From Methanobacteriales archaeon HGW-Methanobacteriales-1 (GTDB lineage: Archaea; Methanobacteriota; Methanobacteria; Methanobacteriales; Methanobacteriaceae): a stretch of DNA of 64,000 nucleotides. Shown here one piece after another: positions 1-64,000 of the stretch. Made by a program: the position numbers and the translations under genes. Each line of letters starts with the position of its first letter. Position 1 is the first letter of the stretch. The notes under the pieces are model-generated. The model worked only from the letters and a program-made list of their open reading frames with translations, made no database searches and was not told the origin of the DNA. The stretch is taken from the NCBI GenBank assembly GCA_002839705.1, contig PGYO01000009.1, forward strand, positions 62,001 through 126,000. The letters run 5' to 3'.

Positions 1-31
1 AAACATTCAATAATAACTTGAGACCGATAAA

Positions 32-841
32 ATGGACCTATTAGTATCTCTTTTAATGATTATTTTATTCTTAGTCCTTCTTGTATTTGTTTTTTCCATG
101 GCATTGTTAACACCAATAATTGGCAAGAAGAATCTGTTATTTGTAATATTTATGGGTTTTATGGTAGGTATTGTGGGGGGAGCTTTTTTTATAGCGCCTT
201 TATATGATGACATTCCTCAAATGGCCCGTGGCTATTATCAATATACTAGTAATGCTAATGAGACTATTGGGGTTGATGTATCAACTAATATTGACGTAAC
301 TGATTTTATGGATAGCACCAGCAAGTTGGATGGTGTTTTAGAAGTTTATAGTAATGGAATCATTATAAAGACAGATCCATTCACGGTTGAACGTAAGAAA
401 CTTATTGAAGAAAAAATTCCATTAATTGATTCAAATATAACTTCCTGGAAAGTTAATGAATCTGGGGTTATTACTTTAACGGTGAAAAAAGGATACAATC
501 CAGAAACAGCCATTAAAAATTTAGGGGATTGGATGATGTTAACTGGTGGTATAAACATTAAATACAGTATGGTACACGTATCCATTATTGCCCAAGCATC
601 CCAGGTAAATAGTATTATAAACTCTATTTCTAAGCAACAGATAGTTGTCACTGGAGTCCAGGGCCCTGTAGAAGATAAAATAGCTTGGTTGACTGAAATT
701 TTACCCAATAAATCTAATATTATAATCTTTTGTGGATTTTTAGGTATGTTAACTGGATTGGCCGGAGTATTTATTGATACGATTATCATGTTTGTTAAAG
801 ATCTTAAAAAGAAAGCTCTTAGAAAACGAGATGATGAATAA
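32..841 (+). CDS. Conserved membrane protein of unknown function
   Basis: 269-residue protein with two hydrophobic segments near the N-terminus (about residues 2-26 and 35-56) and one near the C-terminus (about 228-252), followed by a Lys/Arg-rich tail. The central part of about 170 residues is polar and probably forms a domain outside the membrane. I recognise no catalytic motif. ATG at 32 is the first start available in the frame, but the window begins only 31 bases upstream, so operon context cannot be judged. It probably belongs to a family restricted to methanogens; no function is assigned. Confidence 0.75.
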   Translation: MDLLVSLLMIILFLVLLVFVFSMALLTPIIGKKNLLFVIFMGFMVGIVGGAFFIAPLYDDIPQMARGYYQYTSNANETIGVDVSTNIDVTDFMDSTSKLDGVLEVYSNGIIIKTDPFTVERKKLIEEKIPLIDSNITSWKVNESGVITLTVKKGYNPETAIKNLGDWMMLTGGINIKYSMVHVSIIAQASQVNSIINSISKQQIVVTGVQGPVEDKIAWLTEILPNKSNIIIFCGFLGMLTGLAGVFIDTIIMFVKDLKKKALRKRDDE

Positions 842-996
842 TTAATTATATTTAATTTATTGAATTAAATTAAGATTAATAAATAAATATATGGAATTAA
901 TTGAATACTTGAAAAAATATTCTTATAAATTTTTAATCATAACGGAAAATTAAATCGAAAAATTAATATTTAAATATTAAATCAAGAGATTTTATT

Positions 997-1683
997 ATGA
1001 ATGCCGCAGTTTTATTTTCTGGTGGAAAAGATAGTACCATGGCTGTTTATCAAGCTATGGAAGATGGAAATGATGTTAAATTTTTATTTTCCATGATTTC
1101 TGAGAATCCTCATTCTTACATGTATCATGTGCCTAATATTCATATAACTGAACTTTCAGCTCAGGCCATGGATATTCCTTTAATAAAAGGAATAACTAAA
1201 GGTGAAGAGGAAAAAGAAGTTGATGATTTAAAGGACGCTTTAATAAATTTGAAGAATTTGGGTGTGGAAGCAATTTATTCCGGTGCCCTATATTCTGTTT
1301 ATCAAAAATCCAGAATTGATAAGATTTGTGCAGATATTGGTTTAGAATCTATTGCTCCTTTATGGCAGAGAGATTCTGAAGAATATATGCGAGAATTAAT
1401 TGATCTGGAATTTGAAATTATTTTAACCGGAGTAGCTGCTGAAGGCCTGGATGAATCGTGGTTAGGTCGTAAAGTCGATGATGAATCTTTAGAAGAATTG
1501 ATAAAATTAAATGAGAAATTTGGGATAAATATTGCCTTTGAGGGTGGAGAAGCTGAAACTCTGGTTCTTGATTGTCCAATTTTTAATAAAAAAATTAAAA
1601 TATTAGAATCCAAAAAAAACTGGTCTTATGATAATGGCTTTTTGGACATTAAAGATGCTGTTTTAGAGGATAAAAACAAATAA
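997..1683 (+). CDS. Dph6/DUF71-family ATP pyrophosphatase (diphthine--ammonia ligase-like)
   Basis: 228-residue PP-loop ATPase. The N-terminus carries the SGGKDS pyrophosphatase loop at about residues 8-13, and the C-terminal half carries the family motif EGGEAETLVLDCP at about 182-194. In the Dph6 family this fold adenylates diphthine on elongation factor 2 so that ammonia can be added, the last step of diphthamide synthesis; an archaeal role in EF2 modification is the natural inference. It stands alone with about 150 bases of AT-rich DNA upstream, and a weak GAGAT sequence precedes the ATG. The family is secure; the exact substrate is inferred from eukaryotic members. Confidence 0.85.
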   Translation: MNAAVLFSGGKDSTMAVYQAMEDGNDVKFLFSMISENPHSYMYHVPNIHITELSAQAMDIPLIKGITKGEEEKEVDDLKDALINLKNLGVEAIYSGALYSVYQKSRIDKICADIGLESIAPLWQRDSEEYMRELIDLEFEIILTGVAAEGLDESWLGRKVDDESLEELIKLNEKFGINIAFEGGEAETLVLDCPIFNKKIKILESKKNWSYDNGFLDIKDAVLEDKNK

Positions 1684-1782
1684 GAATCTTTTTTAATTAT
1701 AATTAATTTAAACCATTTAAATAAATTCGAGCTTTATAATTCTTTAAAATAAAATATACTTAAATTAAATAATTTAATTATT

Positions 1783-2172
1783 TCAAAATTTATCAAATTC
1801 TTCAATAGGGGCCAGCCAATTTAAAACTTCTTCTAAATTAGATGAATCTATTTTAATTTGGATATCTCCTAAAGGACTATTACCTTCTGAAAAATTGATT
1901 TCATTAACAAAAGCTGTTTGTTTACTTATATAAAAAGTTAAAGTGTTATCATTAAGGCTATTATCCATAATTAATCTGGCTACGGCTATTATCTCTCTTT
2001 TTTCAAGGGTTTTCTTAAAATTATTTAATAAATCCTTATTTCCTTTTAAAAAAAATTTATCTGCATCCTGTTGAATATTTCCCTTAGGAAAAATATTATG
2101 GATCGATTTTTTTACTTTTTCAGGGTCTTCAGTTAGATTAATTTTAGATGAAATCTCAACTAAGCATTCCAT
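1783..2172 (-). CDS. UPF0201-family RNA-binding-like protein
   Basis: 129-residue protein resembling the archaeal UPF0201 family, small proteins with a ribosomal L5-like fold. It opens with a short beta strand (MECLVEISSKINLTEDPEKV) followed by a helix, as in that family. It lies 17 bases downstream of the UPF0200 kinase on the same strand, so the two are probably cotranscribed, a pairing I recall from other methanogens. There is no catalytic motif and the biological role is unknown. Confidence 0.75.
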   Translation of the reverse strand: MECLVEISSKINLTEDPEKVKKSIHNIFPKGNIQQDADKFFLKGNKDLLNNFKKTLEKREIIAVARLIMDNSLNDNTLTFYISKQTAFVNEINFSEGNSPLGDIQIKIDSSNLEEVLNWLAPIEEFDKF

Positions 2173-2189
2173 AGGTATTCCCCATATTA

Positions 2190-2753
2190 TTATTTTTTAT
2201 TATTCTTACTTTCAATTTGCTGCTTAATTATTCTTTTGGACTGGTTTTTGAATCGCCATAGGGGGCCTTCATTAACAATTAAATAATCAGACATGGCAAT
2301 AACTTCACCGATTCCAAAACCAAGTTCTCTTTTATCTCTTATTTGGAACTCTAAATACTCTTCAGAGTCATCAGAGCGTTTTCTTCTTTTTAAGCGTCTA
2401 AATCTAGTTTTAGGGCTTGAAAAAACGGATACAACAGCGAAATTAGAGAAGTTTTTTTGAAATATTTCAATTTCATAAGGACTCCTTATTCCTTCGATCA
2501 TATAGGTTATTTTCTTTGTTTCAAATTGAGCATAATTCATTTTGATTTTTTCTACACACTTTTCGGCTACAACATAGTCCCCATATTCTTTTCTCAATGA
2601 AACAGCAGTTTCTCCTATTTCCTGACCTCTAATTTCTGCTTCATCCCTAATCACGTCACCCATACGTATGATTTTCACGCCCATTTTTTGAGCAATGCGA
2701 GATACAACTCCTTTACCTGATCCAGGCATCCCTGATACTCCAAATACTTTCAT
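2190..2753 (-). CDS. UPF0200-family nucleotide kinase-like P-loop protein
   Basis: 187 residues with a Walker A loop GMPGSGKG at about residues 8-15, characteristic of dephospho-CoA kinase/adenylate kinase-like archaeal UPF0200 proteins (MJ1399 type). The RMGDVIRDEA segment after it fits the NMP-kinase fold. The substrate is not established. The next upstream gene on this strand (2870-3604) encodes a coenzyme A biosynthesis enzyme, which makes a link to CoA metabolism attractive but unproven. Upstream gene of a two-gene unit with the UPF0201 gene; GGA lies just before the ATG. Confidence 0.8.
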   Translation of the reverse strand: MKVFGVSGMPGSGKGVVSRIAQKMGVKIIRMGDVIRDEAEIRGQEIGETAVSLRKEYGDYVVAEKCVEKIKMNYAQFETKKITYMIEGIRSPYEIEIFQKNFSNFAVVSVFSSPKTRFRRLKRRKRSDDSEEYLEFQIRDKRELGFGIGEVIAMSDYLIVNEGPLWRFKNQSKRIIKQQIESKNNKK

Positions 2754-2869
2754 TTTTCCACTTCAGGTTATATTTGTAAAATTAAATCACATTAATACTA
2801 AAATTTTAAATAAAATACAAATATTTATTTAAATATAATTAGTTATCTAATCCATATTTACTAATTAAT

Positions 2870-3604
2870 TTACTTTAATTCTATAATCTTTAAAGACTCT
2901 TTTAAGTTTTTCTTATTATTAAAACTCTTTAAAATATTCTCAATATATCTATTATCTTTTTCCTTTAAAGATAAGACCATTTCTTTTAATAATGGAATGA
3001 CTCGAACAATATTATCTACTATGGTAATTGAAGACATTTGAGCTGTCCTTGAAAGCGGATTTAAGTCTATGTTAATAACTTTTTTACCACTATGGGTCAA
3101 TATTTCCGCCCTATCTCCATCTTCTAATGGAACAAGAACTACATCTGCGTCATAAATTCCCTTTGGGCTTGCAGTAGCTCGGGGGCTCTCAATACCATCG
3201 ATATATATTAAATTATCTGAATTTATACCTAAAACTTCTGTAGCTCCTGCTTGTTTTAAGACCTTTTCAATAGCATCCACTCTTTCAGGAGTGCGGTAGA
3301 AAAGATTAATTTCAATTTTAGCATCCAAAGTTTGGCTTAATTCTACTATCTCATTAGCAACCAGTGCTGCAGTATTTCCATTAACTGATAAAACAGGATT
3401 ATGGGCTAATAATAATGCTGCAGCCGCAGCATTGATAGATTTTTTAGCAGAAATGCTAGTTTTTTCCCCTATTAAGTAATCAAATGCTTCTCCACGCCCA
3501 TGAGCTATCATTCCAGAATCGGCAAGAATACCATTTTTATGGGCCTTAACTATTTTATCCCTGAGAACCAGAGAATGGTAACGCGGATGATTTTTGGGAA
3601 TCAT
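2870..3604 (-). CDS. 4-phosphopantoate--beta-alanine ligase (archaeal phosphopantothenate synthetase)
   Basis: 244 residues, full length for the archaeal DUF137/phosphopantothenate synthetase family. This enzyme condenses 4-phosphopantoate with beta-alanine using ATP, replacing bacterial pantothenate synthetase and pantothenate kinase in archaeal CoA synthesis. Recognisable family segments are the N-terminal IPKNHPRYHSL, the AHGRGEAFDYLIGE block, HNPVLSVNGN, and DGDRAEILTHSGK followed by DLNPLSRTA near the C-terminus. The start has no Shine-Dalgarno sequence, but a TATA-like element lies about 22 bases upstream, so the message may be leaderless. Confidence 0.88.
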   Translation of the reverse strand: MIPKNHPRYHSLVLRDKIVKAHKNGILADSGMIAHGRGEAFDYLIGEKTSISAKKSINAAAAALLLAHNPVLSVNGNTAALVANEIVELSQTLDAKIEINLFYRTPERVDAIEKVLKQAGATEVLGINSDNLIYIDGIESPRATASPKGIYDADVVLVPLEDGDRAEILTHSGKKVINIDLNPLSRTAQMSSITIVDNIVRVIPLLKEMVLSLKEKDNRYIENILKSFNNKKNLKESLKIIELK

Positions 3605-3953
3605 AATAGAAATTAGGTTTATTTATATATAATAATTAATGTTTTTTTTAGTTGTTGCTTAAAATTAGAATTATTTCTGTAATAAAATAATTTTTATAAA
3701 TTTTAATAAAACCGGATAGAATAATGTTGAAATTAATTAATTTATCTAAAACATCGGTAATTTAATTTTATATGAAAACAAAGAAATATTGTATTAGATA
3801 AAAATTTTTTAATTTTTTCCAAATCTAATAAATACCTAAATTTAATAAATCCAGAAATAAAATTCAATTAATGAATAAATTTAAATTAAACATTTCAATT
3901 CATAAAATTTTAGACCCTAATTTCAGATGATTTAACAATGCAGGTGATTTTTC
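3605..3953. other. AT-rich divergent intergenic region
   Basis: Separates the divergently transcribed phosphopantothenate synthetase gene and the small membrane protein gene. Apart from the TATA-like element close to 3604 I see only AT-rich sequence with no credible reading frame or RNA gene. Confidence 0.5.
3621..3630 (-). promoter_or_regulatory. TATA-like element for the phosphopantothenate synthetase gene
   Basis: Read on the minus strand this is ATATATAAAT, centred about 22 bases before the ATG at 3604. Archaeal TATA boxes sit about 25 bases upstream of transcription starts, so transcription would begin at or very near the ATG, which fits the missing Shine-Dalgarno sequence. Confidence 0.45.
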
Positions 3954-4184
3954 ATGAAAGAAGATATTGATATTAATGCTGAGACAACTTCAAAATACGA
4001 TGTTAAAGCAGATAAGAGTAAAAAAAATATTTGGGGAATTTATATTGGAATATGCCTGATTTTGATAGGTATATTTTGGTATGCCATTAACATGGGTTTG
4101 ATACCAGTTCAGTATCTTCAATCATGGCCTCAAATTTTAATTGTATTTGTTGGAATTTTAGTGTTAATTAAATCAATCAAATAG
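3954..4184 (+). CDS. Small two-helix membrane protein (LiaI/LiaF-like, DUF5668-type)
   Basis: 76 residues: a polar N-terminus of about 24 residues, then two transmembrane helices (about 27-45 and 55-73) separated by a short segment ending QSWPQ. The pattern of a glycine-rich helix, a short loop with W-P, and a second helix is that of the small LiaI-LiaF-like transmembrane region. GGTGAT lies 11 bases upstream of the ATG. In bacteria such domains occur in envelope-stress proteins; here the function is unknown. Confidence 0.6.
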   Translation: MKEDIDINAETTSKYDVKADKSKKNIWGIYIGICLILIGIFWYAINMGLIPVQYLQSWPQILIVFVGILVLIKSIK

Positions 4185-4291
4185 ATTTAAATGCTCTTTT
4201 AACAACAATAAATAATCAATTAACTCTCAATTAATATACAAATAAATCAATAAAGGATCATATTCGCTAATTTTTAAGGATGGTTAAAAAA

Positions 4292-5320
4292 ATGAAAGAA
4301 CTTATGAAAAAACTTTCTGATGTGCCTGGAATATCTGGATTCGAAGGTGAAGTTACTAAAATTATCTCTGATGAATTAAAGGATCATGCTGATCATATAG
4401 AAGAAGATAGATTAGGGAATATAATTGCTCTTAAAAAAGGCAGTCCGGATGGCCCAAAAGTCATGCTTGCTGCACACATGGACGAAATCGGACTTATGGT
4501 GCGTCATATTGATAAAAAAGGATTTATTAAATTCTCTAAAATTGGGGGAATTAATGATCAAATGCTTTTAAATCAAACTGTTTATATAAACACTGAAAAT
4601 GGCCCAGTATTTGGAGTTATTGGCTCTAAACCCCCACATAGGATGAAAGCAGCCGAACGAAAGAAAATTACTGACTATGAAAACATGTTTATTGATATTG
4701 GAGCTTCTAATGAAGAAGAGGCCCTAAAAATGGTCAGTATTGGAGATCCTATAGTATTTAATCATACTTATGCGGAATTACCTAATTCATTAATCACGGG
4801 TAAAGCCTTAGATAATAGAATTGGTTGTTTAATAATGATTGAAACTCTGAAAAGAGTAAATTCGAATGCTAATATTTATGGTGTAGGAACTGTTCAAGAA
4901 GAAGTTGGATTAAAAGGAGCTAAAACATCTGCTTTTAAAATTGACCCGGATTTTGCCCTGGCCCTAGATGTTACCATTGCGGGGGACCACCCTGGAATTA
5001 AAGAAGATGAAGCGCCAGCAAAAATTGGTAAAGGTCCTGCAATTATTCTTACCGATGCCAGTGGGCGGGGAATAATTACGCATCCTTCTATTAAAAAGTG
5101 GTTGACTTCTGCAGCTGATGAAGCAAAGATTCCAGTACAACTAGAAGTTAGTGACGGTGGAACTACTGATGCAACTGCTATTCACTTAACCAGAGAGGGT
5201 ATTCCTGCTGGTGTGGTATCTGTACCTACTAGATACATACACACTACCGTCAGTATTGCTAGTATAGAAGATATTGAAAATACAATTAATTTGCTAGTAA
5301 GTGCTATTAATAACTTATAA
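4292..5320 (+). CDS. M42-family glutamyl aminopeptidase/deblocking aminopeptidase
   Basis: 342 residues, normal length for an M42 (TET-like) aminopeptidase, a cytosolic dodecameric di-zinc exopeptidase that degrades peptides. Metal and catalytic signatures are visible: [11 protein letters not shown] (His and Asp), KALDNRIG (bridging Asp), [11 protein letters not shown] (catalytic Glu pair), [12 protein letters not shown], and the C-terminal TRYIHT histidine. An earlier ATG at 4280 is directly abutted by AAGG with no spacing, so the ATG at 4292, preceded by AAGGATGG at normal distance, is the better start. Confidence 0.88.
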
Positions 5321-5417
5321 ATAGTAGATAATAATTGATAGTTTATAATAGTTTTATTATTACTATCATTTTAGATTTTTTTATTTTTATTTAGGTTTTA
5401 GATATGAATAACTAGAT

Positions 5418-6131
5418 TTAAATCTCTTTTTCTATCTTATCAATGATTTCAATTCCATTAGATCCTATATCATAGGTAATGAATTCAATAGGTGTTTTGG
5501 TACTTCTCATTTTAATGATATCCATTATCCTTTCCCTTTGGCCAGTATAGGGATTTTCTCTTTTCATGAGTCTGATAGCACCATAAACAGAAAATAATGC
5601 TAGTTCATTATATTCGTGTGAAGTAGAACTATCTAAAATAATCATAGATGTAATTTTTTTTTGCTTTAATTCATATATTAAATGATCAAAACGATCTCTG
5701 AATTCATAAGGGGTTAATTTTGCAGTATAACTCCCTAAACTATCTATAATAACGACTTTAGTGTCTGGAGGAATATCATTAATTAATTTCTCAAAATCAC
5801 CTTTTACAGAATCAACGCCTATATTCATTTCTGCTTCGGTTACTCTGGCTCTTAATCCTGCAAGCTCAATCAGGTTCAAATTTCCTTTTTTTTTCAGAGA
5901 GCTCATATCCCATCCAAAAGACATACTCTGACGCTCTAAATCTTCATCATCTTCTTCAGTGGTAATATAAGAAGTTTTTAAACCATTTTTTGCACAGCTT
6001 ATTGCAAATTGTAGTCCAAAAATAGTTTTTCCAGATCCTGCATCCCCAGTAACCAGTAAAGTTCGGCCTTCAGGAAATCCTTCAACAATATCATCTAAGG
6101 TATCAATTCCCGTTTTTATTCTCTCTAACAT
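5418..6131 (-). CDS. KaiC/Rad55-like RecA-fold ATPase
   Basis: 237 residues with a Walker A loop GDAGSGKT at about 29-36, an acidic TTEEDDED segment after strand 2, and a Walker B strand [10 protein letters not shown] at about 124-133. This is the single-domain KaiC-like/Rad55 family common in euryarchaea. It lies 99 bases downstream of a REC-PAS response regulator on the same strand with GGAGGAGG before the ATG, so the pair probably forms a signalling unit. In archaea such ATPases are often linked to response regulators; whether this one acts in signalling or in DNA transactions cannot be decided from sequence. Confidence 0.8.
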
Positions 6132-6230
6132 GTTGCCTCCTCCTTATTAATTTAAATAAAATTCTAATAAAATTTAATAAATTAATAAATTTTATAAAAG
6201 CATACTTAATAGCATATTTTTGTAAAAGAG

Positions 6231-7502
6231 TTAGTTCGGAATGTAAAATTCGAATTTTATATTCTTGGAACCTTCCAGAAGACTTGATGTTTGAGTAACA
6301 GTTCCTTTTAGTCCAGTCCAGGTGAAGCTTCTAATAATCATAGCTCTAAAGATCAGAGTAAAAATAGGGTTTTTACGGGCTTCTTCTATCCAGGGAAATG
6401 TGATGAATTCCAGTTTAACTTTAGATTCCGTTCTAATAATTCTGGTTTTTATACCTAAATTAGATAACAGTTCGTTGATCCAAATTAAATAAGCATTAAA
6501 AATTTCTATATTGTTTTGATTATCATGTTCTTTTATTAGATCTAAGAAACCCTGTGCAGACATTTCTTTAATAAAATTTGGCCTAACATTTTTCTCAAAC
6601 CTATCCGCAAAATTTTTTATAATAGTATTTCTAAGTTGTGGAGGAATGGAAGAAGCAAAAACAGGTACGGCACTAACTACAAAACCATATAATTCTACAC
6701 GTGCCTTTTCTCTAATTAATTCTCCTCTTTGTTCTTCTGCTTCAACTCTAGATGTTATATCGTGACCAATAAATTGAATTATTGGCCCATGTTCTTCTGA
6801 ATTTAAAACAGATGAATATATTTCAAAATAAAGTTCTTGCCCATTTTTATCAAAAAGATTCATTTCAAGTGGCTCGGCTCCACTATTTTCTATTATTGAT
6901 GGAATAGAATCTAGATAATCGTTAATTTCATCTTCAATAAAAAATCCCATCTTGGCCAGGTTTAAAATAGATTTCCCAATGATCCTTTTTCGTCGAATTC
7001 CAATAATTTTTTCCACAGTTTGATTCATAAAAGTAATATTTCCTTGTGAATCAAGTAATAGAATAGGGTCTGGAAACGATTCAAATAGATTTCGATACTT
7101 TTCTTCACTTTCTTTAAGTTTACTATCCATTTGATGTTTATAAAGAGCAACTTCCACGGCACTGTGAAGTTCTCGGTCTTCAAATGGTTTGATTATATAT
7201 CCAAAAGGCCCGGTTAGCTTGGCCCTTCCTAGTGTTTTTTCATCTGAATATGCTGTTAAGTAAACAATAGGTATGTCACACTCTTCTCGAATTACCTGAG
7301 CAGCTTCAACACCATCCATTTTACCTTTTAATACAATATCCATTAATACAAGATCTGGTTTATATTTTTTAGTTTTTTCGATAGCTTCTTCACCTGAAGA
7401 GGCTATGCTCATCACGGTGTATCCTAGGCCCTCAGCTCTATGTTTAATGTCCATGGCCACAATGCTTTCATCTTCTACAACCAGTAATTTTGTATCCGGC
7501 AT
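6231..7502 (-). CDS. Response regulator: REC-PAS-MetOD1-like output domain
   Basis: 423 residues. Residues about 1-120 are a receiver domain with phosphoacceptor Asp55 in LVLMDIVLKG and the conserved Lys in YIIKPF. Residues about 130-260 are a PAS domain ending in the DIT motif. The C-terminal about 160 residues resemble the methanogen output domain found in the protein at 19102-19962 (shared pattern PW.EEA..NPIF...... I.RSF.WT.L.G.V). The cysteines of that paralogue are absent here. ATG at 7502 is preceded by GGTGGA at good spacing; an in-frame ATG at 7514 has none. Probably cotranscribed with the KaiC-like gene. Confidence 0.8.
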   Translation of the reverse strand: MPDTKLLVVEDESIVAMDIKHRAEGLGYTVMSIASSGEEAIEKTKKYKPDLVLMDIVLKGKMDGVEAAQVIREECDIPIVYLTAYSDEKTLGRAKLTGPFGYIIKPFEDRELHSAVEVALYKHQMDSKLKESEEKYRNLFESFPDPILLLDSQGNITFMNQTVEKIIGIRRKRIIGKSILNLAKMGFFIEDEINDYLDSIPSIIENSGAEPLEMNLFDKNGQELYFEIYSSVLNSEEHGPIIQFIGHDITSRVEAEEQRGELIREKARVELYGFVVSAVPVFASSIPPQLRNTIIKNFADRFEKNVRPNFIKEMSAQGFLDLIKEHDNQNNIEIFNAYLIWINELLSNLGIKTRIIRTESKVKLEFITFPWIEEARKNPIFTLIFRAMIIRSFTWTGLKGTVTQTSSLLEGSKNIKFEFYIPN

Positions 7503-8026
7503 TTTATCCACCATTTAATATCGATTATTAAAGTAACGACACGAATTTATTTAAGAGAAATGTAATCAATGAATTTTTATATCATTTATAATCTATTTTG
7601 AAAAATTTTCATAAGTTACATAATAATTTTATAATACTATTTATGGCTGTTTTATACTTAAATTTTTATCTAACCAAATGAAAAATACTCTTTATTTTTT
7701 TTAAAATTTAATTATAAAACCTTATTCTATTTTATTCTTCTAAATAATATTAATAGTTTTATATACAAATTTCTAAATTGCAAAACGGCTGTTTTAATAT
7801 AAAATATCACTTAATTTCATTTAAACTTTAATTTGAAAAATAGAATTTTTTAAGCATATATTATTATAGTATAATATTATTAATTAAGAATTTCCCCATC
7901 ATTCCAGAGCATTATAGTATAATATTATTAATTAAGAATTTCCCCATCATTCCAGAGCATTATCATTTTCAATTAAGTTTTTAATTAAGATGAAAATAGA
8001 ACGATGATAAATGATTTGAGTTATAA
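7503..8026. other. AT-rich intergenic region with a tandem duplication
   Basis: 524 bases between uvrC (ending at 8027) and the REC-PAS regulator, both on the minus strand. No credible gene. The only structured part is the duplicated 48-base unit at 7863-7963, just downstream of uvrC. Confidence 0.5.
7863..7963. repeat. Perfect 48-bp tandem duplication (about 2.1 copies)
   Basis: Two identical head-to-tail 48-base units (7863-7910 and 7911-7958), each beginning ATTATAGTATAATATTATT and ending CATTCCAGAGC, followed by the first five bases of a third copy. The perfect identity indicates a recent duplication. The repeat lies about 65 bases past the uvrC stop codon, where the transcript end of uvrC is expected. 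Confidence 0.95.
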
Positions 8027-9784
8027 TTATTTGAAATAATTATAAATTGTTTGGGCGACTTTTTTATTCATACCTTTTACTTGCATTAAATCATCAATTT
8101 CTGCTTTTTTTATGGATTCAATATCACCAAAGTGTCTTAAAAGATTAATTTTTCTTTTGGGACCTACACCTAAGATTTCATCCAACTGGGAGTAATCAAT
8201 TTCTTTTGATCGGATATTACGATGGTAAGAAACAGCAAATCGGTGTGCTTCATCTCTTATTCTTTGCAATAAGAAAAGGGCCTGTGAATTAGGAGGTAAT
8301 ATTATTGGTTCATTCATTTGGGGAATAAATATATGTTCAAATTCCTTTGCAAGTCCAATAACTGGAATCATGTTCAAGTTAAGAGATTTTAAAACTTCAA
8401 CTGCAATTTTTAACTGCCCTTTACCCCCATCGACTAAAATTAAATCTGGATGGTCCTCATTTTCTCTTAAAAGCTTTTCATATCTTCGAGTTAATAGTTC
8501 TCTCATCATGCCATAGTCATCTGGCCCTGGTGTTTCCAGTCGGTACTTTCTATATCTGGATTTTTTGGGTTGAGCATTCTGAAAACTTACCATGGATCCA
8601 ACAGCTGATTTTCCAGAGATATTAGAAACATCAAATCCTTCAATGTTTTGAGGAATTTTCGGAAGTTTTAAATATTTTTTAAGGTCTAGAAGAGCATTTT
8701 TGACCTGTTTTTTCTGATTTTTTATAATATCTGCATTTTTGGCTGCCATCCGTATCAATTTAAACTTCACACCATCATGAGGAACAATAATTTCCACAGG
8801 AGCTTCTCGAATATCAGAAAGCCAATCTGTAATCAGCTTTTCTTCTTTTATTATATACTGTAAGATGATTTCACCAGGAACGTATCGAGGATTAGCATAA
8901 TATTGTTTTATAAAAGCAGATAAAATATCTTCAGGAGGAGTATTTTCTACTCCGGCCATTAAAAAATCGTCTTTTCCAGTAATTTTACCCTCACGAACCG
9001 AGAAAACAACCATACAAGCCATTTTTTTATCATATGAGCCAGCTATGATATCTTGATTAATATTGTTATTGAAGGCCACATTTTGACTTTCCATTACATC
9101 ATGTATGGAGTTAATCTGATCTCTTATAACTGCTGCTCTTTCGAATTCTTGATTTTTAGCAGCAATAATCATATCTTCATCTAGCATTTCTATTACTTTA
9201 GAATATCTGCCCTGGAAAAAAAGGTCGATACTATCAATAAGTTTTTTATATTCTGCTTTTGTAATTTGTCCGGCACAAGGCGCATGACAAAGATCTATCT
9301 GGCTGTTAAGGCAGGGTCCATCCATTCTTTTACAGTCTCGAATTTTAAAAAGAGATTTTACAAATTTAACAGTTTTTTTAACTGAACCTGCATCGGTAAA
9401 TGGTCCAAAATAGTGGGAACCATCTCCAGAAATATTTCTGGTGATTAATATGCGGGGAAATTTTTCCCGTGTAATTTTAATATAGGGGTATCTTTTATCG
9501 TCTTTTAACCGAACATTATATGTGGGCCTGTATTTTTTTATTAAATTGGCCTCTAATATTAATGCTTCCTTTTCAGTATCGGTAATGATATATTCCAGGC
9601 TTTGGAACTGGCCCATCATTATTTTTGTTTTGACAGACTCATGATACTCTTTAAAATAGGATTTAACCCTTTTTTTTAAAGATATGGATTTTCCAACGTA
9701 AATCACATTATCCCGTGCATCTTTCATTATATAAACGCCGGTTTTATCTGGAAGATCATTGGGATTATCGACTTGTGTGGACAA
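8027..9784 (-). CDS. uvrC: Excinuclease ABC subunit C
   Basis: 585 residues, full length. UvrC makes the dual incisions around DNA lesions after UvrB loading. Visible parts are the GIY-YIG nuclease domain at the N-terminus (TGVYIMK and IYVGKSISLKKR, about 15-45), a cysteine cluster at about 150-165, the UvrB-interacting UVR segment at about 200-235, the RNase H-like second nuclease domain (FDVSNISGKSAVGSMV; LVDGGKGQL), and a C-terminal helix-hairpin-helix pair (ILGVGPKRK, VKGMNKKV). The start is TTG at 9784, with GAGGT placing its GG nine bases upstream. Next to uvrB and uvrA but transcribed divergently from them. Confidence 0.97.
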   Translation of the reverse strand: MSTQVDNPNDLPDKTGVYIMKDARDNVIYVGKSISLKKRVKSYFKEYHESVKTKIMMGQFQSLEYIITDTEKEALILEANLIKKYRPTYNVRLKDDKRYPYIKITREKFPRILITRNISGDGSHYFGPFTDAGSVKKTVKFVKSLFKIRDCKRMDGPCLNSQIDLCHAPCAGQITKAEYKKLIDSIDLFFQGRYSKVIEMLDEDMIIAAKNQEFERAAVIRDQINSIHDVMESQNVAFNNNINQDIIAGSYDKKMACMVVFSVREGKITGKDDFLMAGVENTPPEDILSAFIKQYYANPRYVPGEIILQYIIKEEKLITDWLSDIREAPVEIIVPHDGVKFKLIRMAAKNADIIKNQKKQVKNALLDLKKYLKLPKIPQNIEGFDVSNISGKSAVGSMVSFQNAQPKKSRYRKYRLETPGPDDYGMMRELLTRRYEKLLRENEDHPDLILVDGGKGQLKIAVEVLKSLNLNMIPVIGLAKEFEHIFIPQMNEPIILPPNSQALFLLQRIRDEAHRFAVSYHRNIRSKEIDYSQLDEILGVGPKRKINLLRHFGDIESIKKAEIDDLMQVKGMNKKVAQTIYNYFK

Positions 9785-10254
9785 TGTTTTACCTCAACTT
9801 AAAATAATGGTTATGGGCAAGTTATATACTTCTAGTAGTCCTTTTATTTATAAAAACTTTATTAAAGTTCTTAAACTCTTAAAAAGGATTCCAAATTCTA
9901 TTGCATTTTATTATTACTTTTTTAATGCTCTCTAAGGAAATTTTAATCTATTAATTTCACTAAAATTAATTTAAATAGTTATATAATTATCCTAAAATTT
10001 TACCAAAACTATAATAAAATTATATATTAGAGGAAAGTTTTTATGTTATAAATTACTATCATTGTTTATATAAAATTAACATCGTTTTTTTATTTAACAG
10101 TTTTTTTATTATAAATTAATCAATTGTGATAACACTTTTTATTTAAATTTTCATGTATTTTGATAATTTTATAGAATATATAGCAATTAGAATTAATAAA
10201 AATTTAATTAGATGAATTAAATTTTAAAGATAAAGTAAGATTTTTCTGAGGAAT
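9785..10254. other. Divergent uvrC/uvrB promoter region
   Basis: 470 bases of AT-rich DNA between divergent uvrC and uvrB. It contains the uvrC TATA-like element at 9821-9830. I see no LexA-type dyad or gene here. Confidence 0.5.
9821..9830 (-). promoter_or_regulatory. TATA-like element for uvrC
   Basis: AGTATATAAC on the minus strand, 37-46 bases upstream of the TTG start. This leaves room for a transcription start about 25 bases downstream and a short leader containing the Shine-Dalgarno sequence. Confidence 0.45.
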
Positions 10255-12222
10255 ATGGAAATGAACAGATTTGAGTTAGTATCTAACTATAAACCATTAG
10301 GTGACCAGCCAAAGGCCATAAAATCAATCTCTGATGGGATAAAGAAAGGTTTTCCTAATCAAACTCTTTTAGGAGTAACTGGTTCAGGTAAAACATTTAC
10401 TATGGCCAATGTGATTAAAAATGTCCAGAAACCTACCCTGGTTATTTCACATAATAAAACACTGGCCGCCCAGCTTTATGAGGAATTTAAGGAATTTTTT
10501 CCCAATAATGCGGTAGAATACTTTGTGAGTTACTATGATTATTACCAACCAGAAGCCTATGTTCCACGTTCAGATACTTACATTGACAAAGAAGCATCAA
10601 TAAATGATGAAATAGACCGTATGCGGCACTCTGCTACACAATCACTCCTATCTAGAGATGATGTTATTGTAGTTTCCAGTGTTTCATGTATATATGGTAT
10701 TGGTTCTCCGGAAGACTATGGTGAATTTGTGCTTTCTCTGCAAATAGGAGATTCAATTGACCGAGAAGAAATATTAAGCCGTTTAATTCACATGCAATAT
10801 GAAAGAAATGACATTGAATTTGATAGGGGCCAGTTCAGAGTAAGAGGAGATGTTATTGAAATAAACCCGGTTCATGGAACACCACCAATCCGAATCGAGT
10901 TATTTGGTGATAATATAGATGCTATATCTCTTATTGATACCTTAAGAGGGAAAAAAATTCAGGAACTGGAAAGAACAATGATATTTCCCGCAAAGCACTT
11001 TGTTATTGGTGAAGATAAACTGAAAGCTGCTTTGAAAGATATCGAAGAAGAATTAGAAGAACGTTTAATAGTTTTAAATTCTCAGAATAAACTGGTTGAA
11101 GCACAGCGTCTAGAACAACGTACTAAATTTGACATAGAAATGTTAAAGGAAATGGGATATTGTTCTGGTATTGAAAATTATACTTTGCACCTCAGCGATC
11201 GAAAATGGGGCGAAATACCATATACTCTGTTAAAATACTTCCCTGATGATTTTTTAACAATTATTGATGAATCTCACGTTACCGCCCCTCAAATTAGGGG
11301 GATGTACAACGGTGATAAGGCCCGGAAGGATACTCTTATTGATTATGGATTTAGACTGCCTTCTGCTGGTGAAAACAGGCCTCTAAAGTTCCATGAGTTT
11401 GAAAAGATTGTCAATCAAGTTGTTTATGTCTCAGCCACACCAGCCAACTATGAACTGGAAAGAAGTCTAAATGTAGTGGAACAAATTATCAGACCCACGG
11501 GGCTGGTTGATCCAGAAGTTATAGTGCGACCGGTTAAAGGTCAGGTAGATGATTTGCTGGTTGAAGTACAGCGAAAAATAAAAATGGATCAACGGATTTT
11601 GGTAACCACACTTACTAAAAGAATGGCCGAAGATCTCACTGATTACTATGCTAAAATTGGTATTAAAGTCAGATACCTTCACTCTGAAATTGATACTCTG
11701 GAGCGGATTGAAATTATTGATGATTTACGTCGGGGCGAGTTTGATTGTTTGGTAGGAGTCAACCTTTTAAGAGAAGGCCTGGATCTTCCTGAAGTAGGTC
11801 TGGTGGGAATTTTAGATGCTGATAAAGAGGGATTCCTTAGATCTGAAACATCTTTAATACAAACTATTGGTCGTGCAGCTCGTAATGTGGATGGGCAGGT
11901 TTTAATGTACGCTGATGTATTAACCGATTCTGTAAAAAATGCAGTAAATATTACTAACGATCGTAGAAAGGTACAGAATGCTTACAATAAAAAACATGGC
12001 ATTGAACCGCATAATACCATGAGAAGTCTTAAAGAGAAGAAAGAAGGGGAAAATCTGGATCTTAAAGATGTCAGTGACCTTGAAAAAATGCCAAAAGACG
12101 AATTAAAACTTTTAATCAATGATTTAGAAAGAGACATGAAAGCTGCTGCAACTGGTCTTGATTTTGAAAAGGCAGCTAAGATTAGAGACCAGCTAATGGT
12201 TCTTAAAGGTGTTTCTAAATGA
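10255..12222 (+). CDS. uvrB: Excinuclease ABC subunit B
   Basis: 655 residues, full length. UvrB is the DNA-loaded helicase-like damage verifier. Helicase motif I is GVTGSGKT (about 39-46), the damage-probing beta-hairpin is [12 protein letters not shown] (about 95-106), the Walker B-like motif is DESH (about 339-342), motif VI is QTIGRAARN, and the C-terminal UVR motif that binds UvrC occupies about 620-652. ATG at 10261 is an alternative start; the GAGGA sequence before it does not clearly separate the two. The gene is followed by uvrA after 156 bases on the same strand. Confidence 0.97.
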
Positions 12223-12378
12223 TAAATGGCATTAAAAATGATTTAATAGATAATTTAGTATCAATAAAATATAAAATAATAATGTAATGCGGAATTATTA
12301 AATTAATTTAAAATTATCAACTTACATTTTACTCAAAAATATCAATTAAAAAAATAAAATTAGTAGGAGTTTAATCTT

Positions 12379-15306
12379 ATGAGTCCCGAAATAACAGATA
12401 AAAAAGGGAGTATAGTGCTTAAAGGTGCACGAGAGCATAATTTACAAAATATTGATCTGGAGATACCTAGAGACAAATTAATAGTAATCACCGGGCTTAG
12501 TGGGTCTGGAAAGTCATCACTGGCTTTTGATACAATTTATGCCGAAGGGCAGCGTAGATATGTTGAATCGCTATCTGCATATGCTAGGCAGTTTTTAGGT
12601 CAAATGAAAAAACCAGAGATCGATTATATTGAAGGACTATCTCCAGCAATTTCTATTGACCAGAAAACAACTAAAATGAATCCCCGTTCAACAGTGGGAA
12701 CCATAACTGAAATTTATGATTATTTAAGACTTTTATTCGCAAGAATAGGAACTCCTCATTGTTACAACTGTGGAAAAGAAATTTCACAACAAACTACGGG
12801 CCAGATTGTAGAAAATATTTTATTGAGTGGTGAAGGAACAAAAATACAGGTTCTAGCCCCGGTTATTAGGGATAGGAAAGGAGAACATCAAAAAGTTTTT
12901 GAAAATCTCCGAACCAAGGGATTTGTTAGAGTAAGAGTTGATGGTGAAGTTCATGATTTGGAAGAAGATTTTGAGCTAAATAAAAACAAAAAACACTCTA
13001 TAGAAGTAGTAGTGGACCGTTTGGTCATCCGATCAGACATTGATTTCCAGAGAAGATTGGCGGATTCAGTGGAAACTGCCTTAGAACTTGGAGAAGGAAT
13101 ACTAATTATCGTTTATGATTCCAGCGACTCAAAAACTGAAAAAAGTGAATATTCGTCAGAAGCAGGGGAAAAAATATACAGTGAACACTTTGCTTGTGTA
13201 GAATGTGGAATTAACTTTGAAGAAATTAGTCCCCGCATGTTTTCATTTAACAGCCCTCATGGGGCCTGTCCTGAGTGTAATGGGCTGGGAAGTAAATTAG
13301 AAATTGATCCAGATTTGGTAGTTCCTAATCCAGAACTTTCACTAAGTGAAGGAGCTATTGTGCCCTGGAGCAAATCAACTACTAAAGAGAATTACTATCA
13401 ACAGATGCTACAAGCCGTTTCTGAGCATTTTGGATTTAGTATGGATGTTCCTTTCAAGGACTTGGATTCAGAATATCAAAAAGCTATTCTTTATGGTTCG
13501 TCTGAAAGAGTAGAATTTTCATTTAAAAGAAAAAATCGTTCATATCGTGTAAACCGGAAATTTGAAGGTGTAATCAAGAGAATGGAACGTATTTATCTGG
13601 AAACAAAGTCAAATTACATGCGAAGTTACATGGGACAGTTCATGAGTAATCATAACTGTCCGGTGTGTGATGGTAGCCGTCTGCGGCCTGAAAGTAGATC
13701 AGTTACTATTGGGGAGAAATCTATTGCTGAAGTTGTAGAAATGCCTATTAAAGAATCTCAAATATTCTTCCAAGGCCTTAAACTATCTGAAAGAGAAGAA
13801 TTCATTGCTAAAGAAGTTTTAAAAGAAATTAATGAACGTTTAAAATTTCTGGTGGATGTAGGACTTAATTATATCACTCTTAGTAGATCTTCAGGTACTT
13901 TATCTGGTGGAGAGGCCCAACGTATTCGCCTAGCCACTCAAATCGGGTCTGGATTGGTAGGAGTTCTCTATATTTTAGATGAGCCCAGTATTGGATTGCA
14001 CCAGAGAGATAATGTCCGGCTCATTGAAACCTTAAAAAGACTAAGAGACATTGGTAATACTCTTATTGTAGTAGAACACGACGAAGAAACTATACTATCC
14101 GCGGATTATGTGGTTGATGTGGGTCCTGGTGCTGGTGAGCATGGTGGTCATGTGGTTGCCACAGGAACACCTGCAGAAATCATAACCAATGAGAATTCAA
14201 TCACTGGAAACTATCTCTCAAGAAGGGAGTCTGTTGCTTTGCCTGAAAAAAGGAGAAGTCCTAATGGAAATTTCATTACCATTCAAGGTGCCCAGCAAAA
14301 CAATCTCCAGAATATTGATGTTGAAATTCCTTTAGGAGTATTTAGTTGCATTACTGGAGTTTCTGGGTCTGGAAAAAGCACTTTAATCAATGAAATATTG
14401 TATAAAGGCCTTTATGAAAAAATTAATAGAAAACACATGAATGCTGGCCTTCATGAGAAAATTGAAGGTGCTCAACACATAGATAAGATAATTATCATTG
14501 ATCAATCTGCTATAGGTCGAACACCACGTTCTAATTCGGCAACTTACACTGGGGTGTTTACTTACATCAGGGAATTAATGGCTGAAACTCCTGAAGCTAA
14601 AAAAAGAGGTTATAAACCTGGTAGATTTAGTTTCAATGTTAAAGGCGGTCGTTGTGAAGCTTGTAGTGGTGATGGAATTATTAAAATAGAGATGCACTTT
14701 TTAGCTGATGTTTATGTGCCTTGTGAGGTTTGTAAAGGTAAAAGATACAATGATGAAACATTAGATATTCGATATAAAGGTAAAAACATTGCTGAAGTTT
14801 TGGATATGACTGTAGAAGAAGCAGTAGGATTCTTTGAAAACATTCCAAAAATTAAAAAGAAATTACAAACTTTAGATGATGTAGGTCTGGGATACATCCG
14901 TTTAGGACAATCAGCAACTACATTATCTGGAGGGGAAGCTCAAAGAGTTAAATTAGCCAAAGAGTTAAGCCGACAAAGTACTGGAAGGACACTTTATATA
15001 CTGGATGAACCTACTACTGGATTACATTTTGCAGATATAAAGAGATTACTTCATGTTTTAGGTCGTTTAACTGATTCAGGTAATTCAGTTGTAGTTATTG
15101 AACATAATTTGGATGTTATAAAAACTGCAGATTATATAATTGATTTGGGACCTGAAGGTGGAGATGGTGGAGGTCTGGTAGTTGCAACCGGAACGCCAGA
15201 AGAAATTGCTGCATCGGGAACATATACTGGCCAGTTTTTAAAAGAGATATTGGCTGAAAATTCTACACCTTTAAGTCGAGATCTTCTTAAAAGCCACTCT
15301 AAATAA
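12379..15306 (+). CDS. uvrA: Excinuclease ABC subunit A
   Basis: 975 residues, full length. UvrA is the ABC-type ATPase dimer that recognises DNA damage and recruits UvrB. Two ATPase modules are visible: Walker [11 protein letters not shown] near residue 38 and [10 protein letters not shown] near 660, each with an LSGGEAQR signature and an ILDEP Walker B. Zinc-binding cysteine pairs include CYNCGKE, CVECG with CPECNGLG, and CEACSGDG with [12 protein letters not shown] lies upstream of the ATG. The last gene of the uvrBA pair, followed by U-rich sequence. Confidence 0.97.
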
Positions 15307-15400
15307 TTATTTTTAATTATTTAGTTACTAATTTTTCATTTCAATTAAATAATTTTTAATCACTTTATTTTAATTTCTTTTTTTATTAATTGCCCTTAAT
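15307..15400 (+). terminator. Probable U-rich terminator after uvrA
   Basis: Several T-runs (TTATTTTTAATTA, TTTTTCATTT, TTTCTTTTTTTATT) follow the uvrA stop without an obvious GC hairpin, the usual form of archaeal intrinsic termination. The assignment is by position and composition only. Confidence 0.35.
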
Positions 15401-15522
15401 TTATTCAATTCCTAATTTTAGATCATAGAATTTTAATAAATAGAAATAATATAATTAATTAAAATACAAGTTCATGCTCAATGCTTTATAAATAATGAAA
15501 ATTATATATTATTTGTGATAAC

Positions 15523-15681
15523 ATGGTCACAGAGAAATTAAATATTCCCATTAAAAAATTTTCCTTGATTCTATATTGTTCTTATAATGACCATGATTTT
15601 GATTCTAAGGATTCTTATTATAATTATATTAACTTTGATTTTTTAAATTTAAATGATTTAGGGGTGATTATATTCCGTTAA
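15523..15681 (+). CDS. Possible 52-residue leader ORF overlapping the kinase start
   Basis: ATG at 15523 with GTGAT a few bases upstream opens a 52-residue frame ending TAA at 15679-15681. Its end overlaps the first codons of the downstream kinase, and the kinase's GGGGTGAT ribosome-binding site lies inside it, an arrangement expected for translational coupling. The predicted peptide is rich in Asp, Asn and Tyr and resembles nothing I know, and in such AT-rich DNA a frame of this size can occur by chance. Confidence 0.25.
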
Positions 15682-16616
15682 GGTCAGGATTTAGTTTAGG
15701 TCGTAAAAAAATATTTTTATTGATACCGGTGGTTGTTGCAATCGCACTTATTGTTATACAACCCATATCAAATAGTTTAGGATTAAATATATCCGAAGAT
15801 GCATTTAGACTAATTCTTTTAATGTTAATAATTGTTATGGTAGCCCTTCTTTCCGAAAGGGTAGAGAGAGTTCGTTCATTGAGAAAACTTAATGAAGAAT
15901 TAAGTGAACAAGCTGAAAAGTTAGCTGACGCTAATGACGAGCTAGAAGCTTTTGCATATTCCGTTTCTCATGATTTAAGAGTTCCTTTAAGAGCTATCGA
16001 TGGATTTTCTAGAATAATGGTTGAAGATTATGAAGATGAGCTTGATGAAGAAGGAATTAGGCTTTTGAATATCATTAGAGACAACACCAAAAAAATGGGG
16101 CAACTTATAGATGATATATTACTATTATCCCGTGCTGCCCGTCAAGATATGAATTCTACTAAAATAGACATGAAATCCCTGGCCCAATCTGTTTATAATG
16201 ACTTTTCGAATCAAACTGAAAATAGAAATATTAACCTAACTATTGATGAACTTCCGGCAACTTATGGAGATCGTGCGTTGATTTATCAGGTTTATACCAA
16301 TTTAATTGGGAATGCCATAAAATTCACATCAAAAAAAGACCCTGCGGAAATAATTGTAGGTTATGAAGATAAAAAAGGTGAATACGTCTTTTTTGTTTCA
16401 GATAATGGTGCTGGATTTAATATGAAGTATATAAATAAGTTATTTGGTCTTTTCCAGCGTCTACACAGCCCTGAAGAATTCGAAGGAACTGGTGTGGGCC
16501 TTACTATTGTTCAACGTATTGTAAAGAGACATGATGGAAAAGTTTGGGGAGAAGGAGAAGTGGATAATGGTGCAACCATATACTTTTCTTTACCTAAAAA
16601 TAAACCAAAAAAATAA
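15672..16616 (+). CDS. Membrane sensor histidine kinase (HisKA/HATPase), apparent ATT start
   Basis: About 314 residues: two hydrophobic segments (about 18-34 and 46-60), a short coiled-coil linker, a HisKA dimerisation domain with the H-box [10 protein letters not shown] (phosphorylated His about residue 101), and a HATPase domain with N-box [10 protein letters not shown]1 DNGAGF and G2 GTGVGL. There is no periplasmic or PAS sensor domain. The canonical TTG at 15720 has no ribosome-binding site and truncates the basic N-terminus ([11 protein letters not shown]). By contrast GGGGTGAT lies nine bases before an ATT at 15672. A single-REC regulator gene follows 133 bases later and is the likely partner. 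Confidence 0.8.
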
Positions 16617-16749
16617 ATTTTTAATTTGAATTTCACATAAAAAATTTTAAAAACTAAATTTAAATTAATTAAATAATTGACATTATTTAAAGATTTATAG
16701 TCCTTAATAATCTGTTCATGGGATTAATAACTTAAAAGGTGAATCTAAA

Positions 16750-17187
16750 ATGGGAATGGAACAAATTGAGATACTACTTGTGGAAGACAATCCTACGGAT
16801 GCTGAACTTACCATGAGGGCATTGAAAAGAAAGAACATGGCTAATCAAGTTGTTTGGGTTAAAGATGGTGAGGAAGCACTTGATTTTATTTTTGCCAAGG
16901 GGGAATATTCTCATAGAAATCCAGATGATCTTCCGAAGTTAATACTTCTTGATTTAAGGATGCCTAAAGTCGATGGATTAGAGGTTTTACAGCGTATAAA
17001 AGCCGAAGAAAACACTCGTAAAATTCCTGTTGTTGTTTTGACTTCATCTAAAGAAGATAGGGATATTGTAGAGAGTTATGAATTGGGTGTCAACAGTTAT
17101 GTAAGTAAACCTGTTGAATTTGATCAATTTATTGATGCTGTTTCGACCCTTGGTTTTTACTGGATGTTGATTAATAATCCACCTTGA
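16750..17187 (+). CDS. Single-domain response regulator, Rcp1-like
   Basis: 145 residues consisting only of a receiver domain of the Rcp1 subtype: acidic pocket [12 protein letters not shown] at the N-terminus, phosphoacceptor Asp in [13 protein letters not shown] (about residue 74), VVLTSS for the switch Thr/Ser, and conserved Lys in YVSKPV. Regulators of this type usually pair with phytochrome-like or HisKA kinases and pass phosphate on without a DNA-binding domain. The preceding HisKA kinase on the same strand is the likely partner. GGTGA precedes the start; ATG at 16756 is an alternative. Confidence 0.88.
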
Positions 17188-17289
17188 TTCAATAGTATAT
17201 CCCGATGAAATTTAATCTGAAATCAATATTAAATTAGATAATTATGTAAATCACATTTTAATGCATTATTTAGGTAAATGTGGTAAAAT

Positions 17290-19047
17290 ATGAATAAAAT
17301 CAAGGTTTTAATACTAGAAGATGTTCCTTTAGATGCTGAACTTTCTGAGCGGGAGCTAAAAAAAGAAGGACTTGACTTTTTATCGCTTCGGGTTGAAACC
17401 AAAGATGATTTTATTAAAGAAATTACTGAATTTAATCCCAATATAATATTGGCGGATCAATCTTTGCCGCATTTTGATGGGCTCTCTGCTTTGAAAATTG
17501 CTAAGAATAAAACGCCAAATATTCCTTTTATTTTTGTCAGTGGTAAAATTGGAGAAGACTATGGCGTGGAAATGCTCAAAGAAGGTGCGACTGACTATGT
17601 GCTTAAAAATAATCTTACAAAGCTTTCCCATGCGGTTATAAGGGCTTTGAATGAATCTAAAGAGCAAATCAATAGAGAAATTGCTGAAAAATCATTAAAA
17701 GAGAACGAAAAAAAATATAGAACTCTCTTTGAAAAATCTAAAAATCCTATATTTGTTTGTCAGAAAGATGGAACTTTTATTGATTGTAATGATGCCGGTT
17801 TAGAATTTATGGAAAAACCATGCTCTGAAATTATGGGCAATAATATACAAAATTGGGTTAAATTAGCTGATTTTAATAATTTGTTTTCTGAGGAAATTTA
17901 TGTAAATGAACTAGTATTCCAGGTTAATGGCATTGAAAAAATACTGGAAATTACCATTACTCTGGTTGAAATAGGGAAAGAAAAAAACTATTTTTTACAA
18001 GGAAAAGATGTAACTCAACAAAGGCAGGCTGAAAAAGCTCTTAAAAAACAAGGTGAAGAATATAAAGCCATATTTGAGAATACTGGTACTTTATCTGTAA
18101 TTTTTGAAAAAGATACGACCATCTCTTTAGTAAATACTGAATTTGAATTATTTTCAGGATATACCAATAAAGAATTAAAATACAATCGAAAGTGGTTGGA
18201 ATTTGTGGCCAGTGATGATTTGGAAAGGATGGAAGGATACCATCGTATGCAAAGAATAAATCCTTTAGCAATTCCTAAAAACTATGAAGTCATGTTAAAA
18301 AATCGTGAAGGAAAAATTAAGGATTTTTATGCGACTTCTGAAATTATACCTGGTACTGAAAAGGGTATTATATCTTTTATGGATATTAGTGATAGAAAAC
18401 TTGCTGAAAATAAAATTAAGAATTCCCTTCACGAAAAGGAACTTCTTCTAAGAGAAATACATCATCGGGTAAAAAATAATATGCAAATAATATCCACGCT
18501 TTTAACCCTACAATCGGCTCAGATTGATGATCAAAAATTAATTAACCTCTATCAAGAAAGCCAGAATAGGATTCAAGCCATGTCATTAATTCATGAAAAA
18601 TTGTATCAATCTAGAGATATTTCTAAAATAAATCTTAAAGATTATGTCCAAAGCATGGTAAGTGATTTATTATATTCCTATGAAAAAGATAGTCAAGTTA
18701 TAGAGTCTAATCTTGATATTGCTGATGTTTTGATGAGTATAGATACTGCAGTTCCTTGTGGATTAATTATAAACGAACTTATTTCTAATTCATTAAAATA
18801 TGCATTTCCTGATAGAAATGGAACCATAAATGTATATTTTCATAGAATCAATGATTCAGATTATTGTTTATCAATATCTGATGATGGAATTGGCCTTCCT
18901 GAGGATTTAGATATAGAGAAAACCAACTCTTTAGGTCTTCAAATTGTTAACAATCTTATAAATCAACTTGATGGAACATTAAAAATATCAAAACCTTCTA
19001 AATTTGAAATTAGGTTTAAAGAACTTAAATATAAGGAAAGAATGTAA
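17290..19047 (+). CDS. Hybrid REC-PAS-PAS-HisKA_2 histidine kinase
   Basis: 585 residues. An N-terminal receiver domain (about 1-125) has Asp56 in IILADQSLP. Two PAS domains (about 135-255 and 265-375) follow, the second ending MDISDRK. Then come a HisKA_2 region with [14 protein letters not shown] (about 386-400) and a HATPase with [12 protein letters not shown] and DDGIGLPEDL. A receiver at the N-terminus of a kinase implies that it is itself controlled by phosphotransfer, plausibly from the kinase at 15672. It lies between two regulators on the same strand. Confidence 0.88.
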   Translation: MNKIKVLILEDVPLDAELSERELKKEGLDFLSLRVETKDDFIKEITEFNPNIILADQSLPHFDGLSALKIAKNKTPNIPFIFVSGKIGEDYGVEMLKEGATDYVLKNNLTKLSHAVIRALNESKEQINREIAEKSLKENEKKYRTLFEKSKNPIFVCQKDGTFIDCNDAGLEFMEKPCSEIMGNNIQNWVKLADFNNLFSEEIYVNELVFQVNGIEKILEITITLVEIGKEKNYFLQGKDVTQQRQAEKALKKQGEEYKAIFENTGTLSVIFEKDTTISLVNTEFELFSGYTNKELKYNRKWLEFVASDDLERMEGYHRMQRINPLAIPKNYEVMLKNREGKIKDFYATSEIIPGTEKGIISFMDISDRKLAENKIKNSLHEKELLLREIHHRVKNNMQIISTLLTLQSAQIDDQKLINLYQESQNRIQAMSLIHEKLYQSRDISKINLKDYVQSMVSDLLYSYEKDSQVIESNLDIADVLMSIDTAVPCGLIINELISNSLKYAFPDRNGTINVYFHRINDSDYCLSISDDGIGLPEDLDIEKTNSLGLQIVNNLINQLDGTLKISKPSKFEIRFKELKYKERM

Positions 19048-19101
19048 TATCTAATATACATTATAAAAATTATTTAATGAACTGGAGTAGGGGATGAAAT
19101 A

Positions 19102-19962
19102 ATGGCTAATGCAAGGGTTCTGGTTGTAGAAGATGAAAGTATTGTGGCCATGGGCATTAAACATAAATTAGAAACCATGGGACATACTGTTGTAGAAATG
19201 GTTGCATCAGGAGAAAATGCAGTTCGAGCTGCGGGGGAGCATGTTCCAGATATAATATTAATGGATATAGTTATAAAAGGAGATATGGATGGTATTGAAG
19301 CGGCCCATGCTATTCATGAATACCATGATATTCCTATAATTTATTTAACGGCTTATGCTGATGAAGAAATGCTTATGAGAGCCAGAGTCACCCAGCCCTA
19401 TGGATATATTATAAAACCATTTAAATCCACGGAATTGAATGCTAATATTCAAATGGCCTTATTTAAACATAAAGCTGCCAAAAAAGAAAAGGAAATAATT
19501 AAAAAACAAATTTTAGATAATTTTCATAATTTTATTGTTCAAGCTATTCCTACTAGTGGTTCTCAAAGTGAAATGGAAATGCGAGACATGCTTTTTAATG
19601 CCTTTGGAGAAAAATTAGAAGAAGATATGAAGCCTTCATTTGAACATAAAATGGAAGAATTTGGGATCAGTGAAGATACTGAAGATGGTCAGGATATATT
19701 TGACTCATATTTAGCTTGGTTATCTGAAATATTCCGTGATTTTGGAATAAGAGTGGGTATTATTGAAAAAAACCCTAGATGGTACTTTGAATTTGATAAC
19801 TGTCCTTGGAGGGAAGAAGCTAAAAATAACCCCATATTCTGTATAAACTGCCAAGCTATTATTAATCGTAGTTTTGATTGGACAAACTTAGAAGGAAGTG
19901 TAAAACGTAAATCAACCATTGCCAGTGGTTCAGATAGCTGTATATTTACTTTCAATCTTTAA
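19102..19962 (+). CDS. Response regulator: REC plus MetOD1-like output domain with three cysteines
   Basis: 286 residues. Residues about 1-125 form a receiver domain with Asp55 in IILMDIVIKG and Lys in YIIKPF. The C-terminal about 140 residues match what I recall as methanogen output domain 1, a domain of unknown function in methanogen regulators. It contains Cys234, Cys247 and Cys250 in the pattern C-x12-C-x2-C, which could hold a metal or act as a redox switch. The gene follows the hybrid kinase by 54 bases and is probably in the same transcript. The downstream target is unknown because no DNA-binding motif is seen. Confidence 0.82.
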   Translation: MANARVLVVEDESIVAMGIKHKLETMGHTVVEMVASGENAVRAAGEHVPDIILMDIVIKGDMDGIEAAHAIHEYHDIPIIYLTAYADEEMLMRARVTQPYGYIIKPFKSTELNANIQMALFKHKAAKKEKEIIKKQILDNFHNFIVQAIPTSGSQSEMEMRDMLFNAFGEKLEEDMKPSFEHKMEEFGISEDTEDGQDIFDSYLAWLSEIFRDFGIRVGIIEKNPRWYFEFDNCPWREEAKNNPIFCINCQAIINRSFDWTNLEGSVKRKSTIASGSDSCIFTFNL

Positions 19963-20020
19963 TTTTCTTTTTTATAGCATTCATTATTTTTTAATTTATT
20001 TTTTTTAAAAGTTCTTTTGA
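19963..20020 (+). terminator. Probable U-rich terminator of the signalling block
   Basis: Runs such as TTTTCTTTTTTATAG and TTTATTTTTTTTAAAAG follow the last regulator gene. There is no clear stem; called from T-run density and position. Confidence 0.35.
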
Positions 20021-20090
20021 TTTATGAGCCCCGGTTTTTTAGAGGAATACATTCAAAAAATTATTATCTTATTTTAAATATATTTACATT

Positions 20091-21212
20091 ATGAAAAGAA
20101 AAGGAGTTGCCAATCTTCCACTCCATGGAGGTCATCCACCACGATGGCTGTTCAGTAGGATGATTAAGCTTGCTGGAGGAATCAGTGAAGTTATAATTGA
20201 TGAATATGGTAGTGATGAACTTTTAAGACGTTTATCTGATCCTTTCTGGTTTCAAGCATTCTCATGTGTATTAGGATTTGATTGGCATTCTTCTGGAACA
20301 ACCACAACTACTTGTGGAGCTTTAAAAATTGCATTAAATCCAGAGTCACATGGGTTTATAGTTGCTGGGGGAAAAGGAAAAGCATCTCGTAAGACTCCTG
20401 AAGAAATCAGTGCGTCTGGTGATACCCTTTCTATTAATAGTAAAAATATAGAAAAGTTGATCCAAACCAGTAAACTATCTGCTAAAATCGACAATTCATG
20501 TATACAAGACGGTTATCAGTTGTACCAGCACACATTTTTTATTAATGACAAAGGAAATTGGGCAGTTGTTCAACAGGGAATGAATGAATACAATAAATAT
20601 GCTCGCCGATATCACTGGTTAGGAGAATCAGTGGATGATTATTTATCAAATCCGCATGCCGCCATTTCGTGTGATTTAAAAGAGAAAAATTCATTGAATA
20701 TGGTGGATATAGAAAGTGAAAAGGTACGAGAAATAAGTTTGGACTTAATTTGTGACAATCCAGACCACCTTCGAAAATACTTTAATAATAAAAATAGTAT
20801 GCAAACTTTGCTAAGTGACTTTTCAGCTGAAAAATCAGAGCTTAATCTGCCGCAGCACCATCCAGTTCTGGATATGGATCTTTCAGATCGTGAATTCCAG
20901 GTTTTAAAGCAGGCCTGGGAAATTCAACCTGAAAATTATCAAGATCTCATTCTATTAAAAGGTTTTGGACCTAAAAAAATCAGAGCTCTGGCCCTTATTT
21001 CGGATCTTGTTTTTGGAGAACCCGCCAGCTGGAGGGATCCTGTAAAATATAGTTTTACTCATGGGGGAAAGGATGGATATCCATATCCTGTTGATCGAGA
21101 AGTTTATGATAATTCTATTAATACACTTAAAGAATCCCTGGAACAATCGAATTTAAATAATAAAGAAAAAATGGGGGCAATAAAACGACTTGGAGATTTT
21201 ATCAACGAATAA
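20091..21212 (+). CDS. DUF763-family protein
   Basis: 373 residues, full length for DUF763, a family of unknown function found mainly in archaea. Family features are the N-terminal GVANLPLHGGHPPRWLF block, WHSSGTTTTTCGALK at about 65-80, GGKGKASRKTPEEI and YQHTFFINDKGNWAVVQQGM in the middle, and a helix-hairpin-helix-like ILLKGFGPKKIRALA segment at about 286-300. The last suggests nucleic acid contact. No Shine-Dalgarno sequence precedes the ATG, so it may be translated from a leaderless message. Tail to tail with the gene at 21213. Confidence 0.85.
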   Translation: MKRKGVANLPLHGGHPPRWLFSRMIKLAGGISEVIIDEYGSDELLRRLSDPFWFQAFSCVLGFDWHSSGTTTTTCGALKIALNPESHGFIVAGGKGKASRKTPEEISASGDTLSINSKNIEKLIQTSKLSAKIDNSCIQDGYQLYQHTFFINDKGNWAVVQQGMNEYNKYARRYHWLGESVDDYLSNPHAAISCDLKEKNSLNMVDIESEKVREISLDLICDNPDHLRKYFNNKNSMQTLLSDFSAEKSELNLPQHHPVLDMDLSDREFQVLKQAWEIQPENYQDLILLKGFGPKKIRALALISDLVFGEPASWRDPVKYSFTHGGKDGYPYPVDREVYDNSINTLKESLEQSNLNNKEKMGAIKRLGDFINE

Positions 21213-22250
21213 TTAGATTTTAATTGGTCTTGCTACCATGGAGCTTCTGCTGGCAAATGATGTCGTTTTATAGTTTCTTAATGTTACTTTTCCTATGAAT
21301 TTTTTGCCCATGATTCGAGGTAATGATTTGGCATAAATTTTATGACCTCTAAAAATTATATTATCTGGATGTCCACGATTTCTATGAACTAGCTTTCCAC
21401 CATCATAAGAAGCCCATACATTGATTTCAGTGGAACTATATATATTTTCTACTTTATAGGTAATTATATTTCGTCGGTTGACTCCCCATTTATCAGTACC
21501 GGCTAAATATAGGGCTTTAGATACGGGATTATATTTTTTAGCAGTAAATCTTCCTTGCCTATAATAACGAGGACTATTTGGTACACTCACATATTCTCCA
21601 TCTTTCATTTTAAATACTTTAACTTTAGATCTTCCAGAGTTATAGATAGCAATACCTACATTACCTCGGGGATCCTTAATAAGAAAATGACCCATTCCAA
21701 GTTTTCTTAGAAGTTTATAAGCTTTGTTAATATCTGTTTTGGTAATACGTCCTTTGACTGAAATTTTTCCGGCTAAGCTCTCCAGTTTCTTATTTATCCA
21801 GACCACATCCGGGCCACCAGTTGAAACAATCCATCCATTCTTAGATATTATGGTGTGGAAAAAGTATCCATTTACTAGCTTGTACTCTTTAATTGTTTCT
21901 TTCCCATACCATTTTACTTTCTTTATATAAAGATTTGCGGCATAGGTAGAGTCTCTTCTGTATGCAAAAACATCTAATCCTTTTTTAACATGTATTAATA
22001 CTGAACAACAACCACTTTCGGTTTTAATGGTATTTGTTTTTTGGAGTCCTGTGGAATTAATATTACTAGATTTGTTACTAGAGCTGCTATCACCTGAAAC
22101 ATTGGTTCCATTTATAATTTGATGAGTAGTATAATCAATAGAGCTATCTTTTGAATCATTGGCTGTAACATTGTCTGCAGCTGCAGCACTACCTATAAAA
22201 AATAATACCAGTAAAATAATTCCTATAATCACAATTGGTTTTCTGAAAAT
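21213..22250 (-). CDS. Secreted protein with Ntn-hydrolase-like (choloylglycine hydrolase-like) N-terminus
   Basis: About 345 residues with a signal peptide ending near GSAAAADN and a Ser/Asn-rich stretch, then GCCSVLIHVKKGLDVFAYRRDS. The pattern of a Cys followed some 10-15 residues later by GLxxFxxRxxD is that of cysteine Ntn-hydrolases (bile salt hydrolase, acyl-coenzyme A:6-APA acyltransferase), which would cleave amide bonds outside the cell. Similarity beyond this is faint and the C-terminal half is basic and unfamiliar. GTG at 22232 is the canonical start; an upstream ATT at 22248-22250 would restore a positive FRKP N-region. Function unproven. Confidence 0.6.
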   Translation of the reverse strand: MFRKPIVIIGIILLVLFFIGSAAAADNVTANDSKDSSIDYTTHQIINGTNVSGDSSSSNKSSNINSTGLQKTNTIKTESGCCSVLIHVKKGLDVFAYRRDSTYAANLYIKKVKWYGKETIKEYKLVNGYFFHTIISKNGWIVSTGGPDVVWINKKLESLAGKISVKGRITKTDINKAYKLLRKLGMGHFLIKDPRGNVGIAIYNSGRSKVKVFKMKDGEYVSVPNSPRYYRQGRFTAKKYNPVSKALYLAGTDKWGVNRRNIITYKVENIYSSTEINVWASYDGGKLVHRNRGHPDNIIFRGHKIYAKSLPRIMGKKFIGKVTLRNYKTTSFASRSSMVARPIKI

Positions 22251-22408
22251 TTTCCTTTCCCCCGATATAAATTTTCAATTTTAAAAATATTTATTGTAAT
22301 ATTAATTTCTCTTAAAACTATATAATAAAAACTATGTCTTATTTTATGAATATTTTTTAATATTAGAATAATTTTGAATAATAAATACCATATATTGGTG
22401 ACATTAAT

Positions 22409-22708
22409 TCACTTAAAAGATATTAAATTCTTTTGAATGTCCGTTTTATCCATTTTTTCAATTTCACTTTCCATTATTTTAATCCAGTTATAAATGCGCA
22501 GAGCATCAGTTGATGGGGAGTTTTTAGACCTATTATTAACTGAATCATCGGACACTTTTAATGCATTTTCCATGCATTTTTTCAGATTTAATTGAAATTT
22601 TAAAAACTCTTTTAATGAAAAAACTACCAATTCATCCCCTTCTTGAAAAATACTTTGTCTATGAAAAACCAGTTCATCATTTTTTAATTGGAGTTTTACA
22701 GATTTCAT
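22409..22708 (-). CDS. Small hypothetical protein
   Basis: 99 residues, soluble, Lys-rich, with predicted helical C-terminal half. The N-terminal layout (short K-rich strand, acidic GDELVVFSL, then a helix beginning KEFLKFQLNLKK) parallels that of the next gene upstream at 22769-23140 (EEDIVAFPLDELQVEMMRLK), so the two are probably distant paralogues. No function recognised. Confidence 0.6.
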   Translation of the reverse strand: MKSVKLQLKNDELVFHRQSIFQEGDELVVFSLKEFLKFQLNLKKCMENALKVSDDSVNNRSKNSPSTDALRIYNWIKIMESEIEKMDKTDIQKNLISFK

Positions 22709-22768
22709 TAAATCACTTTTTAATTCTGGATTAGCTAATTGATTATCATATTAAGAGTTTATATTAAA

Positions 22769-23140
22769 CTAAATTCCAATAATAGCTGGAACACTAGTCT
22801 TATCTTTACAAATTCTTTTTTTCTTTTTAATTTCAATTTCAGGCCATTTAAAGTTTTCAAGGGATGTTTGAGTCTTAAATTTCATCAAAGAGGTCATGAT
22901 TTTTGATGCTTTTTCCAGTTCATTTTTTGCTTTTCTAATTTCTCTTTTTTTAAATTTAACCTGGGATTTTTGAGCATTTGCCGTCATTTCACCAGATTTT
23001 TCTAAGTAGTATTTTAAACGCATCATTTCTACTTGCAATTCGTCTAAAGGAAAAGCAACAATGTCTTCTTCCTTATTAAAAGCACCTAAATTATAGCTGG
23101 TTGTGTAGTTTTTTTCCAGTTTCACAATTGCATACTTCAT
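22769..23140 (-). CDS. Small hypothetical protein, paralogue-like of the adjacent gene
   Basis: 123 residues with an N-terminal strand (MKYAIVKLEKNY), an acidic EEDIVAFPLDEL turn and a long Lys/Glu-rich helix likely to form a coiled coil (about 50-95). It ends in a very basic segment and VPAIIGI. Same strand as the gene at 22409, 60 bases apart, probably cotranscribed. I do not recognise the family. Confidence 0.6.
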   Translation of the reverse strand: MKYAIVKLEKNYTTSYNLGAFNKEEDIVAFPLDELQVEMMRLKYYLEKSGEMTANAQKSQVKFKKREIRKAKNELEKASKIMTSLMKFKTQTSLENFKWPEIEIKKKKRICKDKTSVPAIIGI

Positions 23141-23544
23141 TTTAATCTCTCAAATTGTAATTGATAATCTAATAGTAGTTTAAGAATAGAATAAAGGTAG
23201 ATTAAGAATTTAATTAATTAAATACTGCTTTTTTATCTATCAATCAAATAATATTATTTTTCAGATATTAGTGAATATGAATAATAGTTTTTAGGATATA
23301 TTAGAACTTGAGATAGAGAGCATTTGGAAAGTATTGAATTAAAAATGCGTTGAATTTTTTAAAATATTAATAAAAATTAAATCATTTTTTATTTGAACAT
23401 TTTTAGATAATTATTTGGACTAATAAAATCAAATAGGATAAGTACTTTATATATTATTAAATTATTTATCATATTTACCTGATATCTATAGAAAATATTT
23501 TATCTCGTCTGATTTAATGAATAAAAATTTATTTGGGGTGCATT
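23141..23544. other. AT-rich divergent intergenic region
   Basis: 404 bases between the small-protein pair and the REC-REC-glycosyltransferase gene. A TATA-like CTTTATATATT lies at 23445-23455. No gene or repeat seen. Confidence 0.45.
23445..23455 (+). promoter_or_regulatory. TATA-like element for the REC-REC-glycosyltransferase gene
   Basis: CTTTATATATT, about 95 bases upstream of the ATG at 23545; it would give a leader of roughly 70 bases. Called from consensus similarity and position only. Confidence 0.4.
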
Positions 23545-25740
23545 ATGGCGAAAGCAAATTTACTGGTAGTAGAAGATGAATTTATCACTGCTATGGATTT
23601 AGAAGAAAGGCTGGAAGAAATGGGATATAATGTACTTAAAATAGTTTCTTCTGGTGAAGATGCTATTAAATTTGCGGCTGAACTTCGTCCTGATTTGGTT
23701 TTAATGGATATAGTTCTACATGGAAACATAAATGGTACTGAAGCTGCTGAGAAGATAAATTCTCTGGAGATACCAGTAATTTTTTTAACGGCCTATAGTG
23801 ATGACAAAACACTCGCTAATGCTAAAAAAAGTAGTCCCTATGGATATATTGTTAAACCCTATGACAGCCCAGTTCTGGAAGTAAGTATAGAATCTGCTCT
23901 TAAAAAATATGCCTCAGATCAAAAAGAAATGGATCGAGTACGACTAAAAGCTATTGAAGAACCACAGTCTAATGAAAATAAAAAAGTGGCATCTAATTCC
24001 AAATCATTAGAAAATCATCCATTAAAAAGCCAGAAAACTAAATTAATGATAGTAGAAGATGAATTTATTACTTCTATGGATTTAAATGATAAATTAGAGG
24101 GAATGGGATATAATGTAGTTACTATGGCTGCATCAGGAAATCAGGCGGTTGAAAGGGCCAAAAAATTCAATCCAGATGTTGTTTTAATGGATATAGTTCT
24201 TCAAGGGGATATGGATGGTATTGAGGCTGCAGATCAAATAGGCCAATTAGGGATACCTGTGATTTTTTTAACAGCCCATGCCGATAAAGAAACTGTAGAG
24301 AGTGCATTAAAAACAGCTCCTTATGGCTATATGATAAAGCCCTTTGATGAAGATAAGCTTCACAGCACATTGGAAATAGCATTGGAAAAAAAAAGATCAG
24401 AAAAAGTTAAATATGAAAAATTAGGTGCTAAAATAAGTTCTAAGCAAGATGAACTGAAGATGGAAAAGACAGGAATCTTTTTTGTTTCTGCAATTTTTAT
24501 CTCGCTGGCTGCTTATGGATTCATAATTAAAGATATGACTTGGTTGGCCTATTTACTTTTTATTCCGGCTTGTTATAACATTTTTTTGTGTATTATAAGC
24601 TTAAAAAAACAAGAAAAACCTATTGAATTCGACAATCCACCTATGGTCAGTATTCTTATTCCAGCACACAATGAGGAAAATACTATTGAAAGATGTGTTG
24701 TGTCTCTTTCTGAAATGGATTACTATTTAAAGGGAGAAAAGAATTTTGAAATAATTGTTATAAATGATGGTTCTACTGATGATACGGGAAAAGTAATGGA
24801 AAATCTAAAAAATAAGGTTGATTGCTTGCGTATTGTCACTAGAAGACCTCCTAGATCAGGTAAGGGTAAAGGTTACGTTTTAAATGACGGAGTTAAAATG
24901 GCCAGAGGGGAAGCTATTGCTGTTTTTGATGCAGATTCCCGGGTTGATAGTGATTTTTTAAATAAGATTATTCCTTACCTTAATGGAGATAATGTGGTGG
25001 GTGTTCAATCCAGGGTTAGAATGTATAATAAAGATAGAAATCTTCTTACCGCCATGCAAGAAGCTGAATTTGCTATATTTGGGAATGTAATTTTAAGATC
25101 CCGTGATATAATGGGCAAAAATGGATTCTTAGGAGGTAATGGTCAGATAACCACCCGAAAAGTCATGGAAGAAATTGAGGGATGGGATGGCTTTGCGGTG
25201 ACTGAAGATTTAAATTTAAGCATTAAGCTAATGTTAAAAGGTTATAAAATTCGTTACTGTGGTGAAGCGGAAGTTTGGCAGGAAGCAGTTCCTTTCTGGA
25301 GGCCATTTTTCCGTCAAAGAGTTAGATGGGCCACCGGGAACTTGGAAACTCTTTTTGTGTATTTAGCCCCTATAATTGATGCGGATATTCCAATTTATAA
25401 AAAGATAGATTCCATACAGTATCTTTTCTTCCTTCTATTCATTGCCTTTGTGATGTTAGGATATATAGTAGTTATTTTAGATTTTGGATTAATATACTCC
25501 ATAAAAGTAAATATCCCCCTTGCTATTGGATTATTATCTACTGCTGCGTTTTTTCCCGGTGCTATACTTGGAATTTACCGGGATAAAGGGCGTGGAATTT
25601 TTAGTGCAGTTTTCACATCCATAAAATATTGGGCCTATTGCCTGTATTTGATACCATTGTTTTTTGCGTCTTTTGTGCACATGATTACTCGTAAAGACAG
25701 AACCTGGGCAAAAACTGATCACAGCGGTGATGAGGAATAA
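23545..25740 (+). CDS. REC-REC-glycosyltransferase family 2 fusion (regulated polysaccharide synthase)
   Basis: 731 residues. Two receiver domains come first: residues about 1-120 (Asp55, Lys104) and 165-285 (Asp216, Lys265). Two transmembrane helices (about 311-329, 333-352) lead to a GT2 catalytic domain of the cellulose/poly-GlcNAc synthase type, with Asp408 in VINDGS, DAD at 462-464, TED at 553-555 and QRVRW at 591-595. Three or so C-terminal helices complete the membrane channel. All catalytic signatures are intact. The ATG at 23545 has GGGGTG eight bases upstream; a TTG at 23533 does not. Phosphorylation of the receivers would be expected to gate polymer synthesis at the membrane. Confidence 0.92.
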   Translation: MAKANLLVVEDEFITAMDLEERLEEMGYNVLKIVSSGEDAIKFAAELRPDLVLMDIVLHGNINGTEAAEKINSLEIPVIFLTAYSDDKTLANAKKSSPYGYIVKPYDSPVLEVSIESALKKYASDQKEMDRVRLKAIEEPQSNENKKVASNSKSLENHPLKSQKTKLMIVEDEFITSMDLNDKLEGMGYNVVTMAASGNQAVERAKKFNPDVVLMDIVLQGDMDGIEAADQIGQLGIPVIFLTAHADKETVESALKTAPYGYMIKPFDEDKLHSTLEIALEKKRSEKVKYEKLGAKISSKQDELKMEKTGIFFVSAIFISLAAYGFIIKDMTWLAYLLFIPACYNIFLCIISLKKQEKPIEFDNPPMVSILIPAHNEENTIERCVVSLSEMDYYLKGEKNFEIIVINDGSTDDTGKVMENLKNKVDCLRIVTRRPPRSGKGKGYVLNDGVKMARGEAIAVFDADSRVDSDFLNKIIPYLNGDNVVGVQSRVRMYNKDRNLLTAMQEAEFAIFGNVILRSRDIMGKNGFLGGNGQITTRKVMEEIEGWDGFAVTEDLNLSIKLMLKGYKIRYCGEAEVWQEAVPFWRPFFRQRVRWATGNLETLFVYLAPIIDADIPIYKKIDSIQYLFFLLFIAFVMLGYIVVILDFGLIYSIKVNIPLAIGLLSTAAFFPGAILGIYRDKGRGIFSAVFTSIKYWAYCLYLIPLFFASFVHMITRKDRTWAKTDHSGDEE

Positions 25741-25849
25741 TTTCAATAATTAATTAGACGGGATTATTAATTAAAGATAGTAATGTTAATTAAATAGATA
25801 ATTGAATAGAATTATTTAAATTAGATTTATTTATTAAAAGGAGAAAAAT

Positions 25850-26551
25850 ATGAGTTTTTTTAATCCCGATTTGGAAGATGTGAGTCCATTGCAGAGAAAT
25901 CTGCTAAGAGTCATGCGAATATTTCTATTGATTTCAGGCATATATATTTTGATTTTCGGTGGAGCAAATGGTGCAGAGAGGATATTTGGTTTGTTAATTT
26001 TAGTCGCTCTGGCCATAATTAATGCCCCTGCATTTTTTACAGGCAATCATATAAGAGCCATACCCATAGAAATTGAACTATTGTTGTTAATGATGGTTTT
26101 GTTTGAGTTAGTAGGTGGTGATGCTTTAGGCCTCTATGTAAAATTACCACACTATGATAATTTCATGCACTTCATGCTACCCCTTTATGTGGCCTTGATT
26201 GGTATGATGCTGGTTTATACTGCTTATTTCTTTGGAAAACTAAAAGCTTCTCTTTCAGTGATGGCTGGTATAATTGTTTTACTTACCATTGGTCTGGGAG
26301 GAGTTTTAGAAATGGGTGAATATACCTACGACACTTATCTGGCTGATGGGCCTATAGGTGCGATTACAGGAAACACCCAGATGCAGGGTTCACCTACCCA
26401 GGACCCACTGGATGATACTATGAATGACCTATTCACTGATACTGCAGGAGCTATTGTAGGGGCCTTGATTGGAGTATTATTAATCCGGAGATATGAGAAA
26501 GAAGGTGGGCACTGGAAAGTGGCCGATGGGATTTCTAAAATGGGTGGATAG
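25850..26551 (+). CDS. DUF2238/YjdF-like membrane protein
   Basis: 233 residues with about six transmembrane helices. The blocks DNFMHFMLPLYVALIG, GGVLEMGEYTYDTYL and DPLDDTMNDLFTDTAGAIVGALIG match the DUF2238/YjdF family, integral membrane proteins with conserved acidic residues in or near the membrane. GGAG precedes the ATG. It follows the REC-REC-glycosyltransferase by 109 bases on the same strand, so it may be cotranscribed with it and support its envelope function; this is inference. Confidence 0.72.
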   Translation: MSFFNPDLEDVSPLQRNLLRVMRIFLLISGIYILIFGGANGAERIFGLLILVALAIINAPAFFTGNHIRAIPIEIELLLLMMVLFELVGGDALGLYVKLPHYDNFMHFMLPLYVALIGMMLVYTAYFFGKLKASLSVMAGIIVLLTIGLGGVLEMGEYTYDTYLADGPIGAITGNTQMQGSPTQDPLDDTMNDLFTDTAGAIVGALIGVLLIRRYEKEGGHWKVADGISKMGG

Positions 26552-26896
26552 TTTAAATTTAATTTAAATTTAAATAAATCCATTATATTTTTTATTTTAA
26601 GAATTTAAAAAGAAAAAATAGATAAAAATATTTATTTTAAAAAAATTTTTATCATTTTATTTTAATAAATAATTATTCTATTATTTAATTAAGGATTCCA
26701 TAGGCAATAATTGGGCCAAATGTGAATTCTACTAATTTATTCTAATTGAATTTATTTCGATAATAGTCCATTATTTCATGGTTTATGAAATATCAAAGTA
26801 ACTTATTAGAAACTCATAAATATGCTGTAAACTAATTAATTTATAATAAACCTATTGAAATACACGGATCATGATAAATAGCAGTAAGGGATAATC
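26552..26896. other. Intergenic region containing a nitroreductase remnant
   Basis: 345 bases upstream of the cation efflux gene. The first half contains the degenerate copy described separately at 26607-26745; the rest is AT-rich with no gene. Confidence 0.6.
26607..26745 (-). pseudogene. Decayed fragment of the ferredoxin-nitroreductase gene and its 3' flank
   Basis: Two adjoining pieces resemble separated parts of the gene at 27909-28712. The first (about 26607-26683) matches its downstream flank at about 27817-27893 with only small indels. The second (about 26684-26745) matches gene-internal sequence at about 28224-28285, sharing GATTCCATAGGCAATA and GTGAATTC with scattered substitutions and a 5-base deletion. 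Some 330 bases between them are missing. The fragment cannot encode a protein. It lies on the far side of the cation efflux gene in the same orientation as the intact gene. Confidence 0.7.
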
Positions 26897-27769
26897 ATGA
26901 ATGAAAATAATTACTACAAAAAAGTTAGGAATATCCTTATTTTTATCCTTTTTTTGAATTTGGCGGTTTCTGTGATCAAATTGGCATACGGGTGGTATAC
27001 TAATTCTTTGAGTATATTATCTGACGGGTTTCATTCTATGTTTGACGGAATTTCTAATGTAGTGGGCATTGTAGGAATAATGATTGCAGCCCGGCCACCT
27101 GATTCTGAACATCCTTATGGACATGGTAAGTTTGAAACTTTGGCTTCATTGGGGATAGCTGTTTTATTATTTTTTACTTGCTTTGAAATATTTCAATCGG
27201 CCATAAACCGGCTTTTCAATCCCTCAACGCCAGATATTACCACCGTAAGTTTTTTAGTTATGGGAATTACTATTGCCATTAATATATGGGTTTCATGGTA
27301 TGAAAATAAACAGGGTAAAAAATTAGGCAGCACCATATTAATTGCAGATTCATTACATACTCGAAGCGATATTTATGCATCTATAGCTGTTATTTTTGGG
27401 TTTATAATGATTAAATTAGGTTATGTGATGGCAGACCCTATTATTGCTATTTTAATCGCATTATTAATTGCCCGTGCTGGAATAAAGATTATTATCAATA
27501 GTTCAGAAATTTTAATGGATAAAGCACCTTTAGATAAAGAATCCGTCCGAGAAATTGTTAATTCAGTAAAAAATGTAAAAGATTGTCATAAAATAAGAAC
27601 CAGAGGACCAGCTTCTTCTATTTATGTAGATTTGCACATTGTTTTGGAATCAGATTTTACATTGGAAGAAGCACACGATATTGCCCATAAAGTGGAATAT
27701 AAACTTAAAACTTCTATAACTGGTATAAACGATGTCACGGTTCATGTAGATCCATGCAAAGAAACTTAA
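26897..27769 (+). CDS. Cation diffusion facilitator family transporter
   Basis: 290 residues, typical length for CDF metal/proton antiporters that export Zn, Fe, Mn, Co or similar divalent metals. Six transmembrane helices fill about residues 10-205. The helix-2 site is SDGFHSMFD and the helix-5 site is DSLHTRSD, both in the HxxxD form. A C-terminal cytoplasmic domain of about 80 residues contains the usual histidines (RTRGPASSIYVDLHIVL, VTVHVDPC). It stands alone, flanked by intact and decayed nitroreductase sequence. Metal specificity cannot be read from the sequence. Confidence 0.9.
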   Translation: MNENNYYKKVRNILIFILFLNLAVSVIKLAYGWYTNSLSILSDGFHSMFDGISNVVGIVGIMIAARPPDSEHPYGHGKFETLASLGIAVLLFFTCFEIFQSAINRLFNPSTPDITTVSFLVMGITIAINIWVSWYENKQGKKLGSTILIADSLHTRSDIYASIAVIFGFIMIKLGYVMADPIIAILIALLIARAGIKIIINSSEILMDKAPLDKESVREIVNSVKNVKDCHKIRTRGPASSIYVDLHIVLESDFTLEEAHDIAHKVEYKLKTSITGINDVTVHVDPCKET

Positions 27770-27908
27770 ATTATTGCTATTAGATAAAATATGAATAAAT
27801 TAAACAGATTCAAATTTAAAGAAAAAATGATAAAAATATTTATTTTAAAAAATTTTTAATTTTATTTTAATAAATAATATTCTATTATTATATCTCATTA
27901 TTTTTCAA

Positions 27909-28712
27909 TTAAATATATTTAACAGATAATTTTTCTCTTTTAGGAACTCTATAAAACGTACAATCAGGATATCCGACCATTAAAGCTCCAATAAATATCT
28001 CATTTTCTTTTAATCCTAAAAATTCTCTAATAGGTTTAAAATCTGAGGCCATCTTTAAAAAACCAGCCCAACAGGAACCTAAATCAAATGAAGGCAAGGC
28101 CAGTTCTAAATGACTTAGGGCAATTACTCCATCAGTCACGGCACTGCCTTGATTATCATGGGCCGTGGCAATAAAAACATGCGGAGCACCTCTCAAAATA
28201 GGATCTGATCCTGTTTTTGAAACTTTAATTAAAGATTCCATAGGCAATACCTGGGCTAAAGGTGAATTCGATTCTACTAATTCTTCCATCCATTGAATAC
28301 AAAGTCCGGCCAGAACTTTCACTTTTTCCGGATCTTCAATTATTATCCAGTTAATAGGCTGCTGATTAACTCCAGATGGGGCAAAACGGACAATATCCAT
28401 AACTTCTTCAATTGTTTTCCGAGGTATGGTGTTCTTTTTGTAGTTTCTAATAGACCTGCGGTTTCTCATGTAGTTTCCCATATCTTCGGGGGAAATTTCA
28501 GAAGAAATATTTACTAAAGGAGGTTCTAAATTAGGCCCAGATATATCAATGGCTCCTTCTGAACATCCTGCTTCGCAGTGGCCACAGCTGGAACACGAGG
28601 TTTCAGGTATTGTTTGAGGATAATTATTCATTTCTATATGGCCCAGGGGGCAGTTAGAGGCACAACTTCCACAGGAATTACATTTACTTTGATCTAGATT
28701 GAATTGGGACAT
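27909..28712 (-). CDS. Nitroreductase with N-terminal 2[4Fe-4S] ferredoxin domain
   Basis: 267 residues. The N-terminus holds two cysteine clusters (Cys11, 14, 17, 21 and Cys40, 43, 46, 50) of a bacterial-type ferredoxin. From about residue 80 a flavin-binding nitroreductase domain follows, with MRNRRSIRNYK, RFAPSGVNQQPINW and a C-terminal GALMVGYPD segment. Fusion of a ferredoxin to a nitroreductase lets a FMN enzyme draw electrons from low-potential ferredoxin pools, common in anaerobes. Substrate unknown. A degenerate partial copy lies 1.2 kb away at 26607-26745. Confidence 0.9.
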   Translation of the reverse strand: MSQFNLDQSKCNSCGSCASNCPLGHIEMNNYPQTIPETSCSSCGHCEAGCSEGAIDISGPNLEPPLVNISSEISPEDMGNYMRNRRSIRNYKKNTIPRKTIEEVMDIVRFAPSGVNQQPINWIIIEDPEKVKVLAGLCIQWMEELVESNSPLAQVLPMESLIKVSKTGSDPILRGAPHVFIATAHDNQGSAVTDGVIALSHLELALPSFDLGSCWAGFLKMASDFKPIREFLGLKENEIFIGALMVGYPDCTFYRVPKREKLSVKYI

Positions 28713-29089
28713 TTTTTCATCTCGGATTAGTTATTGAGAAAATGATTTAGATTAATACCTGAAATTCAGTAAATTAAATATTAACTTTTATTTTTTAATT
28801 AAGCATTAATAATTTAATATATATTTCTAATATGAATAACTATTAGAATATTTTGAAAAATAGGGATAGCCATAAGAATAATTAAAATAATTTTTTCATG
28901 GTTTAAATTAAAATTAGAATAATTTTATTAATTTAAAAATAGTTTTATAAAAATAATTGAATTAGAATGAATTAATAAATGGTAAATAATTACATGAAAT
29001 TTTATTTAAAATAAACTCTAATAACTATAATAATAGATGAGGAGAGTTACCCTCCTTAAAGGAAAGTCCTCTGCAAATTAATTTATAAA
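28713..29089. other. AT-rich region with a short GC-richer dyad at its end
   Basis: 377 bases between the nitroreductase start and the small basic protein. It is almost pure A/T except for 29038-29074, which contains mutually complementary GAGGA/TCCTC and CCTCC/GGAG elements just past the stop codon of the small gene. No gene seen. Confidence 0.45.
29038..29074 (-). terminator. Possible structured 3' end of the small basic protein gene
   Basis: Starting 16 bases past the stop codon on the minus strand, GAGGA and TCCTC can pair around an inner segment with further alternatives (TCCTT with AAGGA, GGAG with CTCC). This is the only GC-richer non-coding segment in the neighbourhood. It may be a terminator hairpin or a structured mRNA end. 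Confidence 0.3.
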
Positions 29090-29182
29090 CTAATGCTTAA
29101 CTCCTCTTCCTCTTTTACTTCCAGCTTTCCTATATCGGGATTTTGGCCTGGTTCTTTTATTGGTTCCTTTGACTTTGGACAT
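29090..29182 (-). CDS. 30-residue highly basic protein
   Basis: An ATG at 29182 preceded by a perfect GGAGGTGA (ten bases from the GG of the GGTG core to the ATG) opens a 30-codon frame encoding MSKVKGTNKRTRPKSRYRKA plus ten more residues, ending TAG. About 40 percent of residues are Lys or Arg and nearly all others are small and polar, the composition of a small ribosome-associated or RNA/DNA-binding protein. I recall tiny basic proteins of unknown function (DUF5350-type) in Methanobacteria but cannot confirm the match. Monocistronic, with a possible structured 3' end. Confidence 0.75.
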   Translation of the reverse strand: MSKVKGTNKRTRPKSRYRKAGSKRGRGVKH

Positions 29183-29666
29183 ATTTTTCACCTCCAAACT
29201 ATTAATTTTATTATTTATTTAAGAGCATGAATCTAAATTTTAATTACACACTCAATTTGATTTTAACATAAATATGATAATATCAACTTTATTATTAATT
29301 AGCGATTAAGGAAATAATAATTACTTTAACACACTAATATTTGTTCTTTGATATCTTTTTTAATAATTACTTATATACTTTACCTATTTGCTTTTAAATA
29401 GCCATACATAAGAAGTTTAAGGGCAGGATATATTAAATTCAAATTTAAAAATTTAATCATTACTTACTTATCATATGTCTATAATTTACTTATCTTAAAA
29501 GGATTACCTTATTAGGATTGCTTATCCATTATTTAATAAAAATATTTTTTAAATAATTATCAGTATTTCATTTTAGTATTTATTAAAAAAGAATTTGTAT
29601 TTAATTTAATTTTTTATATATTTGTTATTGTTTTAAAAAACTGAATATTGTTATTTAATTAAATAT
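29183..29666. other. AT-rich intergenic region
   Basis: 484 bases between acetyl-CoA synthetase (ending 29667, minus) and the small basic protein start. It should contain the promoter of the latter. No gene, repeat or stable structure seen. Confidence 0.4.
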
Positions 29667-31568
29667 TCAGTCTTCTAAGGTGGAAGTATCACCTAAATCT
29701 TTTCCTTCTTCCTGAGCTCTTAAAATACGCCTCATTATTTTTCCACTTCGGGTTTTAGGAAGTTTATCAACCTGCTGTATTTCTCCTAAAACTGCTACGG
29801 GTCCTAACTCATAGCGAACGTGTTTTTGCAAGTTTTCAATAAGTTTAGTATTTAATTGATAACCTTCTTTCAATATAATGAATGATTTAATAACCTGTCC
29901 TTTAATAGGATCGGATTTACCAATTACTGCACATTCTACAACTGCAGGATGAGAAACAAATGCTGATTCCACTTCTGAGGTTCCAACACGGTGGCCTGCA
30001 ATATTCAGTACATCATCAGACCGGCCTTGTATCCAGATATATCCATCTTCATCTTTCCGAGCAATGTCACCGGCATGATAAACTCCTCCCGGTATTTTAT
30101 TCCAGGCATCAATAAACCGTTTTTCATCATTATAAAGGGTTCTAAACATGGCAGGCCATGGTTTTCTAATTACTAAATATCCTCCTTTGCCTGGTGCAAC
30201 AGGATCCCCATTTTCATCCACCACATCTGCATCAACTCCTGGAAGTGGGAGAGTTGGTGTTCCTGGTTTAAGAGGAGATATTGGTAGTGGAGCAATCATA
30301 TGCATTCCAGTCTCAGTTTGCCACCAGGTATCCATTATTGGGGTCTTTTCTTTCCCCACATTTTTATACAGCCACATCCAGGCTTCTGGATTCATTGGTT
30401 CACCTACACTACCCAATATTTTAAGTGAAGAAAGATTGTAAAGATTAGGATGCTTACTTCCATATCTCATGAGGTGTCTAATAGCCGTTGGTGCGGTGTA
30501 TAATTTAGTCACTCCGTACTTTTCTACAATTTTCCACCAGGCACCAGGATCTGGATAGTCTGGCGCTCCTTCATAAATCATAGTGGTGGTTCCCAAAAGT
30601 AGGGGTCCGTAAATAGCATAACTGTGACCTGTAATCCAGCCAATATCACCAGTACACCACCATAAATCCCCATCATGAATATCAAAGACGTTTTTCAAGG
30701 TGGTGGCCACACCCACCATGTATCCTGCCGTGGTGTGGAGAACTCCTTTTGGCTTTCCTGTACTTCCAGATGTGTAGAGAAGGAATAATGGGTCTTCAGC
30801 ATCCATTTCTTCCACAGGACATTCATCAGATTCACCATCAACTAAAGTATCATAGAAGATTTCCCTACCACTTAACTCCGATATGGTTATAGGGTTTCCG
30901 GCATGTTGAACTACCACTACTGTTTCAATGGTGGAACACTGTAAGAGGGCCTCATCGGCGATCTTTTTAAGGTCTATTATTTTTCCTCTGCGGTATGTTC
31001 CATCGGCAGTTATTAAAACCTTGGCATTAGAATCGTTCATTCTCTCTACAAATGCACCTACACTTAGACCAGAATAGACAACACTGTGTAGTGCCCCTAT
31101 ACGGGTACAGGCCAGCATGGATATTAAAAGTTCAGGACACATAGGCAGATACATGGAAACGGTATCTCCTTTTTTAATGCCCAGATTTTTTAAGGCATTG
31201 GCCATTTTATTTACTTCGCGGTAAAGCTCGTAATAGGTGAGTTTTCTCTCTTCTCCATTTTCGTTGGCATATAAAATGGCTACTTTGTTTCTTTTATCTG
31301 TAAAAACCCATCTATCAACGGCATTATAACATAAATTAATTTTTCCATTGGTGAACCACTTGTAGAATGGTTTTTTGCTCTCATCAAGAACTTTATCCCA
31401 TTTTTCAAACCATTCAAACTGTTCGGCTTTCTCAGACCAGTATTTTTCCAGGTCTTGGCCCTTTTCAATTTCGGCCTCCCAGTTTTTAACGTGAGCTTCT
31501 TCTACGATTCTATAATTGGCTTTAAAAACCCTTTTTTCATTTAGAAGAACTGAAGTATCTTTATTCAT
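29667..31568 (-). CDS. acs: Acetyl-CoA synthetase, AMP-forming
   Basis: 633 residues, full length. It activates acetate to acetyl-CoA via acetyl-AMP, probably for acetate assimilation in a hydrogenotrophic methanogen. Signatures: P-loop [25 protein letters not shown] adenylation motif, [20 protein letters not shown] hinge region, and the catalytic acetylatable Lys in TRSGKIMRR near the C-terminus. A GTG at 31577 is in frame, but the ATG at 31568 has AGGTGA with the usual ten-base GG-to-start distance and is preferred. Single-gene unit with a TATA-like element upstream. Confidence 0.95.
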
Positions 31569-31656
31569 ATTATTCACCTGCCATGACTTTAAAAAATTAA
31601 GTAATACTTATTGATTTTTTATTTCCTACATCAAGAATATAAAGATACATTTTAGG

Positions 31657-31666
31657 ATATATAAAT
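31657..31666 (-). promoter_or_regulatory. TATA-like element for acs
   Basis: ATTTATATAT on the minus strand, about 90 bases before the ATG, preceded by an A-rich stretch in the position of a BRE. It predicts a leader of about 60 bases. Confidence 0.45.
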
Positions 31667-31812
31667 TTTTAGCAAATTTTGATTTTTTTAATAAAAAATT
31701 TTAATAAAAATCCTATAAAGTTGGAATAAATAAATAAATTGGAATGGGTATTAATAAAATAAATGATTTATTTAATCGATTAATAAGTACTGGTACCATA
31801 TAAACATTAGAA

Positions 31813-32646
31813 TCAAAGTTTTAATTGATCCACGGCCATTATAAAATCCTTTACTTGTTGTTTAATGGTATTGCTGGGATTGGCATATGCTTCATATATT
31901 ATGGCGGGGGTCCCGTTTTTGATTATAGGAATAGTGCTGTAAGATGGACTGCTAGGCTCGGGCATGGAGTAATAATAAAGCCATTTTAGACTGACGGTTA
32001 GATTTTTTGCGATTTTTAATGATTCGCTGTCACTAAATGGAACAAAGGTGAATGATTTATCAATATAACGACCATTGGAAGCATGCACATCAATTATCAG
32101 ACTGTAATTATTCTTATTTATATCAGGAACTATATATTTGTAAGCCAGTTTTTGTCCATTCAATCGTCCTTCGTAGTAATCATAGGTACCTTCGGTGACA
32201 TTTATATAGTACAAATAGTAGCAATTTTTCAGAGAGTTCGAATTTTCTCTTATATTAGCCATAGTTGCATTGTGTGATCGAGATTCACGGGGGTGTTGGC
32301 CCAATATATATGCAATTTTAATGGTGGAATTAAGATTTCCATAGGGCCCTTCTTTCGTAACCACACCCATAGAATCATTTCCTAAGATTTCTTTACTGGC
32401 AACCATATTTTCGGTTGTATTGTTAGTAGCAGTTGGTTGAATGTTATGGTATGGAACAAAAAAAGAAGCTATGAATATGGTAAAAATAGCTATAATTGCT
32501 ATGATGCCCCATGGAGAAATTAATGGACAACTACTTGATGTACAGGTTAATTTATGATTATTATTGGTATTTTTATTTAATAACTTAGACTTATTTGATT
32601 TTTTGAAATTTAATTTGTTTTGGAGTTGCTTTAATTTGTCTTTCAA
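31813..32646 (-). CDS. Membrane-anchored M14-like (zinc carboxypeptidase-type) protein
   Basis: 277 residues from a TTG start with GGTGAT upstream. A basic cytoplasmic stretch (about 1-45) precedes one transmembrane helix (about 46-65); the rest is outside. The outer domain has HPRE (His118, Glu121), a later IIDVHAS (His188) and PAIIYEAYA (Glu252). This is the order of zinc ligands HxxE...H and catalytic Glu of M14 metallopeptidases. The same pattern, with YIVPDI before the third ligand, occurs in the protein at 63135-63833. It probably cleaves peptide or amide bonds at the cell surface, perhaps in pseudomurein; the substrate is inference. Confidence 0.6.
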   Translation of the reverse strand: MKDKLKQLQNKLNFKKSNKSKLLNKNTNNNHKLTCTSSSCPLISPWGIIAIIAIFTIFIASFFVPYHNIQPTATNNTTENMVASKEILGNDSMGVVTKEGPYGNLNSTIKIAYILGQHPRESRSHNATMANIRENSNSLKNCYYLYYINVTEGTYDYYEGRLNGQKLAYKYIVPDINKNNYSLIIDVHASNGRYIDKSFTFVPFSDSESLKIAKNLTVSLKWLYYYSMPEPSSPSYSTIPIIKNGTPAIIYEAYANPSNTIKQQVKDFIMAVDQLKL

Positions 32647-32832
32647 AAAGGATCACCGATATATGGCCACTAAACATTTTATTTATATTCTCTGAGCATT
32701 ATATAAAATTATTTTGAGTTTAGATTAATATAAAGTAAACTATGCCGTCAGATTTATATTAGATGTTTTAAATGTTATAATTTTAAGAATTGAAATAATT
32801 AAAAAAAAATCAGGATATAATAATATATAATC

Positions 32833-33447
32833 TTATTTTCTAAATTCTACTAAATAATGGGATTTCAATCCTCCATCTAGATCTTCACCAATATCATTAT
32901 CCAGTTTAAACTTTTTTAATCCATGTTTTTCAAACATTTCTTCTAATTCTTCAGGACTGCTTCGCACTTGAAAGGGAGGCCCATATTTAGTTTCCATTTT
33001 TTTATAGTCCATTATTGCTATTTTTCCACCAGGCTTTGTGATTCTTTTCAGCTCACAAATTGCTTCATCTACATTATTTCTAGCTACAAATCCATGAAAA
33101 ACATTAATCATTAAAGTTACATCTACTGTATCATTAGATAACTTTATATCGCCAGTAATATCTGATTGGATAGGAATTAAGTTGTTTATGCCTTTTTCCT
33201 TAATATCTTTTTCAAGATCCTCAATAGATGGTTCATAGACATCCAGGGCATATATAATGGCTTCATCATTCATAATATCTTGAGCAATCAGGGCGGTATG
33301 TCCATCTCCACATCCAGCATCCATGAAAACTTCATTTCCTCCTAAATTCAATCTGGAAATTACTTCTCTAGCATCTATAAATGATTCACTTGATCTTCCT
33401 TGAATTCTGTGGCCATTAAATGGTGTTAATCCAGTATTGTTTGACAT
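32833..33447 (-). CDS. Class I SAM-dependent methyltransferase
   Basis: 204 residues. Motif I is FMDAGCGDGHTALIA (about 41-55), followed by an acidic strand-2 end (YALDVYEPSI), the strand-4 segment DVTLMINVFHGF, and GGKIAIMDYKKME, typical of UbiE/COQ5-like methyltransferases. The ATG at 33447 is preceded by CGGAGATA at good distance; the longer frame to 33495 adds a hydrophobic stretch without ribosome-binding site and is rejected. Substrate unknown. Confidence 0.82.
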   Translation of the reverse strand: MSNNTGLTPFNGHRIQGRSSESFIDAREVISRLNLGGNEVFMDAGCGDGHTALIAQDIMNDEAIIYALDVYEPSIEDLEKDIKEKGINNLIPIQSDITGDIKLSNDTVDVTLMINVFHGFVARNNVDEAICELKRITKPGGKIAIMDYKKMETKYGPPFQVRSSPEELEEMFEKHGLKKFKLDNDIGEDLDGGLKSHYLVEFRK

Positions 33448-33811
33448 TTTTTTATCTCCGAATTTTAAGTGAAAGGATATTATTATAAATTTCATCGAAT
33501 TAAGTTTAAATACATTTCGATTATTAATTTATTTTAAAGTCAATTCTATGTATTGAGATTTATTATTTTATTTTAATAAAATTTCAACTGAACAGAACGC
33601 AGTGCATACCAATTGAGGTTTAGCATTCTTAGCAAATTCAAAACATAAATAAAAACAATTTTTTTCTTTTTTCTATTGACTGGCGTTTAATATACTCCTA
33701 TTTCTCTTTAAAACCCTTTTAAGTTAATTAAGGATTATTCCTAAATTTCATTTAACTGACTTTATATACATTTAATTTATAATTTTTTAGGAGGATAATA
33801 AAGTCGAAATG

Positions 33812-33820
33812 TATATATAT
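33812..33820 (+). promoter_or_regulatory. TATA-like element upstream of the adhesin genes
   Basis: TATATATAT preceded by CGAAATG, resembling an archaeal BRE/TATA pair. It predicts transcription start near 33845, at the base of the downstream dyad. Confidence 0.4.
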
Positions 33821-33844
33821 GGTTCTTATACAAAAACGAATTAT

Positions 33845-33877
33845 AATTAAGTGCACATCGAATGTGTTCACTTAATT
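33845..33877 (+). promoter_or_regulatory. Hairpin/dyad before the adhesin ribosome-binding site
   Basis: AATTAAGTG pairs with CACTTAATT, and inside this CACA pairs with TGTG, leaving a five-base TCGAA loop and a two-base bulge. The dyad ends 13 bases before GGGAGGA. It may be an operator for a dimeric regulator or a 5'-leader stem controlling translation. Confidence 0.5.
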
Positions 33878-33902
33878 AAAATTTGTAAAGGGAGGAATTT
33901 TT

Positions 33903-36900
33903 ATAAAAAATAAAATTAAAATGCTGACACTACTCATGATTCTGTTCATATTTTCAGTAGGAACAGTCTCTTCAGCTACCATACAAGTGTCTGAAGGCTC
34001 ATCCAGTGTTCAGATACAAGCATTAATTGATGGTGCAAGTAGTGGAGATACCTTAAATTTTGCAGCAGGAAATTATACTGATATAAAAGTAAAAATTAAC
34101 AAAACATTGAATTTAGTAGGTAATGGTGCAATAATCAAAGGAATAAATGAATTTGATACCAATATTTTTACCTTAATTGCTGAAGGAGATGCAGATGCTT
34201 CAGGTTCTACAATTCAAGGATTTGAATTTTTCTTATTAGATAATAACCGAACTAATGGATCAAAAGTTGTATCAACAGGATTTGCCATTAATCTGAATCA
34301 AGTAGGAAATGTTGTTGTTAAAAATACTACTTCTCATGATGGTAAAGCAGCAGTATACAATGGAAATGCATTCAACACCCTGGTTGAAAACTGTACTTTT
34401 GATGATAAATATTTTAAATCATATACAGTTCACATAATGGGTGGAAACAATATTACAGTCAGAAACAGTACCATTAGTGGTGCTATGGATGCAGTATCAA
34501 TTGCTTCAGGAGCCACCAATGTTTATGTGGATGGTAACAAATTTTTGAACAATGATTACGTTGCATTTTGGGGTGGTGGAGTATCCAACATAACTTTCAT
34601 AAATAACCTATTTGATGGATTTAATGAAGGTTTAGGTATTGAAAAAGCAGCTAATTTAACCTCTGTAATAAATAATACATTCATTAATGGATTAGGAGAT
34701 GCCATATATATTAAAAATTCTAATGCGCATGGTCCATATAGTGTAATCAGTAATATTGATATAATTGGTAATGTATTTAAAGATATTATTGGTGCTGCCA
34801 TAGGTGTTGATAAAGACGGTATATTCCACGCAGATGGTACTGGAGACTCTATTTCTGCGAGTAATAACACAGTCACCAATGTTTCCAAAGGATATTTAAC
34901 TCTTTATTCCAAGGGGTCAAACTTAAACTTCACTTTGGATTCATCAGTTCCTGAAAAAGTAACAAATATCTCAGTTTCCAGCAGTCTTTCTTCTCCGGTT
35001 ACTAAAAATGGAGACAAAGTTACCTACACCGTAACTGTTAAAAACACTGGAAATGGAAATGCGGCTAATGTTAAAGTAAGTGACATCTTGAAAACTAATT
35101 ACTACTCCAGCTATGCAACTTATGCATCTGCCGGATCTTACTCCAATGGTAACTGGAATATAGGAAACCTTGGTGCAGGAGACACTGCTTCTTTAGTAAT
35201 AACTGCCACAGCAATTAAATCTGGCGTGACTACTTCTCAAGCTACAGTAACTGCAGACAACAATACTCCGGTTTCATCCAATGTCCTATCAAGCACAGTA
35301 ACTAAAGACATTAAAATGTCTTATGCTAATTCCGTGAGTAGTACCAAGGTTAAAAAGAATAAATATGTCTATTTAACCAGTAAAGTCAGTAACTCTGGTA
35401 AAGATAAGTCCAATACGGTCAAAGTAAAAATTACTTTACCTAAAGGTTTAAAACTGGTAAGTGTCAACTATCCATCAGTATATGATAAAAACACTAAAAC
35501 CTGGACTTTTACGGTTCCTTCAGGAAAAGCATATTCCTTTAAGGTTAAGGCCAAGGTCACATCTAAGGGAACTAAGAAAATAACCTTTAATAAATTAAAT
35601 ATATTTATTGAGATGGAGGTGTTAATTATTAAAGTAAATAATAGTTATACATTGTTTTTTATCATGTTAAGCTTAGTTCTGTTATGTATTTCATTTTCTA
35701 ATCCGGTCTCTGCAGCTACCTGGACTATTGATGAACCAGATAATGGTATGACCACTAATGAACACATTCAAAATATTATAAATAATGCCCAATCAGGAGA
35801 CACCATCCTATTTACAGGAACTCAATATTCCCATATTCATCTTTCAATAGACAAACCATTGAATATAATTAGTAATGTGGGAACTCAATTGTATGCTTGT
35901 CCCCTGACCGCTCCACTAGGATCAGATAATTTAACGGCTTTTGCAATTTACAATGGTGCTTCGGGAACAAATATTTCAGGATTTAAAATTAATAATAACA
36001 ACCTGGGATATGGAATAATTCTTAATAATACTACAAATATCAATATTTCAAATAATGTTATAACCTGTGATAATGGGACTGGCATTAATATATTCAATTG
36101 TCAGGAAGTGACAGTAAATAATAACACACTATCTGGCTCTAATTCCGGAATGAAGCTATCAAATTCCAATTTAACCAGTATTTTAAATAATTTAATAAAA
36201 GACAATAATGAAAATGGAATTCTTTTCGGACAAAATGTATCCAGCACTTTGATAATGCAGAACAATATTAGCTCCAATAATTACATTGGTATAAACTTAT
36301 TAGAATCATGTAGCAATGTCACTATACAAAATAATTACATTTCCCTGAATTATAATAGAAATAACGGTGAAGGGCGCGGAATATATATCAATACACCTAT
36401 TTTTATTCTCAATATTACTGGCAATTTTATTTATAAAAATGGAAATCTGGGTATATGTGATGATATTGGTGTAAATGAAGGAAATAATTTCACAGAAAAT
36501 ACTCAAAATATTGAAAATAATTTTATATGTGGACAGAGCTTTAGAAACGTAGTAAGATATTTTGATGATAATGGAACCCTTGTCCGAAAAGAAGTATGGA
36601 TAAAAGAAACTTGTTTTGGTGGTATTAAGAACTTATGCCCATCTGCTCACCTTTCTGGTGAAGCAATAATGAGTAATATTAGTCAAGTTTCACCTGGAAA
36701 ATACAGTGTTTCCTTTATTGACAAGGCCACCGGAGTCAATTGCACTGGTTTTGGTTCATTTTATATAACCTTCTTCTTAAACAAAAACGACACAACTAAG
36801 AGTGCTATAGATGTTGGAGATATCTGGAAGGAAGTTTTAGTTCGTAATGGAACTGCAAATGTTGATTTCAGTAATTACACCTACAAAGAATCAAATAACA

Positions 36901-37637
36901 CCATATTTGCCATAGCACCCTTTGATAACTTTGCCTCTGCTATGAAAAACACTTTAAATGTTAATAATGCAGATATTCCAAAGCTTAGTCTATCAAGTGT
37001 TTCCAGTGTCAGTAAATCTATCTTAAAAAATGGAGAAACAGTAATTTACCGGGTCACAGTTAAAAATAATAACACTAGGGACGCCACAGGAGTTAAAGTG
37101 AGTAATATTCTCTCATCAAATTATTATACTAGCTCAGCCACTCCCACACAAGGATCCTATTCCAATGGAGTATGGAATATTGGCACTTTAAAAGCCGGTG
37201 AATCTTTAAGTATTTCTATCAATGCCAAGGCCAAAAAATCAGGCAAAGTCGCTTCCAAGGCCACAGTAACCGGATCAAATATAAACACTGTATCCTCTAA
37301 TGCCTTACAGACTACCATCACCAAGGACATTAAAATGTCTTATTCCAATTCGGTGAGTAGTACCAAGGTTAAAAAGAATAAATACGTTTATTTAACCAGT
37401 AAAGTTCGTAACTCTGGTAAAGATAGGTCTAATACGGTTAAAGTGAAAATTACTTTACCTAAAGGAATGAAACTGGTTAGTGTTAACTATCCATCAGTAT
37501 ATGATAAAAAAACTAAAACCTGGACTTTTACGGTTCCTTCAGGAAAAGCATATTCCTTTAAGGTTAAGGCCAAGGTCACATCTAAGGGAACTAAGAAAAT
37601 AACCTTTAATTATTTTCTACTAATTTTTAATTTTTAA
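33903..37637 (+). CDS. Adhesin-like protein: two beta-helix/DUF11 units fused in frame
   Basis: About 1244 residues from an ATA codon at 33903, 12 bases after GGAGGA begins; ATG at 33921 lacks a ribosome-binding site and the KNKIK part of the signal peptide. Unit 1: signal peptide, NosD-like parallel beta-helix (about 35-340), a DUF11 repeat (about 345-465) and a conserved C-terminal domain ending TKKITFN. About 15 residues later a second complete signal peptide (KVNNSYTL... to PVSAATW) begins unit 2, with the same domain order and the same C-terminal domain. The two C-terminal domains are near-identical in DNA. It was probably two tandem genes joined by stop loss. Surface location is expected; no membrane anchor is seen at the C-terminus. 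Confidence 0.75.
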   Translation: MKNKIKMLTLLMILFIFSVGTVSSATIQVSEGSSSVQIQALIDGASSGDTLNFAAGNYTDIKVKINKTLNLVGNGAIIKGINEFDTNIFTLIAEGDADASGSTIQGFEFFLLDNNRTNGSKVVSTGFAINLNQVGNVVVKNTTSHDGKAAVYNGNAFNTLVENCTFDDKYFKSYTVHIMGGNNITVRNSTISGAMDAVSIASGATNVYVDGNKFLNNDYVAFWGGGVSNITFINNLFDGFNEGLGIEKAANLTSVINNTFINGLGDAIYIKNSNAHGPYSVISNIDIIGNVFKDIIGAAIGVDKDGIFHADGTGDSISASNNTVTNVSKGYLTLYSKGSNLNFTLDSSVPEKVTNISVSSSLSSPVTKNGDKVTYTVTVKNTGNGNAANVKVSDILKTNYYSSYATYASAGSYSNGNWNIGNLGAGDTASLVITATAIKSGVTTSQATVTADNNTPVSSNVLSSTVTKDIKMSYANSVSSTKVKKNKYVYLTSKVSNSGKDKSNTVKVKITLPKGLKLVSVNYPSVYDKNTKTWTFTVPSGKAYSFKVKAKVTSKGTKKITFNKLNIFIEMEVLIIKVNNSYTLFFIMLSLVLLCISFSNPVSAATWTIDEPDNGMTTNEHIQNIINNAQSGDTILFTGTQYSHIHLSIDKPLNIISNVGTQLYACPLTAPLGSDNLTAFAIYNGASGTNISGFKINNNNLGYGIILNNTTNINISNNVITCDNGTGINIFNCQEVTVNNNTLSGSNSGMKLSNSNLTSILNNLIKDNNENGILFGQNVSSTLIMQNNISSNNYIGINLLESCSNVTIQNNYISLNYNRNNGEGRGIYINTPIFILNITGNFIYKNGNLGICDDIGVNEGNNFTENTQNIENNFICGQSFRNVVRYFDDNGTLVRKEVWIKETCFGGIKNLCPSAHLSGEAIMSNISQVSPGKYSVSFIDKATGVNCTGFGSFYITFFLNKNDTTKSAIDVGDIWKEVLVRNGTANVDFSNYTYKESNNTIFAIAPFDNFASAMKNTLNVNNADIPKLSLSSVSSVSKSILKNGETVIYRVTVKNNNTRDATGVKVSNILSSNYYTSSATPTQGSYSNGVWNIGTLKAGESLSISINAKAKKSGKVASKATVTGSNINTVSSNALQTTITKDIKMSYSNSVSSTKVKKNKYVYLTSKVRNSGKDRSNTVKVKITLPKGMKLVSVNYPSVYDKKTKTWTFTVPSGKAYSFKVKAKVTSKGTKKITFNYFLLIFNF
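35493..35591 (+). repeat. 99-bp perfect repeat, copy 1
   Basis: Identical over 99 bases to 37512-37610, including synonymous positions. It is the end of a longer block (about 35304-35591 and 37322-37610) of clear but imperfect similarity encoding the C-terminal domain of each adhesin unit. Confidence 0.95.
35628..37637 (+). other. Internal adhesin unit 2 with its own ribosome-binding site and signal peptide
   Basis: GGAGGTG at 35615-35621 is followed by ATT at 35628 and codons for KVNNSYTLFF, the N-region and core of a signal peptide that ends near NPVSAATW. The distance from the GG of the GGTG core to the ATT is ten bases, as for the small basic protein and acs. This segment can therefore be translated as a separate secreted protein of about 669 residues. 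Confidence 0.55.
37512..37610 (+). repeat. 99-bp perfect repeat, copy 2
   Basis: Second copy of the 99-base block at 35493-35591. Perfect identity within less identical flanks points to recent gene conversion or unequal exchange between the two adhesin units. Confidence 0.95.
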
Positions 37638-37747
37638 AAAATTTAATATTTTTGATATGTATTTATATATAATTCGACATAAATTAACATATCCTAATTA
37701 ATTTAATTAGATTCTAATGATTTAAAACTTCTAAAGGAGGTGAAAAT

Positions 37748-39550
37748 ATCAAGAACAGACTATTAATAACATTATTCGTCATGGCAGGTTTAATATTCCT
37801 AAACACAATAATCGAACCAGTATCGGCCACCACCATACAAATTAATAATTCATCAACCTTTGATACCAGTATTATTTCCCTAAATCAGCAGTTACAGAAT
37901 ATTATTAATAATGCATCTAATGGGGACACTCTGGAGTTTCTAGGAAATTATTACGATAATATATCTCTAATTATCAGTAAACCCTTGAATATCATAAGCC
38001 ATGTAAAAACTTTGATAAATGGTTCAGCAAACAGCACTGTGGGAGATAATTATGTATTTTTAATTAATGGAACTGGTAGCTCGGGCACTAATATCACGGG
38101 ATTCAATTTGCAATCCTCAAATGGCGAGGGAATAGTTCTGCAAAACACCAGTAAAGTGACTATTTCTCAAAATAACCTGAATGTCATAAATGGAACTGGG
38201 ATACTAGTCAATGGAAGTTCCAATAATAATGTTCTAAATAATTCTATATGTAATTCTAAAACAGGAATTTCCATAAAGAACAGTAAAAATACTGCTTTAA
38301 CTAGTAATACTATAAAAAACAATGTAAACAATGGATTAGAGATTGAAAATAGTCAGAATACAACCATTAATAGAAACAACATTTCTTCCAATGGAAATGA
38401 TGCTATTTCTCTGGAAAATACTAAAGACACATCAATAAATGACAACGTTCTGGAAAAAAATGGAAATAATGCCATAACCCTAGAAAATACCAGTAAAACT
38501 ACAATTAACAAGAATAATATCACTAAAAATCAGGGCCACGGAATATACTTTGGAAAAGATGTCAATGACACTAAGATTACCTACAATAACATTAATAACA
38601 ATAAGCGATATGGTGTTGCTCTGGCTAAATCTGGAGCTAATACTCTAATTAGTCATAATAATATCACCGGCAATATAATTGGTATAAATGTAAATGATTC
38701 CACTGATAATCTGGTTATAAGTCAAAATATTATTACTAACAGTATAATCAATGGTTATGAGGATCATTCAGGTGTTGGGATAAATTTTGGATCTAATTAC
38801 ATGTATTCTTCAACATTTAAGGTTAATAACAATGCAATTTATGGCAGTCAAAGAAGAGATGTGGAGATACATGATACTGAGGAAACTGTCATATTTGGTG
38901 CTAATTGGTATGGATCCAGTACACAAAGTGGCTGCAACTTCTGTCCTAAACTCCAAACGAGCTTAATAACTGTAAGACTTGTTCAATCAACCAATGGTTC
39001 GTATAATGCCGTATTTTATGATGGGGATAAGATTGCTAATTTGATACCTGGAATTAAAGTGTACTACAAAATGAAAGATGGAAGCATTCAAGAAGCATAT
39101 ATGGAAAATGGAATATCTAGTGTACCTAATGATGCTATTTCATATATTATAACTTATGATCGTGGAAATGTACCTAAATCCGATTCAAGTAAACATCCTG
39201 ATAATGGAAACAATGGTGAAAATAGTGGGAATGGAAAAACCGGGACTGGAAATGGAACTGGATCGGGGGATGGTGGAAATAATGGAGATGGTTTTGGTAA
39301 TGGAGCTCAAGGTTCAATAAGCTCATCCATGGGAACTATATCGGCCACAGCATCTGCAGCCAGTTCAGATTCTTCCAGTTCTGCTGGAAGTTCTTCAGAT
39401 ACAAATAAACCCAAAACAGCTACTGAGATTTTTCTCAATGATGCCAGTAAAAACCCTCAAATCTGGAGCATAATTGGTATTGTATTGCTTATCTTCCTGA
39501 TTTTAATTGCTTATTACTGGAAAGATATAAGGAATATGATGAAAAAGTAA
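37748..39550 (+). CDS. Adhesin-like beta-helix surface protein with C-terminal membrane anchor, apparent ATC start
   Basis: About 600 residues. AAAGGAGGTGA at 37733-37743 is followed, nine bases from the GG of the GGTG core, by ATC AAG AAC AGA, giving a basic N-region to the signal peptide that ends near PVSATT; the first ATG (37781) falls in the middle of the hydrophobic core. Residues about 45-400 are Asn-rich parallel beta-helix (NosD-like) repeats. A Gly/Asn-rich then Ser-rich linker (about 480-560) leads to a transmembrane helix (IWSIIGIVLLIFLILIAYYW) and a short basic tail. It should be anchored in the membrane and span the pseudomurein wall. Confidence 0.82.
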   Translation: MKNRLLITLFVMAGLIFLNTIIEPVSATTIQINNSSTFDTSIISLNQQLQNIINNASNGDTLEFLGNYYDNISLIISKPLNIISHVKTLINGSANSTVGDNYVFLINGTGSSGTNITGFNLQSSNGEGIVLQNTSKVTISQNNLNVINGTGILVNGSSNNNVLNNSICNSKTGISIKNSKNTALTSNTIKNNVNNGLEIENSQNTTINRNNISSNGNDAISLENTKDTSINDNVLEKNGNNAITLENTSKTTINKNNITKNQGHGIYFGKDVNDTKITYNNINNNKRYGVALAKSGANTLISHNNITGNIIGINVNDSTDNLVISQNIITNSIINGYEDHSGVGINFGSNYMYSSTFKVNNNAIYGSQRRDVEIHDTEETVIFGANWYGSSTQSGCNFCPKLQTSLITVRLVQSTNGSYNAVFYDGDKIANLIPGIKVYYKMKDGSIQEAYMENGISSVPNDAISYIITYDRGNVPKSDSSKHPDNGNNGENSGNGKTGTGNGTGSGDGGNNGDGFGNGAQGSISSSMGTISATASAASSDSSSSAGSSSDTNKPKTATEIFLNDASKNPQIWSIIGIVLLIFLILIAYYWKDIRNMMKK

Positions 39551-39872
39551 TTCTAATTCTTTTTTTTATTTTCTCTTTTTTATTATATGTTTAATAATAA
39601 ATCTTAGCTATTTCCAATTTTCATAGTTTAAAAATTAAAAAATAAATAACAACTAATTATCGACATGTTTAAATACCCATATCGAAATAATATAGTTGAT
39701 TCATATTTGAGAGGTAAATTAGAGATTTATTCTTTAAATTACTATTAGAATAGATAAAAGTCTAAATTTTTTAAATATAGGTCATTAATATTGAGAATAT
39801 TAAAAAAATTGTTTATATTTAATAAAACTTTTCTCACTATGTATTTTAATTGTAATTACTGGGATGTTTAAT
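39551..39872. other. Intergenic region with U-rich terminator
   Basis: 322 bases. T-runs at about 39557-39590 directly follow the adhesin stop codon and are a likely terminator. The rest is AT-rich upstream sequence of the transport operon; no gene seen. Confidence 0.45.
39557..39590 (+). terminator. Probable U-rich terminator of the adhesin genes
   Basis: CTTTTTTTTATTTTCTCTTTTTTATTATAT follows the adhesin stop codon in two or three long T-runs without a stem, typical of archaeal intrinsic termination. Confidence 0.45.
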
Positions 39873-40583
39873 ATGATAGAATTAACTGCAGAGAGCCTGC
39901 TTATATCCATAATATTACTATTTGGAATCAATATTGGCCTGGCTATGGGCCTTTCAAAGGAATCCAAAAAGAATATTGCCATAATAACGGTTTCATATGG
40001 TATTTTAATCAGTCTTTTGATGTTTATAACGGGCATTTATGATAAAGTTTTATATAATTCATTTAATCTTTATCTACCGGAAATAATAGGAATACTCGGT
40101 TTTGTAACTGTTTTAAGTGGAATTTACACTATTTTACAGTGGAAGAAGAATAAAACTGAATATGGCTCTTTATTTTCTCTTGGCTCTTTGTCATCTTTGA
40201 TTTGTGCTTTAGTTGGAATACTATCTATATGTGCTATAAGTGAAAATAGCTTCGATTCATCATATTTGGGTTATATTGGCATTTCATTTACACTAATTCT
40301 AATAATATTAGCTAGCCATTCATTTTCCAGTTTTTTAAGAAAAGCAGAAAGGCCATATCCTGTGGTACTGGGAAATTTCATGATATTAAATGGATTTTAT
40401 TTTCTAATTGCAGCTGCATTTATTCCGAATATTGGGAATTTATCAACAGTTCAAATGAGTCCTTTTACTATTGAATCCACGGCATCGCTTTTTTTCATGA
40501 TAATGGCATTATTAGGTGTATTATTACTGGGAGTTTATCTACAAAATAGATATTTCGAAAATAGAACTAATATAGAGATTTAA
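39873..40583 (+). CDS. Multi-pass membrane protein (possibly DUF2162-type) of the ExbB/ABC operon
   Basis: 236 residues with about seven hydrophobic helices and short polar loops. I recall DUF2162 predicted transporters next to MotA/TolQ/ExbB and DUF2149 genes in methanogens, and this protein has the right size and neighbours, but the family assignment is uncertain. ATG at 39864 abuts GGG with no spacing, so ATG at 39873 is preferred. First gene of the probable operon that runs to 46639. Confidence 0.65.
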   Translation: MIELTAESLLISIILLFGINIGLAMGLSKESKKNIAIITVSYGILISLLMFITGIYDKVLYNSFNLYLPEIIGILGFVTVLSGIYTILQWKKNKTEYGSLFSLGSLSSLICALVGILSICAISENSFDSSYLGYIGISFTLILIILASHSFSSFLRKAERPYPVVLGNFMILNGFYFLIAAAFIPNIGNLSTVQMSPFTIESTASLFFMIMALLGVLLLGVYLQNRYFENRTNIEI

Positions 40584-40715
40584 TATAATTTAAAGATAAT
40601 TTAAGCTTTAAATCGGATTTAAGAATTAAATAAATATGAAATTAACTTATGATTGCCTTAGACGTGTTAAAAAAATTAATTAAATATTTAAAATCATTTT
40701 TATTGGAGATTACAT

Positions 40716-41378
40716 ATGATAATTTTGGGAAGTGAAATTTTAAGCAATTTTCTGCATTTAATAGCAGAGAGCTTACTTATACCTGTGGTAATTGTACTTA
40801 TATCATTTATAATATTTGCAATATTAAGTTTAGGAGGATTTATAACCGAAAAATTTTCAAGGGATAAATTTGGGGTGGAAAAAACTGAAAAACTGGTACG
40901 GGCCATTTCAAAATCTACTAATCCTGATGAAATGAAAGAAAAAGTTCAAAGTAGTGAACTTCCAGGTGATCATAAAAAAATACTGACAACCATTATATCT
41001 AATTATGATATTGGCCCAAAAGCAAGAAAAGCGCTTGCTACAAAATTAATTGAAGAAGAAGAACTTCAATATTCCAATATAACTCAAAAAACAGATATAT
41101 TAGTTAGATTAGGACCAACTATGGGACTTATGGGAACTCTGATTCCATTAGGTCCAGGTTTAGCTGCTTTAGGTGATGGTGATATAAATAAACTGGCACA
41201 ATCATTGATGATAGCCTTTGATTCCACAGTAACTGGTCTGGCAGCAGCTTCAATAGGTTTCATCATATCTCGATATCGGAAAAAGTGGTATGGCGATGAT
41301 CTTTCGATTTTGGAGGCCATTGTTGATTCCACACTGGAGGTGTTAGATGAATGTCAAATAAGAAAAGGCGATTTTTAG
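40716..41378 (+). CDS. MotA/TolQ/ExbB-family proton channel protein
   Basis: 220 residues with three transmembrane helices: about 12-42, then a cytoplasmic region of about 85 residues, then about 135-160 and 170-195. The GPTMGLMGTLIPLGPGLAAL and AFDSTVTGLAAASIGFIISR segments are the conserved second and third helices of ExbB/TolQ, which use the proton gradient to drive a partner protein. Bacterial relatives power TonB or Tol across an outer membrane. Its stop overlaps the start of the next gene by 28 bases, implying tight coupling. Confidence 0.88.
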   Translation: MIILGSEILSNFLHLIAESLLIPVVIVLISFIIFAILSLGGFITEKFSRDKFGVEKTEKLVRAISKSTNPDEMKEKVQSSELPGDHKKILTTIISNYDIGPKARKALATKLIEEEELQYSNITQKTDILVRLGPTMGLMGTLIPLGPGLAALGDGDINKLAQSLMIAFDSTVTGLAAASIGFIISRYRKKWYGDDLSILEAIVDSTLEVLDECQIRKGDF

Positions 41379-41656
41379 ATTCAGATGAAGAGGATCCCAC
41401 TTCTGGAATTATTAATCTTACTGATTGTATGTTAGTTTTGGCCGTTGGTTTTTTAGTATTTGCCATAATGTCTTTAGGTAGTAATTCGGCAATCATATCT
41501 GATACTACTGGATCTACTCCCAATACAGTCTCTGTAACTACAGGTAAAGTAATAAATGATACTAATGATACCAGTTCTGGTTCAGGTAGTGGTTATCAAG
41601 AAATGGGAACCGTCTATAAGGATCCAAAAACCGGGAAACTGATTATGGTTAAATAA
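41351..41656 (+). CDS. DUF2149 protein, ExbD-like
   Basis: 101 residues: short basic/acidic N-terminus with RFLDSDEEDPTSG, one transmembrane helix (about 26-44) and an extracellular Ser/Thr/Gly-rich tail. The start of the helix reads INLTDCMLVLAVGFLVF, closely paralleling the ExbD pattern in which a buried Asp relays protons; here the acid is Asp25. It overlaps the ExbB-like gene by 28 bases, as expected for two subunits made together. The tail is much shorter than the ExbD periplasmic domain. Confidence 0.82.
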   Translation: MSNKKRRFLDSDEEDPTSGIINLTDCMLVLAVGFLVFAIMSLGSNSAIISDTTGSTPNTVSVTTGKVINDTNDTSSGSGSGYQEMGTVYKDPKTGKLIMVK

Positions 41657-41688
41657 TCCTATTTCAGTTTTTTTAATTAGGTGATTTC

Positions 41689-42525
41689 ATGATAAAAAAA
41701 AATTCGCAAATATTAGAAAACCCTCTGCAAGATATTGACTGGCCTTATTACTGGAAGAGGGATTTAAAAAGTCTTCCACAGCACAATAAAAAGAAAAACT
41801 GGGACAATATCGCTTCAAAATTCAAAAAATGGATGGAAAAAGATGACTATCCTGAAAGATTACTGAGTAAAGTAAAAACCCAACCTAATTTCACTGTACT
41901 GGATATTGGATGCGGGGAAGGTGTAATAACAGTGCCTATGGCCCAAAAAGTTTCAAAAGTAACTGGTATTGATTTATCCAGGAAAATGCTTGAAATATTA
42001 AAGGAAAAAGCTGATAAAGAAGCATTAAATAATTTAGAATGCTTTGAAGGGGATTTTAGTGATATAAATCTGGAAAATATGGGCCATTATGATGTTATTA
42101 TTGCTTCCAGATGTTTAAATGGTATAATGGATATTGAAAAACTTTTAAAAAATATAAATCAAATGGCTGATTATGTTTATATCACTCTATGGGGCCCAAC
42201 CAGCCGAGATTATGAGAATGAAGCACGTGATATCCTCAACAAAGAACATCCACAATACCCAGAATATATTTACATTTATAACCTGCTTTTTCAAATGGGC
42301 ATAGTTGCTAATGTGGAAAAACTGGAATGTGGGACCATTAATGCCTACAACGACCTGGATGAAGCTGTTGATAGGTATCGATGGAAAATGGGTGGTCTAA
42401 CTAGTGAAGAATCAGAAATTCTTCGAAATCATCTGGATAAAACATTAATTAAAAAAGAAGATGGAACTTTAGAAAACCCGCACGAGAAGCCAGACTGGAT
42501 TTTAATCTGGTGGAAAAATGATTAA
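41689..42525 (+). CDS. Class I SAM-dependent methyltransferase in the transport operon
   Basis: 278 residues. Motif I is VLDIGCGEGVITVPMA (about 68-83), with GIDLSRKMLEIL for strand 2, and DVIIASRCLNG for strand 4. The N-terminal about 45 residues (DWPYYWKRDL, KKNWDNIASKFKKWM) are a cap seen in small-molecule methyltransferases associated with metal or cofactor uptake clusters. GGTGAT lies exactly nine bases before the ATG. It sits between the ExbD-like and ABC importer genes, so the substrate may be the imported compound. Confidence 0.82.
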   Translation: MIKKNSQILENPLQDIDWPYYWKRDLKSLPQHNKKKNWDNIASKFKKWMEKDDYPERLLSKVKTQPNFTVLDIGCGEGVITVPMAQKVSKVTGIDLSRKMLEILKEKADKEALNNLECFEGDFSDINLENMGHYDVIIASRCLNGIMDIEKLLKNINQMADYVYITLWGPTSRDYENEARDILNKEHPQYPEYIYIYNLLFQMGIVANVEKLECGTINAYNDLDEAVDRYRWKMGGLTSEESEILRNHLDKTLIKKEDGTLENPHEKPDWILIWWKND

Positions 42526-42622
42526 ATTTTCTATTTTGAGATTAAATTCTATTGCTAAATATTAATTTCAATTAAAATTGAATTTATTGATTATTAAAAT
42601 AACGATTTGAGAAGTTGATGAA

Positions 42623-43723
42623 ATGAATAAAAATTACTTTGTTTTGATGGCAGCAATATTACTCATTATTGCATCTTGCATTGGATATTATTTAAGTGAA
42701 AATGGTTCTTTAATGGGAAATGGCCAGCAAAACATAACTGACATGGCTAATAGGACTTTGACGGTTCCATCCCCCATTACCAAAGTTCTCTCTACATCAC
42801 CCACTACTACAGTAATGGTTTATATGATAGCCCCTGAAAAATTGCAAGCTTTCAATTATCAAACCACAGCAGATGAACAGAAATACATGCCAGATCAATA
42901 CCAGAGTCTTCCCTCTGTTGGTGGATGGTATGGAGCACAATCGGGCAGTTATGAACAGTTCATTGCCATGGATCCCGATATCATATTTGAAAGTGTAACA
43001 CCATCTAATTCCACCTCTCAGGAAGCATCTTCACTTTCCACACTACAAGAGAGACAGCAAAAATTCGGTTCAATACCGGTGGTGGGTGTAACTGATACCA
43101 GTAACTTCACCACTTTTAATCCTTCTATCACCTGCCTGGGAAAAATACTGGATTGCAAAGATAAAGCTACTAAATTAGCGGCATTTAATGATAAAGTTCA
43201 AAAAGAGGTCACAGATGTAGTATCAAAAATACCAGATAGTGAAAAAGTGAAGGTTTATTATGCGGAAGGTACTGACGGCCTTAAAACAGATCCTGCAGGT
43301 TCGGTACATGGACAATTAATTGATTTTTGTGGTGGAAAAAATGTGGCTGACATTCAAATTCAGGGCGGGATGGGACAAACTAGTGTGTCCATGGAACAGG
43401 TCTTAAAATGGAATCCGGAAGTGATTATTACCACCGATCCCACCTTCTTCAAAAGTGTTTATAAAAATTCTAACTGGAAAGGAGTAAGTGCCGTTAAAAA
43501 TAAAAAAGTCTATCTTTCTCCCCAATCTCCATTTAAATGGTTTGACCGACCTACTGGGGCAAATATGATTATCGGAATTCCGTGGGTCGCTAAAATACTC
43601 TATCCTGATAAATTTAATAACCTTGATTTGAATGCTAAGGTGAAAGAATTCTACTCAGAATTTTATCACTATCAATTAAGTGATGATGAGGTAAATAGCA
43701 TCCTGAAAGGATCTGGAATGTAA
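42623..43723 (+). CDS. ABC transporter substrate-binding protein (iron-siderophore/cobalamin type)
   Basis: 366 residues. One N-terminal hydrophobic segment (about 6-25) with IIASCIGYYL could be a lipoprotein-like signal or anchor. The rest is a cluster A-II binding protein (PeriBP_2 fold): MIAPEKLQAFNYQ, MDPDIIFES, LKWNPEVIITTDP and VSAVKNKKVYLSP are its typical blocks. Such proteins bind ferric chelates, heme or corrinoids outside the membrane and deliver them to FecCD-type permeases, here encoded next. The ligand cannot be read from sequence. Confidence 0.88.
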   Translation: MNKNYFVLMAAILLIIASCIGYYLSENGSLMGNGQQNITDMANRTLTVPSPITKVLSTSPTTTVMVYMIAPEKLQAFNYQTTADEQKYMPDQYQSLPSVGGWYGAQSGSYEQFIAMDPDIIFESVTPSNSTSQEASSLSTLQERQQKFGSIPVVGVTDTSNFTTFNPSITCLGKILDCKDKATKLAAFNDKVQKEVTDVVSKIPDSEKVKVYYAEGTDGLKTDPAGSVHGQLIDFCGGKNVADIQIQGGMGQTSVSMEQVLKWNPEVIITTDPTFFKSVYKNSNWKGVSAVKNKKVYLSPQSPFKWFDRPTGANMIIGIPWVAKILYPDKFNNLDLNAKVKEFYSEFYHYQLSDDEVNSILKGSGM

Positions 43724-43833
43724 ATATAATAACTTTCAGGAGTTATAAAATTCAAAAGGAAATAAGTGCTTAATTAATTTAACTCAATAGTAGGATTTAA
43801 AAGTCTTCTAAAAGTCTTAATGTGGAGATAATT

Positions 43834-44877
43834 ATGTTTAATATTATAAAAAATAGAATTTATTCCAAAGAGAACAATAAAAAGTGGAGTTTGAATATAA
43901 TATTAATTTCACTACCCATTGTTCTGTTTTTTTTATCTTTTCTCATTGGAAGATACCCTTTAAGTCCATTAGAAGTAATTATGACTATTTTGGCCAAATT
44001 TATTCCCACCATTCATGTTCCTTTTACCGCAACCACCATTGTCTGGGAAATTAGGTTACCTCGTATTATGGCAGCATTAATGGTGGGAGCTGCATTATCC
44101 GTGGCAGGGGCTTCTTTTCAAGGAACATTTAAAAATCCTCTGGTTTCTCCAGATATACTAGGGGTTTCACCGGGGGCTGGGTTTGGGGCGGCTATTGCTA
44201 TATTGCTTATAGGAATACCACTTTTTACTCAGGTTTCAGCATTTATATGGGGTCTTATTGCTGTGAGTATCACCTATATCATGGCCCGTTCCATAAAAAG
44301 CTCACAGATGCTGATAATGGTGCTGAGTGGTATGGCCATTGGGTCTCTTTTTACAGCCCTTATATCTTTATGTAAATTTATGGCTGACCCTTATGAGAAA
44401 TTACCTCAAATTGTCTACTGGCTGATGGGTAGCCTGGCTTCAGTGGACAATAGTCAGGTTTTAATGGCATCTATACCTATTATTTTTGGAATAGCTATTC
44501 TTTTTATATTAAGATGGAAATTAAATGTTCTAGCCATGGGTGATGAAGAATCAAAAGCATTAGGTGTGGAAACTGGAAAATTACGTTTAATCATTATTGT
44601 TTGTTGTACCTTGATAACTGCTGCTGCAGTATCTATTAGTGGAATTATTGGTTGGGTGGGTTTAATTATACCTCACATGAGTCGTATGCTGGTGGGTCCA
44701 GATCACAAACATTTACTTCCGGCCACTATTTGTTTAGGAGCTTCTTTTTTGTTATTGATAGATAATATATCCAGAACAATATTGATAACTGAGGTTCCTC
44801 TTGGGGTTTTAACTGCTTTGATTGGAGCACCATTCTTTTTATATCTTTTAAGGAGAGGATATGACCAATGGAATTAA
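43834..44877 (+). CDS. FecCD/BtuC-family ABC transporter permease
   Basis: 347 residues with about ten transmembrane helices. Family blocks include WEIRLPRIMAALMVGAALSVAG, FKNPLVSPDILGVSPGAGFG and GIIGWVGLIIPHMSRMLVGPDHKHLLP, the last being the ATPase-coupling region. The longer frame begins with GTG at 43822, but ATG at 43834 has GTGGAGAT at the right distance. Forms an importer with the flanking binding protein and ATPase. Confidence 0.92.
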   Translation: MFNIIKNRIYSKENNKKWSLNIILISLPIVLFFLSFLIGRYPLSPLEVIMTILAKFIPTIHVPFTATTIVWEIRLPRIMAALMVGAALSVAGASFQGTFKNPLVSPDILGVSPGAGFGAAIAILLIGIPLFTQVSAFIWGLIAVSITYIMARSIKSSQMLIMVLSGMAIGSLFTALISLCKFMADPYEKLPQIVYWLMGSLASVDNSQVLMASIPIIFGIAILFILRWKLNVLAMGDEESKALGVETGKLRLIIIVCCTLITAAAVSISGIIGWVGLIIPHMSRMLVGPDHKHLLPATICLGASFLLLIDNISRTILITEVPLGVLTALIGAPFFLYLLRRGYDQWN

Positions 44878-44983
44878 AATAATTATTAAATTATTGTTTA
44901 GATTTTCATTAAAATTCAACCAAAATTAGAAATATAGTCTGTATGGTATTATAATATTTAATTAAAGTATAAAGGGTGTTTCT

Positions 44984-45763
44984 TTGAGTATATTAGAAAT
45001 TAAAAATGCTACATTTTCCTATGATAATGTTTTGAACACATTTGAGGACATTAATTTAAGCGTGGATAGGGGAGATGTTGTATGCATACTGGGCCCTAAT
45101 GGTTGTGGTAAAACCACTCTCATTAAGTGTTTGAATAACCTGCATGAATTAAAAAAAGGGAACATTCTCATTAATGGAGATAATATTAAAAATATAAAAC
45201 AAAAAATAATCGCTCAAAATATTGGATATATTCCTCAGGGACATGTTTCAACCTTTGCTTTTAAAGTAATTGACGTGGTTTTAATGGGTAGGGCCCCCCA
45301 TTTAGACTTTTTAGATTCTCCAAATGATGAGGATTACCATAAAGCAGAAGAGGCTTTAAAGAAATTTGGAATTTATGATTTAAAGGATAATCCATACACC
45401 TCTTTAAGTGGAGGAGAACAACAGCTTGTTTTTTTTGCCAGAGTCATTGCCCAGGAACCCCGTATACTTTTACTGGATGAGCCTACATCACATCTTGATT
45501 TCGGTAATCAATTGAAAACTCTCGATATTATTTCAAAATTAGCTGAAGATGGCCTTTCCATAATCATGACCTCTCATTTTCCAGATCATGCTTTTATCTC
45601 ATCAAATAAAGTGGCAATAATGAAAGATCATAGATTTTTAGGAGTTGGTAAACCAGAAGAAATCATAAATAAAGAGAATATGGAAAAAATATACGGAATT
45701 GAGGTTGAAATTATGGATATAAGTCCTAATAGGAAGATTTGTGTTCCATTGAAGACTATTTAA
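44984..45763 (+). CDS. ABC transporter ATP-binding protein (FepC/BtuD type)
   Basis: 259 residues starting with TTG and preceded by AAGGGTG. Walker A is GPNGCGKTT (about 36-44), Q-loop IPQGH, signature LSGGEQQL (about 141-148), Walker B ILLLDEPTSHLD (about 161-172) and switch His in SHF. It energises import through the FecCD-type permease. The C-terminal 35 residues extend beyond the core as in FepC. Confidence 0.92.
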   Translation: MSILEIKNATFSYDNVLNTFEDINLSVDRGDVVCILGPNGCGKTTLIKCLNNLHELKKGNILINGDNIKNIKQKIIAQNIGYIPQGHVSTFAFKVIDVVLMGRAPHLDFLDSPNDEDYHKAEEALKKFGIYDLKDNPYTSLSGGEQQLVFFARVIAQEPRILLLDEPTSHLDFGNQLKTLDIISKLAEDGLSIIMTSHFPDHAFISSNKVAIMKDHRFLGVGKPEEIINKENMEKIYGIEVEIMDISPNRKICVPLKTI

Positions 45764-45871
45764 TAAATTTAGAATTATTTTCTAGAATTTCAGTAAAATA
45801 ATGAATTATACTAAAAAAATCAAATTTTTCTTGAATTAATTTGAATTTAATAAAACTTAAAAGGTGATAAT

Positions 45872-46438
45872 ATGAGTGAATATATGGAATTACTTGAAAA
45901 AGCAGGCCAGTTTCATGGGGATATTTGTGGTGGAATCGTTATGGGAACCAAATTAGCAATTTATGGTATGGAAACCATGGGAATGGTTCCTGGAAAAAAA
46001 GATAAACGGTTAATTGTGTATACTGAAATTGATCGATGCATATCTGATGCTATTTTATCAGTAACCAGAACTTCGCTGGGTAAAAAATCACTAAAGCCTA
46101 TGGGTTATGGAAAGTTCGCAGCTACCTTTGTTAATATAGATACTGGAGAAGCCCTCCGGGTCATAGATCTTAAGGCCAATAAAAAGAAGCAATATGAAGA
46201 TGAAACCATTGAAGAGAGAATTAAAAGGATAGATAAAACTCCTGCCGAAGATCTCTTTAGAATAGAAAAAGTATCAGTCAAAATAGATAAAAATGATTTA
46301 CCTGGTAAGCCCTTGGAGATAGTTAATTGTAGTGAGTGTGGGGAAGTGGTAATGGATGGAAAACATCATTTAAAAGGCGGAAAAGCATTTTGTACATCCT
46401 GTGCTAAAGGTTCATATTATGCTCTAATTGATGAATGA
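45872..46438 (+). CDS. FmdE-family protein with C-terminal zinc ribbon
   Basis: 188 residues. The FmdE domain starts with the signature FHGDICGGIVMGTK (His15, Asp17, Cys19) and has EIDRCISDAI and GKFAATFVN blocks. A C-terminal CxxC...CxxC zinc ribbon (NCSECG; FCTSC) follows. FmdE was first seen in the molybdenum formylmethanofuran dehydrogenase operon, but many homologues accompany metal or cofactor ABC importers, as here. GGTGATAAT lies nine bases before the ATG and is a reference for local start spacing. Confidence 0.88.
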   Translation: MSEYMELLEKAGQFHGDICGGIVMGTKLAIYGMETMGMVPGKKDKRLIVYTEIDRCISDAILSVTRTSLGKKSLKPMGYGKFAATFVNIDTGEALRVIDLKANKKKQYEDETIEERIKRIDKTPAEDLFRIEKVSVKIDKNDLPGKPLEIVNCSECGEVVMDGKHHLKGGKAFCTSCAKGSYYALIDE

Positions 46439-46456
46439 AATCAAGAAGGTGATTAA

Positions 46457-46639
46457 ACGTTAGCCGTTATGAGAGATATTAGGGAAAAAGATAAACAGAT
46501 AACTCTGAAAATTCCTATGGATATGTATAATGATCTTTTAGAATTAAGATCTGTGAAAGGAGATGTGCCTATGGCAAAAGTAATTAGGTGGGCTCTGGAA
46601 GACTACATATATAGAAGTAAAATAAAAGGATTGTTATAA
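46457..46639 (+). CDS. Ribbon-helix-helix (CopG-like) small protein
   Basis: 60 residues if started at ACG 46457, 56 from the ATG at 46469. The core is QITLKIPMDMYNDLLELRS, a strand and first helix, then a GDVPMAKVIRWALEDYI second helix, the layout of a CopG/Arc-type DNA-binding domain. It begins within 20-30 bases of the fmdE stop and is the last gene of the operon, so it may autoregulate it. AAGGTGAT is nine bases before ACG but 21 before the ATG, so the start is unresolved. Confidence 0.7.
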   Translation, partial: TLAVMRDIREKDKQITLKIPMDMYNDLLELRSVKGDVPMAKVIRWALEDYIYRSKIKGLL

Positions 46640-46656
46640 TATTAAAATAAAACTTT

Positions 46657-47889
46657 TTATATTCTTTTTTTATAAATTAACTCTTTAAATTTAATTTTAA
46701 ACTCCGTTCCATTCATTGTGGATATTTCCATGGATCCCTCGATTTGTTCTACTAAATTATTTACCAATTGTAAACCTAAATTTTCAGAATAATCTGAGAT
46801 TATCTTTTCTGGTAAACCCACACCATTATCACAAATTTTTAATATAAATTTATCATCCATCGTTTTAAGGCTTATTAATATATTTCCTCTTTGATTATTT
46901 GGAAAAGCGTGTTTTAAAATATTTATAATTAATTCATTTATAATTAATCCCAAAGGTATAGCAGTATCGATTCCCATTTCTAAATCTTCTATATCCGTAT
47001 TTAGAGTAATAATTGTTTTATCAACGCCATATAAATAAAATAGGTCTGATAAAAAGCCATCTATATAATTTTTAATATGTATATGAGTTAAATCATTGGA
47101 ATTATACATTTTAGAGTGAATCATGGCCATGGATCTGATTCTACTTTGAGTAACCAGTAAAATATCTTTGAAATCATCTTCTACATAATTTGACTGTAGA
47201 TTAAGTAAACTAGAGATTATCTGAAGATTATTTTTCACTCTATGATGAACTTCACGAAGTAAGGCCTCTTTTTCATTTAATGATGATTCTAATTTGTTTA
47301 CTGCTTTTTTTCGTTCAGTAATATCATATAAATAATTTATATTCCTGTTTTTACCTTCAATAAGCATAGACTCGGTGGTAACCAATACGGTACGTTTTTC
47401 ACCAGATTTAATGTTTATTTCAGCTTCTAAATCTTTAATTTCTCCCTTTTCCCTAAATTCTTCAATTAAAATATTTCTTACTTTTTCACTGGTTATACTC
47501 AATTTTGTAGAAGTTACACCTATGATTTCATTCTTTTCAAAGCCAGTTAATTCTAAATAACTTTCATTAGCATCTATAATTCTCCCATCTTCTTCAGTTA
47601 GAATAATAGCTATGGGATTAGTACTAAAAGCTTTAAAAAATCTCTCTTCACTTTCTTTAATAGAATCTAAATTACGAAATACTAAAAAATAAATCAAAAT
47701 AGAAGTAAGAATTATGAAAACCGTTCCTTTTACAATGGCAAAAATTGTTGAAAGATGAGAATTAGTGACCAATAAACTTAATAATTGATCTGAGCTTATT
47801 ATCCAGATAGTACTAACTACAAAATAAATTAATGTAATTTTAAAGGCAGTTCTGCGCGGTTTTATTTTATTGGATTTAGATTTATTCAT
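46657..47889 (-). CDS. Membrane histidine kinase: 2 TM-PAS-HisKA_2-HATPase
   Basis: 410 residues. Two transmembrane helices (about 17-38 and 46-70) with a very short external loop, one PAS domain (about 78-195, ending YDITERK), the HisKA_2 box [14 protein letters not shown] (about 212-225), and a HATPase with NELIINILKHAF and DNGVGLPEKI. It ends in the LIYKKRI tail shared by most kinases here. It converges on the transport operon and is preceded by the AI-2E gene 39 bases upstream on the same strand. Confidence 0.88.
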   Translation of the reverse strand: MNKSKSNKIKPRRTAFKITLIYFVVSTIWIISSDQLLSLLVTNSHLSTIFAIVKGTVFIILTSILIYFLVFRNLDSIKESEERFFKAFSTNPIAIILTEEDGRIIDANESYLELTGFEKNEIIGVTSTKLSITSEKVRNILIEEFREKGEIKDLEAEINIKSGEKRTVLVTTESMLIEGKNRNINYLYDITERKKAVNKLESSLNEKEALLREVHHRVKNNLQIISSLLNLQSNYVEDDFKDILLVTQSRIRSMAMIHSKMYNSNDLTHIHIKNYIDGFLSDLFYLYGVDKTIITLNTDIEDLEMGIDTAIPLGLIINELIINILKHAFPNNQRGNILISLKTMDDKFILKICDNGVGLPEKIISDYSENLGLQLVNNLVEQIEGSMEISTMNGTEFKIKFKELIYKKRI

Positions 47890-47927
47890 AGTTTACCTAT
47901 TAATTTGTATAAAAATTTCTTTTCAGT

Positions 47928-48920
47928 CTAAGTATCATCTTCACCGCTTTTCATGATAAAAGCTAACCAACGAGTTTCCTCAAAGTTTTCCAGATATTTA
48001 ACAACAACAATAGTTAGGGGAACAGCTAAAAATACTCCGATTGGCCCTAAAATCCATCCCCAAAGGAATAATGAGACGAAAACTACGTACATGGAAAGCT
48101 GAAGTCCTTTGCTGGTCTGTCGAGGGAAAATAAAACTTTCAGCAATGGTATTGATAATAGCAAATAGTACTACCACAGCCAAAGCACCTTCTAGTCCATA
48201 TTTGGCCCAGGCCATTAATGCCGGGAGTATGGTCGCAATTATAATACCTATATATGGAATAAATCCAAGAATAAATGTTAAAAGCCCCCACAATATGGCA
48301 AAATTAGGTCCAAAAGGAATAAAAAGAATAATAGTTATTCCAACGGCTGCAAACAGATTAACTCTAATTCTTATTACAAAATACTGAATAAATTCATGGA
48401 TTAAAATAAGAATACGATCTAATTTAGGATTACCTTTTCCCAAAGCTTTTATAAGTCTCTCTTTCATTTTTGGAGTTTCATATACTAAAAATACAGTTGC
48501 TAAAAGTACAAAAAACCCATTCTCAATAATATTCGCTAAGTTACTTACTCCACTGGATGCTAAAGTCGATGCAATACTTTGAATGACAGTATTGGCCTCT
48601 CCTGCCAGAATTGACGACGAGCTTATTGAAAGATTGGGTAACTGCCCTTTCAATTGGATTATGGTAACATAAAATAAGTCTATGATAAATAAGCCCAATA
48701 CAATAACTCCTATAATAGTTATTAAATGTGCAATATTATAGGGCACACCTTTTTTGTTAAGCCATAATAAAAAAGGCACTATAATTACTGCAAGGAATAT
48801 GGAAAGCAAAATAGGGGCTACAATTGGTGCAGTAAAATTTAAACCCATGATAAATATGATAACAATTGCTAAAATAGATATTTGCCTGAGGAAAGGTGGT
48901 ATACTCAAATCATCAATCAT
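47928..48920 (-). CDS. AI-2E family transporter
   Basis: 330 residues with about eight transmembrane helices, full length for the AI-2E/PerM family. Typical segments are LLWLNKKGVPYNIAHLITI in the N-terminal half and the C-terminal GLLTFILGFIPYIGIIIATILPALMAW followed by LGPIGVFLAVPLTIVVVKYLE. Members export small solutes or act as Na+/H+ antiporters; the substrate is unknown. GGAG precedes the ATG. Probably cotranscribed with the downstream kinase at 46657. Confidence 0.88.
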   Translation of the reverse strand: MIDDLSIPPFLRQISILAIVIIFIMGLNFTAPIVAPILLSIFLAVIIVPFLLWLNKKGVPYNIAHLITIIGVIVLGLFIIDLFYVTIIQLKGQLPNLSISSSSILAGEANTVIQSIASTLASSGVSNLANIIENGFFVLLATVFLVYETPKMKERLIKALGKGNPKLDRILILIHEFIQYFVIRIRVNLFAAVGITIILFIPFGPNFAILWGLLTFILGFIPYIGIIIATILPALMAWAKYGLEGALAVVVLFAIINTIAESFIFPRQTSKGLQLSMYVVFVSLFLWGWILGPIGVFLAVPLTIVVVKYLENFEETRWLAFIMKSGEDDT

Positions 48921-49054
48921 TTTTTTTCTCCACTTCTTATTTTAATTTTAAAAGATATTAAATTATTTAATTAAAAATGATATGGAAAAATATAGGTAAT
49001 ATAAAGGCCAATAATTATTAATAATACGATTAATAATAAAGTGGAGGAGATTAT

Positions 49055-49279
49055 ATGCCGGATTTAGGACCATTGGGACGTGGAGGAGCTAGAAGAAGAA
49101 CCCGGAGAAGAATGAGCGCTGTAAATGAAATGCAAAATTCAAAACAAGAACCGGAAACAACTGAAAGTTCTGAAACTGTAGTTACCACAGATAGCTCTGA
49201 AAAATTGATAAAATTAGCTAAACTCTTAAAAGATAAAGGAGTTATCACCGAAACCGAGTATAATTTAATATTTGAATAA
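49055..49279 (+). CDS. Small SHOCT-domain protein
   Basis: 74 residues. An Arg-rich N-terminus (GRGGARRRTRRRM), a Ser/Thr-rich acidic linker and a C-terminal SHOCT motif (KLIKLAKLLKDKGVITETEY). SHOCT domains are short C-terminal oligomerisation or targeting modules. GGAGGA lies 12 bases before the ATG. Followed 134 bases later by another SHOCT protein. Confidence 0.75.
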   Translation: MPDLGPLGRGGARRRTRRRMSAVNEMQNSKQEPETTESSETVVTTDSSEKLIKLAKLLKDKGVITETEYNLIFE

Positions 49280-49412
49280 TTCATTTTTTAATTTTCAAAA
49301 CCATACATTTAAAACCATACAGTAATTTAAATTAATTGATCTATTATTTATTCCATTCAACAGAATTTAGGCCATACAAAATATATAATTTGATTTTTCA
49401 AAAGGTGATAAA

Positions 49413-49811
49413 ATGGTAGTAGGACATCATGAAGGAAATAAAATTGAATTAACATTGGAAGAAGATGGTTTAAGTCTTAAAAAAACGGGTAGGTTAATTG
49501 GAAGAAATAAAGGCGAGCAATTTGTGGAATATGAGGATATAACTGGAATTGAATTCAAAAAAGGTTTGGTTTTTGGAGATCTAGAAATATCTACTTCTGG
49601 AATGAAAATTGAAGTTGAAAGGGTTAAAAAGAGTGAAGGTGAGGATTTTGTCACCGTACTCAGAAATAAACTGACCGAAAGTCGTCTTGAAAAACAGGGA
49701 AAAACTGAAGCAGTAAGCCCTATGGATGAAATTAAAAAGGCCAAAGAATTACTGGATTCTGGAGCAATCACTGAAGAAGAGTTCGAAAATATAAAAAAGA
49801 AATATTTATAA
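49413..49811 (+). CDS. PH-like domain plus SHOCT protein
   Basis: 132 residues. The first about 95 residues alternate short strands (KIELTLEEDGLSLKKTG, QFVEYEDITGIEFKKG, GDLEISTSGMKIEVERVK) and a helix, as in bacterial PH-like domains. The C-terminal 30 residues are a SHOCT motif (KKAKELLDSGAITEEEFENI). GGTGAT lies nine bases before the ATG. Such proteins are usually cytoplasmic membrane-associated or stress proteins; no specific role. Confidence 0.78.
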   Translation: MVVGHHEGNKIELTLEEDGLSLKKTGRLIGRNKGEQFVEYEDITGIEFKKGLVFGDLEISTSGMKIEVERVKKSEGEDFVTVLRNKLTESRLEKQGKTEAVSPMDEIKKAKELLDSGAITEEEFENIKKKYL

Positions 49812-49892
49812 TTTAATTTTAAATTTAATCCCAAGTATCAATAATCTTCTAAAATTTAAAGGAATAATATTACTGATTTTTAAATTATATTA

Positions 49893-50414
49893 TCAATTTT
49901 TATCTGGAATTTCTCTATTTTCATTATCACCAAATAAATCAAAAATCTCCATTATACCGGCAAGAATTAAGAATCCACCAATTAGTGCAGCAGATACAAA
50001 GGTATTGCCCATGAAAGCACCCATTATTACAAATAATATCCCCACTATGATTCCTATTGCTCCAATAACTTTTCCTTTAACTCCCTCACCAGATAATAAA
50101 GATGATATTCCGGCTAATGCTAATAAAAATCCAACTATATAAACTGCTAGGAATATGAATAATTGAAATGTTTTAATATCTGCAATAAATATTAGTCCTA
50201 ACATTATAGAAAAGATAGATATAATCAAATTTACTGCACCAATAGCTAAACTTTCAGATTTAAAGCCTTGTATTATAAACCAGATTCCTAAGAATATTAG
50301 TCCAACACCTGCAATGTGGCTTAGAGTAAAAACACTAATTAAAGGGAATATAATAACAATTAAACCCAATATTATCGATATGATACCTATTAAAACATTT
50401 TTTGATTCGTTCAT
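49893..50414 (-). CDS. DUF308/HdeD-like membrane protein
   Basis: 173 residues with six transmembrane helices in three pairs, the HdeD/DUF308 pattern (GIISIILGLIVIIFPLISV, GLIFLGIWFIIQGF, LIGGFLILAGIMEI). The longer frame opens with TTG at 50429, but the ATG at 50414 follows GGAG at correct spacing. In bacteria HdeD helps acid tolerance; the function in archaea is unknown. Confidence 0.85.
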   Translation of the reverse strand: MNESKNVLIGIISIILGLIVIIFPLISVFTLSHIAGVGLIFLGIWFIIQGFKSESLAIGAVNLIISIFSIMLGLIFIADIKTFQLFIFLAVYIVGFLLALAGISSLLSGEGVKGKVIGAIGIIVGILFVIMGAFMGNTFVSAALIGGFLILAGIMEIFDLFGDNENREIPDKN

Positions 50415-50483
50415 GATAAAAATCTCCAATTTTATAATATACCATAATATGTGGATTATTAGATTTAAAAATTTTTATAATGT

Positions 50484-53192
<2,709 letters not shown>

Positions 53193-53343
53193 ATAATCCC
53201 CTTATAAAATAAATAAAAATCTTATTTTTCATGATAGCTAGATTAATTATAGATAAATTATTTCTAATTATAAATTTATTATATTACAAGCCTTATTTGT
53301 TTTTATGTAAAAAAAAATCAATCAAATATCAATTTGATATGAA

Positions 53344-54252
53344 TTAAATTTTAATATCCAGCATTTCAGCCATTACTAGATAATAACTGGCCAAACCTTT
53401 CCATTTTCCCCATTTTTCAGCTATTAATCGTGCTTCTGGATTGCTTATTTTTTTGTCATCACAGTAAAAATGAGAGATAATTCTTCTAATTCCAATATCA
53501 TCTGCAGGAAATGCTTCTGGTCGGGATAATCCTCTAATTAAAACAAATTCAGCAGTCCAAAGCCCTATTCCTCTTATTTCACATAGTTCATCAATTATTT
53601 TCTGGTTATCTGTATAATCTTTGAATTTTTCAAGATCTAAAACACCAGTTTCTATACTCTCTGCTATAGACTTAATATATTCAGTTTTTCTTAAAGTTAG
53701 GCCACATTCTTTAAGTTCATGGATGCTAACATTATTCAGTTGTTTGGGTGTTGGATATGCATAATAATTGTGGCCTTCTCTCTTTAAAGTGCTGCCAAAT
53801 CTTTTGATCATTTTTCTTTCACTATTTTTGGCAACAATCAAAGATATCTGCTGTTCAATAATTGTAGAAACCAGAGATTCAAAAACAGATGCAGTAACCG
53901 GACTTCTTAAACCAATTAATTGTGGAATCAGTTTAGAAAGAATATTATCTTGCTGGGAATCATTATAGAAAGGTTCCAGATCAAAATCCAGGTTAAACAT
54001 TTTTTTAACAGTATTTACAGCTAATTGAGCATTTTCATCTGAAATATCTGTATCTGATTGAAGAGTCAGAGATAATTCTGGTTTATGAACGGTTCCCATT
54101 GATTCTATTTCCAGGAGAAGGGGAGTGTTTTTAAGTGTAATTAAATGTTCAAATTTATTATTTTCAAATTTAGCAATTTCATTATCATTTAAAAATATTT
54201 TAGTACTTAATTCAAAGTCAAAAGGAGGAACTGGTTTGATTTTAAAGTTCAT
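53344..54252 (-). CDS. DNA-3-methyladenine glycosylase, AlkA-like (HhH-GPD)
   Basis: 302 residues. The N-terminal half is an AlkA_N-like mixed domain (PPFDFELSTKIFLND). The HhH-GPD half has STIIEQQISLIVAKNSERKM, the hairpin LCEIRGIGLWTAEFVLIRG (about 226-244) and catalytic Asp in AFPADDIGIRRII. The enzyme removes alkylated bases for base excision repair. ATG at 54252 follows GGTGAATGAT; an ATG 15 bases earlier (54267) has no ribosome-binding site. Divergent from cofH. Confidence 0.9.
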   Translation of the reverse strand: MNFKIKPVPPFDFELSTKIFLNDNEIAKFENNKFEHLITLKNTPLLLEIESMGTVHKPELSLTLQSDTDISDENAQLAVNTVKKMFNLDFDLEPFYNDSQQDNILSKLIPQLIGLRSPVTASVFESLVSTIIEQQISLIVAKNSERKMIKRFGSTLKREGHNYYAYPTPKQLNNVSIHELKECGLTLRKTEYIKSIAESIETGVLDLEKFKDYTDNQKIIDELCEIRGIGLWTAEFVLIRGLSRPEAFPADDIGIRRIISHFYCDDKKISNPEARLIAEKWGKWKGLASYYLVMAEMLDIKI

Positions 54253-54506
54253 AATATCATTCACCATTTTTAATGACTCAATTCATGATTAATTTAAAAA
54301 ATAAATTCAAATTAGCTGAGTTTAATTAAAATCTTATTATATAATATTTTAGCATATTATAATATTAAATTTCCTAAAATCATTTAATTATAAATGATTC
54401 AAATTAAAAAAAATCATATTAATGAATTCATATAATTTAAAAGAGTAGCTTTTTATTATGCTTAAGTTGATATTAATTATCATATTTAGAAGGAGGATTC
54501 AATTTA

Positions 54507-55550
54507 ATGGAAGACATATATGATCTTTCTCTTGCGGGTGAGATTACAAAAAATGACGCTTTGAACTTACTAGACTCCAATCCATTCCAACTCTTTGATG
54601 TGGCTGATAAACTACGCCAGGAGATTGTAGGGGATGAAGTGACCTATGTAGTCAATAGAAACATTGACATCACAGATAAATGTATGATTAATTGTGCTTT
54701 TTGCTCCTTTAGAAACAGTATTGGATATGAAATGACCATTGAAGAAATATTAGATTCCGTGGGTGAAGCTAAAGATGTTGGGGCCACTGAAATATGCTTA
54801 TTTGGTGGTATAATGCCAGATATGGATGTAAATTACTACTGTGATATTATTGAAGCTATTAAAAACAGCTATGATATTGAACTTCATAGTTTATCACCTG
54901 TAGAAATATTTCACGCCGCCCAAGCATCCCAAATGAGTACCAAAGATGCACTAAAATCTTTAAAAAAAGCTGGTCTGGATACCATGACTGGTGCATCAGC
55001 AGAGATTCTGGTTGATTCTGTCCGGGCCAAAATATGTCCAAAAAAAGTTTCAACTGCACAGTGGGTTCAAATCATTATGGAGGCCCATGAAGTTGGTATT
55101 CCCACCACTTCCACCATTATGTACGGCACGGTGGAAACCTGGGAAGATCGTATAGATCACTTATTAATATTAAGGGATATACAGCGAAAAACTAATGGGT
55201 TCACTGAATTAGTTCCTATGACCTTCTTAAATGAAAATAACAAGATGGGTAATGAATCTACAGGGGTTAGTGGAATGGATGATTTAAAGTTGCATGCTAT
55301 ATCAAGAGTGATTCTTGGTCGAGATATACCAAATATTCAAGCTTCCTGGATAAAAATAGGAACTAGAATGGCCCAGGTAGCACTCTGTTGTGGGGCCAAT
55401 GATTTAGGTGGTACTATGATGGAAGATAAAATATCCATAGCTGCGGGTGCATCCCATGGTGAACATTTAGCCAGTAATAAAATGAAAGAAACTATAACTG
55501 CAATTGGTCGTGTTCCAGTAGAACGAAATACTTTGTATGAACGGGTTTAA
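54507..55550 (+). CDS. cofH: FO synthase subunit CofH (5-amino-6-(D-ribitylamino)uracil--L-tyrosine transferase)
   Basis: 347 residues, a radical SAM enzyme with the cluster motif CMINCAFC (Cys59, Cys63, Cys66). CofH joins a tyrosine-derived hydroxybenzyl radical to 5-amino-6-ribitylaminouracil, after which CofG closes the ring of FO, the chromophore of coenzyme F420. Family blocks ICLFGGIMPDM, HSLSPVEI, TSTIMYGTVET and ASWIKIGTRMAQVAL are present. AAGGAGGA precedes the ATG. cofG is not in the window. Confidence 0.93.
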   Translation: MEDIYDLSLAGEITKNDALNLLDSNPFQLFDVADKLRQEIVGDEVTYVVNRNIDITDKCMINCAFCSFRNSIGYEMTIEEILDSVGEAKDVGATEICLFGGIMPDMDVNYYCDIIEAIKNSYDIELHSLSPVEIFHAAQASQMSTKDALKSLKKAGLDTMTGASAEILVDSVRAKICPKKVSTAQWVQIIMEAHEVGIPTTSTIMYGTVETWEDRIDHLLILRDIQRKTNGFTELVPMTFLNENNKMGNESTGVSGMDDLKLHAISRVILGRDIPNIQASWIKIGTRMAQVALCCGANDLGGTMMEDKISIAAGASHGEHLASNKMKETITAIGRVPVERNTLYERV

Positions 55551-55605
55551 ATCATATTTTACTTTTTTGTAACGATCTGATTATCTTTGATTAATGAGGT
55601 TATGG

Positions 55606-58449
55606 TCATTCTTCATACCTTTTTTTATATTCCAGCTCACTAAAAGTGATTATAAATTTGGTTCCATGGGTTTTATCAATTTTCATATAACCATCCAATT
55701 GATCAACCAAATTATTAACCAACTGCAAGCCCAAAGAATCCAGATTTTCAAAGTCCAGGTCTTCAGGAATGCCAATTCCATTATCTTTAATGACTAATTT
55801 ATAGTTATTATCTATTAATTTAAGTGAAATGTAAATTTCACCTTTTCGTCCATTTGGGAAAGCATATTTTAAGCTGTTAGATAACAGTTCATTTATTATT
55901 AGACCAATAGGAATCGCTGTTTCAATATTAAATTCTATATCCTCCACGTCTATAATATTTTTAATATAACCTTCCTGGTCGTACTGATAAAATAAATCAG
56001 AAACTAAACTCTGGATGTAATCTGCCAGGTTAATTCTGCTTAAACTGGATGAATTGTATAGTTTCTCGTGAACCATTGCCATAGATTTGACCCTCATCTT
56101 GCTCGACTCCAGAATATTAGCCGCTTCTCCACCCACATATCCAGATTGCAGATTAAGCAAACTGGAAATAATTTGCATATTATTCTTAACCCGATGGTGA
56201 ACCTCTCGTAAAAGTACTTCTTTTTCGTCTAAGGATTTTTTGATCTTTTCTTTTGCCATTTTCTGTTCAGTTACATCATTATATATGGACACAATTTCAC
56301 CAGTAGAAGTTTTAAAAACATAGTTTTCATACCAGTTAGCATAGTTCTCATCTGTGTAGATTTTTGCAGGATAATGAATAGATTCTCCAGTTTCATAAAC
56401 CTTTTTAAAAATAGAAATTAAACCATATTCATCGATGTTTGGCCTAATATCCTGGAGACTTTTACCTACAACTTCTTCTCTTTTCATTCCTTCAATTTGC
56501 TGGCTTTTTCGGTTAAATTCTTTTATTATGTAATCACTGCCTTTTGATCCATCATTTTGCACCTGGTAAACTGACATTCCACTGGGCATGTTATCAAAAA
56601 TGCCTCGTAAGAAAGCTTCACTTTTTTTTACTTTTATTTCTGCTTTTCTACGTTCTGTAATATCTTCTGAGATACCGAGGAGGTATTGGGCTTCTCCTTT
56701 ACTATTAAGAATAGGGATCTTTTTGGTATGGAGTATTCTTTCACCAAGGTTTTTGGTTTGGACAGTTTCTTCAGAAATATCTAATATTTTCTTGTTTTCT
56801 AGGACTTCATTATCCTTTGATTTGAAAAATTCGGCCTCTTTTTCTGGGAAAAAATCGTAATCAGTTTTTCCGAGTAATTCCTCTCTGCTATGTCCGAGAA
56901 GTGCTTCTCCTGCTTTATTAACCATCAAAAAATCTAATTTAGGTGCATTTTTTACAAAAATCATATCGGGAATATTTTCTACGATTTTTTTCATAAATTC
57001 TTCACTCTTAAAGAGTTCTATTTCAGCCTCTTTTAGGTTGGTTATATCACGGACTACAGCAACAGCACTAATTATTTCGCCTTTATCATTTTTGATAGGG
57101 GATGAACTCACCTGGCGGTATTGTTTTCTTTTAGAGCTGGGAAAAACAACAATCTCCTCAAGCTCAGTGATAATTTCACCATTTAATGAACGCAGCAAAG
57201 GAGAACCTTTTTTTGGCCTTAGATTTCCATCAACATCATAAACTTTCACGCTTTTTATTAATCCATTCAATGATTTACTCGATTCAAAGTTTGCTTCCTT
57301 TTCAAATTTTCGTGCAGCTGCATTTGCCAATAGAATATTACCTTTAATATCACAAAACCATACTTCATCCACAATATTTTCAATTAATGTTGATAATTCA
57401 TCTTTTAAACTTGTTGACTCTATTAATAACTTTTCTAGTTCCATTTCCGTCATTTTCCGTTCAGTAACATTCTGATTTGCCCCGTAGGTTTTAATAGTAC
57501 GTCCTTTAGAATCCTTAATAATTCCAAAAAGAACAGAAATGTATCTTTCTTCCCCATCACCGCGAATTATCTTATGATCAAATCTTCGTAAATAGTTTGG
57601 ATCATCTGTTTCCAGAGCCTTGACGATTTCATTGGCCACAGTAAAAGAATTCTCCGGAGAAATAAATTTATTAGCATAGGCCTCAGAAGACATTTTATAA
57701 CCGCCTTCAGTCTCAGCATTGGTACCATACAAATCATAGAACTGATCATCAAAAGTAAACATGTCAGAATCAACATCATATTCCCAATAAGCAAGCTTGG
57801 TAAGCTGCATTGCTATCATAAGCTTTTTCTGACTCTTAAGTAGTCCCTCTTCAGTTTTTTTTAGTTTACTAATATCTGAAGCAGTTATTAAAATTGATTT
57901 TAAGTTACCATTAGCATCATAATTAGAATCAGTTTCTATATGGGCTGAGACTACTTTAAGATTTATTAGAAGATTTAAATCGCATTTTTGCGATTCACTG
58001 GTGCTAATAACTTTTTTGATATGTTTATAAAATTTATTGCGAGAATCAGGAGCAACAAAAAGGATAAATGCTTTATCAATAAGAATGTTTTTTTCAAGCC
58101 CCATTAAAGCAACTCCTGCCCGATTAACATCCTTTATTTGTTCATTCTTATCTAAAGTGAAATATGCAGTTGGGGCTAAATTATATAACTCAAAATACCT
58201 ATTTTCTGACTTTTGTAGTTTCAGCTGAGTTCTTCTTAGCTCTTCATTCTGCATTTCCAGTTCTACTTGATATACTTGAAGTTCTTCAATAAGCTCTTTA
58301 TCATTATGGGGAATAATTAAGTTATCAGTTTTATCAAGGAGCTTTTCGGCTTTTAATCTCATTTCTTCATCTTTTTTGAGGTTCTTAATAAATATCATTC
58401 CACCAAATTTCAATATACTCTGATAAAGACTATAAAATTTATTACTCAT
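55606..58449 (-). CDS. Five-PAS HisKA_2 histidine kinase
   Basis: 947 residues, soluble. A coiled N-terminus (about 25-75, [15 protein letters not shown] then [16 protein letters not shown]) leads to five PAS domains (about 80-200, 205-330, 345-475, 480-600, 605-735). HisKA_2 box [14 protein letters not shown] and a HATPase with [12 protein letters not shown] and [10 protein letters not shown] end in [12 protein letters not shown] at 58449 overlaps the stop of the kinase remnant upstream. A TTG at 58452 and ATGs further in are alternatives, since no strong ribosome-binding site is seen. Second last of a row of kinases on this strand. Confidence 0.88.
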
Positions 58450-58601
58450 CAAATTTCACTTCAGGAAATATAATCTTAAATTCAGTCCCATGATCCACCA
58501 TAATTTCAATTTCACCATCAATTTGACCTACCAAAGTATTTACCAGGTTTAAACCCAGTGATTCGGTATTTCTAAAGTCTATGTCCTCTAGAAAGCCAGC
58601 C
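58442..58601 (-). pseudogene. C-terminal remnant of a HisKA_2 kinase
   Basis: Between two intact kinase genes, one frame reads GFLEDIDFRNTESLGLNLVN and goes on through GQIDGE, DHGTEFKI and a stop. It aligns with the last about 50 residues of the neighbouring kinases ([18 protein letters not shown]...). Everything upstream of the HATPase G1 box is gone and the first residues are degraded. It has no start and overlaps the next gene's start codon (GATGAGTAA). Confidence 0.8.
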
Positions 58602-58650
58602 CTGTCGGAATTTAGATGCTTTAAAACCCAGATAAATTACAAAATATCCT

Positions 58651-60444
58651 CTAAATTCGTTTGGTGTATTCTAACTCCCTAAAAGTAATTTTAAATTCAG
58701 TACCACAACTCCTATCAACTTCAAGTTCCCCATCTAGTTGATTAATTAAACTAGTAACCAGTTTTAATCCCAATGAATCCACATTTTTAAAGTCTAAATC
58801 CTCTGGAATGCCTACACCATCGTCTTTAACAATTAGCTGGTAATTATCTTCTTTTAATTTAAGTGAAATATGCATTTCTCCGGTTCTTCCAGAAGGGAAA
58901 GCATATTTTAAACTGTTAGTTATCAGTTCATTTAGTATCAAACCACATGGAATCGCGGTTTCAATATTGAATTCTATATCCTCGATTTCGAAAATAAGCT
59001 TAATTTGATCTTTTTTAGTGATATATGAATAAAATAAATTAGAAACTAAACTCTGGATGTAATCGGCCATTTCAATCCTACTCAAGCTATGGGATCGGTA
59101 CAATTTCTCGTGAACCAGTGCCATAGATTTGACCCGATTCTGACTACCTTCCAGAACACCCCTCATATCTTTATCAACAAAATCAGACTGGAGACTCAGT
59201 AAACTGGAGATAATCTGCATATTATTTTTAACCCGGTGATGGATTTCCTGAAGAAGGACTTCCTTCTCACGAAGTGACTTTTCAATGGTTTCTTCTCTTT
59301 GTTTAAGTTGAGTAATATCCTGAGCAGCACCATAGATACGTAAATTATCAGAATGATCATCCTCAACACATTTAACATGGTTTTTAATCCATCGAACCTC
59401 ACCATTAATGTTTTTAACCCTGAAAATGCGCACATTTGTTGATCCTACTTTTAGTTCTTTCAATTGGTCGTGGGCAATTTTATCGTCTTCGGGATGAACA
59501 GTGAATAACCAGCATTTTTTTGATTTAATTTCATCCTCGGTGAAACCAGTTATATGATAAAAAGAATCTGTTATCCAATCTATTACATAAATTCCATCGG
59601 AGTTATGTACGCAAGAATAGGCAAAATCAGATATTAACTGACCCACCATTTTATAACGGTGCTCAGATTTCTTTAATAAATCCTCGGTCTCTTTTCTTAG
59701 AGTAACATCCCTAACCATGGCCTGGATCAAATATTCATCTTCTATTTTCAGCCGGTTTAAGGTTACTTCTGCAAAAAAAGGTGTGCCGTCCAGCCGCTTA
59801 TGTTCCCATTCAAAGTTCTGAGGATGGCCCTGCAATGCATGTTTAACATGTTTTCTTGCCATATCTTCAGATTTTAATCCAGGACCTTGCATTTCCGGGG
59901 AAAATTTTGCGGGTGTTTGTCCTATTATTTGATCCCTGGTCACACCATAAATCTCCAGAGCCTTTTCATTACATTCAATGAAATGTTCTTGCTCCATTAA
60001 GAGTATCCCATCCCCTGCATTATCAAAAATTGCCCTATAATATGTTTCTGATTCTTTAACTGCTTTTTCAGTTTTTTTGGTCTCAGTTAGATCTCTGATA
60101 ATCAGGGTAGTTCTTTCATGACCATTTTCATCATGAAAAATATGGGAAGAAATTAAACCGGAAAATCTTTCTCCGCTTTTGCGTATAAAAGTCAGTTCAC
60201 CTTTTGCTTTGCCCTTAATCTGCCTTTCTTCTAAAAGAACTGGTAATTTTGGATCTTCCATATCAAGAATGGCAGACCTGTCAAGTGAGCGAAATTCTTC
60301 TTCAGAATACCCAAATAATTCCTTAGCCGCAAGATTAGCAGCCAAAATAGTACCATCTGGCTTGGTTAATAAAATAGCCTCCAAGCTACTTTCAAAAATA
60401 AACTTATATACTTGATTTGAATCAGGATTAGTTGAAATAATCAT
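58651..60444 (-). CDS. Three-PAS HisKA_2 histidine kinase
   Basis: About 597 residues, soluble. Three PAS domains (about 10-135, 140-260, 265-385), HisKA_2 box [14 protein letters not shown], and a HATPase with NELITNSLKYAF and DDGVGIPEDL, ending LEYTKRI. PAS1 is nearly the same as PAS1 of the kinase at 60555, showing a recent duplication. ATG at 60444 follows GGGGG with no spacing; ATT at 60438 is nine bases from the GG and aligns with the ACG start proposed for the sister gene, so the exact start is uncertain. Confidence 0.87.
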   Translation of the reverse strand: MIISTNPDSNQVYKFIFESSLEAILLTKPDGTILAANLAAKELFGYSEEEFRSLDRSAILDMEDPKLPVLLEERQIKGKAKGELTFIRKSGERFSGLISSHIFHDENGHERTTLIIRDLTETKKTEKAVKESETYYRAIFDNAGDGILLMEQEHFIECNEKALEIYGVTRDQIIGQTPAKFSPEMQGPGLKSEDMARKHVKHALQGHPQNFEWEHKRLDGTPFFAEVTLNRLKIEDEYLIQAMVRDVTLRKETEDLLKKSEHRYKMVGQLISDFAYSCVHNSDGIYVIDWITDSFYHITGFTEDEIKSKKCWLFTVHPEDDKIAHDQLKELKVGSTNVRIFRVKNINGEVRWIKNHVKCVEDDHSDNLRIYGAAQDITQLKQREETIEKSLREKEVLLQEIHHRVKNNMQIISSLLSLQSDFVDKDMRGVLEGSQNRVKSMALVHEKLYRSHSLSRIEMADYIQSLVSNLFYSYITKKDQIKLIFEIEDIEFNIETAIPCGLILNELITNSLKYAFPSGRTGEMHISLKLKEDNYQLIVKDDGVGIPEDLDFKNVDSLGLKLVTSLINQLDGELEVDRSCGTEFKITFRELEYTKRI

Positions 60445-60554
60445 CCCCCGATAAAACTTAATCAAAATTATTATTAATAATATCCATGATAAATTTATGG
60501 TAAATTTTTTTATAAAAAGGCTATTTTAAAAGTTTTTGCTAATCCGGGCTATTT

Positions 60555-62756
60555 TTAACCATATTTACTTTCCTGGAAAGTAATGGTAAATGCGGTTTCC
60601 GGACTTTGATCTAAATAAACTTCGCCATCAATTTGATCAGTTAAACTGTTTACAATCTGCAAACCCAGTGATTGTGTGTTCTTAAAGTCCAGATCTTCTG
60701 GAAAACCTATTCCATTATCACTCACTTTTAATACATATTCTTCACCATTTTTATGGAAATCTATTTTAATTTCCCCCACCATATCATCGGGAAATGCATG
60801 TTTCATGCAGTTGGAAACCAGTTCGTTTAATATAAGGCCCAATGGGACGGTAGTGTTTATATCCAGCATCAGATCATCAACATCCATAGTTAATTTAAAG
60901 CGCCCATTATCAGAGGTATAACTGTGGAAAATATCTATGGCCAAAGTTCGGATGTAAGCACCAAAGTTTATCCGTTTGAGATCAGAAGATTGGTATAACC
61001 TTTCATGTATAAGTGCCATTGACCGGGCACGGCTTTGACTCTCCTTAAAAATCCCTAAAACCTCTTTATCTTTAATGTAACGGGATTGGAGATTCAATAA
61101 ACTAGAAATGACCATTAAGTTATTTTTAACCCGGTGGTGGATTTCCTTAAGGAGTATTTCCTTTTCTTCCAATGATTTTTGTATTTGGTCTTCCATTTTC
61201 ACGCGTTCTGTGATATTCCTGCTCACACCCAATATTTGGGTTATCTGTCCCTCTTGATTAATTAAAGGAGTGGTTACCACTTCTGTAGGTACTATCGTTC
61301 CATTCTTGTGTAACTGATCAATCCTTTTAGTCTTTATTAAAGCAGAATCATCCCCTGCAATAATAGATTGAATTAAACTGGGCAAATTATCTGAAATGAA
61401 CTGGTATGATTCAGGAGTCATTACTTCATCCATGGATTGTTTTAAAACTTCTTCTGCGGTGTAACCTCTTAATTTGTAAACAGAAGGACTTACATAGCTA
61501 AATTTCTGAGAATTGATATCCAATACCCATATAACATCACCTGTATTCTCTGAAATGATACGATACTTCTCTTCACTTTCTTTTAGAGATAATTCAACAT
61601 TTTTACGTCTCGAAATATCACTCAGTGTGCCAACCATTCGGGTTGACATCCCGGTTGAATCTTTTTCGATGGATTTTCCCCGGGTAGATACCCATAACCA
61701 GTTTTGAGATTTAGTTTTCATCCGGAGGTCTATTTCAAATCCAATTCCAGATTTAACGCTTTCTTCTAACTCTTTTTCAACAGAATCAATATCTTCGGGG
61801 TGTACCAGTAATCGCCAGGATTCATAGCTCGCTGGAAATTCTCCTGGATTATAGTCCAATAGTTTGTAATAATTAGGGCTGAAAAATGCATCTCCTGATG
61901 AAACATTCCAATCCCATAGTCCATCATTTACTGCATCAAGAGTTATAGAATAACGTTCCTCACTTTCCTTTAATGATTCAAGAGCTTTTTTGCGTTTAGT
62001 AATATCTTCAAAAGTAGTGTATACTTGATAAGGAAGCTTTTCATTATTTTTAAATTGAGGTATGGCATTTATTTTTATCCAGCGTTGTTCCTCTCTTTTA
62101 GGATCATAAACTCCCATAACTATGTTTTCTATTTTTTGGCCTGTTTTTAGGGCCACCATGGCCGGATGGTTTTCTCCAGGAAAGTCCGATCCATCTTCGT
62201 GAATGGACTTCCAACGGGGGTCGGTGGATTTCCTACCTTGCATTTCATCTAATGTTAAACCCAGTATCTTCTGTGCAGCAATATTTGCAGAAGTTATATT
62301 GCCCGAGGAGTCTTGATAAACTATTCCCTGACCAATTGTATCAAAAAGATAACGATACTGCTCTTCACTTTCTTTTAAAGCCATTTCCCCCTTTTTAATT
62401 TCAGTAAGGTCAATGATAGTCATACTGGTTCTTTCATGACCATTTTCATCTTTAAATATATGTGAAGAAATAAAACCTGGAAATTTTTCCCCATTTTTAC
62501 GTATAAAGGTCAGCTCACCTTTTGCTTTACCTTTACGCATTCTTTCTTCTAAAAGAATAGGTAATCGTGGATCTTTTATATTCATTACTCCAGATCTACC
62601 CAGTTGACGTAATTCATCTTGAGAATATCCAAAAAGTGTCTCCGCTGTAGTATTTGCAGCTAAAATAGAGCCATCTGGAGCAGTTAATAAAATAGCATCT
62701 AAACTACTTTCAAAAATAAATCTATAAACTTGACTTGAATCAGGATTCGTTGACGT
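60555..62756 (-). CDS. Four-PAS HisKA_2 histidine kinase, apparent ACG start
   Basis: About 733 residues if started at ACG 62756. PAS1 (residues about 5-130) begins [20 protein letters not shown] and matches PAS1 of the adjacent kinase residue for residue. No ATG, GTG or TTG exists in frame until 62585, which lies in the middle of that PAS fold. GGGGGGATGA lies nine bases before the ACG. An ATG at 62763 is out of frame and stops after seven codons. PAS2-PAS4 (about 140-500), HisKA_2 box [14 protein letters not shown] and HATPase ([22 protein letters not shown]) follow. Near-cognate initiation or a 1-base frameshift are the two readings. Confidence 0.82.
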
Positions 62757-63134
62757 CCTTCATCCCCCCGATTAAATTTTACTTAATTTATTAATTTATA
62801 AAATGATTTATATCACATGCATCTTCGCTTTAGGTTAATATTTTGTTTTATTTACTATATTAATCAATAATAAAAATAATTTATCGTCATATTTTAATGA
62901 AATTTCTAAAATTAGATAATATATGTATAAAATTTTTAACTTTATTTATTAAAAATGTATTCCATTTTATGATTTTTATTTTGAAATCATTGCTGAGAAT
63001 TAAATGTAAAAGAATATATGGTAGGTTATGTAAATATGGAATAATTTATTTTAAGGATTTTAATGCTTATTTTAAAGCTTACAATTTTTAATTTCAAACT
63101 AATTATTACCTAGTTATCAATTTAATGTGATATT
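62757..63134. other. AT-rich divergent intergenic region
   Basis: 378 bases between the last kinase and the secreted M14-like protein. A 64-codon plus-strand frame (62897-63091) is hydrophobic/Lys-rich AT-derived sequence without a ribosome-binding site and is not called. Nothing else seen. Confidence 0.45.
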
Positions 63135-63833
63135 ATGAAGACAATACATATACTGGCCATTGCAATTGTAATTCTCATTACATCAGCTATAATTGTGCAG
63201 GGCACACTCAATGTGGATGCCCATATGGGACCACCTACAAAAATAATCGGTTCAGACAACAAAGGTACAGTTACCAAGATCACTTATTCAAATTCAAGCA
63301 ATTCCACTAAAAAAATAGCTGTTGTAACTGGAATGCATCCTCGAGAAACATCAGCTAAAAATATCGTGCCGCAAGTTGTAAAATCATACACTAAAAATCA
63401 CAATGTGGAAATTGTCAATTATAAAATAAACGTTACTGCATATCCAGAAAACTTCTATACTGGTCGTAACAACGGTGAATACTTAGTGTCCAAGTATGTA
63501 GTTCCAGATATTAAAAAATCAAAATATGGTCTGGTGATAATTTGCCATGACCATGAAGAAGGCTATGGTGAGGGATATTACTTTGCTACTCCTAGTATGG
63601 ATACCAAATCCATGGAAATAGCCCAATCCATGCGTTATATTTTAACAGATTTCAATTTCTGTACCCGGGATTTAAGCAAAAAAGCAGATAGTACCTCTAT
63701 TGAAATGGTGGATGACCCTATAGTGGCCACTGGAAACCCGGTGATTGTTTACGAGATCCCAGAATGGCTGGGAAAAGCAGACGTTGTCCATAATACCACT
63801 CGATTATTAGACAGTGTTTTTAAGTCCATTTAA
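63135..63833 (+). CDS. Secreted M14-like (zinc carboxypeptidase-type) protein
   Basis: 232 residues with an N-terminal signal or anchor (about 4-23). GMHPRETSAKN gives the HxxE zinc motif (His68, Glu71), LVIICHDHEEG the third ligand (His138 or His140), and NPVIVYEIPEW a candidate catalytic Glu207; GRNNGEYLVSKYVVPDI is shared with the protein at 31813-32646. It is short for an M14 peptidase but keeps the active-site order. Likely acts on peptide-type bonds outside the cell; a role in pseudomurein turnover is speculative. Confidence 0.62.
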   Translation: MKTIHILAIAIVILITSAIIVQGTLNVDAHMGPPTKIIGSDNKGTVTKITYSNSSNSTKKIAVVTGMHPRETSAKNIVPQVVKSYTKNHNVEIVNYKINVTAYPENFYTGRNNGEYLVSKYVVPDIKKSKYGLVIICHDHEEGYGEGYYFATPSMDTKSMEIAQSMRYILTDFNFCTRDLSKKADSTSIEMVDDPIVATGNPVIVYEIPEWLGKADVVHNTTRLLDSVFKSI

Positions 63834-63844
63834 TTTTAGAATAT

Positions 63845-63900
63845 TGTCCTTACCTTTTTTAAAAAAAATAATCTTATAAATATTTATTTTTTAATTTTTA
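63845..63900 (+). terminator. Possible U-rich terminator at the window end
   Basis: T-runs (CCTTACCTTTTTT, TATTTATTTTTTAATTTTT) follow the last gene without a stem. The remaining bases to 64000 are AT-rich and hold no gene. Confidence 0.3.
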
Positions 63901-64000
63901 AATAATTTCAATAAATTGATTCTTTTATAAAATTTTTATATTAACAATTTTAATTTTAAAAGAATATACTTTATTTTAAAAGAATCTTTACACAGCTTAT

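Follow-up and report, generated by a model that had tools for sequence, protein, structure and literature searches.

A tandem-receiver membrane glycosyltransferase of Methanobacteriales and its split, kinase-linked relatives in gut methanogens

A synthase gene with two intact receivers

We analysed a window of 64,000 nucleotides from the genome of Methanobacteriales archaeon HGW-Methanobacteriales-1 (contig PGYO01000009.1). It contains a gene for a membrane GT2 synthase with two receiver (REC) domains at its N-terminus (Table 1). Translation of the open reading frame 23545-25740 (+) gives 731 uninterrupted residues. The listed frame begins 12 bases earlier, at TTG 23533; the likeliest start is ATG 23545, with ggggtgcatt before the ATG.

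Table 1. Features of the synthase locus, in positions of the window
Feature	Position	Strand	Basis
REC-REC-GT2 membrane synthase, 731 aa	23545..25740	+	Pfam, orthologs, dN/dS 0.09 vs congener
REC1 receiver, residues 3-122; E10/D11, D55 (23707-23709), T82, K104	23551..23910	+	Pfam, residue table
Variable inter-receiver linker, residues 123-162	23911..24030	+	Relaxed dN/dS 0.375; model pLDDT lowest at 158-161
REC2 receiver, residues 165-288; E171/D172, D216 (24190-24192), T243, K265	24037..24408	+	Pfam, residue table
Predicted continuous helix, residues 269-328, REC2 alpha5 to first TM segment	24349..24528	+	AF2 model
Two N-terminal TM segments, about residues 313-355	24481..24609	+	Hydropathy, model
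GT2 catalytic domain, residues 365-598	24637..25338	+	Pfam; nearest relatives of known structure BcsA and hyaluronan synthase
DAD, residues 462-464	24928-24936	+	GT2 motif
TED, residues 553-555	25201-25209	+	GT2 motif
QRVRW, residues 591-595	25315-25329	+	GT2 motif
Three C-terminal TM segments, residues 629-647, 658-679, 685-715	25429..25689	+	Hydropathy, model
Nearest HisKA_2 kinase (REC-PAS-HisKA_2-HATPase), possible, unproven partner	17290..19047	+	Pfam; 4486 bp upstream of synthase

Pfam finds two Response_reg matches in the protein (148 bits summed, cut-off 30.2) and a PF13641 match at residues 365-598 (103 bits, cut-off 27), together with PF00535 and PF13632. In both receivers the acidic pair, the Thr and the Lys are present, and the phospho-acceptors align at D55 and D216. 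The catalytic residues of DAD, TED and QRVRW are invariant or nearly so across the GT family, and the protein carries the hallmarks of processive membrane GT2 enzymes, namely DxD, TED, QxxRW and flanking transmembrane (TM) helices. An earlier note, made from the letters of this DNA, had claimed two intact receivers (Asp55, Asp216), TM helices and a GT2 synthase with complete motifs in a single protein of this length. Translation, Pfam and the aligned pocket residues bear out the receivers; Pfam, hydropathy, the structural model and the family alignment bear out the synthase.

Compared with the congener G002, dN/dS is 0.105 for REC1, 0.069 for REC2, 0.064 for the TM and GT part and 0.375 for the linker (0.09 for the whole protein). 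Each module is separately constrained by purifying selection, which is relaxed in the linker. The gene is present in a single copy in its own genome, where all else that matches is either a distant GT2 domain or a receiver belonging to another protein.

Distribution and loss of the architecture

The REC-REC-GT2 architecture has been published before. Galperin, Makarova, Wolf and Koonin 2018 (PMC5847659) list REC-BcsA and REC-REC-BcsA, 13 proteins from Methanobacteriaceae, first noted for MTH_548. This class has one or two RECs followed by a PF13641 glycosyltransferase; the window protein has that composition and is a further REC-REC-BcsA member. A literature search found no further paper naming MTH_548 and no experimental work.

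Scanning GTDB genomes with the GT alignment gave 36 family loci, essentially all from Methanobacteriales. Within the phylum, the GT family is found at E<=1e-60 in 55 of 152 genomes and in 11 of 20 genera. Close relatives are confined to Methanobacteriales, except for one contig labelled Bacillales (L091), which bears a Methanobacteriaceae-type cassette and is probably a misbinned MAG contig. No REC-GT2 fusion occurred among the bacterial GT2 loci fetched, in a scan not designed for finding such fusions. Full-length REC-REC-GT2 orthologs are present in a congener (95%), a second genus (75%) and, at 53-55%, a third genus and two more families. The earlier note would have given up its idea had an assembly join left the architecture absent from all relatives; instead, the orthologs span several genera and at least three families. 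One genome with the REC-REC form also has a receiver-free synthase paralog (L089:1013-2362).

In 30 of the 36 scanned loci the next gene after the synthase encodes about 196-211 aa with a single TM segment at the N-terminus, and it often overlaps the synthase stop by 4 bp. This gene (L103:9302-9925 and equivalents) has no Pfam match. Only 4 of 61 genomes have it, in each case together with the GT or a remnant of the GT, and it is a candidate synthase subunit. The gene downstream of the synthase in the window (25850-26551) was rejected as a partner: it is adjacent only within the genus and unlinked elsewhere.

Several genomes have lost the synthase or carry it broken. In G022, which we take to be M. 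smithii PS, the synthase cassette is deleted, and about 42 C-terminal GT codons and the downstream membrane-protein gene are left beside purA (L157). In G047, presumably M. thermautotrophicus deltaH, the MTH_548 gene falls into three broken frames (L065); the published example could therefore be a fragment or contain sequence errors. A frameshift or internal stop breaks the gene in G080 (L190) and G001 (L066 and L079). Such repeated loss or breakage shows the synthase to be dispensable.

Split cassettes in gut relatives

Gut Methanobrevibacter and Methanosphaera encode the first receiver in an intact gene of its own, as a rule 5-15 bp upstream, in a cassette that also contains one or two HisKA_2 kinases. 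The usual gene order is a kinase, sometimes a second kinase, the separate REC and a single-REC-GT2. Across the 47 loci compared, a same-strand HisKA_2 kinase lies within about 5 kb in 29 and a separate REC just upstream in 26, counts that may be off by one or two, since genes were called as mechanical ORFs and scored with small purpose-built profiles. The available parts of PMC5847659 make no mention of split kinase-REC-pseudoREC-GT2 cassettes, and this arrangement, of which we found no description, is apparently the part not reported before.

Methanobacterium-like and Methanothermobacter-like genomes encode fused REC-REC proteins with both receivers complete, and the adjacent separate REC is likewise complete in all split cassettes with sequence covering the pocket. 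The fused receiver of the split cassettes has lost the acidic pair, in most cases the switch Thr and in some the phospho-Asp or the Lys; these pseudo-receivers retain conserved residues despite the lost pocket. REC2 of the window protein aligns with this domain. G018 and G028 show an intermediate state, a fused REC2 with Asp changed to Ser, and G015 has one receiver only, with no separate REC nearby.

In the GT tree, the split forms make up one clade (99/98) among the fused forms. AU tests, with marginal p-values on an alignment of only 126 columns, accepted the separate REC as REC1 (p 0.30) and disfavoured it as REC2 (0.036), and accepted the pseudo-REC as REC2 (0.32) and disfavoured it as REC1 (0.045). 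The split forms are best read as the product of one fission of an ancestral REC-REC-GT2, the direction of the change being beyond proof from a short-domain tree.

One Methanobrevibacter genome has a synthase of 1396 aa (L189:5007-9197) in a kinase-REC-kinase-REC cassette, with about 850 repetitive, coiled-coil-like residues ahead of the degenerate REC and the GT. An ORF of 1491 aa in L110 was discarded, being a masked stretch of N and not a gene.

Kinase linkage and second messengers

Pfam confirmed HisKA_2 in those cassette kinases that were checked. The genomes G023 and G036 encode just one HisKA_2 kinase apiece, and in both it is part of the synthase cassette (chance about 0.5% each). L082, L083 and L085 have the fused form followed downstream by a gene for a short, soluble HisKA_2 protein. 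Kinase-synthase linkage occurs in different arrangements, upstream or downstream. No kinase adjoins the synthase gene in the Methanobacterium-like or Methanothermobacter-like genomes compared, and G006 and L106 keep the REC without a same-strand kinase. The carriers G018 and G028 have no HisKA_2 match in the genome, which leaves room for a different class of kinase or for loss of the circuit. Within the order, HisKA_2 is present in 16 of 18 synthase carriers vs 8 of 31 non-carriers (Fisher 2e-5), a co-occurrence that agrees with the link but to which we give little weight because it is confounded by descent.

The earlier note had also looked to HisKA_2 kinases as the source of phosphate. The cassettes of relatives, where kinase and synthase lie together, favour this link; in the genome of the window no kinase is adjacent, the nearest lying 4.5 kb away. 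We do not call that kinase cognate by proximity, as its position is not significant and is close to chance given the roughly 29 HisKA_2 domains of the source genome.

GGDEF domains are absent from all surveyed synthase-carrier genomes. Two of the 61 genomes were positive, neither of them a carrier, and the same search was positive in 8 of 14 control genomes. Pfam gives no PilZ match in the window protein. Since no GGDEF was found in the surveyed carrier genomes, control of the synthase by c-di-GMP appears unlikely.

Predicted structure and proposed mechanism

AF2 from the single sequence gave a pLDDT of 40.6; the model used here comes from a 45-sequence alignment (mean pLDDT 88.6, pTM 0.84) and is a monomer, which cannot show REC-REC docking. 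It predicts residues 269-328 as one unbroken helix from REC2 helix 5 into TM1. Foldseek matches the enzyme part of the model to BcsA and hyaluronan synthases and the receiver tandem to PleD, whose structure 2v0n is the best solved match to the tandem (E 1e-12 over 310 columns). The archaeal mannosyltransferase 6yv7 is also among the structural matches. The phosphate acceptor of PleD is D1, and D2 serves as an adaptor in dimerisation (PMC8999164).

We consider it reasonably probable that a HisKA_2 kinase acts on REC1, with REC2 as a PleD-like adaptor, and that the membrane GT2 polysaccharide synthase is switched directly in this way. A HisKA_2-type kinase would phosphorylate REC1 at D55; phosphorylated REC1 would dock with REC2, in a dimer or in the same chain, like D1 and D2 of PleD; and REC2 would relay the change to the synthase along the extended alpha5-TM1 helix. 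The cassettes of gut Methanobrevibacter and Methanosphaera may be a split version of this circuit, made up of one or more kinases, an intact REC encoded on its own and a pseudo-REC-GT2. We infer phosphotransfer, REC docking and the effect on catalysis; for the adaptor role of REC2, which is fully intact in the window protein, we draw on its relatives. The idea of direct functional control of the enzyme is strengthened by the genomic context; telling against it are the genomes in which no kinase adjoins the gene, the two carriers without a HisKA_2 match, the single receiver of G015 and the dispensability of the synthase.

A fuller proposal is more tentative, and we would put it at somewhat below an even chance. 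It holds that REC-REC docking, dependent on phosphorylation, directly switches a processive membrane polymer synthase without a transcription factor or second messenger, and that one lineage of gut methanogens made of this a kinase-REC-pseudoREC-synthase cassette in which the second receiver is a dedicated adaptor.

Alternative readings

The receivers might instead set the localisation, dimerisation or kinase scaffolding of the synthase and leave its catalytic rate unchanged. Archaeal two-component output is mainly protein-protein interaction according to Galperin et al. 2018 (PMC5847659), and the long coiled-coil-like extension in L189 suggests a scaffold role. The predicted continuity of the REC2-TM1 helix, however, suits conformational coupling, and we regard this alternative as unlikely. 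Control of the enzyme could also be genuine and its product different, with single sugars added to a lipid or surface acceptor and no polymer made. PgaC/IcaA, the best curated family, is matched far under its cut-off (150 vs 422 bits), no recognisable polysaccharide-processing genes are conserved beside the synthase, and 6yv7 is itself a structural match. Single-sugar transfer nonetheless seems quite unlikely to us, as QxxRW, TED, the flanking TM helices and the best structural matches, to BcsA and hyaluronan synthase, are what one expects of a processive synthase.

Binding of a small ligand by REC2 or the pseudo-receiver, in place of a phosphorylation relay, is very improbable. A precedent exists in the pseudo-receiver of ShkA, which binds c-di-GMP (PMC7010744), and the residues conserved in the pseudo-RECs after loss of the pocket would fit such a role; against it stand the lack of GGDEF in the surveyed carrier genomes and the intact REC and kinases beside nearly all complete split forms examined (G006 and L106 have the REC and no same-strand kinase). 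An assembly join or a neutral fusion without function would be in keeping with the frequent loss in some relatives and with nothing else. The same architecture in many genomes, single-contig ones included, and a dN/dS of about 0.1 refute it. Direct switching of the synthase by phosphorylation is the reading that we prefer.

Significance and comparison with known systems

The output of most archaeal response regulators is not known, and here it is an identifiable enzyme. The cassettes of gut relatives contain the likely partner kinases, which makes kinase-to-enzyme control testable with few proteins. If the proposal is true, gut and environmental methanogens would have a surface-polymer switch that bypasses transcription and c-di-GMP, and the split forms would be a natural experiment on the conversion of a receiver into a pseudo-receiver adaptor.

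The window protein has the same architecture, domain order and PF13641 output as the archaeal REC-BcsA and REC-REC-BcsA proteins (MTH_548) of PMC5847659, from which it does not itself differ. The closest NCBIfam GT2 model is that of the PgaC/IcaA poly-GlcNAc synthase (TIGR03937), which the protein matches at 150 bits, below the cut-off of 422. The TM layout of PgaC/IcaA is similar; the window protein has receivers added, and no PgaB or PgaD was found near the synthase. With BcsA cellulose synthase the protein shares the GT2 fold, DxD/TED/QxxRW and the TM packing, but it has no PilZ, fewer C-terminal TM helices and N-terminal receivers, and no c-di-GMP synthesis was found in its genome. PleD (REC-REC-GGDEF) has the same tandem fold, in which a phospho-acceptor and then an adaptor receiver control an enzyme directly. 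PleD has a GGDEF output where the window protein has a membrane GT2 synthase, and the second receiver of the window protein is still intact.
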